A stretch of 64,000 bases of DNA from contig JALHQH010000049.1 of NCBI GenBank assembly GCA_022842065.1, forward strand, positions 26,692 through 90,691. The letters run 5' to 3'. A model generated the notes under the pieces. It was not told the origin of the DNA. It saw only the letters and a program-made list of their open reading frames with translations, and did no database searches. This document shows positions 1 to 64,000 of this stretch, in pieces; position 1 is the stretch's first letter, and each line of letters opens with the position of its first letter. Position numbers and translations under genes: made by a program. The stretch is from Caldilineaceae bacterium. Lineage in GTDB: Bacteria > Chloroflexota > Anaerolineae > Caldilineales > Caldilineaceae.

Positions 1-507
1 CAGATGCTAACGGGCAAACGAATGACCGCTGAAAATCCCAGTGGCAATAATTTGGGGATCGGCTATAGTGGCAACAGCACAAACGCCGCTGGCGAGTCGG
101 CTTGGGTAGTCGAAGCATTTGATCTTTCCCCCTATGCCGGCGAAACGATCTGGCTGCGTTTTGAATATGTCACCGACGATGCCGCCAATGGCAGCGGCTG
201 GTTAGTTGATGATCTACAGATTGAGGCCATTGGCTACACGACCGATTTTGAAAGCGATCTAGCCGGGTGGGAGAGCGAAGGCTGGCTGCTCACCGATAAT
301 CTGCTCACCCAGCGCTGGCTGTTACAGCGTATGGTGTTAGATGATGAGCAGTTGGTCAGTGTCGAACCGCTTCCGGTTGATGAGCAGGGCATGGCAACCT
401 TTACCACGACTGCCCTGGCTGCGAATGAGAAAGCGATTCTAGTCGTCAGTGCCCTGGCCCCGGTCACCACCGAAGCAGCGAATTATGAGATTGCAGTTAC
501 ACCTTAA
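1..507 (+). CDS. C-terminal part of a secreted immune-inhibitor-A-like (peptidase M6 type) protein, truncated by the window edge
   Basis: The frame is open from the first base, so only the C-terminal ~168 residues are visible. They contain a beta-sandwich motif of the type seen in C-terminal regions of InhA/M6 metalloproteases and related secreted proteins: a W-V-V-E-A-F-D-L-S stretch, then Y-A-G-E-T-I-W-L-R-F-E-Y and G-S-G-W-L-V-D-D. The catalytic region would lie upstream and is not seen. A short hairpin follows the stop at 547-566. The family call rests on this beta-sandwich pattern only; any large extracellular protein with such a module would fit. No signal peptide can be judged. Confidence 0.6.
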   Translation, partial: QMLTGKRMTAENPSGNNLGIGYSGNSTNAAGESAWVVEAFDLSPYAGETIWLRFEYVTDDAANGSGWLVDDLQIEAIGYTTDFESDLAGWESEGWLLTDNLLTQRWLLQRMVLDDEQLVSVEPLPVDEQGMATFTTTALAANEKAILVVSALAPVTTEAANYEIAVTP

Positions 508-546
508 ATAAAACCCAGAAAGTCTTTGGAAATCGTTACCGCTCTG

Positions 547-566
547 AGGGGATTGCCAAATCCCCT
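547..566 (+). terminator. Likely terminator hairpin after the secreted-protein gene
   Basis: Arms AGGGGATT and AATCCCCT pair perfectly around a 4-nt loop and are followed by an A/T-rich stretch (AATTATTTT). The T-run is imperfect. Confidence 0.5.
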
Positions 567-684
567 AATTATTTTCCAAAAACTTTGTAGGTTTTACTTA
601 ACACGTGAGCTATCAATAGGATAAGCTAATCATCATCGGTCGTCCCTTAGCGGTCGCCCAGTGTCGTTGTCGAAAGAGCAGCCA

Positions 685-2634
685 ATGAACAACTTGAGCC
701 CGAATCTGGTCCGTGAGAGTGCCCGCACCTTTACCCGCCTACGCCCCTGGCTGGAACATGAATTTGCCGCGCATTTGGCCACTGCCCCCTGGCAGCAATT
801 CATGCAGCGGCTGGAAACGCACTTCCCGACCCTTTTTGCCAAGCTCTTGAGCCTCTATGGCAATCGCTATGATTTCTTCTATCATCTGACCCAAATCGTC
901 GCCCTTGCTGCCCGCAGTTGGCTCGAACGACCAGCGGATCTCCAGACACTTGATGTCCAACGCGAAGCCAACCCCACCTGGTATCAGTCGCAGCAGATGT
1001 TGGGCGGGATCTGTTATGTGGATCTCTTTTCCGGTGATCTGCAAGGCCTGCGCACCAAGATTCCCTATTTTCAAGAGTTGGGGCTCACCTATCTACACCT
1101 GATGCCGCTTTTCCAGGCCCCAGAAGGCAACAGTGACGGCGGTTACGCAGTCAGTGATTACCGCCAAGTCAACCCGACCCTAGGGCAAATGGCCGATCTG
1201 CGAGAACTGGCCACCGAGCTACGCCATGCGGGGATCAGCCTGGTCCTCGACTTTGTCTTCAACCACACCTCAGACGAACATCGCTGGGCGAAAGCCGCAT
1301 TGGCCGGTGATCCCGACTATGCTGACTATTACTTCCTCTTCCCCGACCGCACCCTGCCCGACGCCTACGACCGCACCCTGCGCGAGATCTTTCCCGACCA
1401 ACACCCCGGCAGCTTCACCTATCGCCCCGAGGTAGACAAATGGGTCTGGACCACCTTTAATGCCTTTCAGTGGGATCTCAATTACGCCAATCCGGTCGTC
1501 TTCTATGAGATGGCCGGCGAGATGCTCTTCCTTGCTAACCTGGGCTGTGAAGTCTTACGCCTGGATGCGCTCGCCTTTATCTGGAAGCAGATGGGCACCA
1601 CCTGCGAAAGTCTGCCGGAGGCACACGAATTAGTCCAAGCCTTCAATGCCCTCTTGCGCATTGCTGCGCCGACCCTGCTCTTTAAGTCCGAAGCAATTGT
1701 CCACCCCGATGAGGTCGCCCGCTATATCAGCCCCGCCGAGTGTCAACTTTCCTATAACCCCCTGCTGATGGCGCTGCTCTGGAATTCGCTGGCAACGCGC
1801 GAGGTGCGCTTGTTGCGCCACGCAATCAGCTACCGCTTCCCAATTACGGAGGGCTGTGCGTGGGTCAACTACATCCGCTGCCACGATGACATCGGCTGGA
1901 CCTTTGATGATGCGGATGCCGCGGCTTTGGGCATCAACGGCTATGACCATCGTCGCTTCCTCAATGCCTTTTACACGGGGCGCTTTGCGGGCAGTTTTGC
2001 GCGTGGCCTGCCCTTTCAGGAAAACCCGAAAACCGGTGATGCCCGTATCTCCGGTTCGCTCGCCTCGTTGGCCGGTTTGGAACAGGCCCTTCAACTCGAC
2101 GACCAAGCCGAGATCGAGTTGGCAATCCGCCGCATTCTCCTGCTTCACGCTGTGATCCTCAGCATTGGCGGTGTTCCGCTCATTTACTTGGGGGATGAAG
2201 TCGGCTGGCTCAATGATTACAGCTATCGCACCGAGCCGCAGAAACTCGATGACAGCCGCTGGGTCCACCGCCCACTGATCGACTGGACAAAAGTTGCGCA
2301 GCGCACCGACGGTGATACAGTCGAAGGGGAGATCTATGGACGTTTGCAACATCTGATCCGCCAGCGCAAAAGCTGTGCAGCCTTCGCCGGCAACCGCATG
2401 GAAGTGATCAACGTTGGGTCCGACCAGGTCTTTGGTTATGTGCGGATGCAGGGGGAGACGCGTGTAGTCGTGCTAATCAACTTCACCGAGCGTGCTCAAC
2501 CCATCCCGGCCAACGAAGTGCGGCTTTACGGATTGGGTTATCAATTTACGGAGCTGATCAGCGGTCAACGGCTCACGCTCGGCACGGAAGCGATTCAGTT
2601 GGAACCCTATCAGGTGCTATGGCTACAACAGTAA
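685..2634 (+). CDS. Amylosucrase-like GH13 alpha-glucosidase/glucansucrase
   Basis: GH13 TIM-barrel enzyme of the amylosucrase type, expected to act on sucrose or alpha-glucosides in the cytoplasm (no signal peptide). Family features: an all-helical N-terminal domain, [29 protein letters not shown] (characteristic of amylosucrase and related sucrose hydrolases), nucleophile Asp in V-L-R-L-D-A, acid/base Glu in F-K-S-E-A, and H-D-D-I-G-W with the transition-state Asp. The length of ~650 aa is usual. An in-frame GTG at 661 would add eight residues; ATG 685 is preferred because a weak purine stretch (AAAGAG) precedes it. No transporter or regulator is adjacent. Amylosucrase, sucrose hydrolase and trehalose-forming relatives cannot be separated by eye. 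Confidence 0.85.
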
Positions 2635-2836
2635 CTTGCGCCTTGAGCAGAGGCAAACCTTGTACAGCGTAGAGCATCTGTCAAAGCTTTATCAGGGAAC
2701 CTGGACAAAAGTTTATTTTTTTACAGAGAATGGGCGAAGTTGCGATAAAGCTGTAGCGAAGCCGGCACAAACATTCTTGATGGTTGTTTAGGTAGGCAAG
2801 TTTGTGTGACATATGTTGATCAACAAAACTTGCATC

Positions 2837-2865
2837 TTGACAAGGTTACAATTCTCCGCTATACT
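2837..2865 (+). promoter_or_regulatory. Consensus sigma-70 promoter
   Basis: TTGACA (2837-2842), 17-bp spacer, TATACT (2860-2865). Predicted start is near 2872, which gives the cold-shock gene a leader of about 335 nt. Confidence 0.8.
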
Positions 2866-2871
2866 GTAAGC

Positions 2872-2946
2872 AGTACAAGATGTTGTAGTTCTGAACAAGT
2901 TGCCAGGGAGCGTTGTCCAGATTTACAGTTTGGGCGGCGCTTTTTT
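2872..2946 (+). ncRNA. Candidate 75-nt small RNA or attenuated csp leader
   Basis: The RNA would begin at the promoter at 2837-2865 and end at a GC-rich hairpin (GCGTTGTCC at 2910-2918 with GGGCGGCGC at 2932-2940) followed at once by six T. It is either a stand-alone small RNA or a terminated form of the cold-shock mRNA leader. No known RNA family was recognised. Confidence 0.5.
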
Positions 2947-3206
2947 GTGTTTATTGTTGGAAATTGCGACGTTTTGTCATACCACTTGCGGTAGTAAAAG
3001 CCATAAATGCACGTTATCGATAAAAGTAGCCGACTGTGTGATGTTTTGAAAACAGTAATAGGCAGTTCTCTGTCGCAGAGAGCAACCACTGTTTTCAGAC
3101 CAAGCACATTTTTTGGCGTGAGAATTGATTACTCATTCGTGGATTTTGCCGAGCCAAAGGGTATAAGTTTGATCAGTAGTAGGTGAAACAAAAGGAGTTT
3201 CCAACA
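2947..3206 (+). promoter_or_regulatory. Structured 5' leader of the cold-shock gene
   Basis: No ORF is convincing here. A stem with outer arms TGAAAACAGT and ACTGTTTTCA and an inner CTCTG/CAGAG hairpin lies around 3044-3099. Long structured leaders are known for cspA-type genes, where cold alters folding and translation; that this one works so is inference. Confidence 0.5.
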
Positions 3207-3419
3207 ATGAGTGAGCAACGTGTAGTCGGAACCGTCAAATGGTTCAATGATCAAAAAGGCTTTGGCTTCCTTGCACAAGAAGGTGGCAAAGATGTCTTCG
3301 TCCATCATTCCGCAATTGTCGCTGAAGGCTATCGTAGCCTGGCCGAAGGGGAACGCGTCGAGTTCTCCATTCAGCAGGGACCAAAGGGTCCAGCCGCTGC
3401 GAACGTCCGCAAGATCTAA
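3207..3419 (+). CDS. csp: Cold-shock protein (CspA family)
   Basis: A 70-residue single cold-shock domain, the standard length. It contains both RNA-binding motifs: the RNP1-like K-G-F-G-F-L and the RNP2-like V-F-V-H-H. It binds single-stranded nucleic acid and acts as an RNA chaperone. ATG 3207 is chosen because AAAGGAG lies at 3191-3197; an upstream in-frame ATG at 3183 would place eight residues before the conserved start. It is monocistronic, with a long structured leader (2872-3206) and a strong terminator directly after it. Confidence 0.95.
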
Positions 3420-3434
3420 TTCCCAGATCGCTAA

Positions 3435-3469
3435 CAAAAAGGGACTGGCTTATGCCGGTCCCTTTTTTT
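3435..3469 (+). terminator. csp intrinsic terminator
   Basis: GGGACTGGC/GCCGGTCCC stem with a TTAT loop, an A5 run before it and T7 after it. Confidence 0.9.
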
Positions 3470-3821
3470 ATTGGGGTTTATCATCTATTTATGCAATAGT
3501 TGCTCGTAGCGGCACGATATATCGTGCCGCTACGAGCAGCTATTGCATAAATCCTGATAGCGCTTTGTCAAGGGGCTGTAGAAGCTCTGTCAGTCAGGCT
3601 GGACAAATCCTTGCGTTTTTCAGCATACGTTGGCAAAGGTGATTTATTCCTCAAGCAAACCTTCTTCAAAGCGTGCTAAATAGAGAAAAACTAAAAAAGG
3701 GTGAACAAAAAGCGGGTTGACTTGTATGTCAACCCGCTTTTTGTTCACCCTTTTTTTTGGGAGACGTGTACTGCGCATCCTCAGATGCGCAGTACACGTC
3801 TCCCGATGGATAGTTAAAGAG
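3470..3821. repeat. Gene-free gap with three long palindromes between csp and nrdJ
   Basis: Three separate hairpins: 3487-3552 (66 bp, one mismatch per arm), 3693-3756 (64 bp, perfect, A6/T8 flanks, so it can terminate both ways and serve nrdJ) and 3759-3804 (46 bp, perfect). 3553-3692 shows nothing else. Confidence 0.8.
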
Positions 3822-6743
<2,922 letters not shown>

Positions 6744-6992
6744 GGTGTCCTCTCCTTTAGCGCTGTCACCAAAGCTGTTTTCGGGCTTTTATCATAAGTT
6801 GACAAACCCCAAAAACCCAGGTAATATTACTTACAGCCTACTGCTAAAGGAAAGTACACCTTTAGTAATAAAGAAATGCAGGGCTAGATGGACCAGATCT
6901 AGCCCTGCAACACTGCATGTGGCATTAAGTTTAGTTTCGACGCTTAAGTCTTAATGCCTCGGGCGAATAGGTTCATGAGCATGCTCATGAAC
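6744..6992. repeat. nrdJ upstream region with two palindromes
   Basis: A 31-bp hairpin around 6876-6906 (GCAGGGCTAGA/TCTAGCCCTGC) and a perfect 32-bp palindrome at 6966-6997 that overlaps the stop codon of the upstream small gene. A CTAAAGG/CCTTTAG inverted repeat lies near 6842-6864. No convincing NrdR box or cobalamin riboswitch was recognised. Confidence 0.6.
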
Positions 6993-7181
6993 CTATTTTT
7001 TATGCTTCGTTGGATCAACGAGCACATATCCCTGTCCTGGTTTTGACGTAGGTGGTAGCGGTTTACCCTGCACAGATGTCACTTCTGCACCAAGCATTCC
7101 ACCACGTGGTCCTACCACAGCATATTGTCCTGATGTTGGTGTTGTCACACCAGGCTTCAAAACTACCTTCAGCTTTGACAT
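6993..7181 (-). CDS. Small YjzC-like protein
   Basis: A 62-residue basic protein with K-P-G-V-T-T-P-T-S-G-Q-Y near the N-terminus, V-V-G-P-R-G-G, then P-L-P-P-T-S-K-P-G-Q-G-Y and a lysine-rich end. This pattern matches small YjzC-family proteins, whose function is not established. ATG 7181 is chosen because a perfect AAAGGAGGT lies just upstream; a longer frame to 7310 reads through a hairpin and is unlikely. The TAG stop lies in the palindrome at 6966-6997. It sits between nrdR and nrdJ on the same strand, but its own hairpins suggest a separate transcript. Confidence 0.75.
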   Translation of the reverse strand: MSKLKVVLKPGVTTPTSGQYAVVGPRGGMLGAEVTSVQGKPLPPTSKPGQGYVLVDPTKHKK

Positions 7182-7404
7182 GTTTTTTACCTCCTTTCTA
7201 CAAATTAGATGGCACCATCGCCACCCATTATTGCCTACAATTAAAGAAAGCTTTATTTCCGCTTGAATTGTAGGCAATAATCGACTGCGATGGAAGCATA
7301 GCGCCTTCACCTACTGAATAAATTTCAATTAAAGACTGTGCCAATAACGTAGACGGGTGTGTCTGAAAAAAGACGCGCTGGGTAGGGATCGGAGAGGTTT
7401 TTGG
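7182..7404. repeat. Spacer with an inverted repeat upstream of the YjzC-like gene
   Basis: CATTATTGCCTACAATT and AATTGTAGGCAATAATC arms flank a short spacer around 7224-7283. Nothing else is supported. Confidence 0.5.
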
Positions 7405-7851
7405 TTAACTTCGCCCCATCAGTCGATCAATCTCAATCTGCAACTCATTCAAATCGTTCATATCCAAATAAACGCTGGCAAAACGGATATAAGCGACCTG
7501 GTCAAGGGGGGCCAGATGATCCAATACCATGTTGCCGATCACACTGCTGTGTACTTCGTTTTTGCCGATGGTATGGAGCGATTCGACAATCTGATCAACA
7601 ATGTGCTCCAAGGTGTCGCTACTAATGGGCCGCTTGGTCGCAGCCGTCTGAATGCCCGAAAGCAATTTCTGCCGATCAAAGGGCTCGCGCCGATTATCAC
7701 TTTTGATCACCAGCAGATTCGCGGCAACATGTTCATAGGTCGTAAAGCGTTGACCACATTCTTCGCACTGTCGCCGCCGCCGGATTGCATCGCCGGTATC
7801 ACGCGTGTCAACGACCTTGTGTTGATCATGGTTACAATGTGGACATCGCAT
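7405..7851 (-). CDS. nrdR: Transcriptional repressor NrdR
   Basis: A 148-residue repressor of ribonucleotide reductase genes. The N-terminal zinc ribbon is complete: C-P-H-C at residues 3-6 and C-E-E-C near residues 29-32, followed by G-Q-R-F-T-T-Y-E. An ATP-cone domain follows (R-E-P-F-D-R-Q-K-L, then an acidic helical end) and senses dATP/ATP. Length and start are as usual. nrdJ lies about 660 bp downstream on the same strand and is the obvious target, although no clear operator was seen. Confidence 0.95.
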
Positions 7852-8453
7852 GGCAGCCTGCTTGCAACTCGATGATGATTAGTTCAAATAATGTTATCTG
7901 GTTAGAGGTTGGCCATCGCACTCGTTACGGTCTGCCCAACGCCTAGTAGCGATTGTAGTAGTTATTTACTATACAACGGACTACATAATTTACTGTACAT
8001 CCAATTACAACTGCCCGTAGCATTTACAATTTACGGCTACGCTGCGGCCACCGTATGGCACTATATGTTGTATAAAATAACCAGAAGCATACTACATATT
8101 GATTCTTGTCTGAAGTATAGCATACTTCAAGCAGGGCTGCAAGTACGAAACGTGTGTTCTACCACTCTAAATATTCTAACAAAGTTAGCAATTACCAGAA
8201 AGCGTAAAATTTTAAGTTAATTTATCTGTAAGCAAGTGTAGCTGATCGAATATTGACAGTAACCGCACGCGCTGCCACAAAAAAGCTCCTAGAATCGCTA
8301 GTGATTCTAGGAGCTTTTTTGTTATACTCAGTAAACCGCAACGTGTAGTTCGCATCCCCTGCTGCAAACGGGTGTCTGCATCAGGGGATGCAGACTACAC
8401 TGCGGTCTACTGATACTGCACTTCTCATGTAGTGCAAAGGCTAGAGCACAGAT
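7852..8453. other. AT-rich gene-free region with a bidirectional terminator and a large palindrome
   Basis: 7950-8260 is clearly more AT-rich than its surroundings and has no credible ORF. 8279-8320 is a perfect hairpin flanked by A6 and T6, fitting termination of ftsZ transcripts from the right. 8334-8411 is an imperfect 78-bp palindrome (GTAAACCGCA ... TGCGGTCTAC). Confidence 0.7.
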
Positions 8454-9596
<1,143 letters not shown>

Positions 9597-9981
9597 GTGT
9601 GATCTCCTCTGACTAAATTAGAACTTTCTGCGTACTGCAAGATCTCTGTTACTTGGGTTGGGGTTGGGTGATATTACAAATTACGACAATGTTGTCTGCG
9701 AATAATGATAGCAAGCATTTGGGCTACTCGTTTTACCAACCGTGGTGATGCTCACCGTGGGCAAAACGAGTAGCCTGAACAGATCCGAATGCGCTAGGCA
9801 GTAGCGTGAAGGCAGTGAGCATAGGGTTATTTGCTCGTGCGCTATCCCGACTGCTTGATTCCTGAGTATTAGTATTGATTCCGATTTAGCTTTGTAACTT
9901 GACCGGATGACCATACGTTTATTCATCTTGTCATCTTGTCATCCGGTCACCTTTGAGAAAGTTAAATCGGAATAATGTCTA
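9597..9981. repeat. ftsA-ftsZ gap with two hairpins
   Basis: Inverted repeat GGCTACTCGTTTT ... AAAACGAGTAGCC around 9721-9775, and GACCGGATGAC ... GTCATCCGGTC around 9900-9951. An ORF track across it (9681-9926 minus) is a read-through of these repeats. The gap may hold an ftsZ-specific promoter, but none was clear. Confidence 0.55.
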
Positions 9982-11238
9982 TTAATCCGGCAATAAATTT
10001 TTCAGCCAGCGTACAGTTGTATCGAGCCATTCGCGCTGCCCGCTGGTTTCTAGATCATAGCGGCGTCGCCACAGCCGTTCTTCGCCTTGCAACCCCCACA
10101 GCAAGAGGCCGATGCTAGTGGCATAGCTGGGTGATAACATTTTGCGGCTGAGACCAGTAATGGGCAGATGGGCGGCGGGCGCACCAATGCGCACAGGCAT
10201 CTGGAAGATCTCGCGGCCCAGGTCAGCCAGCCCTGGGAGTTGGCTGGCCCCCCCGGTAAGAACAATCCCGGCCGGCAATTTGCTATAATAGCCGCTGCTT
10301 TCCAACTTGCTTTGAATGATTTCAAACATTTCAATGGCGCGCGATTCGAGCACTTCGCAAATAAAGCGGCGACTGAAGCTGCGTTCGGCTTTCTCACCGA
10401 AGACGGTTGCCCAAACATTTTCGTCGTCGGCCACCCGTTCGGGCAGGACATTGCCATAACGGATCTTTAGTTCCTCGGCGGTTTCATAGGGGGTATGCAG
10501 CCCCACGGCAATATCATTGGTAAGATGGTTGCCCCCTAAGTCTAGAATCTGCGTATGGCAGAGCCCATCTTCAATAAAGATCGCCACATCGGTGGTGCCG
10601 CCACCAATGTCGATGACAGCAACGCCCATTTGGCGCTCCTCGGCCCGCAGCACGGCACGGTCACTGGCCAGCGGTTCGAGCACCAATTCATCGACATCGA
10701 TCCCATGCGCCATCACACATTGCACCAGGTTGTTCACTGCCGTGCTGCTACCAGTCACAATATGGGCGTCAACTTCCAGGCGATAGGCATTCATCCCTAA
10801 TGGCTGCTGCACGTTGTTTTGGCCGTCAACCGTCCAGTGGCGCGCAATCGCGTGAATCACCTCTTGATTCTGGGGCAAGGCCACGGCCCGCGCCCCTTCC
10901 AGTGCGCGCTGCATATCACCATTGGTTACCCCACTGCGACGGTCAATGGGCGAGACGCCTTTGCTGTTCATGGTGTTGATATGGCTGCCGGCAATGCCCA
11001 CATAGGCGCTGATCACCTGCTGGCCCATCTCGCGCTCACACTTTTCAATGGCTTCGGCGATGGAGGCCGCCGCTTCATGAACGTTGACTACCACGCCACG
11101 GCGAATCCCCCGGCTGGGCGTTTGGCCTTCGCCAACCACGCGCAGGGCCAGGTTGCCCAGGCTGTCGTGGGTGACCTCGGCGGTCAATGCGCAGATTTTG
11201 GTGGTGCCGATATCAATGGCAGAGATAACTTCTTGCAC
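9982..11238 (-). CDS. ftsA: Cell division protein FtsA
   Basis: An actin-like protein of 418 aa that tethers FtsZ to the membrane. Phosphate-1 motif I-D-I-G-T-T-K-I near residues 8-15, phosphate-2 I-D-I-G-G-G-T-T near the middle, adenosine motif [10 protein letters not shown] near residue 335. The C-terminus [13 protein letters not shown] is an amphipathic helix fitting the usual membrane-targeting sequence. It lies directly between ftsQ and ftsZ, the classical order. Confidence 0.97.
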
Positions 11239-11362
11239 GGATGGCCTCTTACTGATTCCGAATCATTAATGACGAATCATCAATTATTAATTGCTGCTTG
11301 TTTTCCATTAATGATGGAGACGTTTATACCCTAGTAATAGCAACGGTAATGTTGACATTTAT

Positions 11363-12343
11363 TTATTTGACGAGCGTCTTCTCAAAGCGTATATCAATAA
11401 TACTTGCGGCACGTTCTTCCGCACGCAGCAGTTGTTGGATGGCTAGTAAATTGTTGTACTTCGTTTGCATGCGCTGGCCGTCTCCCCAGTAGACCCAGGT
11501 GCTGCTCCCCGGCAGATGAAAATTTAGCCCATACCCCTGGTTATAGGTAAGGTTCCCAATATCAGGCAGCAGTTGCAGCAGCGCTTGGGCACTATGCAAC
11601 ACTTCATGATTCATCTGTAAGGCGGCCGTTGCCGCAAAGCTGCGCGCATCACGCTGGGGGTCGATAATCCGCGGAAGTGCCGCATGACGCTCATCAATGG
11701 CCGGCAAGGCGGTGCCATCAGCCAGCAACCAGAAGTTACCCTGTTGGGTAATCCACTGCGCCACCGGCACTTCTTCGGTGACGGTAATCCGCAGCTGATT
11801 GGGCAGCCGAACCTGCACCTGCGCATCGGCCACTGTGGGCAAAGCAACCAGTTGCGCCCGAATGGCTGAAGGCGAAAGCCAGAAGGTATTCCAACCCTCG
11901 ACTTCGATCTCGGCATACAATTGATCAGCGTCCAGATAAGTCAGGTTTTGAAAGGTCACCATTTCCCGATAGACAAACCAACGGGCATCGGTATGGACCC
12001 AGCTAATAAACGCCACAGCCAGCGTCAGCAAGAGCAGGCTGATGACTTTGCTGGCATGCCACTTACGCAACCCGACCGGTATGCGCCAGGTAACCCCCTG
12101 CAGCTTGGGCAAATGCACATTCGCCAGCAGCGACTCGAAACGGCGCATCTGTTTGGCCGTTTGCCGGCGACGCCGGGCCTGTTGGTGTGCCCGCCGCTGT
12201 GTCGTCACCACCGACGGTGCCGTCGGTAACACGTAGGAAGTTGACGGGGTCCGCGGTTTAGATGCACGCGCCTTAGTCGCTTGGGCTTTGGTTGTTGGTT
12301 TTCTCGTCATTGCTCTTACTGGCGAGGCAGCCACATGCGCCAT
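11363..12343 (-). CDS. ftsQ: Cell division protein FtsQ/DivIB
   Basis: A single-pass membrane protein of 326 aa. The N-terminal ~95 residues are basic and Thr/Ala/Arg-rich (cytoplasmic), then a hydrophobic helix V-I-S-L-L-L-L-T-L-A-V-A-F-I, then a POTRA-like segment (F-Q-N-L-T-Y-L-D-A-D-Q-L) and the FtsQ domain (I-T-V-T-E-E-V-P-V-A-Q-W). In the division complex it works with FtsL/FtsB. The cytoplasmic tail is longer than in E. coli. Position between ddl and ftsA supports the call. Confidence 0.9.
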   Translation of the reverse strand: MAHVAASPVRAMTRKPTTKAQATKARASKPRTPSTSYVLPTAPSVVTTQRRAHQQARRRRQTAKQMRRFESLLANVHLPKLQGVTWRIPVGLRKWHASKVISLLLLTLAVAFISWVHTDARWFVYREMVTFQNLTYLDADQLYAEIEVEGWNTFWLSPSAIRAQLVALPTVADAQVQVRLPNQLRITVTEEVPVAQWITQQGNFWLLADGTALPAIDERHAALPRIIDPQRDARSFAATAALQMNHEVLHSAQALLQLLPDIGNLTYNQGYGLNFHLPGSSTWVYWGDGQRMQTKYNNLLAIQQLLRAEERAASIIDIRFEKTLVK

Positions 12344-12555
12344 GCCAACTCCTTGAATATCGTAAAATGAGTTAGTACGACAACGTTAAATTGGCCGTTG
12401 TTCCGCTCTGTGCCTAGCTGGTCCGTGACCAGCGGTATTGACCACAGCCGCTGGTCACGGACCAGCTAGGCACATAATTTAACGTTGTCGTATTAGTTAG
12501 TTAGTTGGTTTGTCAGATGCTCACAAACCAACCAACTAACCAACTAACCAACCAA
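12344..12555. repeat. Nested 117-bp palindrome followed by a GTTA/GTTG repeat array
   Basis: 12376-12492 has outer arms TACGACAACGTTAAAT / TTTAACGTTGTCGTA and inner arms TGTGCCTAGCTGGTCCGTGA / its complement. 12493-12560 is a simple repeat of GTTA/GTTG units with an inverted complementary part (CCAACTAACC...). The array runs into ddl and supplies its TAG stop. Confidence 0.8.
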
Positions 12556-13752
12556 CTAATCAACCACCCGCGTCGTACAATTCTCTTGCTGTTCGGCATA
12601 CCGTTCTAGGGCCAGCGTCAAGAGACGGTCGACTAGTTCGGGATAAGGAATGCCACTGGCTTCCCACAGTTTGGGATACATGCTACTACGGGTAAAACCA
12701 GGCATTGTATTGATCTCATTCAGATAGAGCGTCTTGGTCACATTGTCGAGCAAAAAGTCGACGCGGGCTAGACCAGAACAGTCTGTCACCCGAAAGGCCG
12801 CTAAAGCCATCGCTTGCACTTGGGCCAACAACGCATCATCAATGGCAGCAGGAATCAACAACTGACTGCTATCATCGAGATACTTTGCTTCATAGTCATA
12901 AAACTCATGACCAGGAATGACCTCGCCGGCAATGCTGGCCAACGGTTCATCATTGCCCAGTACACTCACTTCAATTTCGCGCGCATTGGGGACAGCAGCT
13001 TCAATCACCACCTTGCGATCATAGCGACAAGCAATTTCGATGGCATCACTCAGTTCGGCGCGGTTGCGTGCTTTGCTCACCCCTACGCTGCTGCCCAGAT
13101 TGGCCGGCTTGACAAAGAGGGGGTAGGCGAGATCCGCCTCCACCGCGGTGATGATTGCCGCGTGCTTTGTCCGCCACGCTTTGCGGGCCACCACCTGGTA
13201 TTGCACCTGGTGCAGGCCCGCTTGGGCGAAAAGTTGCTTGGCGACGGCCTTATCCATCGCCACAGCACTGGCTAAAACGCCACAGCCCACATACGGTAGA
13301 TTCGCCATCTCCAGCATACCCTGGATCGTGCCATCTTCCCCATAAGTGCCATGTAACACCGGGAAGATAACCTCGATCTGGGGCAGCGGGGCATCGGCGT
13401 GGGCCTGTGGCAACAGCGACCAGGAGTTATACGCGCTTGCAGCATCCTGCTCGATCGCCTGAAGTTCAGGCTGTTCAAGCAGGGCTGCGTACGCCCCGTT
13501 GCGCTGTTGCCGGTCGGCCACCGTGGGAGTGTGGTCAGGTAATTGGATTGGTAAAGGGGCTTCGCCACGTAACTGGCCCAGTGGATTCCCCGTGGTCAGC
13601 CAACGTCCTTGCGGCGTAATCCCCAGCGGGACGACCGTGTGGCCCGCTTTTTCTAGAGCATCCATGACATTGCGCGCACTGGCCAGCGACACTTCATGCT
13701 CACCACTACGCCCGCCAAAGACTACCCCGACCCGCAAAGAACGTCGCCCCAT
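12556..13752 (-). CDS. ddl: D-alanine--D-alanine ligase
   Basis: Joins two D-Ala for the peptidoglycan stem peptide, using ATP. N-terminal [10 protein letters not shown], then ATP-grasp elements [27 protein letters not shown], and C-terminal R-V-D-F-L-L-D with [10 protein letters not shown]. The serine-containing N-terminal and catalytic-loop motifs indicate Ddl rather than a carbamoyl-phosphate-type ligase; D-Lac specificity is not suggested. 398 aa. The stop TAG lies in the repeat array at 12493-12560. Confidence 0.96.
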
Positions 13753-13827
13753 TTCAAAACTCCCTCAGTCCTCAAATTCCATTAACTATTGTCAATTGAT
13801 GATTGTCAATTAATAATGGTTAATGAT

Positions 13828-14829
13828 TCATACCCATTCCCCCACCAGTTGCACCTCTTGCTCCAGCATAATGCCAAAGCGGGCGGCAACTGTGGTCTGA
13901 ATTTCGGCAATTAAACCCATCACATCAGCAGCGGTCGCGTGACCGACCCCGCCCTGGTTGACGATGAAGTTAGCATGCAGCTCACTTACCGTCGCCCCAC
14001 CGACTTGGCGACCTTTTAGGCCGGCAGCTTCGATCAGCCGGCCGGCATGATTACCAGGCGGGTTGACGAAAGTGCTACCCAGGCTTGGCTCGACTGGTTG
14101 CGTCCGCCGCCGATGTTGTAAAAATTGCTCGGCGCGGGCACGCACGGTAGCGGCATCGGCAGGTGTCAGCCGGAAATCGGCATTGAGAACCACCGGCTTG
14201 AAGTCGGCCACCAATGGCAGTAACCGCTTCAGTGCACTATCACGATAAGCATAGGCAAAGTCAGCAACCTGATACTCCTGTACATCGCCATTGCCATCGA
14301 TCAATAACACAGAATCAAGGTTATCCTTCACCTCGCCGCCATGGGCGCCAGCATTACCAACCACGGCACCACCAACGGTGCCGGGCACACTCACCGCCCA
14401 TTCCAGCCCCGTCAACCCAGCCCGCACACTGGTGCGGGCGGCCCCGGCCATGGCGGCCCCGCTCTCCGCCATCAAGTAGGGACGGTCATCGCGGGGCACC
14501 TGGCAACAGGGAGCAGCGTCGATCCGGACCTGGCGACACCGATTCTCAATGACCAACCCCCGAATGCCACGGTCGCTGATCAAAATGTTGCTGCCCCCCC
14601 CCAATAGAAAGTAGGGCAGAGAGAGCGCACGGGCCCAACGCACCAACTTGAGCAACTGGTCGGTGGTAGTGACCGTGGCAAAATAATCCGCCGTGCCCCC
14701 GACCTTCATCGTGGTCAACGGGGCCAACAGCACATCACGCCGGATCTGTATCCCCAGGTTGGTTGGTGTCGTCGTATCGAGTGCGGCAGACGACAGCAGT
14801 TGGTCATGCGTGCGCGATGGGCTTGTCAT
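13828..14829 (-). CDS. murB: UDP-N-acetylenolpyruvoylglucosamine reductase
   Basis: FAD/NADPH enzyme that makes UDP-MurNAc. [10 protein letters not shown], the FAD-binding [26 protein letters not shown] and the catalytic-serine segment [11 protein letters not shown] are present, with [11 protein letters not shown] near the end. The compact ~333-aa form fits the type II MurB. It starts 3 bp after the murC stop, so the two are very likely co-transcribed and translationally coupled. Confidence 0.97.
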
Positions 14830-14832
14830 GGG

Positions 14833-16299
14833 CTATGCGCCCCGCAACTGTTGCAATAGTTCACGCCCGACGCGATTACTATCACCAGCGCCCATGGTCA
14901 CCACCAGATCACCAGGTGCCACTTGGGTAGCCAAATAGTCAATCACCGCATCCAGGGTCCCAATATGCTGGATCTGTTGGTGTGGACTGGCAGCCACCAC
15001 GTGGCCGGCATTGATCGAACCATCATCAGCTTCGCGAGCCGCATAAATATCAGTGATAATCACCTGATCGGCGTCGCCAAAACTGTCGGCCAGCCCTTGC
15101 AGCAGGCTACGCGTCCGGCTATAAGTATGCGGTTGGACGACAGCCCAGATCCGGTGGCCGGGATAGCGGCTACGCGCCGCCGCTAAGGTGGCACGCACCT
15201 TGGTCGGGTTATGAGCGTAATCATCAATGACAAGCACGCCTTGCGCTTCGCCCAGGATTTCAAAACGACGTTGCGCCCCGGTAAAGCTGCCCAAACTGGC
15301 GACGGCACCGTCCAAGGGGGCGTCACACCAGCAGGCAATGGCCAACGCCGCCAGAGCATTACGCAAGTTATGTAGCCCCGGCACCTGTAAACAGAGTTGC
15401 CCTTTGGGGGCAACCCACCAATGCAGGTCGGCACAGAGTCCCCCGGCGGCAGTCACCGCGGGATTGAGCGCCGTAATATCAGCCGCTGGGGTCAGGCCAT
15501 AGGTGATCCAGCGCCGATCCGCCAGGGGGCGCTCCAGCCGCAATTGCTCGGCCCCCGCATCATCCGCACACGAAACAATGAGACCGGTGGCGTCAACCTT
15601 TTCGACAAAGTCGGCAAAGGCTTGTTGAAAACTCGCTGGCGTCGGGTAACAATCGGGATGGTCCCACTCGACATTGGTAATGATCGCGGCCGTGGGGTTC
15701 AGCCCCAGGAACATGTGATCATATTCATCGGCTTCCAACACAAAATAGGGCGAACTACCCGCCGCCGCATTACCATAACCGGATAATTCTGCACCGATAA
15801 TATAGCCGGTGTCAATCCCAGCATCCTTTAATACCCGAACAACCATCGACGTGGTCGTGCTCTTGCCATGGGAGCCGGCGACGGCAATCAATTTACGGTT
15901 GGCCAACAGGGCGGGCAGAAAGTCGCCCCGTTTCACAATGGGAATGCCGGCGGCTTGATAGGCCTGCAACTCAGGGTTGCCCTCGTTCACAGCGCTGCTG
16001 ATCAAAACAAGATCAGGCCGGGTCGCGGCGAGCAGCGTCAGATTTTCACTATCTTGCTGCCCTAGTATCGTGGCCCCGCGCTCGGCTAAACGATTTGTCT
16101 GGGCATTTAGTTGGCGATCGCTGCCACTCACGCGGAAGCCCATCTCCAGCAACACATTGGCAATGGCACTTAGGCCGGCACCACCAATCCCCATCAAGTG
16201 CAGACATAAGGTGGGATCTTTGGCTGCCAGGCGGCTTTGCCAACTTGGCAGCGCTTGCGATGTACTCAGTTCTGCATTTGCCATAACACGTTTATCCAC
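14833..16299 (-). CDS. murC: UDP-N-acetylmuramate--L-alanine ligase
   Basis: Adds the first L-Ala to UDP-MurNAc. Rossmann-like M-G-I-G-G-A-G-L-S near residues 36-44, P-loop V-A-G-S-H-G-K-S-T-T-T, E-A-D-E-Y-D in the central domain, and C-terminal D-D-Y-A-H-N-P-T-K. At 488 aa it has the usual length. It is adjacent to murB; upstream lies a 70-bp palindrome and then the two CvpA-like genes, so murC-murB may form their own transcript. Confidence 0.97.
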   Translation of the reverse strand: MDKRVMANAELSTSQALPSWQSRLAAKDPTLCLHLMGIGGAGLSAIANVLLEMGFRVSGSDRQLNAQTNRLAERGATILGQQDSENLTLLAATRPDLVLISSAVNEGNPELQAYQAAGIPIVKRGDFLPALLANRKLIAVAGSHGKSTTTSMVVRVLKDAGIDTGYIIGAELSGYGNAAAGSSPYFVLEADEYDHMFLGLNPTAAIITNVEWDHPDCYPTPASFQQAFADFVEKVDATGLIVSCADDAGAEQLRLERPLADRRWITYGLTPAADITALNPAVTAAGGLCADLHWWVAPKGQLCLQVPGLHNLRNALAALAIACWCDAPLDGAVASLGSFTGAQRRFEILGEAQGVLVIDDYAHNPTKVRATLAAARSRYPGHRIWAVVQPHTYSRTRSLLQGLADSFGDADQVIITDIYAAREADDGSINAGHVVAASPHQQIQHIGTLDAVIDYLATQVAPGDLVVTMGAGDSNRVGRELLQQLRGA

Positions 16300-16342
16300 A
16301 CCTTTTTATCGACACCTTATATATATAGGGGAATAGAATGAT

Positions 16343-16412
16343 TCAGGTGCGTCGCACTGTCCAGCGAAAACTGGATCGTACGCTTGTCGTTTGGACAGTG
16401 CGACGCACCTGA
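16343..16412. repeat. Long palindrome between murC and the CvpA-like gene
   Basis: Arms of 21 bp (TCAGGTGCGTCGCACTGTCCA) match perfectly across a 28-bp spacer. There is no T-run, so it is not a typical terminator. Confidence 0.75.
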
Positions 16413-16447
16413 GCACACTATCCCTGAAGCGTTACGGGGCATTTTGT

Positions 16448-16990
16448 TTAGCCACGCACACGCAGGATTAGCAAAACCGCAACCGGAATCATCCAATAGA
16501 CCGGCGATTCAAACAGATTCTGGGGCAGAAATTGTACAAGTGCCTGCCCCCGCGCCGTCAACGGCAACTGAATCAAGCCCAGCGCTTGCACTGGGTAGAG
16601 AAAACGATCCTGATAATACCAGAGCGTGCCAGCCACCAGATAGCCGTTGAGCAAACCCACCGCCACCGTCAACAAGGGGCCTTGGGGGGGCGGTGCCGGT
16701 CGCCCAGGAAATTCCAGCGTGATCCCCGCATAACCGGCAAAGACAGCGCTGATAAAGAGCACTTGAAAGAGCAGACTCAGCGCCAGATTGGTCGCCTGCA
16801 CATCGCCGCCAAACAAATTGGCACCGACCCCATTAAAAAGGCTAATGACACGCCCTTCTAGAAAACTCAAAACAAAGATAGTTGCCAGGATAATCATCGT
16901 GCTGCCCAGCTCTTTCGAGTAGCCGCGGGCAAAGGCGATGATGGCAATAAAGACGGCAACAATCCCATAGATGACTTCAACCGGTCCCAT
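16448..16990 (-). CDS. CvpA-like membrane protein 2 in the dcw cluster
   Basis: 180 residues with about four hydrophobic segments: V-I-Y-G-I-V-A-V-F-I-A-I-I near the start, then A-T-I-F-V-L-S-F-L, L-A-L-S-L-L-F-Q-V-L-F-I, and a C-terminal W-M-I-P-V-A-V-L-L-I-L. The N-terminal R-G-Y-S-K-E-L after helix 1 fits the CvpA pattern (G-x-x-R/K-E-L). CvpA-family proteins are inner-membrane proteins tied to envelope stress and division-related phenotypes; the role here is unknown. It starts 24 bp after the stop of a second protein of the same kind, and both lie between murG and murC. Confidence 0.65.
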   Translation of the reverse strand: MGPVEVIYGIVAVFIAIIAFARGYSKELGSTMIILATIFVLSFLEGRVISLFNGVGANLFGGDVQATNLALSLLFQVLFISAVFAGYAGITLEFPGRPAPPPQGPLLTVAVGLLNGYLVAGTLWYYQDRFLYPVQALGLIQLPLTARGQALVQFLPQNLFESPVYWMIPVAVLLILRVRG

Positions 16991-17014
16991 ATGTGTACGC
17001 CCACAAGTGTATGT

Positions 17015-17689
17015 CTATGTCGTCCGCTTGGGTTTGCTGCTGCGCAACGAAAGGGCAGCCAGTAATAAAAAGAGTGTCAACAGAATCAACAGGACAAACG
17101 AGCGTTGCGACGGGTCGATCAAATTCCACAGGCCAGTAAAACTATCACCCAGCAGGTTAAAGCCGCCACCCAAAACGCTAAAGAGATCAGTGACATTGGC
17201 TGGTTCCACGGCCCCGGTCACTTCATTGACGGTTGGCCGAATCAAGCCAACCAGCCGGGGCAACAGCACGGCGGCAAAGAGCAGGCCATTCAGCAACCCA
17301 AAGAGCAAGGCCCAGCCATCGGCTTTACTCTTTTTGCCCAAGGCCTTTGGGCTGCTAATCACATAGGCTAGAAAGAGCAAGGCCGCCCAGACCAGGAAGA
17401 GAAAGGTTTGGCGATTGGCCGCCGTCACCCACGGCGGGGCGTCCCCCAAGGCCCCAAAGGCGGCATCTGGATTAGCCCCCAGCCCGCCCGCCTGTACAAA
17501 GGCGAGAAACTTGCTGCCTAGGTTGACAATACGCACCAGAATATCGCCCGCTTCTTGCAGCAAAAACCAGCTACCCAACGCAATGGCAAAGACAATCCCT
17601 TCACTCTGACTACCCCGGCGGTAGCCGATCCAAGCAAAGAAGGCGAGATATAAAATAAAGGCAATAAGTACTTCAAGCTGACCGGTCAT
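17015..17689 (-). CDS. CvpA-like membrane protein 1 in the dcw cluster
   Basis: 224 residues and about four or five hydrophobic segments: L-I-A-F-I-L-Y-L-A-F-F-A-W-I near the start, then Y-R-R-G-S-Q-S-E, a central F-L-V-W-A-A-L-L-F-L-A-Y, W-A-L-L-F-G-L-L-N-G-L-L-F, and L-L-I-L-L-T-L-F-L-L-L near the C-terminus with a basic end. The overall plan resembles its downstream neighbour (helix, basic loop, helices, N-G-L/Y after the third helix), suggesting an old duplication or heteromeric pair. It starts about 18 bp after murG. No catalytic residues were recognised. Confidence 0.65.
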   Translation of the reverse strand: MTGQLEVLIAFILYLAFFAWIGYRRGSQSEGIVFAIALGSWFLLQEAGDILVRIVNLGSKFLAFVQAGGLGANPDAAFGALGDAPPWVTAANRQTFLFLVWAALLFLAYVISSPKALGKKSKADGWALLFGLLNGLLFAAVLLPRLVGLIRPTVNEVTGAVEPANVTDLFSVLGGGFNLLGDSFTGLWNLIDPSQRSFVLLILLTLFLLLAALSLRSSKPKRTT

Positions 17690-17707
17690 AGGCCCTGTCC
17701 GGCTACC

Positions 17708-19012
17708 TTACACACTTGCGCGGCTGAGTTCATATAGGGTGGTGGCAATTTGGGCCGCAGCCTCGGGTTGGGCCAATTGCGCAAGGCGTGCTTCCATCTG
17801 TTGCCGCTGCGCCCCATCCTGTAACAGTTCGAGTAAAAGACTTTTCAACTCCTGGCGCAACAGTTGATCCATCACCAACAGGGCACCACCATGCGCCACC
17901 AGATATTCGGCATTTTGCAGTTGATTGACCCCTGGATGGGGGACCAGTAACGCCGGCAGCCGGGCAACGGGAAATTCCCCAAGTGTGCTGGCCCCCGCCC
18001 GAGCAAGTGTGACATCCGCAGCGGCCAACGCCAGGGCCATCTCTTCATGCAAATAGGCGACGGGGTGATAGCGTTGCCATAAGTCTTGGTCGATCGCGGC
18101 GTCCTGCAACTGCGCGGCCACCTGGGCTTGCCACATCGGCCAATCGCGGTTGCCGACCACATGTAAAATGTGCGCATGTGGCAACAGATCCGCCAGGATC
18201 GCCCACAATGCTTCGTTAATATTACGTGACCCCTGACTGCCCCCCCAGACCAATAACAAGGGCAGTTGCGCCGGCACCCCCAGCGGCAAGTGTAAGGCCT
18301 GCGCCAGCCGGCAGCGATTGGCGGCCCGATGGGCAGCATGATCCGCAGCAGCTAACCGGCCACCACCGACCGCAGCGACCAACTCAGCACGGACGGGGTA
18401 GCCGGTCACCACCCCTTTGCCCGCCGGATAAGTGCCGCCAAAATAGGCTGTTACCTCAGGGTAGCTCACCGCCACCCGTTGGGCTAACCGACTGAGCAGA
18501 CGAATCGCCCAGCCAGGTACCATATCGGGCAAGTAGATCAACACCGGCACCCCACGCAGGCGACAGGCGGCAACAACGGGGGCACAGACATAACCACCAG
18601 TCGCCAAACAAACATCAGGCTGAAAGTCACGCACGACCGCCAGGCTTTCTCGAAAACCGCTGAGCATTTTGCCGGCATTGCGCAGCAGCGTCAAAGGATC
18701 TTTACCCCGCAATTGGCCGGTCGGAATCCCCTGGTAGGCAATCCCGGCCCGTTCGACCAGCCCTTGTTCCATGCCGTTAATGGCACCTACCCAGAGCAAG
18801 CTAGTTGCGGATGCGCCGCCGGGTTGTGCGCTGGTTGCTGCTTGCGCTGCTACTCGCGGCACTGCTACTGCGGTTGGCCCGTTGACCGCTGCTGGTTCGG
18901 GCACTGCTACCGGCTGCGGTACTGCGGTTGTTTCGGTCGGCAACTGGTCGAGCACGGCGAGTGCCGGGTAGACGTGCCCCCCGGTCCCGCCACCCGAGAT
19001 CAAGACGCGCAT
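17708..19012 (-). CDS. murG: MurG, lipid II-forming GlcNAc transferase, with an Ala/Val/Pro-rich insert
   Basis: Transfers GlcNAc to lipid I at the inner membrane face. ATG 19012 is chosen because M-R-V-L-I-S-G-G-G-T-G-G-H is the canonical MurG N-terminus and GGAG precedes it; the frame opens further to 19057. After Y-P-A-L-A-V-L an insert of ~45 residues rich in Ala, Val, Pro and Thr separates helix 1 from the next strand (L-L-W-V-G). The UDP-GlcNAc site W-G-G-S-Q-G-S-R-N-I-N and H-P-G-V-N-Q-L-Q-N-A are present. The first 212 bp lie inside ftsW in another frame, and the insert maps to that overlap. Confidence 0.95.
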   Translation of the reverse strand: MRVLISGGGTGGHVYPALAVLDQLPTETTAVPQPVAVPEPAAVNGPTAVAVPRVAAQAATSAQPGGASATSLLWVGAINGMEQGLVERAGIAYQGIPTGQLRGKDPLTLLRNAGKMLSGFRESLAVVRDFQPDVCLATGGYVCAPVVAACRLRGVPVLIYLPDMVPGWAIRLLSRLAQRVAVSYPEVTAYFGGTYPAGKGVVTGYPVRAELVAAVGGGRLAAADHAAHRAANRCRLAQALHLPLGVPAQLPLLLVWGGSQGSRNINEALWAILADLLPHAHILHVVGNRDWPMWQAQVAAQLQDAAIDQDLWQRYHPVAYLHEEMALALAAADVTLARAGASTLGEFPVARLPALLVPHPGVNQLQNAEYLVAHGGALLVMDQLLRQELKSLLLELLQDGAQRQQMEARLAQLAQPEAAAQIATTLYELSRASV

Positions 19013-20159
19013 AGGCTCCACTTCCCACTGCCGCCGGGGCGCTCGCGCTCCCGGCATAGCGGCTGATATTGAGTAAGATGCCGGTGGCAGCCAGCGCGGT
19101 TACCAGCGAACTGCCACCATAACTGATAAAAGGCAGGGTCACCCCGGTTGGGGGTGCCGCAGCGACAATGACGGCCATATTGAGCAAGGCCTGGAGGGTC
19201 AGCGACGCCGTAATGCCGGTGGCGAGTAACATGCCAAAGGTATCCGGCGCCCGCAGCGCAGTTCGCAGCCCATAATAGGCCAACAGGGCAAAGAGCAAAA
19301 CCACCACCAGGGCTCCCAGAATCCCTAACTCTTCGCCAATCACAGCAAAGATATTATCACTCCAACTGAGCGGCAAGTAACCAGGTAACTTGGATTGACC
19401 ATTGCCCAGCCCTTTGCCGAGAATGCCCCCATCGACCAGCGCTGTAATCGCCCGTTGCACCTGATATTCATTGCTCTGCATAGGATCCCAGAGTGACGCC
19501 AGGTAATTTTCGACCCGGTTATGGGCATAAGAGCTGTAGCGGATCACTAACCAAAAGGTGGCCGCAGCGCCGGCAGCCACCACCAGCAACTGTTTCATTT
19601 CTGCCCCGGCAATAAAGAACATGATCGAAGCCGTCGCCACAATCAAAATCGCCGTACTGATATTCGGTTGTGCCACAATCAAAACCGCAATCGCGCCCAT
19701 CAGCACACTAAAAGGCAGCAGCCCCACGCGTACGTCACGGATACGCTCGCCTTTACTAGCCAGCCAGGCACTTACATACATCACAATCACAATCTTAGCC
19801 GGCTCGCTGGGCTGCACACTGCCGCCAAAAAAGGTACGCATGGCCCCCCAGTTTTCACTACCCAAAACGACCACCAACATCAGGGCGAAGAGGGCCAGCG
19901 CCATCAACACAATGCTCCAACGTTCCCAGGTCTTATAGGGAATACGCGCGGCGGTCACCATCACCACCAGGCCCAGCACCCCCCAGACCACCTGGCGCAA
20001 GATAAAGTAGAAGGGGTCGGCATAGCCGTCAAGCCCTTGTGGGTAGCTAGCACTAAAGATCATCACCATGCCAAAACCAAAGAGCACCATGATGACCGAG
20101 AGTAGTCCCCAATCATACGATCTTGCTGTGGTGGATGGTTCGCTTGAGATCACACTCAT
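18801..20159 (-). CDS. ftsW: FtsW/SEDS peptidoglycan glycosyltransferase with a long low-complexity tail
   Basis: A multi-pass SEDS protein of 452 aa that polymerises glycan with FtsI at the septum. Its motifs include F-S-A-S-Y near helix 1, P-S-E-P-A-K, A-Q-P-N-I-S-T-A, G-L-G-N-G-Q-S-K and the C-terminal P-F-I-S-Y-G-G-S-S-L. Conserved sequence ends near residue 365; about 85 further residues are rich in Ser, Arg, Ala and Thr and end R-T-T-R-R-R-I-R-N. Most of this tail is encoded by the stretch that also encodes the MurG N-terminus. Position next to murG and murD supports FtsW rather than RodA. Confidence 0.95.
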   Translation of the reverse strand: MSVISSEPSTTARSYDWGLLSVIMVLFGFGMVMIFSASYPQGLDGYADPFYFILRQVVWGVLGLVVMVTAARIPYKTWERWSIVLMALALFALMLVVVLGSENWGAMRTFFGGSVQPSEPAKIVIVMYVSAWLASKGERIRDVRVGLLPFSVLMGAIAVLIVAQPNISTAILIVATASIMFFIAGAEMKQLLVVAAGAAATFWLVIRYSSYAHNRVENYLASLWDPMQSNEYQVQRAITALVDGGILGKGLGNGQSKLPGYLPLSWSDNIFAVIGEELGILGALVVVLLFALLAYYGLRTALRAPDTFGMLLATGITASLTLQALLNMAVIVAAAPPTGVTLPFISYGGSSLVTALAATGILLNISRYAGSASAPAAVGSGAYARLDLGWRDRGARLPGTRRARPVADRNNRSTAAGSSARTSSGQRANRSSSAASSSASSNQRTTRRRIRN

Positions 20160-20346
20160 AAGGCTCTGATTAGCGTCCTAAATTTCACAAATTTCGCATT
20201 GATTGCCGCTGGATTTAGCCTACCACGAGCAGCAAGATAAACTGTAAGATTGCAGGTATCTCTAGTGAATCAGCAAATAACAAGCTAGAGACCAAGCCGG
20301 TTACAGCGGTAATTTAGCCAAATAAATGACCTGATTCCACGCCAAT

Positions 20347-21966
20347 TTAGCGACCAGGCAGCGCCGCATGAGCTGGTGTGGTCCAACGGGCCACCAATGT
20401 ACGGAAATGTTCACCGCGAGCCTCGAAGTCCCGATAGGCATCGTAGCTCGTGCCGCCGGGCGAGAGTAACACCACGCCGGGCAAGGCGGTCGGTTGGCCA
20501 GCAGTGTCTGAAACCCGTGCTGCCAGGGCGACCGCTTCATCCAGCCGTTGCACCACGGCACAATTGGGTGCTTTACTCTTATTATAATGGGCGCGTTCCT
20601 GAACCTTCTCCACAATCATGGCGCCGGCATGACCAAAACCAATCAGATAGTTAACTCTGGCGATTACTTCATCGGCAAAGTGTTCCCAGGGCAGATTTTT
20701 GTCCTTGCCACCGGCCACCAGAATGAGCGTCTGTTGCTCTGGCGCAAAACAGCGCAGGGCCGCCACAGCCCGCTCGGGTGAGGTCGCAATGCTATCATTA
20801 ATCCAGGTGACACCGCCCTGGACCAGCACCGTCTCCAAACGGTGTGGCACGCCTTGAAAGCGCCGCGCCACCTCGCCCATCCCCGCAATGGTCGCCCCAA
20901 CCGCGCCACTGATGGCGGCGGCCGCCAGCAAGTTGCTGACATTGTGCTCGCCACGCAGTTGTAACTCTGCACGGCGGCAGATCGGTTGGCCCGCATAAAT
21001 TAACAGATCTTCGGCCACCCAAGCACCACTGCCCAACAGTTGCTGCCGACTAAATGGGACAAGTTGCACGCCCTTGGCGGTCAGCGCGGTCTTAACATTG
21101 GCCAGTAATGGCTCTAGCCGCCAGTCGCTTGGCAAAGGGATTGAGTGTGGTTGCCCTTCATCACTGGCCAGCCGTTGCGTGACACTATCATCAAGGCTCA
21201 GCACCACCTGCCCAGGCATCGCCCGCGTGCCAGTGCCTACCGACTGCAACAGATTAAACTTCGCCGCCGCGTAGGCCGCCATATGGGGATGGCGGTCCAG
21301 ATGGTTAGGCGTCACATTCAGAATGGCCGCCACATCCGGCCCAATCCCTTCCAGGGTGCCGCTGGTGAGCAACGGATCAAAGAGCTCTAACTGAAAGCTA
21401 CTGAGCTCTAACACAATCACATCGCCGGGGACAATTTGATCAAGGCGGTCAATCAAAGGGGTACCGATGTTGCCACCAACATGCACCGTTTTACCACTGG
21501 CCGCCAACATTTGTCCCACCAAGGTGGTGGTCGTGGTTTTGCCACTGCTCCCGGTAATGGCAACCACCGGCCCCAAACCGCACGCCGCGGCCAGTTGCAT
21601 CGTCAACAGACTATCGTTGCTCAGCCCAATCCCACGCGCAATTGCCGCCTGCACAATTTCCAGTTGCGGCGGAACACCACCACTCAGACAGAGCAGATCA
21701 CAGCCGTCTAACAGGGTGAGTGGATGGCCCCCCAGCACCAATTCAACGGGCAGATCACCCAATTGGGCCAACTCGGTGGCCAACTTTTCGGCATCGGCGG
21801 CGTCGCTGATGACCGTTTGCGCACCGGCACGGGCAAAAAAACGGGCAAGCGCCAACCCCTGGCGTGCTAGCCCTAAAATCACGATGCGCTTGTCGGCAAA
21901 ACGCTGCCGAGCAATGGTTTCTGCTGTGACGTCAACTGTGCTCGTCGCCATGGGGCGCCGTCTCAT
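20347..21966 (-). CDS. murD: UDP-N-acetylmuramoyl-L-alanine--D-glutamate ligase
   Basis: Adds D-Glu to the stem peptide. N-terminal [11 protein letters not shown]-loop [21 protein letters not shown], and C-terminal V-A-G-G-K-D-K-N-L and L-S-P-G-G-T-S-Y-D. The 539-aa length exceeds E. coli MurD (438) because of extended loops, for instance near residues 275-300. ATG 21966 or 21951 are both possible starts. It sits downstream of mraY. Confidence 0.95.
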
Positions 21967-21986
21967 TTCTGTCTTATCGATGGATC

Positions 21987-22027
21987 CTCACCGTATGCTG
22001 CCCGTATGACGGGCAGCATACGGTGAG
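21987..22027. repeat. Perfect 41-bp palindrome between murD and mraY
   Basis: Nineteen-base arms (CTCACCGTATGCTGCCCGT) around ATG. No T-run follows, so its function is unclear. Confidence 0.8.
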
Positions 22028-22036
22028 GGTAAGTTT

Positions 22037-23215
22037 CTAGATCAAGGCCAAGGCTACACCCAACATCCCGCTGAGAACGCTAATCAGCCAGAAGCGTTCC
22101 TTTACTTGCATTTCACTCCACCCCAGCAATTCAAAGTGATAATGGAGCGGTGCCATCTTAAAGACCCGCTTACCTTCACCAGTGCGAATCCGCGTCCATT
22201 TGAAATAGTAGCGTTGGATGATGACACTGCCGGCTTCGGCCACAAAGATCGACCCAATCACCGGCAGCAACAACCACTGCCCGGTCATAATTCCCACCAG
22301 GCCGAGCGTAGCGCCTAGCGCCAGGCTACCCGTGTCGCCCATAAACATCTGCGCTGGGTGGGCGTTATACCAGAGAAAGGCCATTAACGCACCAACCATG
22401 GTAAAACAAAAGGCCATGAGATAGGTCTGATTTTGCAGATAGGCGATCACCCCATAGCTGGCAAAAGCGATGCTGCTAATGCTGCCGGCCAAGCTATCCA
22501 ACCCGTCAGTAAAATTTACTGCATTGCTGGCACCCACAATAATAAAGATGACAATCGGAATCATCACCGGGCCAATTCGATAGAAACCATTGTCTGGTCC
22601 CTGCAAACCAGGAATGCCGATATAATCCCAATGGGGCGGGCCGTAATAGAGGACCAGGGCAATAATGGTAGCGAACGCCACCTGAAAGGTACTCTTCATG
22701 CGCTCGCTCATGCCTTCCCCGCGGCCACGCATGCCCTTAATCCCCTGCCAATCATCAATCCCGCCTAGTAGGGCATGGGAGGCAACACAGAAGAAGAGAA
22801 TTAAGGTGCTCTGCCCAATCGCATTAAGACCAACCAGATTGGCGATATTGAGCACCCCGGTGATCAAGAGCACCGGCACGACAATTAAGATCCCCCCCAT
22901 TGTGGGGGTCCCTGTTTTCACCTGGCGGCTGCCTGGCTCCTCGACCCGGATCTGCTTGCCAATGCCCCAACGTTTGAGTAATGCAATCAAAGGCTTCCCC
23001 CAAAAGACGGCGATAAAGAAGCTGACTGTGCCCAAAGTTAGCGCATACGCCATGGATGACCCCATAAAATCTTCAAGCAGCTTGGATGAAACGAGACAAA
23101 CGATCAACAAGGCGAGCAGACGAATGGCATGGGGTAGAAAACGCTGGGGGGCATTTTGCCCATCGGTGGCATTCCGGCTGCGCCGGGCGGCCAGTGTCAG
23201 TAGGGGAAGTCTCAT
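22037..23215 (-). CDS. mraY: Phospho-N-acetylmuramoyl-pentapeptide transferase
   Basis: Makes lipid I from UDP-MurNAc-pentapeptide and undecaprenyl phosphate. About ten hydrophobic helices, with K-T-G-T-P-T-M-G-G, the catalytic D-D loop [17 protein letters not shown] and G-D-T-G-S-L-A-L-G. At 392 aa the N-terminus is longer than usual by about 30 residues that are polar and Arg-rich. Next upstream on the same strand is murF. Confidence 0.97.
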
Positions 23216-23318
23216 GGTCTATGGCCTTTCTCTAGAAGTGCGAAGCTGGTATTGGGTAGACAAGTAAATCAGTAAATCGGTAAAGATGGGTAGTGGCCGG
23301 CATTACCGGCGTTAGGGC

Positions 23319-24839
23319 TTACGACGTTTGGATAATTTCAGCGACGATCGTATCCATGCCAACCGCGCGGCTGCCTTTGACCAGGACGAGATCATCCTGC
23401 CGCACATGCGTTTTGATGAGGGCAATGGCCGCTTCGTGATCAGGCAACAAATGGGCCTGCGCGGTGGGCAGCCCTACGCTGACCGCCTCTTCACCAATCT
23501 CACGGCCAAGTTCGCCGACAGTAATCAACAGATCGACAACATCAGCCGCGCGACGGCCAACCAGTTTGTGCCCTTCATCAGTATATTGTCCCAATTCCAA
23601 CATATCACCCAGGACAGCCACTCGGCGGCCCTGCCGCTGTGGCTCTAGATCCGCCAACAGATTAAGCGCTGCAATGGTACTAGCGGGGCTGGCATTATAG
23701 GTGTCATCGACAACGGTGCAGCCATTGATCCCAGGGACCACCACCAACCGCACCTGGCCCGGCATACTCTGCATACCCCGGACGATCTCTTCCCAACTTA
23801 GCCCTTCGACCAATCCCAGCGCCGCTGCACGCAGGGCCGTATGGACGCTATGACGCCCCAACAAAGGCACCCGCATGTGGAGCGACTCCACCTTGCCGCT
23901 CTCTGGTTGGCGGTAGTGGAAGCGGAAGCGAATCCCTTCCAGCCCGGCGCTGGTGATCTCATCTGCCCACAGATCGGCTTCCGGGGTCAGCCCATAACGA
24001 AAGATCCGAGCCTTGGTGAGGTCTGCCATGGCGCGCACCCGTTCATCATCCCAGTTGAGAATGGCAACACCGCCGTCCGCAGCGCTAGGCAGGGCTTCGA
24101 CCAATTCGGCCTTGGCCTGAGCAATCCGTTCCAATGTGCCCAGCCGCTCGAGATGACTTGGCCCAACGTTAGTAATAATTCCGACATGGGGTCGCGCCAG
24201 AGTACAGAGGGTGCGAATCTCACCAAGATCGTACATCCCCATTTCCAGCACGGCCCGTTCATGTTGCCAACCAAGGCCGAGCAAAGTGAAGGGTAACCCT
24301 TGTTCGCTGTTGAGGCTGCCGCGGTTATGTAATGTGTTGTAATGCTGTTGCAACACGACGGCGACCAGCTCTTTGGTGCTGGTTTTGCCCACGCTGCCCG
24401 TAATGGCGACCACCCGCAAATCGGGGCGGCAACAATGTAAGCGCTGAAAGGCACCAATTTTTTGTAGCGCCGTGGTCGAACTATCGACGATGTAGGCCAA
24501 CGCCGTTTGGGGTTGATAGCGATCCGAAAGTTTGGCGGTTGTCTCCCAGCGCCCGGTGGTACAGTCAATTACTTCCGCACCGTGGGCCTGCGCTTGGGCG
24601 CGCCCCTGTTCTTCACAGATAATTGCCTGTGCACCCCGTTGTAAAGCGTCGCCAATAAAAAAGTGGCCGTCGGTATGGCGGCCGGCAAAGGCGACAAAGA
24701 GATCACCCGCCGATGTATCGCGATTGTCGAGCAAAGCATGGCGAATTGGCGTCGCCGGCAAGACCAGCGGTGGAATCTGCCCAGTCAATGCCTGCCAGAG
24801 TGTATGTTGGGTAATCTGTGTTGCGATAACAGGACGCAT
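23319..24839 (-). CDS. murF: UDP-N-acetylmuramoyl-tripeptide--D-alanyl-D-alanine ligase
   Basis: Adds the D-Ala-D-Ala dipeptide made by Ddl. P-loop [12 protein letters not shown] near residue 148, [17 protein letters not shown], and C-terminal [13 protein letters not shown] 24839 follows GGAG. The Y-N-A-S-P motif and the G-x-Y-x-x-G-E-I motif separate MurF from MurE. murE, usually just upstream, is absent here. Confidence 0.96.
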
Positions 24840-24862
24840 GGTACTCCAAAGGATCGGACAGT

Positions 24863-24945
24863 AGTAGAACAGTAAATCGGTAAATCGGTAAATCGGTAAA
24901 TCGGTAGAATGTTACTGATTTACCGATTTACCGATTTACCGGACA
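24863..24945. repeat. CGGTAAAT array in inverted halves between murF and ftsI
   Basis: Four units in one orientation (24871-24906) and three complementary units (24916-24941) around a short spacer, so the array folds as a hairpin. The ftsI stop codon TAA (read CGG-TAA-AT) is part of the first unit. Confidence 0.85.
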
Positions 24946-26810
24946 ACAGCCACCTGATCGCGAATCTCATCCGGTGGGATGTTCAGATGTTCAAAGAGCC
25001 GCCGTGAAACCTGGGCAAAGACAGGGGCGGCGGTATAGGCGGCCCATTGGCTGATGGCAAAATCTGGCTCATCAAGCTTGACCAGCACCACAAATTTGGG
25101 ATCATTTGCCGGGGCAAAGCCAACAAAGCTCACAATTGTGGCATCTTCCCGGTAACCTTCTGGACTAGGAATCTGGGCCGTACCACTTTTGCCGGCCACG
25201 GTCCAACCAGGGACAAGCGCAGCCTTGTTGCCAGTGTTTACGGTGTAGATCATCATTTCGGTCAAGTCGGCGGCGGATTGTGGGCTCATCACCGTGCGCA
25301 CCACGGTCGGCTTGGTATAGAGCACGTTACCATCCTCGATACGCGCCTGCACCAGGTAAGGCCGCATGAGCGTCCCCCCATTGGCAATGGCACAGACCGC
25401 ATTCGCCATCTGTAAGGGTGTGACAGCCAAGCCTTGGCCAAAACTATTCGTGCCCAGATCCGATTGACTCCACAACTCATTGCCCGGTGTCTTCAGTAGA
25501 CCGGCCACCTCATCGGCGAGATCGACTTCGGTGCGGGTACCAAAGCCAAAGCGACGCACATACCGATAGAAGTCATCACTGCCCATGCGATCGGCCACCT
25601 GCGCGGTGACGACGTTGAGAGACTTGGCCAGGGCATCTTCCACCGTAACTTGACCATTGGCCGTGCGACTGCTGTTATAGATAGTGCGCTGACCGACAAC
25701 AATATAACCGTCGTCGGTGAAGACCGTGGTCGGCGTGATGACGCCCGTGTCAAGGCCACCGGCCATGGTAATCAGCTTAAACACAGAGCCTGGCTCAAAG
25801 AGCGCGCTCACCGAGGGATTGGGATAACGCGCAACATCAACATTGCCACTCTGGCGCTGGTTTGGATCATAGTCAGGCCAATTCGCCAGCCCGAGAATGG
25901 CACCGGTCTGCGGCTCCATTACAATGATCGAACCGGTTTTAGCGCGATATTTGGCAATCGCCTCGCGCAATTCTTCCTCAATAATCCATTGAATCGACCG
26001 ATCGAAGGTCAGCACCAGATCGCGGCCCGCAACCGAAGGCAGATAGCGACGGGTCTTGGTGGGTAGTGATTCGAAGGGTTTGATATCCCGTTCTAAGAGC
26101 CCAACACTGCTATTTAGAAAATTGTCATAATACTCTTCGACCCCATAGACGCCATAGGAGTCGGCGTGTGTAAAGCCCACCAAGTGGCTGGCCAGTGAAT
26201 TTTGGGGATAGAAACGATCAGGCACCGGTCGCACATTCAGATAGCGCAAAGGGGTGGCCGGATTCGCGGCTGTTTCTTGGGCGAGAAAGTCGAGCAACTG
26301 GTTACCCAAGGCTAGGTCCAGCCGTTTCACCAATTCAATATAGGCAAAACTTTTGTATTCAACGAGCATGGTCTGGCTTTCCGCCACTGGCAGGCCAATG
26401 ACCCGCGCCAGCGTCTGCGCCACCGACAGCCGCTCCGCATCAGTTTTGAGATCTTTGGGCGAGGCCACCACCTGATAGAAGAAACGATCAGCGGCTAAGA
26501 GTTCACCATCGCGATCCACAATCGTGCCGCGCGCCGGCTGTAGCAGTTGTGCGCTAGCGGTCAGTGGACTTTCGGCCTGTTGCACCACCTGATAAATAAC
26601 CAGGCGGAGCAACACGACGGCCATCAACACGATCAAACCAAGGGCCAGCAAGCCAAACCGCCAGACACGCCGCGCCTGCTGTTCCACCCCTGGCGCAGCC
26701 GTTGCCGGCTCCCCCATTGGCGGCAAGGTCGAAGGACGCGGCATCACCAACGTAGAGTTTGGTGTCGCATTTTGCGGCATGGTGGGTAATCGTTGCTCTG
26801 TCATTCTCAT
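24936..26810 (-). CDS. ftsI: Septal penicillin-binding protein (FtsI/PBP2B type transpeptidase)
   Basis: Class B PBP of 624 aa that cross-links septal peptidoglycan with FtsW. N-terminal Pro-rich cytoplasmic part, one membrane helix (F-G-L-L-A-L-G-L-I-V-L-M-A-V) near residues 52-70, a dimerisation domain with R-G-T-I-V-D-R, then the transpeptidase: S-V-F-K active site (after F-E-P-G), S-L-N, and K-S-G-T-A. No PASTA domains. It overlaps the upstream ftsL-like gene by one base (TAATG), pointing to translational coupling. Its TAA stop lies within the simple-repeat array. Confidence 0.95.
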   Translation of the reverse strand: MRMTEQRLPTMPQNATPNSTLVMPRPSTLPPMGEPATAAPGVEQQARRVWRFGLLALGLIVLMAVVLLRLVIYQVVQQAESPLTASAQLLQPARGTIVDRDGELLAADRFFYQVVASPKDLKTDAERLSVAQTLARVIGLPVAESQTMLVEYKSFAYIELVKRLDLALGNQLLDFLAQETAANPATPLRYLNVRPVPDRFYPQNSLASHLVGFTHADSYGVYGVEEYYDNFLNSSVGLLERDIKPFESLPTKTRRYLPSVAGRDLVLTFDRSIQWIIEEELREAIAKYRAKTGSIIVMEPQTGAILGLANWPDYDPNQRQSGNVDVARYPNPSVSALFEPGSVFKLITMAGGLDTGVITPTTVFTDDGYIVVGQRTIYNSSRTANGQVTVEDALAKSLNVVTAQVADRMGSDDFYRYVRRFGFGTRTEVDLADEVAGLLKTPGNELWSQSDLGTNSFGQGLAVTPLQMANAVCAIANGGTLMRPYLVQARIEDGNVLYTKPTVVRTVMSPQSAADLTEMMIYTVNTGNKAALVPGWTVAGKSGTAQIPSPEGYREDATIVSFVGFAPANDPKFVVLVKLDEPDFAISQWAAYTAAPVFAQVSRRLFEHLNIPPDEIRDQVAVVR

Positions 26811-27370
26811 TAATCACGATCAGGGTTGACGGCAGTTTGGGCATCAAGGTTAGGTGATGCAGCCGATAGCGCATTGGCAGACAGGTCGGCAGCTAATGGG
26901 ATAGCCATGAGCGGTTGAATTACATAGCGCCGCTCAAAAACCGGTTCATAGCCGGCGGCGAGTGCCCGCTCCTGCATGCGGGATAGGGTGGTTTCCTGGC
27001 TAATCGCCCAGATTAAGGTTGTCGATTCACGGCGAATGGTCCGGTACTCGACATCCAACTGTTGCAGTTCAATCCGGCTTTCCAAGATGTTGATGGCCAG
27101 CAAAAGATGAAGGACCAGACCACCACAGATGACTGTTATCGCCAGCAAAAAGAGTACAAAAGCACGTGCGGTATCCGGCAGGCGCAAGGTGCGGGCAAGC
27201 AGTTGCCAGCTGCCATAGTTCGACGGTTCCACGGCGGCAAGTGTGCCAGTGGCCCGTTGCCCTGCTGGGCCACGCAGCGAGCGGGCGAGGCCTGCAGGTA
27301 CAGCGCTCGAAATGGAAGTCGAAAGAGAGGAAGAGATCGTCTGATTGCGTAACATAGATTGAGTCATCCA
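26810..27370 (-). CDS. ftsL: FtsL-like bitopic division protein
   Basis: A short membrane protein: a polar Ser/Ala-rich N-terminal part, one hydrophobic helix (F-V-L-F-L-L-A-I-T-V-I-C-G-G-L-V-L-H), then I-L-E-S-R-I-E-L-Q-Q-L, a heptad-like coiled coil typical of FtsL/FtsB septum proteins. The identity is by plan and by place (between rsmH and ftsI); sequence is poorly conserved in this family. The start is uncertain: the frame opens at TTG 27475, but ATG 27370 is a reasonable start of 186 aa; neither has a good Shine-Dalgarno. The stop shares one base with the ftsI start. Confidence 0.75.
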   Translation of the reverse strand, partial: WMTQSMLRNQTISSSLSTSISSAVPAGLARSLRGPAGQRATGTLAAVEPSNYGSWQLLARTLRLPDTARAFVLFLLAITVICGGLVLHLLLAINILESRIELQQLDVEYRTIRRESTTLIWAISQETTLSRMQERALAAGYEPVFERRYVIQPLMAIPLAADLSANALSAASPNLDAQTAVNPDRD

Positions 27371-27513
27371 CTTGGGTAATTGATCCGACTGTATTGGCGC
27401 AACGTCATAGTAACCGTGGGGGATGGGCTGCGACGAAATCAGTAAAAAGGGCATACAAATTGCAATTGTATTCAAAACGCCGAGCGAGTTAGCGTTTTCA
27501 AAGCAACCGCACT

Positions 27514-28476
27514 TTAGCGTTTTTGTGCAATGCGTAATTTGGCCGAGCGACTACGGGGGTTGGTGGCGCTTTCCGTTTCTGACGCAACAATTGGTTTGCG
27601 CGTGATCAGCTCCAATTGAGCCGTACGTTCATAGCCCCCTTGGGGCAACAACTTATTGGGCACAAAAGTACGTGCCTCTTGCTGCATCCACTGTTTGACA
27701 ATACGATCTTCCAAACTATGGAAGCTAATCACCGCTAATCGTCCACCAGGTTTAAGCAATTGCAATGCTTGTGGCAACACCCGCTCTAATTGCGTCAGCT
27801 CCTCATTCACAGCAATCCGCAGCGCTTGAAAGGTGCGGGTGGCCGGGTGAATACGGCTGCCCTTACGACCGCCTACGGCTTGTTCAATCGCCGCCGCCAG
27901 CGCGCCGGTGGTGACAAACGGTCGGCGTTGGACCAAGTATCGCGCAATTTTTCGACTTAACCGTTCTTCCCCGTAGCGATAAATCAAGTCGGCCACTTCC
28001 TGTTCTGGCCACTGATTGACGATATCAGCGGCACTCAAGCCTTGCGTTGGGTCAAAACGCATATCCAGGGGACCATCTTGCCCAAAAGAAAAACCGCGTT
28101 CGGGTGTTTCCAGTTGAAAGCTGCTTAAACCAAGGTCAAGTAAAATCGCATCAACAGCCGCAAAGCCATGTTGTGTGGCAAGAGTCGCCAGGTTACCAAA
28201 ATTGCCTTGGACCAGGCTCAATCGTGCGGTTGCAATGGCCGCTGCTAATGTAAGCGTTACACGCCGAATTGCCGCCGGGTCGGCATCAAGCCCTAACACT
28301 CGACCAGTGGGGGCGGTATGGGCAAGCAATGCGGCTGTATGGCCGCCCCCGCCCAATGTCCCATCGATCACCAGTAGCCCTGGGCTAAGCGCCAATCCGG
28401 CGAGCACTTCGTCGAGCAACACAGGGATATGGCCAGCCTGTTCTGGATCGGCGGCGATGTTGTCAAAATGATCCAT
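27514..28476 (-). CDS. rsmH: 16S rRNA (cytosine(1402)-N(4))-methyltransferase
   Basis: SAM-dependent methylation of C1402 in 16S r[13 protein letters not shown] near residue 41, [22 protein letters not shown], and [13 protein letters not shown]. 320 aa, the normal length. Formerly mraW; its place just after mraZ is the classical start of the dcw cluster, though a 529-bp gap separates them here. Confidence 0.97.
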
Positions 28477-29005
28477 GGTTTTAGCTGCCAGATCTCAAAT
28501 AAACAGACGCTTTTTTCGTACTTTTTGCCTAAGAATTAAGAGCTTTTTTATAACATTGTCTTTTATTTTCAAATCAAGTACAAGAAAGTTTATGTAGCTT
28601 TTTGGAAGCTATTTAAATGCTTTCTATAAGCTCAATAATAACTTAAATAATTGTAAATACAAATAAAAAAGACGCTATTGAAACAGATTAAACTTGCTTT
28701 TTCTTACATTTTTTACTGCTAATTACTCGAGTAAACATCTATTTTCACAATGGTTTTAGACGCTATAACGAGCGGTTTTGAGCGAAAAATATAAGCAATA
28801 TTGCTTATATTTTCACGCTTTTGCGTTACTAAATCTATGCTTTTAAGTCAAAATTAAAGCAACTTTCTAAATAGAAAGAGTAACTATCTATAGCTTTTTA
28901 CAGCGCTATCTAGAAGATACTAAGCAGTAAACTAACTGCTGAATTAACGAATTAATATAGATTTTTTCTGACTTAGAAACAACTAATAATTGCCTATCTA
29001 CCGAC
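28477..29005. other. 529-bp very AT-rich gap inside the dcw cluster start
   Basis: No ORF is credible. The stretch is strikingly AT-rich next to its neighbours and holds a perfect 28-bp palindrome AAAATATAAGCAAT/ATTGCTTATATTTT near 28786-28813 and several recurring AGCTTTTT/AGCGCT words. It might contain a second promoter for rsmH-ftsI or a structured mRNA spacer; neither can be shown. Confidence 0.6.
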
Positions 29006-29440
29006 TTAGATATTGAGCGCAGCAAAGAAATCTTGGTCAAACTCACCGCTATCTAATGGCTGTAAAACCTTTTCGTCCCAAAGGGTTGGACGCCACAATT
29101 CGACAAAGGTATTAACACCGGCGACGATGATGTCGGCTTCGATCTGGGCAAACTCCCGTAGCCGTTGACTCAACAAGATCCGACCTTGTCGATCAGGGGT
29201 GAGATCCTCAGCCGCGCTAAAGAAGGCACGGCGCAACTGCGCAGAACGGGGGTCCGCCAAGGGTAGGGCGCTAACCTTGGCGGCAATCTTTTCCCATTCG
29301 GGCATGGGAAAGACCAACAAACAGCGATCCATCGGGCTGCGCGTCACAACCAGGCCGCCATCCAACTGCTCCCGAAACTTAGCCGGGATCGTCAGGCGTC
29401 CTTTACTATCTAGTGTGTGCGCAAATTCGCCTAAAAACAT
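29006..29440 (-). CDS. mraZ: Transcriptional regulator MraZ
   Basis: DNA-binding AbrB-like protein that autoregulates the dcw cluster in other bacteria. The canonical N-terminus M-F-L-G-E-F-A-H-T-L-D-S-K-G-R fixes ATG 29440 (144 aa), although the frame opens 13 codons earlier. Two repeats of the D-x-x-x-R fold are visible (D-S-K-G-R-L-T-I-P and D-R-Q-G-R-I-L-L-S). First gene of the cluster, with a promoter at 29816-29844. No regular array of TGGGN boxes was seen. Confidence 0.95.
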   Translation of the reverse strand: MFLGEFAHTLDSKGRLTIPAKFREQLDGGLVVTRSPMDRCLLVFPMPEWEKIAAKVSALPLADPRSAQLRRAFFSAAEDLTPDRQGRILLSQRLREFAQIEADIIVAGVNTFVELWRPTLWDEKVLQPLDSGEFDQDFFAALNI

Positions 29441-29815
29441 GGCTACTGTTGACTCAGTGTTGCGGTTGATTACTTGCACATGAACACAAGCAATTGTTTA
29501 AACTTTTGTTGCAATTTACTACTTTAGCCGCTAGTTAGTCGTTAGCGACTGAGCAAGGCATCGAGTGACAGCTAAAGAACAAGCGCATTTATATTCGCTT
29601 GCCCTTTCGCGCAATAACTATCAGTTGGGTGCGATGATTAGCTGGAATGGGTAGCGCAAGAAGCGATCATGCCGTCAATAGATGCTCGTGATTGAGTGCT
29701 GATGATGGCAAAGCTAACTATCCCAAACGAACAATTTCAAACGCTGCCCCTGTAGAGTACGCAGCTTTTTACCTTTTTGTTCCACTTTGCCCCACTCTAC
29801 ACCACTTCGCGCCAC

Positions 29816-29844
29816 ATTATAACGAAATTTCCTTCCAATGTCTA
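29816..29844 (-). promoter_or_regulatory. dcw cluster promoter
   Basis: On the minus strand: TAGACA (29844-29839), 17-bp spacer, TATAAT (29821-29816). Start is expected near 29809, giving mraZ a ~370-nt leader. Confidence 0.75.
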
Positions 29845-29981
29845 GTCCCAACTTGTAAATGTTTGGGATATTTGGGATACGACATTACAATTTTGCTTAC
29901 AAAAATCTTTTATACTGAGCAAAGAGGCGCAGCCTAAGCCTTACGACTGCGGACAATCTTGTTGTTTTCATGATTTACTAT

Positions 29982-30010
29982 TTGACAAACTAAGCTTTAT
30001 GTAGTATTCT
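29982..30010 (+). promoter_or_regulatory. Distal rpoB-side promoter
   Basis: TTGACA (29982-29987), 17-bp spacer, TATTCT (30005-30010). Divergent from the mraZ promoter. Confidence 0.65.
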
Positions 30011-30017
30011 TTTCAAG

Positions 30018-30309
30018 TTCAGCTATTTGGCTTTCTCTGTTGCGATTAATGTAGGGTTAATGCTCATTTAATGCACCCCCATTAGTATTATGGTAGTTCT
30101 GTTAATAATATTAATGTTTCGCTTGCGCATTCATTCATTGACACAGCGATGCTAGACCTAGAGTGACGATAAGCCAAGGTATTAGGGCAGTCATTGGCAG
30201 CAGTATTAATTGGTACATTGTGACAAAAATTGGGATAAGGGGTAAATCAGGTTGCGTACGGGACGGGGTTGGAAAACAGCGAGTCCGGAACGCCGGCCTG
30301 ATTTTTTTT
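30018..30309 (+). ncRNA. Candidate ~290-nt small RNA or attenuated rpoB leader
   Basis: Begins at the 29982-30010 promoter and ends at the hairpin 30245-30309: AATCAGG/CCTGATT, then GCGT/ACGC, then GGAC/GTCC, separated by small internal loops, closed by an 18-nt loop and followed by T8. Because the left neighbour gene is on the other strand, this plus-strand terminator cannot serve it. No known RNA family recognised. Confidence 0.45.
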
Positions 30310-30466
30310 AAGGCAACAATTCAAACAAATCTTACTATTTAGAGAAAAACTTTCAATTGACCGGCTGCCATCGTGCGATAGCCAATTGATGCATTTCAGG
30401 AAGACACCAAATGGTGGGGGGCGAAAAGAGCAAGGTAGCTCTGGCAAAGCTCGCCATATGGGTGTC

Positions 30467-30494
30467 TTGTTGTCGTTTTTTCGGTGGTTATACT
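30467..30494 (+). promoter_or_regulatory. Proximal rpoB promoter
   Basis: TTGTTG (30467-30472), 16-bp spacer, TATACT (30489-30494); leader of ~80 nt with GAGGAG before rpoB. Confidence 0.55.
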
Positions 30495-30580
30495 CGCAGT
30501 TGTCATCAACTAATTCTCTGTGTACAGCACCACGGCTGATTGATGACAGCGCCAAGTATATGATGAGGAGTGAATGCTAG

Positions 30581-33500
30581 ATGATTTCAACCACGAATAG
30601 TGCAATGAGTACAAAGCGAGGCACTCGAACTACGCGTAAATCCTATGCGCGTACGCCCACCATCCTTGAACTGCCGCGCCTCACCGAGGTGCAATTACGC
30701 AGTTTTGACTGGTTTAAGGAGGAAGGGCTGCGCGAACTGTTCGATGAAATCTCACCAATTGTGAGCTTCAACAAAAATTTGGAGTTGCATTTTGGCGACT
30801 TCTATTTTGGGGAGCCCAAATACCCAGAGGATGAATGCCGCGAACGCGACATCACATTTTCTGCTCCCCTTTGGGTGAAGATCAAGCTGGTCAATCGCGA
30901 TACCGGCGAAATTAGTGAGCAGGAAGTCTTTATGGGTGACTTCCCGCTCATGACCGAGTCTGCTACCTTTGTGATCAATGGCAGTGAACGTGTGGTTGTG
31001 AGCCAGTTGATTCGTTCGCCAGGCGTCTATTTTACGGTTGAGGAAGATCGCAGCACCGGTCGTGAGTTGGCTGGTGGTAAATTGATCCCCAGCCGCGGGG
31101 CTTGGTTGGAATTTGAAACCAGCCGTCGCGATGTCGTCAGTGTCAAGGTCGACCGCAAACGCAAGTTGCCAGTCACCATTCTATTACGCGCCATCGGCTA
31201 TGGCACAGATGAATCGATCCGCGCCCTGTTTGCTGATGTGGATACCGATGTGGATCACCCGTACATCGAGGCAACGCTAGAGCGTGATACGACGAGCAAC
31301 CCGACCGACCATAACGAGAAGGGAGTCGATGATGCACTCCTTGAGTTTTACAAGAAGTTGCGCCCAGGTGATCCGCCGACCTTGGACAATGCCAAGAGCT
31401 TTGTCCAGAATCTCTTTTTCGTCTCACGCCGCTACGACATGGGACGCGTGGGGCGCTACAAAGTCAATCGGCGGCTAAGTATTACCACGCCGATTGAAAA
31501 TCGTGTCCTCACGAATGAGGATCTGGTCGCCGTCATTCGCCGCATCATCCAGATCAACAATGGCGAAGGGCGCCCCGATGATATCGATCATCTGGGCAAC
31601 CGCCGCATCAAAACCGTCGGCGAGTTGATTCAAAACCAGCTGCGTATTGGGCTGTTACGCATGGAACGGGTTGTGCGCGAGCGGATGTCGATCCGCGACC
31701 CCGACCAGATCACGCCGTTGAGTCTGATTAACATTCGACCCGTTGTTGCCGCCACCCGTGAGTTTTTTGGTGGCAGCCAGCTCAGCCAGTTCATGGACCA
31801 AACCAATCCGCTGGCCGAGCTGACCCACAAGCGCCGTTTAAGTGCATTGGGGCCTGGTGGTCTCCGCCGTGAACGTGCCGGCTTTGATGTTCGTGATGTT
31901 CACTTTAGTCACTATGGACGCATTTGCCCGATTGAAACCCCCGAAGGGCCGAACATCGGCTTGATCGGGTCCATGGCGAGCTTTGCCCGCGTCAATGAAT
32001 TTGGCTTTATTGAGACGCCCTATCGCCGGGTCTATAGCGAAATGGATCCCAGAGTTGAGGGATTGGTCGGCCACATGCTCAATGCTGATGTGGTTGATCC
32101 AAAGAGCGAAGAAGTCATCGCAACGCGCAATACGGTCGTTGACCAAGCCCTGGCAGACCAGATTAGCAAGTTGGGGCTAAAGACCGTCCGTGTCAAAGCG
32201 TTCGCTGGGCGTGATGTGATCTACCTGACCGCCGATGAGGACGAAGCAGCCTCCATTGCCCAGGCATCATCACAGCTGAATGTGATTGGTGAATTCCAGA
32301 ATCCACGCCCATCAGCGCGGCATGCCGAAGAATTTCTCTTTGAGCAAGCCGACCGCATTCGTTATATGGATGTGTCACCCAAGCAGATCGTCGGGGTCTC
32401 GGCGGCCTTGATTCCTTTCTTGGAACATGATGATGCCAACCGCGCGCTCATGGGCTCCAACATGCAACGCCAGGCCGTCCCGCTGGTCAAGCCGGATGCT
32501 CCTGTTGTCGGCACTGGCATGGAATACCAGGCTGCGATCGATTCGGGCCAGGTGGTGGTGGCAAAAAATGCCGGCGAAGTAGTCAGCGTCACCAGCAATG
32601 AAGTGATCGTCCAGGAAGCGGATGGTTCACGGCGGGTCTACCACTTGCGCAAATATAATCGCAGCAATCAGAGCACCTGTATTGACCAGCGCCCCAGTGT
32701 CTTCAAGGGCGATTATGTCGAAAAGGGTGGTGTATTAGGTGATAGTTCCAGCACCCAGGGTGGTGAATTAGCCCTGGGACAGAATGTCACCGTTGCCTAT
32801 ATGAGCTGGGAAGGTGGCAACTTTGAAGATGCCATTCTGGTCAGCGAACGGCTGGTCCAAGACGATAAATATACGTCGATCCATATTGAGAAGTATGAGA
32901 CGGATGCCCGCGAGACAAAACTAGGGCCAGAAGAGATCACACGCGATATTCCCAACGTCGGTGAAGATGCGCTGAAGGATTTGGACGAAGATGGCATTAT
33001 CCGCATTGGTGCCGAAGTGGTGCCTGGGGATATCCTGGTTGGCAAGATTACCCCCAAGGGTGAGACCGAACTGACACCCGAAGAGAAGCTATTGCGTGCC
33101 ATCTTTGGCGAGAAGGCGCGCGAGGTCAAAGATAGCTCACTGCGCCTACCCCATGGCGAACGTGGTAAAGTGGTCGATGTCAAGGTCTTTGACCGTGACG
33201 AACACCGCGACATGGCGGCCGGGGTCGAAAAAATTGTCACCGTCAGCATTGCCCAGCGCCGCCGGCTGACCGAAGGCGACAAAATGGCCGGTCGCCACGG
33301 CAATAAGGGTGTTATTTCCAAAGTCGTGCCGGTGGAAGATATGCCCTTCATGGAAGATGGCACGCCGGTTGACATTATCTTGAACCCCCTCGGTGTGCCA
33401 GGGCGTATGAACATCGGCCAGATTTTAGAAGCACACTTGGGTTGGGCCGCGATTCAGTTAGGTTTTATGGCCGAAACGCCCGTCTTTGACGGAGCCAAAG

Positions 33501-34462
33501 AACACGAAATTGAAGCTGAGTTGGCGCGAGCCTGGTTGATCGACCGGGCCTGGATTGAGGCCACCCGCAAAGCGTGGGAGATGATGAATTCGGCCGGTGT
33601 TGATGCACAGGAACTAGTCGATGACGATGATGCCCGGCGCGTCTATCTGCTGGAATGGTTAGAGCCGGCGGGCTTTGATCCAGAGAAAATTTATGAAGAT
33701 GAGACCTACGCCCGCCACTCTTGCCTGCAACAGTGGCTACGCGAAAGAGGCTACAATCCGGTCGAGATGATGCCGGCGAACTACGCCACGCACCGGGCAA
33801 CCAGCGAAGCCAATACAATGGTCCGTGAAGTTGCGCTGCGCGAATGGTTGCGCTATCACGGCAACGAGAACACCAGCCAGTTAACCGGTGACGCATTGGA
33901 CGAAGCCGCGCAGGCCTTTAGCGATGAGAGCGGCTGGCCAACACCCACCACGGGGAAACAACGACTTTACGACGGCAAAACTGGCGAAGCCTATGACTCA
34001 GCCGTCACGATCGGGGTCGTGCAAATGCTCAAGTTGCATCACCTGGTCGAAGACAAGGTCCATGCCCGGAGCACTGGTCCCTACAGCTTGGTTACGCAGC
34101 AACCGTTGGGTGGTAAGGCGCAGTTCGGTGGGCAACGCTTTGGGGAAATGGAAGTGTGGGCGTTGGAAGCTTATGGCGCCGCCCACATCCTGCAAGAAAT
34201 GCTCACGGTCAAATCCGACGATGTCAGTGGCCGTGTCAAAACCTATGAGGCGATTGTCAAGGGTGAGGAGATCCAGAGCCCTGGTGTGCCGGAAAGCTTC
34301 CGCGTGTTGGTCAAAGAGCTACAGAGCTTGGCCCTGGCGGTTGAAGTAATCAACGAGAAGAACGAAGTGATCCAGTTTGGCAAAGACGACACTGAAGATC
34401 GTCTACCCAAGCTTGGTTTCAGCCTAAACATTCCTAGCCCAATGGGTCGCAGTTCAGAATAG
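30581..34462 (+). CDS. rpoB: RNA polymerase beta subunit
   Basis: 1293 aa. Conserved blocks: the rifampicin region [25 protein letters not shown], the catalytic-site [10 protein letters not shown], and the C-terminal [15 protein letters not shown]. An insert of ~110 residues (about residues 985-1095) with W-L-R-E-R-G-Y-N and L-R-E-W-L-R-Y repeats sits between the flap-side region and the C-terminal clamp; it is not in E. coli at this place and looks lineage-specific. GAGGAG lies 10 nt before ATG 30581; a second ATG at 30605 lacks one. Ribosomal genes rplJL do not precede it here. Confidence 0.98.
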
Positions 34463-34585
34463 GAATCTGGCCTGAAGCAGTAACGCATCAGCACTGAATT
34501 CGGCGGAGAGTTTGCAGCCGATTGCGGTCTGAGCTTACTGCTTCATCCGACTTCCTTTTCAGGTAGACGAGGAGACATACGATAC
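34463..34585 (+). repeat. rpoB-rpoC spacer with an inverted repeat
   Basis: GAAGCAGTAA and TTACTGCTTC arms span about 34474-34550; no T-run, so read-through into rpoC is expected. Confidence 0.5.
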
Positions 34586-39217
<4,632 letters not shown>

Positions 39218-39290
39218 TAGTGTTCCCGATGTTCCTCGTGCATGGCCAGGGATAAGCTGCCCCTAGACGAGGAAACGCGGTAAAACCATG

Positions 39291-39340
39291 AAGCAAAAGA
39301 GCGGGCGTGTCGGTGAACTGACACGCCCGCTCTTTTGCTT
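39291..39340. terminator. Bidirectional terminator between rpoC and the GNAT gene
   Basis: AAGCAAAAGAGCGGGCGTGTC with its complement around a short loop; A-rich on one side and CTCTTTTGCTT on the other, so it can serve both convergent genes. Confidence 0.85.
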
Positions 39341-40320
39341 CAACGAAGGGCTTTCTTGAGCTGGTCATAGGTGCGATAGGGCTCAAAGCCAAATTTGCCA
39401 TAGAAGTCGAGCAGGGTCGTCCAGTCGATCACACAGCCATTAATGCCGTTGTTGTGCAGCCGGCGCAAACCGGCATCCAATAGGGCGGCCCCAAAGCCTT
39501 GGCCGCGCCGATTAGCGCTCACCCCAATCGGGCCGAGTTGTCCCCAAGGGCGAGGCAGATCATAGGGATAATACCGTTCGATTGGCCGGCGCGAATCCGC
39601 AAAGGTGAGTTGGCAAAAACCTTCAAGTCCCTGCGCAGTCCAAAGCACCATATAATCGCTGAGCCGATGGGCATCATCCTCCAAAAAGGTGGTATAGGCG
39701 AAATGCCAGCGCCCACTAAATTCGCGCTGGAGAAATTCGCCAAGCGCCACAGCGTCACCAGGTTGGGCCGGACGGACCGTGCCCTGAATTTCGCGTACCG
39801 ACTCTGGTGATGCGTAGGTAGCCAGGTTTGCGGCCACATCCCAAACCTGTCGTTGAACCTGATAGCCGTGTTGCTGAAAAAATGGTAATGTGTTGAGGGT
39901 CGTTGGTAGCCCAGGCGCAAAGGGGCGGAGCGTGGCTCCAAGTTGCACAGTTGTACAACCCTGTTGCCGCAGCCAATCTTCGGCAACCGTCAACAGCTGA
40001 GCCCCCACCCCTTGACGCTGTACAGAGGGGGCCACCGCCAACAGGTCGATCCAACCCTGAGTGGCGGGCACAACATGGGGGTGATCCATCAACATACTCG
40101 CCACAATCACCCCGACCACCTCGTCATGATGCATGGTTAACCAGCCGGCGAGCCGGCCACCAGGCAACAACTGCAGATTAAAATCGAGGAGGCGACGCGA
40201 GATCTGCAAGGAGGCGGGTACGGTCGTATTCCACAGTGCAACGACAGCATCGCATTGGGTCGGGTCAGTTGGTAGCAGCGGCACAAGCCGAAAGGCAGCC
40301 GCATGAGTGAGATCAGTCAT
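39340..40320 (-). CDS. Tandem GNAT-family N-acetyltransferase
   Basis: 326 aa with two acetyl-CoA-binding halves: V-A-P-S-V-Q-R-Q-G-V-G-A-Q-L-L near residues 96-110 and V-S-A-N-R-R-G-Q-G-F-G-A-A-L-L near residues 262-276, the latter followed by D-F-Y-G-K-F-G-F-E. Substrate not predictable. Its start overlaps the amidase stop by 4 bp (ATGA), so the two are coupled; a link to cell-wall modification is possible but unproven. Confidence 0.85.
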   Translation of the reverse strand: MTDLTHAAAFRLVPLLPTDPTQCDAVVALWNTTVPASLQISRRLLDFNLQLLPGGRLAGWLTMHHDEVVGVIVASMLMDHPHVVPATQGWIDLLAVAPSVQRQGVGAQLLTVAEDWLRQQGCTTVQLGATLRPFAPGLPTTLNTLPFFQQHGYQVQRQVWDVAANLATYASPESVREIQGTVRPAQPGDAVALGEFLQREFSGRWHFAYTTFLEDDAHRLSDYMVLWTAQGLEGFCQLTFADSRRPIERYYPYDLPRPWGQLGPIGVSANRRGQGFGAALLDAGLRRLHNNGINGCVIDWTTLLDFYGKFGFEPYRTYDQLKKALR

Positions 40321-41021
40321 TTGCGATTTAGTTCACTTTCGAAATAACAACGGATACTTTCGGTAATGCCCAGGGCGACTGTTGCTGGCCGCTCGACCAG
40401 CAGTTGTTGGTCGCCACCAATAAAGCCGACTTCCAAAATCATGGCGGGTGTAGTCGGGTCGATCTTACGAAAAGCATGGTAATCGGTCATGGCATGGGTG
40501 ATGGTATTGAGATGGGGGGTAAGCTGCGTTGTTTTGGCGTACCACTCATCAAAACAACGGCTCAACTGCATGGCCGCAGTGGCGACATGGGCATTGGTGG
40601 CATAGGCAGCTTTGTAACCGCTGGCCCCAATGCAGCTATCCGCATGGATACTGACCAAGAGATCGCTTTGTAGGCCAGCCAGGCGGTCGTCAAATTCATC
40701 CAAAATCGTCACCGTTGCCCCTGCGCGTGTTAATTGTTGGGCAACCAAGGCTGCAACGGCAGCATTGATCGCCTGTTCGGTGACGGTGGGGTTACCATCC
40801 GCATCAATACAGATCGCGCCAGAATCATTGCCGGCATGGCCGCTGACCAACGCAAGCTGGCGGCCCCAAAGTGGCCCCAACCAGCCTGTCGGCAACAGAT
40901 CTGCCATCGTCGGCCATTGATAGCCTAAACGCTGCGCGACCATCAAACCAATTGTCAGCAAACAAATGAAACTAATGATTGCCAGAAAACGTTGAATTCT
41001 GTGGAGCAGTTGATGGCGCAC
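40317..41021 (-). CDS. N-acetylmuramoyl-L-alanine amidase (Amidase_3)
   Basis: 234 aa, with an N-terminal membrane anchor or signal (F-L-A-I-I-S-F-I-C-L-L-T-I-G-L-M). Zinc-site elements of Amidase_3 are visible: V-S-G-H-A-G-N-D-S-G (His), V-T-E-Q-A-I-N (Glu), S-I-H-A-D-S (His) and the catalytic-Glu segment I-L-E-V-G-F-I-G-G. Cleaves the amide bond between MurNAc and L-Ala outside the membrane. The first gene of a two-gene unit. Confidence 0.88.
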   Translation of the reverse strand: MRHQLLHRIQRFLAIISFICLLTIGLMVAQRLGYQWPTMADLLPTGWLGPLWGRQLALVSGHAGNDSGAICIDADGNPTVTEQAINAAVAALVAQQLTRAGATVTILDEFDDRLAGLQSDLLVSIHADSCIGASGYKAAYATNAHVATAAMQLSRCFDEWYAKTTQLTPHLNTITHAMTDYHAFRKIDPTTPAMILEVGFIGGDQQLLVERPATVALGITESIRCYFESELNRK

Positions 41022-41468
41022 GATATAATCAACCCGTTTCGACCCATTTGCGGCCTCTATTCTATACTACACGGTAGCACATAAAGTAACCTATTTACAC
41101 CTAAAAAGTGTTACTTTATGGCACCGTTGCGTATATCACAAATAAAACAAATGTGAATGTGTTCGTTTAGAAAGATAAAATTGACAAAGCTGGCGGGGCA
41201 AGCTAGACTTTGTTACGTGAGGATTTTGTTTCTATTCCTCTGTAAATTGACCGATGTAAATTGACCGTCCTTGTTTTCGTCATTATATTCTAGACAACGT
41301 GCTAGATAGAATTTTGTCGGCCTTGCAACGCACGGAGCACGTTTGGATTAGCCATGAATCTTCGACCCATACAAAAACCTCCACGGCTAATCAACCCAAA
41401 CGATCAGAAGCAGTCATCCTGGATGGCAATTGGTGCTTCGCCATGTCGAGCAGCCGTAGCGATAGTAT
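41022..41468. other. Divergent intergenic region with repeats and the RodZ-like gene leader
   Basis: Contains an inverted repeat GCACATAAAGTAAC / GTTACTTTATGGC at 41077-41123, the promoter at 41181-41209 and a second inverted repeat (GTTTGGATTAGCC / GGCTAATCAACCCAAAC) at 41340-41400 in the leader. An overlapping ORF at 41299-41784 is out of frame with the conserved protein and not supported. Confidence 0.6.
41181..41209 (+). promoter_or_regulatory. Promoter of the RodZ-like gene
   Basis: TTGACA (41181-41186), 17-bp spacer, TAGACT (41204-41209). Confidence 0.7.
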
Positions 41469-42842
41469 ATGTTTAATCTTACGAGCAGTACTCCTAAAAC
41501 TTGGCAAACAGTATCACGTCAAGCTGATCGAGTGGCGGTCGAGCACACGGTTGCTAACGGCGCCCATCATGTACCAACGGTTCACGAACTTGGCGGCGTG
41601 CTGCGGGAAAGGCGTGAGGCAGTGGGTGCTTCCCTGGCCGAAGTCGAAGCCGCCACGCGTATTCGACAAAAATATCTTGCTGCGATGGAATCTGATGATT
41701 GGCACCTGTTACCGGGTGAAATTGTCGGCCGCGGTTTCTTGCGCAACTATGCTACCTACTTGGGGCTCGATCCTACCGAATTAGTAGAGCGGCGGCGTGC
41801 CGTCACTGATCCGACGATGGCCTCTACGCTCTCTGGCACGAGCGCCGGTTCACCGATGCCGCCGGAACGCACGGTTGACTATCGGCCCAAAGATGTGGCG
41901 CTCAAGGACGAACAAGAAGGAATCCAGCAGCGCGAGTTGCGGCTGGGCGCGCCTTTCCGTCGGCTCTTAGGGCTCTTTGGGGTGCTCTTTTTACTCTGGT
42001 TGGTCGTGAATACTTTTGGCGCGCAAATGACGACTGGATTAGCAAACGCAGTGGCTGGGGTACAGACTAGTGTCGCCAATGTGCAATCGACGCCGACGCT
42101 TTCCAGTACACTACCAGCCGTGGCAGTTAACCCGAACAGTACAACGCCAGAAAATGGCACGGCGAATAACAACAGTGCAACGACGGTAGCGACGCCGGCG
42201 GCCAGCAATAGTCCGGGCACCGAAAATCCTGACACAGAGAATCCCGTGGGCAGTAATGCAGGGAACAGTAGCATCAATGAGGCGGTTGTTACCGTCGCAG
42301 TGCCCACCCTCGCCCCCACCGCCCAAGTACGCAGACTTGTGCTCATCCCAACGAATACGCCCGCAGTCGCGGCTGCGCCACCAGTCGAGCCGACCCCAAC
42401 GCCATTACCGCCACCAACGAATACGCCTGAACCAACCCCTACGCCAGTGCTACCGACTGACACCCCAGTGCCAGCGCCGACTGATATAGCGGTGCCACCG
42501 GCCGCCGCCGCCGCAGTCGTAGTGGCCCCGGCCTGTGGCGATGCGCGATCGGTGATCAATGCGCCTGGGGTTAATCAGGTCCTCAGTGGGCCAGTAGCAG
42601 TCACAGGGCGGGCAATGCACGAAGCCTTCCAATATTACAAGTTGGAATATGCGCCTGGGGCAAATGCTGGCGATGGCTACACTTATTTTGACGGCGCGAA
42701 TAGTGGCGTTGATGGTGGCACATTGGGGATTCTAAATACAGGCTCGTTGCCAAACGGCGTCTACACCCTGCGGCTTACGGTGGTTGATCTAACGGCCAAT
42801 TACCCCCCCCCCTGTCAGGTCACAATTACCATTCAAAATTAA
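41469..42842 (+). CDS. RodZ-like membrane protein with HTH_25 domain
   Basis: 457 aa. Residues ~35-100 form a helix-turn-helix of RodZ type (L-G-G-V-L-R-E-R-R-E-A-V-G-A-S-L-A-E-V, then I-R-Q-K-Y-L-A-A-M-E). A single membrane helix (L-G-V-L-F-L-L-W-L-V-V-N-T-F) follows near residues 165-180. The outer part is a long Thr/Pro/Asn/Ala-rich spacer (T-P-T-P repeats) and a C-terminal beta-domain with two Cys. RodZ couples MreB to the envelope; here the long spacer could reach the cell wall. The start is unsure: no Shine-Dalgarno precedes ATG 41469. Confidence 0.8.
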   Translation: MFNLTSSTPKTWQTVSRQADRVAVEHTVANGAHHVPTVHELGGVLRERREAVGASLAEVEAATRIRQKYLAAMESDDWHLLPGEIVGRGFLRNYATYLGLDPTELVERRRAVTDPTMASTLSGTSAGSPMPPERTVDYRPKDVALKDEQEGIQQRELRLGAPFRRLLGLFGVLFLLWLVVNTFGAQMTTGLANAVAGVQTSVANVQSTPTLSSTLPAVAVNPNSTTPENGTANNNSATTVATPAASNSPGTENPDTENPVGSNAGNSSINEAVVTVAVPTLAPTAQVRRLVLIPTNTPAVAAAPPVEPTPTPLPPPTNTPEPTPTPVLPTDTPVPAPTDIAVPPAAAAAVVVAPACGDARSVINAPGVNQVLSGPVAVTGRAMHEAFQYYKLEYAPGANAGDGYTYFDGANSGVDGGTLGILNTGSLPNGVYTLRLTVVDLTANYPPPCQVTITIQN

Positions 42843-42901
42843 ACGTGCGCTAATAAAAAGCCCGCCTGTTGTGTTCAGGGGGGGGTTTTATTTGCGCACG
42901 T
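42843..42901. terminator. Hairpin terminator after the RodZ-like gene
   Basis: Nested arms ACGTGCGC/GCGCACGT and AAAAAGCCCGCCT/AGGGGGGGGTTTT. The inner stem with its T-run can terminate. Confidence 0.65.
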
Positions 42902-42935
42902 CGTCGGCTTTCTAACCACTAACAAACAGTAAAAT

Positions 42936-42964
42936 TTGCTTAACCCAGCCGATCCCCGTACAAT
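42936..42964 (+). promoter_or_regulatory. Promoter of the amino-acid binding protein gene
   Basis: TTGCTT (42936-42941), 17-bp spacer, TACAAT (42959-42964). Confidence 0.65.
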
Positions 42965-43079
42965 CGAAGCAGCCTCAAATAACTCGCGGTAACTGTTCAA
43001 CCGGTGAGACAAAATTGCAACCAATCTAGTACCGAACGACCCTCAATCACAGAGCAAATATAAAGGAGAATGTAACGTA

Positions 43080-43946
43080 ATGAACATGCGCAAATTGTTG
43101 CTCATTGCAACAGCCATCTTTGCCTTGATCTTAGCGGCCTGCGCGCCGGTCAGCGCGCCGGCTGGGGATGCTGGTGCAGGGGAAGCGGCAGCCAGCCAAG
43201 CATGTAGCGAGATCGAAGTGGCTGCGGCAGAAGGACTACCGGATCTACAAGGTTGTACACTGCGTATTGCCGTCGAAAACGCCTATCAGCCGTTCAACTT
43301 TATTGACACCACCACGGGCGAAGCGATCGGCTATGACTACGACATCTTTAACGAAATCTGCAGCCGCATCAATTGCACGCCAGAGTTTGTCGAGACAAGT
43401 TGGGATGCAATGGTGGCGGTGATGGGTGGCCAAGGCGAAGCAGGCACCTTTGATGTCGGTGCCGATGGCATCACCATTACGGCAGAACGTGCCCAGAATG
43501 TTGACTTCTCTATGCCCTACATTCAGTCGGCCCAAGTCCTGCTAACCCGCATTGACGAGGATCGTTTTGCCGACGCCGAAGAGTTTGCGGCAAACGAAGC
43601 GTTGCTGATCGGCACACAAATTGGCACCACCAACTATGACGCTTCGGTTGCGTTGGTGGGTGAGGATCGCATTACCGCCTTTGACCAGTTTGGCGCAGCT
43701 GTACAGGCCCTGATCAACGGCGATGTTGACGCCGTGATGATCGACAATGTGGCCGGCCAGGGCTATGTCGGGGTCAACAGCGACACCCTGAAGATCACCG
43801 GTGATGCCGTGCAAAGCGAAGAACTGGGCTTTATGTTCAGCAAAGGCAGTCCTCTGGTTGCACCAATCGACGCGGCCCTCCAGTCGATGATCGATGATGG
43901 CAAACTCGATGAACTCTTCACCAAGTGGTTTACCACCGAAGAGTAG
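43080..43946 (+). CDS. Amino-acid ABC transporter substrate-binding lipoprotein
   Basis: 288 aa. Lipoprotein signal with lipobox L-I-L-A-A-C (Cys21). Then the SBP_bac_3 fold: [38 protein letters not shown], typical of polar or charged amino-acid binding proteins. AAAGGAG precedes the start. The permease follows after a terminator; no ATP-binding subunit is in the window, so one must be encoded elsewhere. Attenuation between them would give more binding protein than permease. Confidence 0.9.
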
Positions 43947-43964
43947 CAGTGATTTACACTGGCG

Positions 43965-44017
43965 GCTGCCACAAATTAATGCTTTTTACACTGGGGAATG
44001 TGTTAATTTGTGGCAAC
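43965..44017 (-). repeat. 53-bp dispersed palindrome, copy A
   Basis: Core TGCCACAAATTAA ... TTAATTTGTGGCA. Read on the minus strand it matches copy B (48170-48222) at 46 of 53 positions by eye, without gaps. Confidence 0.8.
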
Positions 44018-44042
44018 GTCAAGGATAGTTGGAGAGAAATCA

Positions 44043-44074
44043 AGACCCTAAAGGTGCGCCTTTAGGGTCTTTTC
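44043..44074 (+). terminator. Terminator between binding protein and permease
   Basis: AAGACCCTAAAGG/CCTTTAGGGTCTT, a TGCG loop and T-rich end. Confidence 0.85.
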
Positions 44075-44183
44075 TTACATAGCTCAGCGATGCAAGGGAT
44101 AAAACACTAAGACTTTGCCAAAAGTGAAGAAGTGAGTGTTCAACTTTACGGCTGCTGAGCGTTCTTAGACAAGGAAGAGGCAG

Positions 44184-45056
44184 ATGGCGGAAAAACCTAC
44201 GATCGAGATCCGGAGTAGTGATCAGTCGCGCTTGCTAGGGGGCTTTGACAATTTGGCGAAATGGCCCTGGTGGTTAGTCTTAGCGATCTTGATTGCGCTC
44301 TACATTATCTTTTTGATCATTACCGATGAAGCGACCAGAAATACCTTCTGGTATATTTCTGGTCAAAAACCAGAAAATTTATTGCGCGGGCAGATTGTTT
44401 TCAAAGGGATTGCGGTGACATTGACGGTGGCCGTTACTGCCTATTTTTTTGCACTTCTTATTGGGCTGACCTTTGGCTTGATGCGCACTGCAAGCAACCC
44501 ATTTCTTTATAACTTTGCCTCTTTTTATGTTGAAATTATGCGCGGGATTCCGATCCTGGTCTTGCTGCTCTATGTGGCCTTTGCTTTAACCAGCTTCATC
44601 GTCGCCGTCTTTAATAGTATTGGCATCCCCATCACCACGCGCAGTATTCCCTTGGAATTACGGGCGATTATTGCGCTTGCGCTTGGTTATGGGGCCTTTT
44701 CGGCAGAGATCTTTCGCGCCGGCATTCAGTCAATTGAACGTGGTCAACATGAAGCGGCCGAAGCCCTTGGTATGAGCTATTTTCAAAAGATGCGGCTGAT
44801 TATCCTGCCGCAAGCGGTGCGGCGCATTCTCCCCGCCTTGGGCAATGACTTTATCGCAATGGTTAAAGATTCATCGCTGGTTGCCATCCTAGGCGTGCAA
44901 GATCTGACCCAACTTACGCGCCTTTATTACAGTGCCAACTTTCTCTACATGCAGTCGCTGACCATGCTTGCCTTTATCTACCTGCTGATGGTGGTGCTGT
45001 TGACACGGGGCGTGCGCTGGATGGAAGGGCGGTTGCAGCGGGCGTATGCGCGGTAG
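44184..45056 (+). CDS. Amino-acid ABC transporter permease
   Basis: 290 aa, about six hydrophobic helices. HisMQ-type features: M-R-G-I-P-I-L-V-L-L-L-Y in the middle and the EAA loop E-A-A-E-A-L-G-M-S-Y-F-Q that docks the ATPase, then L-P-Q-A-V-R-R-I-L-P-A-L-G-N. AGGAAGAGG precedes ATG 44184. Works with the binding protein just upstream; ATPase not seen here. Confidence 0.93.
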   Translation: MAEKPTIEIRSSDQSRLLGGFDNLAKWPWWLVLAILIALYIIFLIITDEATRNTFWYISGQKPENLLRGQIVFKGIAVTLTVAVTAYFFALLIGLTFGLMRTASNPFLYNFASFYVEIMRGIPILVLLLYVAFALTSFIVAVFNSIGIPITTRSIPLELRAIIALALGYGAFSAEIFRAGIQSIERGQHEAAEALGMSYFQKMRLIILPQAVRRILPALGNDFIAMVKDSSLVAILGVQDLTQLTRLYYSANFLYMQSLTMLAFIYLLMVVLLTRGVRWMEGRLQRAYAR

Positions 45057-45120
45057 GGAGACAAGACACGAGACATGAGACACGCCACACGAGACACGCG
45101 ACACGAGACACGCGATGGGG
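45057..45120 (+). repeat. Degenerate GAGACACG repeats after the permease
   Basis: Seven or so imperfect GAGACAC/GACACGAG units; purine-rich, no clear function. Confidence 0.6.
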
Positions 45121-45121
45121 A

Positions 45122-45149
45122 TTGACAGCGGCGGCTTTTCTGCTATGAT
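45122..45149 (+). promoter_or_regulatory. metG leader promoter
   Basis: TTGACA (45122-45127), 16-bp spacer, TATGAT (45144-45149). The start would fall within a few bases of the leader ATG (45156), so the leader ORF may be read from a nearly leaderless mRNA. Confidence 0.8.
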
Positions 45150-45155
45150 AGGCGC

Positions 45156-45302
45156 ATGATGAATTCACAGACGACGGTAGGTTTCGCCAACACGCAGATT
45201 TTTGCGCAAACGATGATGGGTATGACCATGCAGATGTGTGCTTACACGCCTGTTATGCCATGCTGTCTGCCGTCGGAAATGTGTGGGCGGTGCGCTTCCT
45301 AG
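45156..45302 (+). CDS. Methionine-rich leader peptide of metG
   Basis: A 48-codon ORF, ATG 45156 to TAG 45300-45302, too short for standard calling. It begins Met-Met, and residues 20-27 are M-M-G-M-T-M-Q-M, five Met codons in eight; nine Met in total, plus five Cys. It lies just after a consensus promoter and just before an intrinsic terminator, upstream of the methionyl-tRNA synthetase gene. The pattern is that of an attenuation leader peptide, where ribosomes stall on the codons of the sensed amino acid. There is no Shine-Dalgarno; a second ATG at 45159 is also possible. That the peptide is translated is inference. Confidence 0.8.
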   Translation: MMNSQTTVGFANTQIFAQTMMGMTMQMCAYTPVMPCCLPSEMCGRCAS

Positions 45303-45366
45303 CCGCCACGTAAACTAACACAAGACCGGTAAAAGGGCCGTCCACAGCGTGGGCGGCCCTTTTTTT
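45283..45366 (+). promoter_or_regulatory. metG attenuator: antiterminator and terminator
   Basis: Terminator: AAGGGCCGTCCAC (45333-45345) with GTGGGCGGCCCTT (45349-45361), AGC loop, then T-run to 45366. The octamer GTGGGCGG of the 3' arm occurs a second time at 45283-45290, inside the end of the leader ORF, and can pair instead with CCGTCCAC (45338-45345) to block the terminator. The same octamer can also pair with CCGCCAC (45303-45309) with one bulge. A ribosome at the TAG stop would cover 45283-45290 and allow termination; one stalled at the Met run would leave it free. Confidence 0.78.
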
Positions 45367-45417
45367 GTTGCCTTTTGCCGGTGGTATTTTGAGTCACGAA
45401 TGAGTTAAAAACAAAGG

Positions 45418-45477
45418 ATTAGCCACAGGGAACACAGAGAAATACAGAGAACTCCGCTGTGATCTCTGTGGCTAATC
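45418..45477 (+). repeat. Inverted repeat before metG
   Basis: GATTAGCCACAG and CTGTGGCTAATC arms, with further CAGAG/CTCTG pairing; no T-run, ends ~30 nt before the metG start. Confidence 0.6.
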
Positions 45478-45508
45478 AAATAGAGCAAATCGAGGAAAAC
45501 AAGCGATC

Positions 45509-47092
45509 ATGAACACAGCAGCGCATGAACCCAAAACTATCTATATCACCACCTCAATCCCCTATGTCAACGCGCAGCCACATATTGGCCATGCGCTGGA
45601 GATGGTACAAGCTGACACGCTGGCACGCTATTACCGTTTACAGGGGCACCAAGTGCGCCAACAAAGTGGTGCGGATGAGAACGCGCTGAAAAATGTGCAA
45701 GCAGCTGAGCGGGAAGGGGTTGAAACAGCGACCTTGGTGGCGCGCAACGCCGCCCACTTTGCCGGCTTGCAGACCAGTCTCAACCTGACGTGGGATGACT
45801 TTATCCGCACTAGTGCTGATGCTCATCATGGGGCCGGCGTCGAAAAGTTCTGGCGCGCCTGTGCTGCAGCTGGGGATATCTACAAACAAGCCTACCAAGG
45901 GCGTTACTGTGTCGGCTGTGAACGCTTCTATGAGGAAGCGGAGCTGGTTGAGGACAAGTGTCCGATCCACGAGACCAGCCCCGAGTGGATCGAAGAGGAG
46001 AACTACTTTTTTCGCCTCTCACGCTATGGCGAGCAGCTCTGCGCATTGATTGAAAGCGACGCGTTACGGATTGTGCCCGATAGTCGGCGTAACGAGGTGC
46101 TCAACTTTATTCGTGGCGGGCTGCGCGACTTTAGCATCTCGCGCAGTAGCGCACGTGCGCGGGGTTGGGGGATTGGGGTGCCGGATGATCCCGACCAAGT
46201 CGTCTATGTTTGGTTTGATGCCCTGATCAACTATATTACCGGGCCCGGTTATGCCCACGGTGCGGCAGCCTATCAACAGTTCTGGGTCAACAGTGATGAG
46301 CGGCTGCACCTGATCGGCAAGGATATCACCCGCTTTCACGCCGTCTACTGGCCGGCGATGTTGCTCTCGGCCGGTTTGCCCCTGCCTAGCACGATCCTGG
46401 TGCATGGCTTTATCACGATTGACGGCGGCAAGGTGAGCAAATCCAAGGGCAATGTGATCGATCCGGTGGCGTTGGTGGCACAGTATGGAACCGATGCTTT
46501 GCGCTATTACCTGCTGCGCAAGGTGCCAACCACGGGTGATAGTAATTTCACACTGGCGGAATTTGTCCAGACCTACAATGCCGACCTGGCTGACCAATTG
46601 GGCAATCTGTTGCAGCGGGTGGTGAAGATGGTGGAGAGATACAATGGCGGCAAGATTCCGCAGTTTGACACATTAACGCCGGTTGACCAAGCGCTGATTA
46701 CCCTTGCAGCAGCCACACAGACAGAGATCAAGAACGCCGTTGTCGAGTTCGCCCTGCATAAAGCAGTGGAAGCGGTCCGCGTGCTGGTGGTAGCAGCGAA
46801 TAAATATGTCGTCGATGTTGCGCCGTGGGCATTGGCAAAAGCGAGCGCGCAAGGTGACCTGGGGGCAAGTCAACGGCTCAACACAGTGCTTTATGTGTTG
46901 CTGGAAACCTTACGCTTACTCAGTCATTACTTGGCCCCATTTTTGCCCAGCACGGCGGCAGCGATTAGCACACAATTAGGCTTGACGGCAGGAACATGCG
47001 ATGAAGGGTGGCAGATGGCTCTATCGTGGGGTCAACTGGCAGCAGGGCGAGCGTTGCCACCGGCGCAACCGCTCTTTCCCAAACAGATCTGA
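45509..47092 (+). CDS. metG: Methionyl-tRNA synthetase
   Basis: Charges tRNA(Met), including the initiator. Class I signature P-H-I-G-H near residues 27-31 and K-V-S-K-S near residues 310-314 (KMSKS variant). Zinc knuckle area C-V-G-C-E-R-F-Y and C-P-I-H. The 527-aa length is the short form, without the C-terminal EMAP-like dimerisation domain. GAGGAAAAC precedes ATG 45509. Preceded by the Met-rich leader and attenuator, so expression likely rises when charged tRNA(Met) falls. Followed by the terminator at 47133-47166. Confidence 0.97.
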   Translation: MNTAAHEPKTIYITTSIPYVNAQPHIGHALEMVQADTLARYYRLQGHQVRQQSGADENALKNVQAAEREGVETATLVARNAAHFAGLQTSLNLTWDDFIRTSADAHHGAGVEKFWRACAAAGDIYKQAYQGRYCVGCERFYEEAELVEDKCPIHETSPEWIEEENYFFRLSRYGEQLCALIESDALRIVPDSRRNEVLNFIRGGLRDFSISRSSARARGWGIGVPDDPDQVVYVWFDALINYITGPGYAHGAAAYQQFWVNSDERLHLIGKDITRFHAVYWPAMLLSAGLPLPSTILVHGFITIDGGKVSKSKGNVIDPVALVAQYGTDALRYYLLRKVPTTGDSNFTLAEFVQTYNADLADQLGNLLQRVVKMVERYNGGKIPQFDTLTPVDQALITLAAATQTEIKNAVVEFALHKAVEAVRVLVVAANKYVVDVAPWALAKASAQGDLGASQRLNTVLYVLLETLRLLSHYLAPFLPSTAAAISTQLGLTAGTCDEGWQMALSWGQLAAGRALPPAQPLFPKQI

Positions 47093-47132
47093 TTTAGCTT
47101 ACCGTTCAGCACGGCAAGCTAAGGGATTGCCC

Positions 47133-47166
47133 TGCGGACGTGGGATCGCCAGATCCCACGTCCGCA
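47133..47166. terminator. Perfect palindrome between metG and the Uma2 gene
   Basis: TGCGGACGTGGGATC arms around GCCA; GC-rich but without a long T-run. Likely acts between the convergent genes. Confidence 0.6.
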
Positions 47167-47193
47167 GATAGAAACGTAGCGCTTTTTTACGCC

Positions 47194-48138
47194 CTAATTC
47201 GGATCAAGGTCAATGCCCAATGCGCGCAATTTGGCAGCGTACGCTTCGGCGCGCTTACGTTCAGCAGCAGCCTGACGCTCGGCAGCAGCAGCCTGACGCT
47301 CGGCAGCAGCAGCCTGACGCTCGGCAGCAGCAGCCTGACGCTCGGCAGCAGCAGCACGTGCTTCGGCAGCTTGGTAGTGCAGCAGAACAAAACCCCGATA
47401 GACATCATCCAGGGCCAGCGTTTCGAGTGAGCGTTGACGCTTTAGATCGCTGTAGCGAAATTGAAAGCCCGGCAAGACCTTGGAGCGGATGACCCCTTCT
47501 TCATCAGGCTGCATTTCAACATAGCCACCAGTCGGCGCTTGCTCATAAAAATGCATATTCACGCCAGCCGGATCGAGAATATAATACTCCTGCACGCCGG
47601 CAAAGGCATACTCGCTCTTTTTAATCGTGGTATCACGCAGGATCTCGTCTTTGGAGGAATCCGAGATCGCCTCGATACAGAGGTCGCAGATGCCGTGGTA
47701 GGAGCGCTCGTCGGCACCCCAAGTCACCGGATTGGTGTGCAGGATGGCCGCCAGATCGGGCTTGCGGATCACCTCTTTCATGAGGTGCAGTTGATCAGGA
47801 TCCGGCACGCGCATGGTAAAGCCGGTCTCCAGCCCCATCAGTTGGGCATTCTGGGCGACAGCAACATACTGACGCAGGAGTTCTAGGAACCAGTGAAAAA
47901 GTTGCAGTTGAATTGGGTTGGGCATCGGTTTGACCTCGAGGTAGCCGTTGTTCCATTCATAGCTTGGCTCTGCCTCGTACCAAACCGCCCAATACGCTTC
48001 TTTGGTCACATAGCGGCCATGGTCAGGGGCAACCAAGGCGGACAGCCCGTGGCCATTGGCATGACCATTCTGGTGTCCCGTTTGCTGGTTCATTGGCTTC
48101 TGGTTAGTTGGAGTTGGCGTTGATGTTGCAAATGCCAT
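47194..48138 (-). CDS. Uma2-family (DUF820) PD-(D/E)XK nuclease-like protein with AAERQA repeats
   Basis: About 314 aa. The Uma2 core shows the restriction-like fold signature: E-T-G-F-T-M-R-V-P-D, R-K-P-D-L-A, C-I-E-A-I-S-D-S-S and K-S-E-Y-A-F-A-G-V-Q-E-Y-Y-I. The N-terminus has an Asn/Gly/His-rich stretch. The C-terminus is a coiled-coil of near-identical A-A-A-E-R-Q-A heptads encoded by four 21-bp tandem repeats (47274-47357). ATG 48138 is chosen because GGAGG lies upstream. Uma2 proteins are multi-copy in Chloroflexota and cyanobacteria; their role is unknown. Confidence 0.85.
   Translation of the reverse strand: MAFATSTPTPTNQKPMNQQTGHQNGHANGHGLSALVAPDHGRYVTKEAYWAVWYEAEPSYEWNNGYLEVKPMPNPIQLQLFHWFLELLRQYVAVAQNAQLMGLETGFTMRVPDPDQLHLMKEVIRKPDLAAILHTNPVTWGADERSYHGICDLCIEAISDSSKDEILRDTTIKKSEYAFAGVQEYYILDPAGVNMHFYEQAPTGGYVEMQPDEEGVIRSKVLPGFQFRYSDLKRQRSLETLALDDVYRGFVLLHYQAAEARAAAAERQAAAAERQAAAAERQAAAAERQAAAERKRAEAYAAKLRALGIDLDPN
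47262..47357 (-). repeat. 21-bp tandem repeat coding for heptads
   Basis: Plus-strand unit of 21 bp, built from GCAGCAGCAGCCTGACGCTC plus one G, four near-identical copies. It keeps several frames open, which produces a false plus-strand ORF. Confidence 0.9.
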
Positions 48139-48169
48139 CTGACATTCCTCCATTTGGTATAGACTTGGC

Positions 48170-48222
48170 GCTGCCACAAATTAACACGTTCGCCAGTGTA
48201 AAAAGTGTTAATTTGTGACAAC
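48170..48222 (+). repeat. 53-bp dispersed palindrome, copy B
   Basis: Homologous to copy A at 43965-44017 in opposite orientation; here it lies directly upstream of the Uma2 gene. Confidence 0.8.
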
Positions 48223-48279
48223 CACCGGTATAGAACAATCGATCCGTGCCCATCAGTATAGAGTTGCCCCGCCCCTTTG

Positions 48280-48762
48280 TCAATGCTGTTGCCACAAATA
48301 GATGATCAGGTCTTGTGGGAAAGTAGGCGCGCCCAGGTCGTGGAGCGTGCGCAGCAGTTGAGCACGGTGATCGGTGCCGTGGTTAGCAACATGTAAGAGC
48401 ACTTGCCAGCGCGTCTGGGGGATGCCGGGCATCAGCTCTTCAAGGGCAGCTTCATCAAGACCGGCGACATAGGCCTTGGCGGTTGCGGTAGCCTGTTGGC
48501 AGAACGCGTGGACAGCCTCCTTGGTCGGGTAATCTGCCAGATCCACATCAAACCAGCGGGCATCTGGATCGCCCTGCAAGCCGCGCAGCCAGCGCGTATC
48601 GATCACGGCGACATGCATCAACTGGTTACGCAGCGAGCCGTGGGCGTAGGGCTCGTCCTGCGTAAATTGTTCATCAGTCAAGGTCATCACGCTCGCCCAG
48701 ATCTGATCATAGAGCGCATAGTTGTAGTCAAACATGGTTTGAATTTGTTGTAGTGCTGACAT
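48280..48762 (-). CDS. DinB-family protein
   Basis: 160 aa four-helix-bundle protein. F-D-Y-N-Y-A-L-Y near the start, M-H-V-A-V-I-D-T-R-W-L in helix 2, and V-A-N-H-G-T-D-H-R-A-Q-L-L near the C-terminus: the three His positions are those of DinB metal sites. Members include thiol-dependent (mycothiol/bacillithiol) transferases and uncharacterised damage-induced proteins. ATG 48762 has GGAG nearby; the frame opens 10 codons earlier. Confidence 0.85.
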   Translation of the reverse strand: MSALQQIQTMFDYNYALYDQIWASVMTLTDEQFTQDEPYAHGSLRNQLMHVAVIDTRWLRGLQGDPDARWFDVDLADYPTKEAVHAFCQQATATAKAYVAGLDEAALEELMPGIPQTRWQVLLHVANHGTDHRAQLLRTLHDLGAPTFPQDLIIYLWQQH

Positions 48763-48774
48763 TACTTGCTCCTT

Positions 48775-48852
48775 TATACTTGGCTCTGGCATAGATGATC
48801 AGCTTTTCCTCATGTAGATGAGTTAGTTTTATGATCATCTATGCCCAACCGC
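48775..48852 (+). repeat. 78-bp dispersed element, copy 1
   Basis: TATACTTGGCTCTGGCATAG ... CAACCGC, with inner palindrome GGCATAGATGATCA / TGATCATCTATGCC. Matches copy 2 (58869-58946) at nearly the same length and order. Confidence 0.85.
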
Positions 48853-48868
48853 AGGCTAGTTCATGCTT

Positions 48869-49402
48869 TCAATTGGCGGCAAACTGGACTTCATCGGCTT
48901 GTTTTAACGTGGCAAACCAATTCCCCAAGACGCGGTTATGGTGATCGATAATCTGCGCGGCACTTAAACCCCCATCACCCCAGGTGCTATGGCTGTCGGC
49001 GACTAGTTCGACCGCATAGTTTTCACTAAACGCGCGCCGACAGGTGGTATCAACACAGTAATCGCTCTGAATGCCGGCGATGACCAACTTTTCAATGCTC
49101 AGGTCATCGAGTTCGGTGCGCAGCGTCGTCGCGTGGAAAGCGTCGGGCGTGCGCTTCTGGACAATGATTTCACCCGGCAGTGGCGCGATGGCTGGGTGGA
49201 TTTCCCAGCCGGGCAGTCCTGGGGCATGGGGTGCGCCGTCTGGGCCACAATGTTGCACATAAATGACCGGGGTGGTACTGGCCCGCGCCCGGTCGATCAA
49301 GCTGTGCAAATTGGCGAGCAGTCCTTCATGGTTGTAGACCGGTGCAGCCGGGTCGAACATACAATTTTGGACATCGATAATCAGCAGGGCTTGTTTTGTC
49401 AT
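48869..49402 (-). CDS. Isochorismatase-family cysteine hydrolase
   Basis: 177 aa from ATG 49402 (frame opens further upstream). Catalytic triad elements: A-L-L-I-I-D-V-Q-N (Asp), V-Q-K-R-T-P-D-A-F-H (Lys) and G-I-Q-S-D-Y-C-V-D-T-T (Cys). Could hydrolyse an amide or imide such as nicotinamide, N-carbamoyl compounds or isochorismate; substrate unknown. Divergent from the WYL regulator, which may control it. Confidence 0.88.
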   Translation of the reverse strand: MTKQALLIIDVQNCMFDPAAPVYNHEGLLANLHSLIDRARASTTPVIYVQHCGPDGAPHAPGLPGWEIHPAIAPLPGEIIVQKRTPDAFHATTLRTELDDLSIEKLVIAGIQSDYCVDTTCRRAFSENYAVELVADSHSTWGDGGLSAAQIIDHHNRVLGNWFATLKQADEVQFAAN

Positions 49403-49505
49403 TGGTTGGTTCCTTTGTCTTGCTTGGTTGCTGAAACAACATAATCCTGATATTATCACGCTATGCGGACAGGAACGATCCTATTTTTTCAGCAATAAGG
49501 AAGTT

Positions 49506-50459
49506 ATGTACAATCCCACCACCCGACTGCTCACGATCCTGGAATTGCTGCAAGCCCACGGCGCGTTGAGCGGCGTGGACCTGGCGGCGCGGCTCGAAGT
49601 TGACGTGCGCACCATCCGCCGCTATATCACTATGCTCCAGGATATGGCGATTCCGATTGAAGCGGAGCGGGGGCGGCATGGCAACTACTATCTGCGCCCC
49701 GGCTATAAACTCCCACCCCTCATGTTTGGCGAAGATGAAGCGCTGGCGCTCACGCTAGGGTTATTAATGTCGCGGCGGCTGGGGTTGAGTGCCGATGCGG
49801 CAGCAGTGGAAGGGGCACTGGCCAAGGTCTTGCGCGTGCTGCCCACCACCATCAACGCCACGGCCCAAGCGCTCGCCGAGGTGCTGGTGATCGACCTGCC
49901 GCCGACAAAAAGTGTGCCCAATCGCGCGGCGCTGGTCGCGGCTAGTTTGGCTACCTACCGCGGCAAACAGATTAACCTTCACTACCAGGCCTTCAACGGT
50001 GAGGAAACTCGCCGGATGCTCGATCCCTACGGCATCGCCTACCGCGTCGGCTACTGGTACATTGTCGGCTACTGTCATCTGCGCCAGGATCTGCGCACTT
50101 TTCGCCTGGAACGGGTGCTAGCGGTTGAAGCCTCCGATCAACCGTTTGAACGGCCACAGGATTTCGATGTGCTGGCCTTTATCGAGCAATCGATTGCCAA
50201 TACGCCAGGGATCTGGACGATTGATGTGCGGCTCGATACCACACTGGAAGATGCCCGGCAACTAATCCCACGCACCGTTGGCTTGCCCGAGCTGACTGCT
50301 GATGGCGTCATGCTACGCTGCCATGTCCAAGATCTGGATTGGTTCGCCTACTTTCTCGCCCGCCTTGATTGCCCCGTCCAAGTCATCGGTCCACCCGCGG
50401 CGCGTGAGGCCATGCGCCATCTCGCTACCCACATTGCCCAAATGGCGGGAGCAAACTAG
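49506..50459 (+). CDS. HTH/WYL-domain transcriptional regulator
   Basis: 317 aa from ATG 49506, preceded by AAGGAAG. N-terminal winged helix (R-L-L-T-I-L-E-L-L-Q-A-H-G, V-R-T-I-R-R-Y-I), then the WYL part with H-Y-Q-A-F-N-G-E-E-T-R-R and Y-R-V-G-Y-W-Y-I-V-G-Y-C-H, in which the WYL triad reads W-Y-I, then a WCX-like C-terminal domain. WYL proteins bind nucleic acid or ligands and regulate neighbouring genes. The divergently transcribed isochorismatase is the likely target. Confidence 0.9.
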   Translation: MYNPTTRLLTILELLQAHGALSGVDLAARLEVDVRTIRRYITMLQDMAIPIEAERGRHGNYYLRPGYKLPPLMFGEDEALALTLGLLMSRRLGLSADAAAVEGALAKVLRVLPTTINATAQALAEVLVIDLPPTKSVPNRAALVAASLATYRGKQINLHYQAFNGEETRRMLDPYGIAYRVGYWYIVGYCHLRQDLRTFRLERVLAVEASDQPFERPQDFDVLAFIEQSIANTPGIWTIDVRLDTTLEDARQLIPRTVGLPELTADGVMLRCHVQDLDWFAYFLARLDCPVQVIGPPAAREAMRHLATHIAQMAGAN

Positions 50460-50460
50460 A

Positions 50461-50548
50461 ACGCGGATTGAGCGGATTAGGCGGATTTACGCTGTTCTGC
50501 CTGAGCGCGCAAGCGGAATGACAATGCACAAAATCCGCGTTCTATATT
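50461..50548. repeat. GCGGATT-type inverted repeat
   Basis: Starts GAACGCGGATTGAGCGGATT and ends AAAATCCGCGTTC; resembles 62722-62787 over its first ~35 bases. Confidence 0.6.
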
Positions 50549-51249
50549 TGACAATCTTTTTCACCCATGCTAATCTAGCAGCTTCCGTCACGATTCGTTT
50601 TCCTCTTTTATCGTCTGCTCTGTTTGAAAATTGGCGCATGATTGTCTAGTAAAGCTAGCGAAGGTTTGATTTTCAAAACAATTGCAGCAACGAGCTGTCA
50701 CAGGAGGTCAAAGCAATGGCAAAGTGTACTTTTCCACAACTGATCCGCACGTGCCGTTTGTGCCACGCTTCCTGGTCGATCGTTATCCACCATCATTGAC
50801 CTTGGGCTAGACCACGGACGCGTGCACCACCGGGTTCGCGCCCGGCTTCGTCCCGGGATTCGCTACTGTGGTCATTTAGGGTCAACCATTTTTATCCACC
50901 AACTCGCATCACGATTATAGACTGCGTACTGCGTCTAGCGGCTGTGCCTTTGTCTGCGCCATGCGTGTGTGGATCCTGCGTGACAGTTCGATGTCACCCG
51001 TTCTTCATTATCCGTTGTGCAGGGCCTTATTTGCGCGCGCTTTGCCCAAACCCTGCACGCGACCCTGGCTTGTCTGGCGGAAGTAGACAAGTCATCTGTT
51101 CGGACCCAGGCGGCAAAGTTGCGGCCTACTTCCTGCCGAATCGCATCCATACTCAAATCAATCGTAGGCGTTACACAGCGTGCTTTGGCTTCGCGCCCAA
51201 AGGGCTCCTGCTCAGCCGCCGAGCGCTGCGTAACGCCTAAAGCAAACAG
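50549..51249 (+). other. Leader region of the ABC exporter genes
   Basis: Beyond the 27-codon ORF at 50716-50799 there are a GACCACGG/CTGTGGTC repeat with inner hairpins (50813-50877) and a strong inverted repeat TAGGCGTTACACAGCG / CGCTGCGTAACGCCTA at 51165-51239, ending 10 bp before the first exporter ATG. ORFs over 50935-51268 on both strands match no known protein by eye. Parts could be relics of a mobile element. Confidence 0.55.
50716..50799 (+). CDS. Candidate 27-residue leader peptide
   Basis: ATG 50716 preceded by a perfect AGGAGGT at 50702-50708; TGA at 50797. Contains C-x-x-C (C-R-L-C) and ends I-H-H-H. No similarity recognised. The strong ribosome-binding site and its place before GC-rich hairpins and drug-exporter-like genes fit a regulatory leader peptide, but it could be chance. 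Confidence 0.45.
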   Translation: MAKCTFPQLIRTCRLCHASWSIVIHHH

Positions 51250-53013
51250 ATGGAGAAGATGCACATGAGGCTCCCCCTCAATGAATATTATCAGTTATTG
51301 GAACGTTATCTGCGCCCCCAGGGGCGACGAGTAAGCATGTTGGCCCTGCTAATTTTTGGCGGCATTGGGCTGCAACTGCTCGCGCCGCTGATTGTGCGCG
51401 CCTTTATCGATATTGCCCAGCAAGGGGGTAACACCGCCGCGCTGTTGCGCAATGCCTCCTACTACATGGCGGTGACACTCGTGGCCCAAGCAATCCGCCT
51501 GGGCGCGGCCTATCTCACCGAGGATGTTAAGTGGCGGGCGACCAACTGGTTGCGCAATGATCTGGCCGACCACTGTATGGGGCTCGACATGAGCTTTCAC
51601 AATGAACATACCCCCGGCTCGATGATCGAACGGATCGACGGCGATATCACGGAACTATCCAACTTCTTTTCACAATTTGTACTGCGGGTGATGGCCAATT
51701 TGCTGCTGTTGGTTGGTGTGTTGTTTATGCTCTACCGCGAGGAGTGGCGGATTGGCGCGGTCTTTACCCTCTTTTCCCTTGTGGTCTTCGTGCTGATGGC
51801 GCGGCTGGTCAGCTTTGGCACGCGCTTTTGGGCACAGGAACGCGAAGCCTCCTCGCAACTTTTCGGCGGATTGGAAGAATGGCTGGCTGGGACCGAAGAT
51901 ATCCGCGCCAATGGGGGCGTCGCCTATGTCATGGATCGGATGCAGCGCTTCACCTATCATCTCTACCGCGCCGGGCGGATGGCCTTTCTCGCCGGCAACC
52001 TGACCTGGGGCATCTCTAGCCTGATGTTTACGCTGAACCTTGTGCTGGCGCTTGGGCTAGGGGCTTACTTTCTGCAGAGCGGCGTGATTACCATCGGCAC
52101 GGTCTACCTAATCATGAGCTACAGCAACACACTACAACGGCCCGTGATTCAACTGGCACGCCAGTTTCAGGATCTCCAGGCGGCGACCGCCAGCATTGGC
52201 CGGGTGCGTGAACTTTTCGCGATCCAGCCCAAGGTGCAATCGCCCCCCAATCCAGTGGCGATGGGGAGTGGTGCGCTCAGTGTTACCTTTGATCATGTCA
52301 ACTTTGGCTACAATACCACCGACCTGATTCTGCGTGATGTGGACTTTCACCTGCCGGCGGGCAAAGTGTTGGGACTGTTGGGACGCACCGGCAGCGGCAA
52401 AACCACAATCACCCGGTTACTCTTTCGCCTTTATGACCCAACCGCTGGCGGGATCGCCCTGAGTGGCTGTGATCTGCGCACGGCCACCCTCGATGATGTG
52501 CGGCGCAGTGTCGGCATGGTGACGCAGGAAGTGCAGCTCTTCCAAGCCTCGGTACGCGACAATCTGACCTTCTTCGACCGCTCGATCGGGGATGCCGCCA
52601 TTGAAGAAGCGCTAGAAGCGTTGGGGCTAAGTGCGTGGCGCGCCGGGTTACCCCAAGGACTCGACACCCGGCTCGAAGGGGGCGGACGCGGCCTGTCGGC
52701 GGGGGAAGCGCAGTTGCTCGCCTTCACCCGAGTCTTTCTCAAGAACCCAGGGCTGGTGATCATGGATGAAGCATCGTCACGCCTTGATCCGGTCACCGAA
52801 GGGCTGATCGAACGGGCGATTGACCGGCTGCTGCACAACCGCACCGCGATTATCGTCGCCCATCGTTTGGCAACCGTCCAACGGGCGGATCGGATTATGA
52901 TCCTGAGTGATGGCGAAATTATCGAGCAGGGGGATCGCGTCGCGCTCGTAGCCCAACCTGATTCGCGTTTCTCGCAACTCTTACGCACAGGCATGGCGGA
53001 GGTGCTGGCATGA
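51250..53013 (+). CDS. ABC exporter half-transporter, subunit with the catalytic glutamate
   Basis: 587 aa: six-helix ABC transmembrane domain (residues ~1-320) then an ATPase domain. Walker A G-R-T-G-S-G-K-T-T, Q-loop M-V-T-Q-E, Walker B L-V-I-M-D-E-A-S with the catalytic Glu, H-loop V-A-H-R-L. The signature is degenerate (L-S-A-G-E instead of LSGGQ). Paired with the next gene, one site will be consensus and one degenerate, as in heterodimeric exporters such as TM287/288. Start 51250 or 51265 are both possible. The next gene overlaps by 4 bp. Confidence 0.9.
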   Translation: MEKMHMRLPLNEYYQLLERYLRPQGRRVSMLALLIFGGIGLQLLAPLIVRAFIDIAQQGGNTAALLRNASYYMAVTLVAQAIRLGAAYLTEDVKWRATNWLRNDLADHCMGLDMSFHNEHTPGSMIERIDGDITELSNFFSQFVLRVMANLLLLVGVLFMLYREEWRIGAVFTLFSLVVFVLMARLVSFGTRFWAQEREASSQLFGGLEEWLAGTEDIRANGGVAYVMDRMQRFTYHLYRAGRMAFLAGNLTWGISSLMFTLNLVLALGLGAYFLQSGVITIGTVYLIMSYSNTLQRPVIQLARQFQDLQAATASIGRVRELFAIQPKVQSPPNPVAMGSGALSVTFDHVNFGYNTTDLILRDVDFHLPAGKVLGLLGRTGSGKTTITRLLFRLYDPTAGGIALSGCDLRTATLDDVRRSVGMVTQEVQLFQASVRDNLTFFDRSIGDAAIEEALEALGLSAWRAGLPQGLDTRLEGGGRGLSAGEAQLLAFTRVFLKNPGLVIMDEASSRLDPVTEGLIERAIDRLLHNRTAIIVAHRLATVQRADRIMILSDGEIIEQGDRVALVAQPDSRFSQLLRTGMAEVLA

Positions 53014-54857
53014 ATTCCTGGCAAGCAGCTTTTCAATTGATTCGCAGCCAACGCAGGGATTATCTGCTCAACGTGCTGATTTGGAGCGTGTTGCAACTGA
53101 CCCCACTGTTACCCGGCCTGATCACTCGTCAGATCTTTGACAAATTGTCGGGCGAAGCAACGGTGGGTTGGAGTATCGGCACACTCTTGGCGCTACTAGT
53201 CGGGATTGGGGTGGGGCGCTTTGGCAATATGTTGGTCGGCTTCTTTGCTTATGTCCGTTTCCGCCATCGCACCAGCGGCATTCTGCGGCTGAACATGTTA
53301 GGGGAGATTCTGCGTCATCCTGGCGCAGCGGCGCTGCCCAACTCGCCGGGGGAAGCGATCAGCCGCTTTAGTGGCGATGTCAACGAGATGCTCCGCTTTA
53401 CGGTGGACCGCCTGGTTGACATCTGGGGGCTGGGGTTGATGCCAATCGTGGGGCTGATTATTCTCTACAATATTAATCGACCCATCACCCTGGCGATCAT
53501 TATCCCCCTGGCCATTGTGATCGTGGTGGCGAACCAGATGCGCCGCCGGCTGGAACGGGCACGGGATGAGCGGCGTCGTTCGGCCAGCCGGGTGATTGGT
53601 TTTATTGCCGAGATGTTCGGCTCGGTGCAGGCGGTCAAGGTCGCCAATGCAGGGCGACAGATCAACGCCCGGCTGAGTGAACTCAACGAAGAGCGCCGCG
53701 AACGGGCGTTGCAGGATACACTCTACAGCGAGTTACTCGGCACCGCCTTCGCCAGCACGGTCGAGATCAGCACCGGCATCATCCTGATCATGGCCAGCCA
53801 GGCGATGAGCGCCGGCACCTTTACGCTGGGTGACTTTGCGCTCTTTGTCGCCTATCTCTGGGAAGTGACCGAAGGGTTGACCTTTATCGGCAACACGCTG
53901 GCGGTGCAGAAACAGACCGATGTCTCGGTCCACCGCATGGCGCGCCAGCTTGAGAATGTGCGCCACAAGGATGAATCGGACTTTGTCGGTAACACGCAAA
54001 AACATGGTGCCGCCCAAGTGGCCGGCGGTGAGGCCTATCGCAAGTTGACCGCGCCGGTTGCTGTCCACCTTGATGGCAACTTCCCGCCGATCCCCTATCA
54101 ACCGAAACAGGCTGCCGACCATCTGCACGAGTTGACTGTGCGTGGTCTCACCTATCGCCACCCCAGTACGGGGCGCGGGGTCAGCCAGATTGATCTGACG
54201 TTGCAGCATGGCTCCTTCACGGTCGTCACCGGGCGGATTGGCGCGGGCAAGAGTACGCTGCTGCGGGTCCTGCTGGGGCTGCTGCCGATGGATGCAGGGG
54301 AAGTGCGCTGGAATGGGCAATTGATCGAGGAACGGGACAACTTCTTTGTCCCACCGCGTGCCGCCTACACCGGCCAGGTGCCGCGTCTCTTCAGTGACAC
54401 GCTGCGCAACAATATCCTGCTGGGGATGCCGGAAAGCGAAGCTGATCTGGAAGGCGCACTCTACCAGGCCGTGATGGAAAAGGATTTGCAAAACCTGGAG
54501 ACGGGGTTAGAGACGATGGTTGGCCCACGGGGGGTGCGCCTCTCCGGCGGGCAGATCCAGCGGTCGGCGGCGGCACGCATGTTGGTGCGCCGACCGGCAC
54601 TCTATGTCTTTGACGATCTCTCCAGCGCGCTCGACGTGGAGACCGAAAAAACCCTCTGGAGTCGTCTTTTTGACGAGGGCAAGTTACAGAATGGTGACCG
54701 CCCCACCTGCCTGGTCGTTTCCCACCGCCGCACGGCTCTCAGACGGGCCGATCACATTATCGTGCTCAAAGATGGGCAGGTGGAGGACGAAGGTAGTCTG
54801 GACATCCTGTTGGAACGCTGTGGTGAGATGCAGCAGTTGTGGGAGGGGCGGGCGTAG
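53010..54857 (+). CDS. ABC exporter half-transporter, subunit with degenerate Walker B
   Basis: 615 aa. Transmembrane domain, then a linker of ~60 residues rich in charged residues, then an ATPase domain with Walker A G-R-I-G-A-G-K-S-T, a canonical signature R-L-S-G-G-Q-I-Q-R, and Walker B Y-V-F-D-D-L-S in which the catalytic Glu is Asp; H-loop V-S-H-R-R. So its signature completes the working site of its partner. Starts inside the partner gene (ATGA). Substrate may be lipid, peptide or drug. Confidence 0.9.
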   Translation: MNSWQAAFQLIRSQRRDYLLNVLIWSVLQLTPLLPGLITRQIFDKLSGEATVGWSIGTLLALLVGIGVGRFGNMLVGFFAYVRFRHRTSGILRLNMLGEILRHPGAAALPNSPGEAISRFSGDVNEMLRFTVDRLVDIWGLGLMPIVGLIILYNINRPITLAIIIPLAIVIVVANQMRRRLERARDERRRSASRVIGFIAEMFGSVQAVKVANAGRQINARLSELNEERRERALQDTLYSELLGTAFASTVEISTGIILIMASQAMSAGTFTLGDFALFVAYLWEVTEGLTFIGNTLAVQKQTDVSVHRMARQLENVRHKDESDFVGNTQKHGAAQVAGGEAYRKLTAPVAVHLDGNFPPIPYQPKQAADHLHELTVRGLTYRHPSTGRGVSQIDLTLQHGSFTVVTGRIGAGKSTLLRVLLGLLPMDAGEVRWNGQLIEERDNFFVPPRAAYTGQVPRLFSDTLRNNILLGMPESEADLEGALYQAVMEKDLQNLETGLETMVGPRGVRLSGGQIQRSAAARMLVRRPALYVFDDLSSALDVETEKTLWSRLFDEGKLQNGDRPTCLVVSHRRTALRRADHIIVLKDGQVEDEGSLDILLERCGEMQQLWEGRA

Positions 54858-54990
54858 GAGGGGTAGATCGGTAAATCGGTAGATCGGTAGGCAGAAGGAG
54901 CTTCAAGGGCTAACCTATCTACCGATTTACCGATTTACCGATTTACCGATTTACCGATTTACCGATCTACTTATCTACCGATTTACCTCT
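54858..54990. repeat. Second CGGTAAAT-type array in inverted halves
   Basis: Units AGATCGGTAAATCGGTAGATCGG, a ~30-bp spacer, then about eight complementary ATTTACCG units. Same unit as 24863-24945. Confidence 0.85.
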
Positions 54991-54998
54991 CCATCAAT

Positions 54999-55574
54999 TC
55001 AACCGGCGCTCGCATAAGCCTGTTCAATCCAGCCAATCAGCTCCGCGTCCACCTGTGCGGGATCATCGACCCGGATCTTGTAATTGCACATGCCGCCAGC
55101 CGGGACAACGGTTAGGCGGGCAGCGGCAGGCAGTTCTTTGACATTGAGCCCCACTTCCACCTGACTTTTGGTGGCGGGTCCGATCATGGCAAACTGCTTC
55201 TTGCGGCGCAGACTGAGATACCCCTTCTTTGGCAGAATTTCAAAGTCGCCAAAGGCCATAATTGCCGCCATGAGTTTGTCGTGGATTGGGCGCAGCGCCG
55301 CTTTGGGACCGGCATAGATCTCAGCAATGACGTCGGTTGTGGTGGCACCTTTCGCTTCGGCAGCGCGCGTGCCATCCGACTGAAGGACGGCATGGGTCAA
55401 GGCATTGGCATCACCGTGGCCCAGGCTTAGCTCGCGCTTGAGCATGTCACGAATCTCGCCATGTTTGGTGAGGCCGCTACTCGACACCAGTTGTTGTAAT
55501 TCGGCGAGGCCCTTGCCCGTCTTGGTTTGGATATTTTTGATTTGGGTTTCGGTTGCCTGTTGCAAAGTACTCAT
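54999..55574 (-). CDS. DUF4287/DUF5655-type protein
   Basis: 191 aa. N-terminal part I-Q-T-K-T-G-K-G-L-A-E-L followed by L-T-K-H-G-E-I-R-D-M-L-K and L-G-H-G-D-A-N-A-L matches the DUF4287 pattern; the C-terminal half (L-R-R-K-K-Q-F-A-M-I-G-P-A-T) fits DUF5655. Function unknown. AAGGGAATG precedes ATG 55574. Confidence 0.8.
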   Translation of the reverse strand: MSTLQQATETQIKNIQTKTGKGLAELQQLVSSSGLTKHGEIRDMLKRELSLGHGDANALTHAVLQSDGTRAAEAKGATTTDVIAEIYAGPKAALRPIHDKLMAAIMAFGDFEILPKKGYLSLRRKKQFAMIGPATKSQVEVGLNVKELPAAARLTVVPAGGMCNYKIRVDDPAQVDAELIGWIEQAYASAG

Positions 55575-55883
55575 GTCATTCCCTTGGGAAATATAAGTAG
55601 GCTAGCATCGTGCGGACGTGGAAACGCAAAAGCGACCGGCACAAAAAGCATAGCAGATAATCATGAGGAGAACAAAGAAGAAGAGAAACTACTGTAACTT
55701 ACTGCTTAGTTTTATTATAGCAAAGCTTTCTATACAAATCCATAGTAGAATTTTTTCAATTCTATTTCAATTTCTACTCCTTTTTCCCCTCTAAGTGGGG
55801 ATTGCACTTTCGTGTTGTACTCTCTATAATGCCTTGACATGTGGCAAGGAGGGTGCGTAATCTGTTGCTTAAGGAGCTGACCT
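55575..55883. other. Divergent promoter region
   Basis: AT-rich 55640-55780; contains the promoter at 55802-55830. No ORF. Confidence 0.6.
55802..55830 (+). promoter_or_regulatory. Promoter of the multi-domain regulator
   Basis: TTGCAC (55802-55807), 17-bp spacer, TATAAT (55825-55830). Confidence 0.75.
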
Positions 55884-56987
55884 TTGACTCTGACGATTGA
55901 TCAACGCCGGCGTTGTGCCCTGCTCGATGAGCAGGAAATTCAGTTGACCCCCCAAGAATATCGCGTCCTGCATTGCCTCGGTCAACAGACCGGTGAGGTG
56001 GTGGACAAAGCCGCGCTGCTCGCTGCCATGTGGGCAAATGGCGAAACCGTGCCTGAACCAGCCCCCGCCCACGCTAACCCGATGGCCGTCGATCTGGTGA
56101 TCTTTCGGCTGCGTAAAAAGCTGGCCGACAATCCACACGCGCCGACCTATCTGGAGACCAGGCGCGGTTTTGGCTATGCCTTGCACAATACCCAACTGAG
56201 CTTTGCGCATCCTAATAAACACATTGCACCGGGGGTTGCGGCCGTACCGCCCGCCCTGGTCCAGCGGCCCATCAGTTCACCTTTTTCCGCTGCCCTGCTC
56301 GACCGGGTTGAAAATTGGTCACTGCTCACCCGCCGCGAATGGGACATTTTCATCTTGCTGGGCCAAGAGGACGCCGCGCAGTTGACCAATCAAGCCCTGG
56401 CCCACCGGCTGGTGATGACCGAAAACACTTTAAAGAAACATCTGCAAAATATTTACCGCAAGTTGCAGGTAAGCAACCGTGCCGCTGCGGCCATTCTGTC
56501 GGCGCGTGTGCAATATCAACTTTATACCGAGCAACGGCTCGTCCAGGAACAACATTTACCCAAAGGAGCGCTACCGATGAGTTCGACGCAGCAACAGTTG
56601 GCGAATGAAACCATTGTGCGCAAATACTACCAGACGCTCACGGCCCGTGATACAACGATCATCGCCCCCTATTTAGCCGATGATGTGGTGCGCATTGGCA
56701 TCATCTTTCCCGACGAACCGCCCAAGATCACGCGTGGTAAGGAGCAATTGCTGGCACGCATCCAGCGCGTGATCGACGACAACGGGGAAACCGAAGTCAG
56801 TAATCTACAGGCGGCTGGGGATAAGGTCACCTGTTTTGTACGCATTGCGACGGATATGGGCCGGCGGGAGGGGATCGCGCCACTGGAAGAGGATGTCGAG
56901 TTTTTGCTGCAAGCGGGCAAGATTCTCTCCTTCAAAGTGGTGTCAACGCCGGCATCGGCGGCAAAGATCCGGGCTGTCGCGGTGTAA
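55884..56987 (+). CDS. Regulator fusing OmpR-type winged helix, LuxR-type HTH and SnoaL-like domain
   Basis: 367 aa from TTG 55884 (AAGGAG upstream). Residues 1-110: Trans_reg_C winged helix (L-T-P-Q-E-Y-R-V-L-H, E-T-R-R-G-F-G-Y). Residues ~140-215: a LuxR-type HTH (L-T-R-R-E-W-D-I-F-I-L-L, T-E-N-T-L-K-K-H-L-Q-N-I-Y-R-K-L). Residues 232-367: an NTF2/SnoaL-like domain. An in-frame ATG at 56577 (Met232) has AAAGGAG upstream, exactly at the start of the SnoaL part, so a separate small product is possible. No receiver domain. Ligand and targets unknown. Confidence 0.8.
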   Translation: MTLTIDQRRRCALLDEQEIQLTPQEYRVLHCLGQQTGEVVDKAALLAAMWANGETVPEPAPAHANPMAVDLVIFRLRKKLADNPHAPTYLETRRGFGYALHNTQLSFAHPNKHIAPGVAAVPPALVQRPISSPFSAALLDRVENWSLLTRREWDIFILLGQEDAAQLTNQALAHRLVMTENTLKKHLQNIYRKLQVSNRAAAAILSARVQYQLYTEQRLVQEQHLPKGALPMSSTQQQLANETIVRKYYQTLTARDTTIIAPYLADDVVRIGIIFPDEPPKITRGKEQLLARIQRVIDDNGETEVSNLQAAGDKVTCFVRIATDMGRREGIAPLEEDVEFLLQAGKILSFKVVSTPASAAKIRAVAV

Positions 56988-56999
56988 AACCGGGCCGTC

Positions 57000-57067
57000 T
57001 AGGTGACAGTCACGGTCCGCAAGGGGTTTCGTCAAGCCTGATCGTTGTGGACCGTGACTGTCACCTA
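57000..57067. repeat. Palindrome after the regulator gene
   Basis: TAGGTGACAGTCACGGTCC arms and a ~25-bp spacer; perfect arms. Confidence 0.75.
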
Positions 57068-57104
57068 ACCTTGATCCTAAACAACCTATAGCTGAGGTAG
57101 ACCC

Positions 57105-57749
57105 ATGACACCATCTGAACAAACCGACTGGACAACCTATTACAACGCCAACAGTGGCCGTCCACCCCGGCCCCTGCTGGTCGATGCAATAGCATGGTTT
57201 GGTGCTAACACGCAAAACCGGCTCCGCCAGGCCATCGACCTGGGCTGTGGCGAAGGGACAGATACGCTAGCAATGCTCGACCAGGGCTGGCAAGTGCTGG
57301 CGATTGATCAACAGCCCCAAGCGATTGCCCGGATAGCAGCCAAAGTGCCCCTCGCACAACAAGCACAGTTGCAGACCGCCGTCGCCGCCTTTGCCGATCT
57401 AACACTGCCGAGCGCCGATCTGATCTATGCGGGCTATAGTTTACCCTTTTGCCAACCAGCCCATTTTCCAGCGCTCTGGCGACAGATCGAACAGGCGTTG
57501 CCGCCGGGGGGTCGGTTTGCCGGCCAACTCTTTGGCGAGCGGGATGAGTGGGCGGATGACACCGCAATGACCTTTTTCACCGCCACCCAGGCCCTGGCGC
57601 TCTTTACCGGTTTCGCATTAGAGCACTTTCGCGAAATTGAGGAAGATGGCCAAGCGGTCAGTGGACCAAAACATTGGCATCTCTTTGAAATCATCGCCCG
57701 CAAGGAGGAGACAGATGACACTCACCCCCCATTCCCCCGCATGGTATGA
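57105..57749 (+). CDS. SAM-dependent class I methyltransferase
   Basis: 214 aa. Motif I A-I-D-L-G-C-G-E-G-T-D-T near residues 44-54 and acidic motif II V-L-A-I-D-Q-Q-P; later G-Y-S-L-P-F-C. Resembles tellurite-resistance/TehB-like and small-molecule methyltransferases. GAGG precedes ATG 57105. Its 3' end overlaps the next methyltransferase by 35 bp, so both are probably made together. Confidence 0.85.
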   Translation: MTPSEQTDWTTYYNANSGRPPRPLLVDAIAWFGANTQNRLRQAIDLGCGEGTDTLAMLDQGWQVLAIDQQPQAIARIAAKVPLAQQAQLQTAVAAFADLTLPSADLIYAGYSLPFCQPAHFPALWRQIEQALPPGGRFAGQLFGERDEWADDTAMTFFTATQALALFTGFALEHFREIEEDGQAVSGPKHWHLFEIIARKEETDDTHPPFPRMV

Positions 57750-58512
57750 TCGCCTGGCCACCATGCAGGCGGGCTACTGGTACCCCTGGCGATCCACCCT
57801 TGGCAAGTGGCATGGCGAAGATGAATATCTGACCCTTGTCGGCGAACATCTAGGGCCAGAAGTTGATCTCTTGGATGCCGGCTGCGGGCATGGCGAAGTT
57901 GCCCTGCGATTGGCCCCGCATTGTCGTTCGGTCTTGGCCTATGATCGGGTCGCGAGTTGGATCAGACGCGCCCAGGCCACGGCGCAAGCACAGGGGATCA
58001 CCAACGTCACCTACGCTTGCTATGATTCTGGCAGCAATGCCAATGGCGGGCGCCCCAAGTTGCCCGCCGCCGACCAGAGCATGGATCTGCTGATTTCACG
58101 CCGTGGGCCTTTTCACTGGATCGAAGATGCCCGGCGCGTCGCCCGCATGGGGGCAACCTTGATTATGCTTGTGCCGGATGCGCGTCCCAAGCCGCTTTGG
58201 AATGACCTGTTGCCGGCCCCGTTCCGTTGGCAGCAGCTACCTGATGATCCCCTCTGGGCGCGCAAAGACATCGAAGCGCGCCTGGCGGTCGCCAATTTGC
58301 GTCTACACAGTTGGTGGAGTTTTGATGTGCCGGAATATTTTGCCACGCCTGAGGATTTTTATACACTGCTGGCATTTGGTTATGCGCCGGGTGAAGTGCC
58401 GACCTTTGCGGAAGTAGAACCGGCGCTGGCGGGGATTTTTACTGAATTTGCCGGCAACCAAGGGTTAGAGATGCGCCATGTGCGCCATTTGTGGAAAGCG
58501 ATCGTTCCCTAA
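57715..58512 (+). CDS. SAM-dependent class I methyltransferase
   Basis: 265 aa from ATG 57715 (AAGGAGGAG upstream). Motif I L-L-D-A-G-C-G-H-G-E near residue 47, V-L-A-Y-D-R-V-A, and M-D-L-L-I-S-R-R-G-P-F-H-W. A Tyr/Trp-rich N-terminus (W-Y-D-R-L, Y-W-Y-P-W) may cap the substrate. Unlike its neighbour in sequence; not a recent duplicate. Substrate unknown. Confidence 0.85.
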   Translation: MTLTPHSPAWYDRLATMQAGYWYPWRSTLGKWHGEDEYLTLVGEHLGPEVDLLDAGCGHGEVALRLAPHCRSVLAYDRVASWIRRAQATAQAQGITNVTYACYDSGSNANGGRPKLPAADQSMDLLISRRGPFHWIEDARRVARMGATLIMLVPDARPKPLWNDLLPAPFRWQQLPDDPLWARKDIEARLAVANLRLHSWWSFDVPEYFATPEDFYTLLAFGYAPGEVPTFAEVEPALAGIFTEFAGNQGLEMRHVRHLWKAIVP

Positions 58513-58531
58513 ATATTAAAGTGCTCTTCGA

Positions 58532-58738
58532 TTACGCTTGGTCGAAGTCGGGGCGCTCAATTTCCAATTTCAACGAAGCGATTAACGCGGACGCCACTTG
58601 CGGCGCTAAGGTTAAGACTTCTTCAACTGTATCACCCACGACCAGCAGATTAGGCAAATCAGGGCTGGAGGCTAGATATTGGTAGTCGCCACCATCCTGA
58701 AGTTCTTCAACAACAATTTGCAGATCATAAAGATTCAT
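58532..58738 (-). CDS. HicB-like small protein
   Basis: About 68 aa, beta-strand-rich: Y-L-A-S-S-P-D-L-P-N-L-L-V-V-G-D-T-V-E-E fits the HicB/DUF1902-like partial RNase H fold of antitoxins. No HicA toxin is adjacent, so it is an orphan. ATG 58738 chosen; 58747 also possible. Confidence 0.65.
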   Translation of the reverse strand: MNLYDLQIVVEELQDGGDYQYLASSPDLPNLLVVGDTVEEVLTLAPQVASALIASLKLEIERPDFDQA

Positions 58739-58868
58739 TGTATGCATTTCTTTCCAATCATTCACTGCTTTGATAGCTTGTCTAACAAAACTGTACCACA
58801 ATTGTGCTAGGCTCGTCAATCAGATCAGGCATATTAAAGAGATTAGTACGCTTCTCGCTCGACGTATA

Positions 58869-58946
58869 TATACTTAGCTCTGGCATAGATGATAAGCTTT
58901 TTCTCGTGTAGATGAATTCATTTTATTATCATCTATACTCAACCGC
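58869..58946 (+). repeat. 78-bp dispersed element, copy 2
   Basis: TATACTTAGCTCTGGCATAG ... CAACCGC; same length and order as copy 1 at 48775-48852. Confidence 0.85.
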
Positions 58947-59005
58947 GCTATAGTGTGTTCGCGCAGCTTTAATGCAATTATGGTTATAGATGAGCACACA
59001 AATGG

Positions 59006-59034
59006 TTGCGACTGGTCGTAATCGACGGTATGAT
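59006..59034 (+). promoter_or_regulatory. Promoter of the Hsp70-like gene
   Basis: TTGCGA (59006-59011), 17-bp spacer, TATGAT (59029-59034). Confidence 0.6.
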
Positions 59035-59072
59035 GAGGATAGTAGCAACAATCGCATTAGTGGAGCAACACT

Positions 59073-60467
59073 TTGAACAATTCGGCAAACCGTAAACCGA
59101 TCCGCATCGGGATTGACTTTGGCACAACCAATACTTCCGCCGCCTATTACGATGGCGATCAGATCCAACCGATCGCGCTAGATGCGGCCAATGCCAACCC
59201 GAATTTACTACGGTCGATGATCTATGTCACCCGCACGCAGCAGACTTATCTGGGCTTAAAGGCGGTCGAGACCTTTTTGGCCCAAGATACAGGGCGCGCG
59301 GTGATTTATGAAGAGAAGGTGGTCGGCACCATCACCAACACCGTCGCCTCGCATGATGCCGACGAAAATATCACGATCATCTATGACACGATTATCGAAG
59401 ATGATGTCGGGATCCGCGGCCGGCTGTTGCAGTCGATCAAGACCGGTCTGCGCGCGGACACCTACAAGGGAACGGCGATCTTTGGGCGCTTCTACCCGCT
59501 GCAGGAGCTGATTGCGCTGTTGTTGCGCCAAGTGCGGACACAGGCCAGTCAACAGTTGGGCGTTGAAGTCACCGCAGCTACGTTGGGCCGCCCGGTGCAA
59601 TTTGTCGATGACCCACAGGCTGATCAATACGCTGAACAGCGACTACGCGAAGCCGCCGCCTTAGCTGGCTTTACCGATGTCAACTTTGTGCCCGAACCGG
59701 TGGCCGCAGCCTCCTTCTATCTGGCCCAAGCGCAGGGTGCGCAGACCGTGCTGGTCTTTGACTTTGGCGGTGGCACCCTTGACCTGACCGTGTTGCGCAT
59801 CGATGATCAGGGTAACCACACCTTGCTGGCGACCCACGGTGTGCTGGTTGGCGGGGATGATCTGGATAGTGCGATCATGCGCCACGTCGTGGCCCCCCAC
59901 TTTGGGGTAGGCACGGCCATCGACAACAACTTCGACGACCGCCCGCTGCCCTTCCCCGAGGATTTGGCCGACCATTTGTATCAGTGGCAGACGATCCCCA
60001 ACCTCTCGCGCCCCAAGGCGTTGATCGTGATCAAGCGCGCAATTCAATACAGCCCAACGCCAGAGAAATTCGTTGCGTTGGAGACGCTCGTGACCCGGAA
60101 CTATGGTTTTGCCCTTTTCGAGCAGATCGAAGCAGCCAAGCGCCGTCTCTCTGATCGTGAACAAACGACTGTGCAGTTAGCGGTGGAGGGCATTGATCTC
60201 AACCAAAATGTGACGCAGCGCGCCTTCAATCGTGCGGTCAACGATGAAGTTTCTTATGCGCGCGAAGGGGTACGCAGGGTATTGGTCAGCGCCGGCGTGG
60301 CGGCAACCGCGATTGATGCCGTGGTGACCACCGGCGGCTCATCCGTGATCCCGATCTTTCAAAAGATGTTGACCGATGAATTTCCCAGCGCCACACTCGT
60401 GCCGCTGGATACCTTTAGCGGCGTGACCAATGGGTTGGCGATTCGCGCGTATGAGGTACAAGCTTGA
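59073..60467 (+). CDS. Hsp70-family protein, YegD-like
   Basis: 464 aa from TTG 59073 (GGAG 7 nt upstream). Actin-like ATPase: I-G-I-D-F-G-T-T-N-T-S near residue 10, F-D-F-G-G-G-T-L-D-L near residue 228, V-T-T-G-G-S-S-V-I-P near the C-terminus. There is no substrate-binding domain as in DnaK, matching the shorter YegD type of unclear client range. No DnaJ or GrpE adjacent. Confidence 0.88.
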   Translation: MNNSANRKPIRIGIDFGTTNTSAAYYDGDQIQPIALDAANANPNLLRSMIYVTRTQQTYLGLKAVETFLAQDTGRAVIYEEKVVGTITNTVASHDADENITIIYDTIIEDDVGIRGRLLQSIKTGLRADTYKGTAIFGRFYPLQELIALLLRQVRTQASQQLGVEVTAATLGRPVQFVDDPQADQYAEQRLREAAALAGFTDVNFVPEPVAAASFYLAQAQGAQTVLVFDFGGGTLDLTVLRIDDQGNHTLLATHGVLVGGDDLDSAIMRHVVAPHFGVGTAIDNNFDDRPLPFPEDLADHLYQWQTIPNLSRPKALIVIKRAIQYSPTPEKFVALETLVTRNYGFALFEQIEAAKRRLSDREQTTVQLAVEGIDLNQNVTQRAFNRAVNDEVSYAREGVRRVLVSAGVAATAIDAVVTTGGSSVIPIFQKMLTDEFPSATLVPLDTFSGVTNGLAIRAYEVQA

Positions 60468-60512
60468 GCGTGGTCGGCAGATAAGTCTAATTCTATCAGT
60501 CAGGAGTGGCCG

Positions 60513-61355
60513 ATGCTCGTTGAACTTGCGATGGGTGATGCCTATGGCGCGGGGTTTGAATATACGCCGGCGCGCTTTGTACAGGAGCACAATACGCTTG
60601 CTGGTTATATACAACATCCACGCCATGCCATCGCCCCTGGCGCTTATACCGACGACACCCAGATGACCATTGCAGTGGTCGAGGCAATGCTAAGCCCTGA
60701 ACCCTGGACCCCGCAATTGCTGGCGCATCATTTTGTCGCGGCGTTCAAGCGTGACCCACGGGAAGGCTATGCCAGTAATTTCTACAGCTTTCTTCAGGAA
60801 ATCAACGATGGCGAGGAGTTTCTGGCGCGCATCCGGCCGCACAGCGACAAAAGTGGTGCCGCCATGCGCGCCGGCCCACTTGGTCTCTATCCCACCGTCA
60901 CCGAAGTGATCGAGCGCGCGACGCGCCAAGCAACCATCACCCATGACACCGCAGGCGGCAGACGCTCTGCCGTTGCCGCAGCACTGATGACCCACTATTT
61001 TGTTTACCAGCTTGGGCCAAAGGCTGAACTCGGCGCATTTTTGCAAAGCCATGTCCCCGGGCCATGGGCGCAAACGTGGCAGGGCAAGGTTGGGTCACCA
61101 GGGATGGAAAGTGTACATGCCGCAGTCACTTCTGTGATTGCCCATCATTCACTCAGTGCAATTTTGCGTGCCTGCATTGCGTTTACTGGAGATGTCGACA
61201 CCGTGGCAACCGTAGCACTTTGTGCCGCGTCATGTAGCGCAGAAGTGGCGCAGGATCTGCCACCAGTGCTTTATGATAAGTTGGAGGATGGACGGTTTGG
61301 CCGGCAATATTTGGTAGACTTGGAGGCGCAGCTACGGCAGCAGTTTCATTGTTAA
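60513..61355 (+). CDS. ADP-ribosylglycohydrolase-family protein
   Basis: 280 aa. DraG/ARH fold: M-G-D-A-Y-G-A-G-F-E near the start, Y-T-D-D-T-Q-M with the metal-binding Thr-Asp-Asp, and F-T-G-D-V-D-T-V-A-T near the C-terminus. Would remove ADP-ribose or a related group. CAGGAG before ATG 60513. Follows the Hsp70 gene by 45 bp on the same strand, so they may be co-transcribed. Confidence 0.9.
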   Translation: MLVELAMGDAYGAGFEYTPARFVQEHNTLAGYIQHPRHAIAPGAYTDDTQMTIAVVEAMLSPEPWTPQLLAHHFVAAFKRDPREGYASNFYSFLQEINDGEEFLARIRPHSDKSGAAMRAGPLGLYPTVTEVIERATRQATITHDTAGGRRSAVAAALMTHYFVYQLGPKAELGAFLQSHVPGPWAQTWQGKVGSPGMESVHAAVTSVIAHHSLSAILRACIAFTGDVDTVATVALCAASCSAEVAQDLPPVLYDKLEDGRFGRQYLVDLEAQLRQQFHC

Positions 61356-61596
61356 AACCCACTTTGCACATTGGACAAGATCGAGTAAAGTTAGGGGACC
61401 GATAATGGTAACGACGCGGTATTGCCGCCTTGAAATAAATTTCAGGCTAACAGCCCAAGTCGTCTTCAGACGACTACGCCATCAAACCAAGTCCACTGAA
61501 GTGGACTTTAGTTTTTAGCCTGAAATTTATTTCAAGGCTGAGCTCACCGCAGCCAGGGTTAGATGATGGGCATTTACTTGCGAAAGGATTGAAGTA
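61356..61596. repeat. Nested REP-like palindrome
   Basis: 61430-61543: outer arms CTTGAAATAAATTTCAGGCT / AGCCTGAAATTTATTTCAAG; inside, two similar small hairpins AAGTCGTCTTCAGACGACT and AAGTCCACTGAAGTGGACTT. Two related hairpins inside inverted arms recall REPIN/MITE structure. Confidence 0.75.
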
Positions 61597-62718
61597 ATGA
61601 CTAGCAACGGAATGGCGACACTGGTTGCCGAACCGACAACCCAACTACAAACCAATGGGCATCAGGCCAAAACGCGGACAGGGATTATCGATTGTGATGT
61701 CCATGTCTTCCCCAAAGATTTGGACGAGGTGCGGGCCTTCATGGCGATGCCCTTTAGCGAGCGGCTGAAGGGCGGCGGTCGCGGCTTTTTTGGCAACCCG
61801 GTGCATGGTAACCGCATGGATGCGAAACCCGCGTCTGGCCTGCCGACAGGGGCCGATCCCGACTTTCTGCGTGAGCAGTTAATTGATCAATACGGCATTG
61901 CCTATGCGATCCTCCTGCCGCGCGCCTTCTGCAATCTGCACCCCGACCCGGATCTGGGCACCGCCATTGCCGCCGGTTACAACGACTGGCTGGCCGACAC
62001 CTGGCTCAGCAAGTATAACCACGACGGGGTCTTCAAAGGTTCGATCACCATTGCCCATCAAGACCCGCAGGCTGCGGCCAAGGAGATCGAGCGCTGGGCC
62101 GGTCATCCCCACTTTGTCCAGGTGATGACTGATTCGGGCGCACGCGCGCCCTTTGGCCAACGCCAATATTATCCGATCTATGAGATGTGTGACAAGTACA
62201 ATCTGCCGTTGGCGATTCACCCTGGCACCGACGGGATGGGGATTAATGTGCAGCCGACGCCTGGCTATCCCACCCACTATATCGAGTGGCACACCTGTCT
62301 TTCGCTCGCCTTCCAAGCCCATCTGGTTAGCTTGTTGACCGAAGGGGTCTTTGAGCGTTTTCCCAATTTTAAGGTGGTGCTGGTCGAAGGTGGGGTCTCC
62401 TGGCTACCCGCGCTGATGTGGCGGCTCGATCAGGAGTGGAAAGCGTTGCGCTCGGAAGTGCCCTGGGTCCGCAAGTTGCCCAGCGAATACCTGCGCGACC
62501 ATGTGCGCATCTCCAGCCAGCCGTTGGAACGGCCAGCCGATGACAAACATCTGCTCTCGATGCTCGAGATGATGGATGCCGAGCATCTGCTCATGTTCGC
62601 CAGCGATTATCCGCACTGGGATTTTGATTCACCCACCCATGCCTTCCCCAAGCTGCCGGCGAAATTACATGAGCGGATCTTTTATGAAAATGCCCGCGAG
62701 TTTTATGGGTTGAAATGA
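61597..62718 (+). CDS. Amidohydrolase-family (Amidohydro_2) metal hydrolase or decarboxylase
   Basis: 373 aa. I-I-D-C-D-V-H-V-F-P carries the first metal-ligand region (D-x-H), I-H-P-G-T-D a second His, and F-A-S-D-Y-P-H-W-D-F the catalytic Asp. This set is typical of the aminocarboxymuconate-semialdehyde-decarboxylase-like group. AAAGGATT before ATG 61597. Substrate unknown. Confidence 0.88.
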   Translation: MTSNGMATLVAEPTTQLQTNGHQAKTRTGIIDCDVHVFPKDLDEVRAFMAMPFSERLKGGGRGFFGNPVHGNRMDAKPASGLPTGADPDFLREQLIDQYGIAYAILLPRAFCNLHPDPDLGTAIAAGYNDWLADTWLSKYNHDGVFKGSITIAHQDPQAAAKEIERWAGHPHFVQVMTDSGARAPFGQRQYYPIYEMCDKYNLPLAIHPGTDGMGINVQPTPGYPTHYIEWHTCLSLAFQAHLVSLLTEGVFERFPNFKVVLVEGGVSWLPALMWRLDQEWKALRSEVPWVRKLPSEYLRDHVRISSQPLERPADDKHLLSMLEMMDAEHLLMFASDYPHWDFDSPTHAFPKLPAKLHERIFYENAREFYGLK

Positions 62719-62721
62719 TAG

Positions 62722-62787
62722 AGCGCGGATTTAGCGGATTGGGCGGATTTACACGGATTTATCCGCGATAATCCGCTAAATCCGCGT
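62722..62787. repeat. GCGGATT-type inverted repeat
   Basis: AGCGCGGATTTAGCGGATT and complementary AATCCGCTAAATCCGCG arms between convergent genes. Confidence 0.7.
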
Positions 62788-62800
62788 CCGATTAAAAATC

Positions 62801-63910
62801 CTACCCTTCCAGAATTTCAGCGAGCAGCGGCGGTTTGTGACCAAAACGTGTTTGATATTCCTGATAGGTGGGCAAGAGTCGTACCGCCACCTTGGTCTCG
62901 TGATGCAGGGCAATTGCGCTGAGTTTATGTTCCAAGTAAGGGTTGGCAAAACGCTCCAACACCTGTTCAGAAAATTCCATCGCCCCCTTGACTCGATCTT
63001 GCATCGTTGGCACAATCTCTTCAAAGAGCACACGGCGCAACCAGGGGCCAACCACCCGATCGTTAACCGCCTCCCGCACCGTCTCAATCCCTAGGGGCAA
63101 TGCTTTGGCGACCAGCGCCGTGTGTGCGCCGTTGAGGATACGCACTTTGCGCAGGCTATAGGGCGCGACATCGTCAACCACTTGCATGGCCGGATGGGTG
63201 AAGAGATCACGTTCTTTGCCCTTGGCCGCAATCACCCAGAGCGCAAAAGGCTCAGCGACGGTTAAAAGTTCATCTTGCATCAGCAACGGGTGTTCGCTCG
63301 GGCGGCCGCTGACAATCCGGTCCACCAGCGTGTTGAGCCAATAAACTTCCTGCTGCAACCAGTCGATGAATGGTCCGGTTATGCCCCAGCGCGCAGCCTG
63401 TTCCAATACTAATGCCAACAGCCGATCCCCATTCTGTTCGAGCAGTTCACAGGGCAAGATCGTAACCGGGGGCTGGCCGGCCTCATAGCGGGCCTGTAGG
63501 AGCAAGAGCAATTTGGCGGGAAACGCATTGGGTACCCACCCGGCAGGCAGATCGTTGTCATCCAGTGCATAGCCCGCCTCGGTGACATTCGAGACGATCA
63601 GCCGCAAGTCGGGTGAACAGGCCACGGCTACGACCGCAGCCCACTCAGTTTGCGCCACCAGCCCACGTATCACACTGCTAATTTCCTGAACCCGATCCAC
63701 CCTTTCACCGTCAACCAACCCACGGGTAACGACATGATAGCGTCCATGCTGTTCATTTAACTGCTGGGCGCGTTGGCCGGCGGTTGACTGTACCACCACC
63801 ACCCCACCAACCGCTTGTCCGGCCCCATTTGCCTCGTGGACAAACACATCGACAAAGGCGCGTACAAAGTTGCCGCCACCAAATTGTAAAATCCGTTCGG
63901 GTAAAGCCAT
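62801..63910 (-). CDS. uxaB: Tagaturonate reductase/mannitol-dehydrogenase-family oxidoreductase
   Basis: 369 aa from ATG 63910 (AGGAG upstream). NAD-binding I-L-Q-F-G-G-G-N-F-V-R-A-F at the N-terminus is the UxaB pattern; S-N-V-T-E-A-G-Y and catalytic K-V-R-I-L-N-G-A-H-T follow. The usual ~480-aa UxaB is longer, so this one is a compact form, but both domains end sensibly. Reduces tagaturonate to altronate in galacturonate breakdown. No uxaA or uxaC in view. Confidence 0.85.
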   Translation of the reverse strand: MALPERILQFGGGNFVRAFVDVFVHEANGAGQAVGGVVVVQSTAGQRAQQLNEQHGRYHVVTRGLVDGERVDRVQEISSVIRGLVAQTEWAAVVAVACSPDLRLIVSNVTEAGYALDDNDLPAGWVPNAFPAKLLLLLQARYEAGQPPVTILPCELLEQNGDRLLALVLEQAARWGITGPFIDWLQQEVYWLNTLVDRIVSGRPSEHPLLMQDELLTVAEPFALWVIAAKGKERDLFTHPAMQVVDDVAPYSLRKVRILNGAHTALVAKALPLGIETVREAVNDRVVGPWLRRVLFEEIVPTMQDRVKGAMEFSEQVLERFANPYLEHKLSAIALHHETKVAVRLLPTYQEYQTRFGHKPPLLAEILEG

Positions 63911-64000
63911 GAACCGAGAACTCCTGGATCTGTTTTGTAAAGCGTCGCGTGGTCGTATGGTAGCGTGGTGGCTCACTCTCGAGGTGATGACCTCGCGCCC

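Follow-up and report, generated by a model that had tools for sequence, protein, structure and literature searches.

A putative methionine leader-peptide attenuator before metG in a Caldilineaceae genome and its Chloroflexota relatives

How might a member of the Chloroflexota match its production of methionyl-tRNA synthetase (MetRS) to the supply of charged Met-tRNA? The question is raised by a locus in the window, the whole 64,000-nucleotide stretch of Caldilineaceae DNA that was analyzed, in which a short Met-rich ORF and a terminator stand between a promoter-like site and metG. Judged from the sequence and its relatives, this arrangement is very probably a transcription attenuator of the ribosome-mediated, leader-peptide kind, through which metG expression would depend on charged Met-tRNA, and it is from the same material that we infer the direction and the response of the switch. 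The original prediction for this DNA had proposed a Met leader-peptide attenuator of metG, and as an interpretation it is supported in kind, with changes to its parts that are described below.

The leader locus in the window

The features discussed here lie on the plus strand. A promoter-like site of the sigma-70 type, TTGACA-16-TATGAT (45122..45149), matches 11 of 12 consensus positions; when the rule was loosened to 9 of 12, the region held one site against a mean of 1.2 in shuffles. Downstream are a Met-rich leader peptide ORF of 48 codons (45156..45302; MMNSQTTVGFANTQIFAQTMMGMTMQMCAYTPVMPCCLPSEMCGRCAS), an intrinsic terminator (45331..45363) with a 15-bp stem of about -26 kcal/mol, a 3-nt loop and a T-tract reaching 45366, and metG itself (45509..47092), encoding a MetRS of 527 amino acids. 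All four were found at the positions originally given for them, and translation bears out the Met residues that had been read at 20, 21, 23, 25, and 27 of the leader, five within eight residues. The codons of this run (20-27; 45213..45236), presumably the regulatory ones, are followed immediately on the 3' side by a small hairpin, GUGUG-CUUA-CACGC (45236..45249), read from the sequence, the alignments, and a consensus fold. The -10 box and the ATG are just 6 nt apart, and transcription of the leader may therefore be leaderless.

The synthetase matches the Pfam family tRNA-synt_1g and lies above the cut-off of TIGR00398 (metG); its best NCBIfam model is PRK12267, with a score below the cut-off of that model. 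In a protein search, all of the named relatives with at least 66% identity are from Caldilineaceae or Caldilinea. The leader ORF has no Pfam family, and nothing in the window scores as high as the gathering threshold of any Rfam family. Between the terminator and metG lies an imperfect inverted repeat of 21 nt (45417..45477), whose 14-nt end has no further copy in the window with up to two mismatches allowed; it is probably unrelated to the switch.

The layout and Met density of the window's leader exceed chance. Among 802 window ORFs of 20-75 amino acids, only one has at least four Met in nine residues, and it is the leader ORF itself. None of 2000 dinucleotide shuffles of 45057-45508 reaches five Met in nine residues and five reach four; 79 other loci (670 kb) contain two ORFs with five Met in nine, both without a terminator behind them.

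The pairings that could oppose the terminator are less simple than had been proposed. The octamer GTGGGCGG, which the original prediction placed at the center of the switch, is present as an exact repeat (45283-45290 and 45349-45356), a fact that is unremarkable by itself, one or two 8-mer repeats being expected in 470 bases by our estimate. As a conserved element the octamer was rejected: relatives keep a CCATGCTG-like element instead. Because such an element is carried at the aligned place by the window (45258-45266) and by eight of the ten other members of its group (group A, below; it is absent from L088 and L178), the duplicated octamer looks, from the alignment, like a local addition in the window. 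The corresponding antiterminator segment, CCATGCTGT (45258..45266), can pair with 45344-45352, with one G-U. A second segment, GTGTGGGCGG (45281..45290), includes the octamer and can pair with 45338-45346 in the 5' arm of the terminator; it is not seen as such in the relatives. The best duplex between the leader and the first half of the terminator combines the CCATGC element (45258-45263) with GTGTGGGCGG at -27.6 kcal/mol, and 3 of 200 shuffles do as well. A possible early competitor, CGCCAACAC (45185..45193), does pair as had been suggested, matching 45281-45289 in 8 of 9 places; a conserved segment near the leader start was not supported, complementarity there looking suggestive by eye in several loci.

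Related loci and the pairing that they keep

Two sets of relatives were compared. Group A consists of 11 sequences: the window, L001, L086-L089, L091-L093, L176, and L178. The closest locus among the genomes collected is L001, from an Anaerolineae MAG whose MetRS is 59% identical to that of the window; it has the same order of promoter, leader (MSIASFITTFFMMSMVMRMAGLPRFVLPMLAAAPIK), terminator, and metG, and the Met spacing MMxMxMxM is common to both (MMGMTMQM in the window, MMSMVMRM in L001). Across the class, order, and phylum sampling, this 59% marks the nearest upstream DNA compared, whereas protein relatives reach 87%. Seven of the loci (L086-L089, L091-L093) belong to one order, probably Ktedonobacterales, and the last two, L176 and L178, came from a class search and likewise have a Met leader and a terminator before metG. 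The leaders of these nine resemble RMVMRMRGLPRDPKSMLPAA, and three of them (L086, L087, L088) have just two Met in nine residues. The codons of M23 and M25 are nevertheless invariant columns in all 11 sequences, and in many an RGLPR-like peptide follows the Met run.

The consensus fold of group A contains the terminator, a pairing of CATGG, from a Met codon, with a downstream CCATG, and a hairpin after the Met codons in which three pairs are changed on both sides. It is with this GCGCGG...CCGCGC hairpin that the window's hairpin at 45236-45249 aligns. The CCATGCTG-like element faces the terminator with matching partners: CCATGCTG lies opposite CAGCATGG in the terminator loop in L089, CCATGCCG opposite CGGCATGG in L087, and CCATGCTG opposite CAGCGTGG in the window, where the reading frame differs from that of L089 and L001. 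A model built from the ten relatives with the window left out (R3) found the window as its best match, at 43.3 bits and E = 6e-9, the next having E = 0.37. The duplex stands out clearly from shuffles in 5 of the 11 sequences (the window, L087, L089, L091, and L092) and not in the other six, and from the group A alignment A2 a column scan returned a single stack, of four pairs, which lies at the base of the terminator.

Group B comprises 16 loci from the same order as the seven group A loci, with MetRS proteins about 43-48% identical to that of the window. Their leaders, of which MTLQQKNMYMSMCVAMDQMSMMMASGRVSLFLSTPDYAQTC is an example, contain 3 to 10 internal Met and precede strong terminators; L112 is Met-poor, with two Met in nine residues. 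When all columns were compared with all others for stacks of at least four pairs, with at most one sequence unpaired and at least two varying pairs, five stacks emerged: the terminator, an antiterminator, and three short registers of G-run against T-tail. The antiterminator segment lies after the Met run and reads GTGTCGC, GTATCGC, or GTGTCAT in most of the loci, and its partner is the 5' arm plus the loop of the terminator. In this pairing 96.9% of cells are paired, compared with at most 72.8% when one side is slid by one to three columns. Nine cells are changed on both sides, confined to three pairs and few sequences.

The group B antiterminator scored 0.378 against 0.235 in shuffled alignments, and the terminator 0.507 against 0.263, with none of 500 shuffles as high in either case. 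Of the five measures used for the antiterminator, two are unexceptional: "pairs with a change on both sides," for which 140 of 500 shuffles were as high, and "further pair types," for which 482 were. By duplex energy, 13 of the 16 loci have at most 16 of 200 shuffles as good, and the duplex is not unusual in L122, L124, and L126 (32, 101, and 72 of 200). Beyond the Met run the leader peptides of this group have drifted apart, yet the RNA pairing persists.

Comparison gives a recurring Met leader ORF, a kept terminator, and a complementary segment after the Met codons that covaries in group B. Relatives had been named at the outset as the test of the proposal, and in them the Met leader and terminator are indeed kept before metG, with the antiterminator pairing clearest in group B; for the window's own group the case for that pairing appears the weaker of the two. 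More than in the octamer, the conserved heart of the arrangement lies in the Met codons, in the distance from them to the antiterminator segment, and in the pairing of that segment with the loop and 5' arm of the terminator.

Ribosome placement, mechanism, and rival explanations

The position of the Met codons relative to the antiterminator core is one-sided in group B, with 114 upstream and 4 downstream. The last upstream Met codon lies 16 nt from the core in 11 of the 16 loci, 13 nt in two, 22 in one, and 1 in two, and the codon phase of the core is identical in all 16. With that codon in the A site, the footprint of a ribosome would leave a core 16 nt further on just free. Folding was computed in 27 loci for the RNA outside a ribosome placed on each Met codon in turn, and the mean paired fraction between the terminator 5' arm and upstream RNA was 0.71 at the best stall, compared with 0.51 for RNA bearing no ribosome and 0.52 when one stood at the stop codon. 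In 11 of the 16 group B loci a ribosome at the stop codon alters the computed pairing little, and there folding gives no account of the Met-replete state. The window itself behaves differently: its Met run is placed suitably by distance, and the computed gain in pairing is absent (0.44-0.51 with a stall on the run, 0.45 at the stop, 0.69 without a ribosome), so that in its case no switch emerges from the computation. The earlier suggestion that a ribosome at the stop codon would mask the antiterminator thus fits the window by distance and not by folding.

In the mechanism that we propose, RNA polymerase would start at about 45156 and a ribosome would follow it on the leader. Were elongator Met-tRNA short, the ribosome would pause on the Met run and the antiterminator segment would clear its front edge; the freed segment could then pair with the emerging 5' arm and loop of the terminator, and transcription would enter metG. 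Were Met-tRNA plentiful, the ribosome would cover the segment, the terminator would fold, and transcription would stop before metG. Against such an attenuator it must be said that a shortage of Met also limits fMet-tRNA and hence initiation on the leader. Met is an odd choice of sensor because the initiator tRNA, without which no leader is translated, is charged by MetRS too, and if the proposal is correct, the locus provides a direct test of how far the elongator and initiator Met-tRNA pools are separated under shortage.

The leader might instead sense a general slowing of ribosomes, as caused by translation inhibitors, or act through its nascent peptide, and not respond to Met-tRNA specifically, an explanation to which we give a small chance. 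In its favor, the antiterminator and terminator core of the group B metG leaders recurs in eight genomes ahead of a gene for an ABC-2-type exporter ATPase, where model R1 matches over its full length (L196, L203-L209; positions near 1501-1650 in each locus) and where a dense Met run is missing from the leaders. They are mostly Met-poor, the exception being L196, whose five internal Met make the division between the two kinds of leader not absolute. The ATPase is DrrA-like, although the two that were tested score under the NCBIfam cut-off. An ORF starting MQAK, or related to it, reads the core in a phase other than that of metG loci in six of the eight, and in four of those six a second ORF is in the metG phase. 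Since the core also precedes exporter genes, the antiterminator and terminator have the look of a switch that can be reused, and dense Met runs accompany it mainly at metG. Such runs precede metG of two different types, which speaks for a response to Met-tRNA. The frequency of RGLPR-like peptides in group A would suit an action of the nascent chain, but the hairpin persists in loci with another peptide (GQPAR in L092, SLLR in L178), which speaks for RNA over peptide, and the change of frame in which the window reads the CCATGCTG element, relative to L089 or L001, tells in the same direction.

Could the ORF simply be the gene of a small Met/Cys-rich protein, closed by its own terminator, with metG served by a promoter of its own? 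The ORF does possess a promoter and a terminator, and the scan of the 500 bp between it and metG, which listed no further promoter on either strand, was a crude one. Yet the ORF has no Pfam family, homologous layouts stand directly before metG elsewhere, and the group B peptides diverge where the RNA pairing persists. We regard this reading as very improbable. Less credible still is control of metG by a T-box or another known riboswitch, despite the T-boxes found before window-type metG in other genomes (below), because RF00230 has no match in the window; a T-box or other Rfam element was accordingly rejected there, none reaching its gathering score. It is equally hard to credit that Met codons and a terminator have merely come together by chance. 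In favor of that view, the feature has a small extent and a repeated octamer would turn up at random on its own; against this stand the Met density relative to shuffles, the group B antiterminator score that none of 500 shuffles reached, and the leave-one-out match to the window (E = 6e-9), given which chance is very unlikely.

If the attenuator reading is right, its mechanism is of a known kind, and what appears to be new is the gene, the phylum, and the setting of two synthetases that is described below. Leader-peptide transcription attenuators are known for trp, his, leu, ilv, thr, and pheST. These have in common with the present locus a short ORF rich in the cognate codon, alternative antiterminator and terminator structures, and a regulated gene downstream; here, in contrast, the amino acid is Met, the gene is metG, and the phylum is Chloroflexota. 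Leader-peptide attenuation would thus be extended to the methionyl-tRNA synthetase gene and to Chloroflexota. A comparative paper by Lopatovskaya and others from 2010 is said to deal with attenuation of synthetase operons, and an earlier mention may be found there; the portions of the literature available to us contained no Met leader before metG and no leader-peptide attenuator in Chloroflexota. In Streptomyces lividans, as far as the accessible text of the report goes, leader peptides precede leuS, trpS, alaS, and thrS, several of them leaderless, and a Met-containing leader, metL, has been proposed before metNIQ, which encodes a Met importer (PMC8079986). The likeness lies in the position before synthetase genes and in leaderless transcription, which may occur here too; metL differs, on the same partial text, in having two internal Met and, according to its authors, no typical Rho-independent terminator, in preceding a transporter gene and not metG, and in belonging to another phylum.

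Distribution, T-boxes, and genomes with two synthetases

Among 400 Chloroflexota genomes, 101 have the window-type MetRS at E <=1e-120, in 105 matches, and upstream DNA was read for 90 of these. A Met leader with a terminator is present in 24 of the 90 upstream regions (8 in group A and 16 in group B), 20 of them identified by the scan rule of at least three Met in nine residues and four that the scan missed (L086, L087, L088, and L112) counted by their layout from the DNA; L176 and L178 are two leaders beyond these. By a result that comes from the scan and mostly without reading by eye, 64 of the 90 regions, weak candidates included, have no clear leader, and the strict T-box motif occurs in two of the 90. 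The weak candidates L096, L103, L116, L170, L172, L223, and L225 are not counted as leaders. The duplex test gave 135, 35, 62, 162, and 51 of 200 shuffles as good in L103, L170, L172, L223, and L225. It gave 139 and 27 in L221 and L222, so that none of the seven is remarkable by this test. L221 therefore rests on its Met run, its terminator, and its match to a model, whereas for L222 the grounds are a terminator and the Met codons of the ORF.

Of 47 genomes from the order of G093, 25 carry the window-type MetRS at E <=1e-60. The leader is present in 24 of them, 23 lying within the 24 of 90 above and one (G359) being recognized through model R1; the one genome left unread is G165. Model R2, run over the 400 genomes, gave 11 matches: eight are the group A loci of that sample, one, in G310, is a Met leader that precedes a gene of the other MetRS type, and the remaining two, in G351 and G269, are low-scoring and have no recognized metG behind them. 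Before the other MetRS type, an ORF with a Met cluster and a terminator was found in 4 of 30 loci (in G310 and G167, and more weakly in G143 and G193), and the scan found no leader in the other 26.

T-boxes sense tRNA charging and control synthetase genes through a terminator and an antiterminator; the T-box riboswitch (RF00230) differs from the present element in binding the tRNA directly, without a leader peptide. In the parts of the surveys that were accessible, T-boxes are the tRNA-charging control named for Chloroflexota. One precedes the window-type metG in L094 by its Rfam match, and the T-box motif precedes this gene in L098, L175, L177, and L002. In 19 further sources, 16 of them leader loci, no Rfam family attained its gathering score. 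It would appear from these loci that T-box and leader peptide have been swapped between genomes upstream of one MetRS type, each standing in for the other in front of a single gene. A parallel is offered by the Bacilli, in which, on the accessible part of the report, a His leader precedes hisS paralogues that have a T-box in other species (PMC2965389). On that partial text, leader peptide and T-box again alternate by lineage before the same synthetase gene, with His and Bacilli there in place of Met and Chloroflexota here.

Eleven leader-bearing genomes also have a second MetRS type (G101, G173, G197, G259, G023, G117, G125, G365, G341, G353, and G322); G085 and G093, if they were sampled at all, are without a listed match in this count. 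The second MetRS fits PRK00133 best, compared with PRK12267 for that of the window; these we take to be MetRS type 2 and type 1, respectively. No Met leader with a terminator was found before the second gene in any of eight upstream regions scanned (L239, L248, L250, L251-L255), the scan of L255 covering just 180 nt. Because the leader stands on one of two synthetases, an inducible backup is suggested: it is conceivable, if on balance doubtful, that in many of these Chloroflexota the attenuator, instead of tuning a sole MetRS, is the switch of a reserve PRK12267-like MetRS while a PRK00133-like enzyme that has no leader does the daily work. According to the part of a published account open to us, inhibitors of MetRS1 have poor activity against MetRS2 (PMC8165550). 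If the main enzyme failed, as a natural inhibitor might cause it to, ribosomes would stall on the Met run and the backup would be made, and the sensor would operate in the range in which elongator Met-tRNA is short and initiator fMet-tRNA still suffices to start the leader. Genomes with two MetRS types thus offer an idea that can be tested, that of an inducible backup synthetase.

Some smaller features of these loci may be recorded. In L186, the leader locus of G359, the ORF after the leader ends at 255 amino acids and a later stretch matches MetRS residues 210-525, so that its metG is possibly a broken gene or the product of a sequencing error. In the window, three direct repeats resembling GACACGAGACACGC with 14-nt spacing lie just upstream of the promoter (45061-45113), and downstream of metG the minus strand carries a Uma2-family ORF (47194-48177) with tandem AERQAAA repeats near its C terminus.
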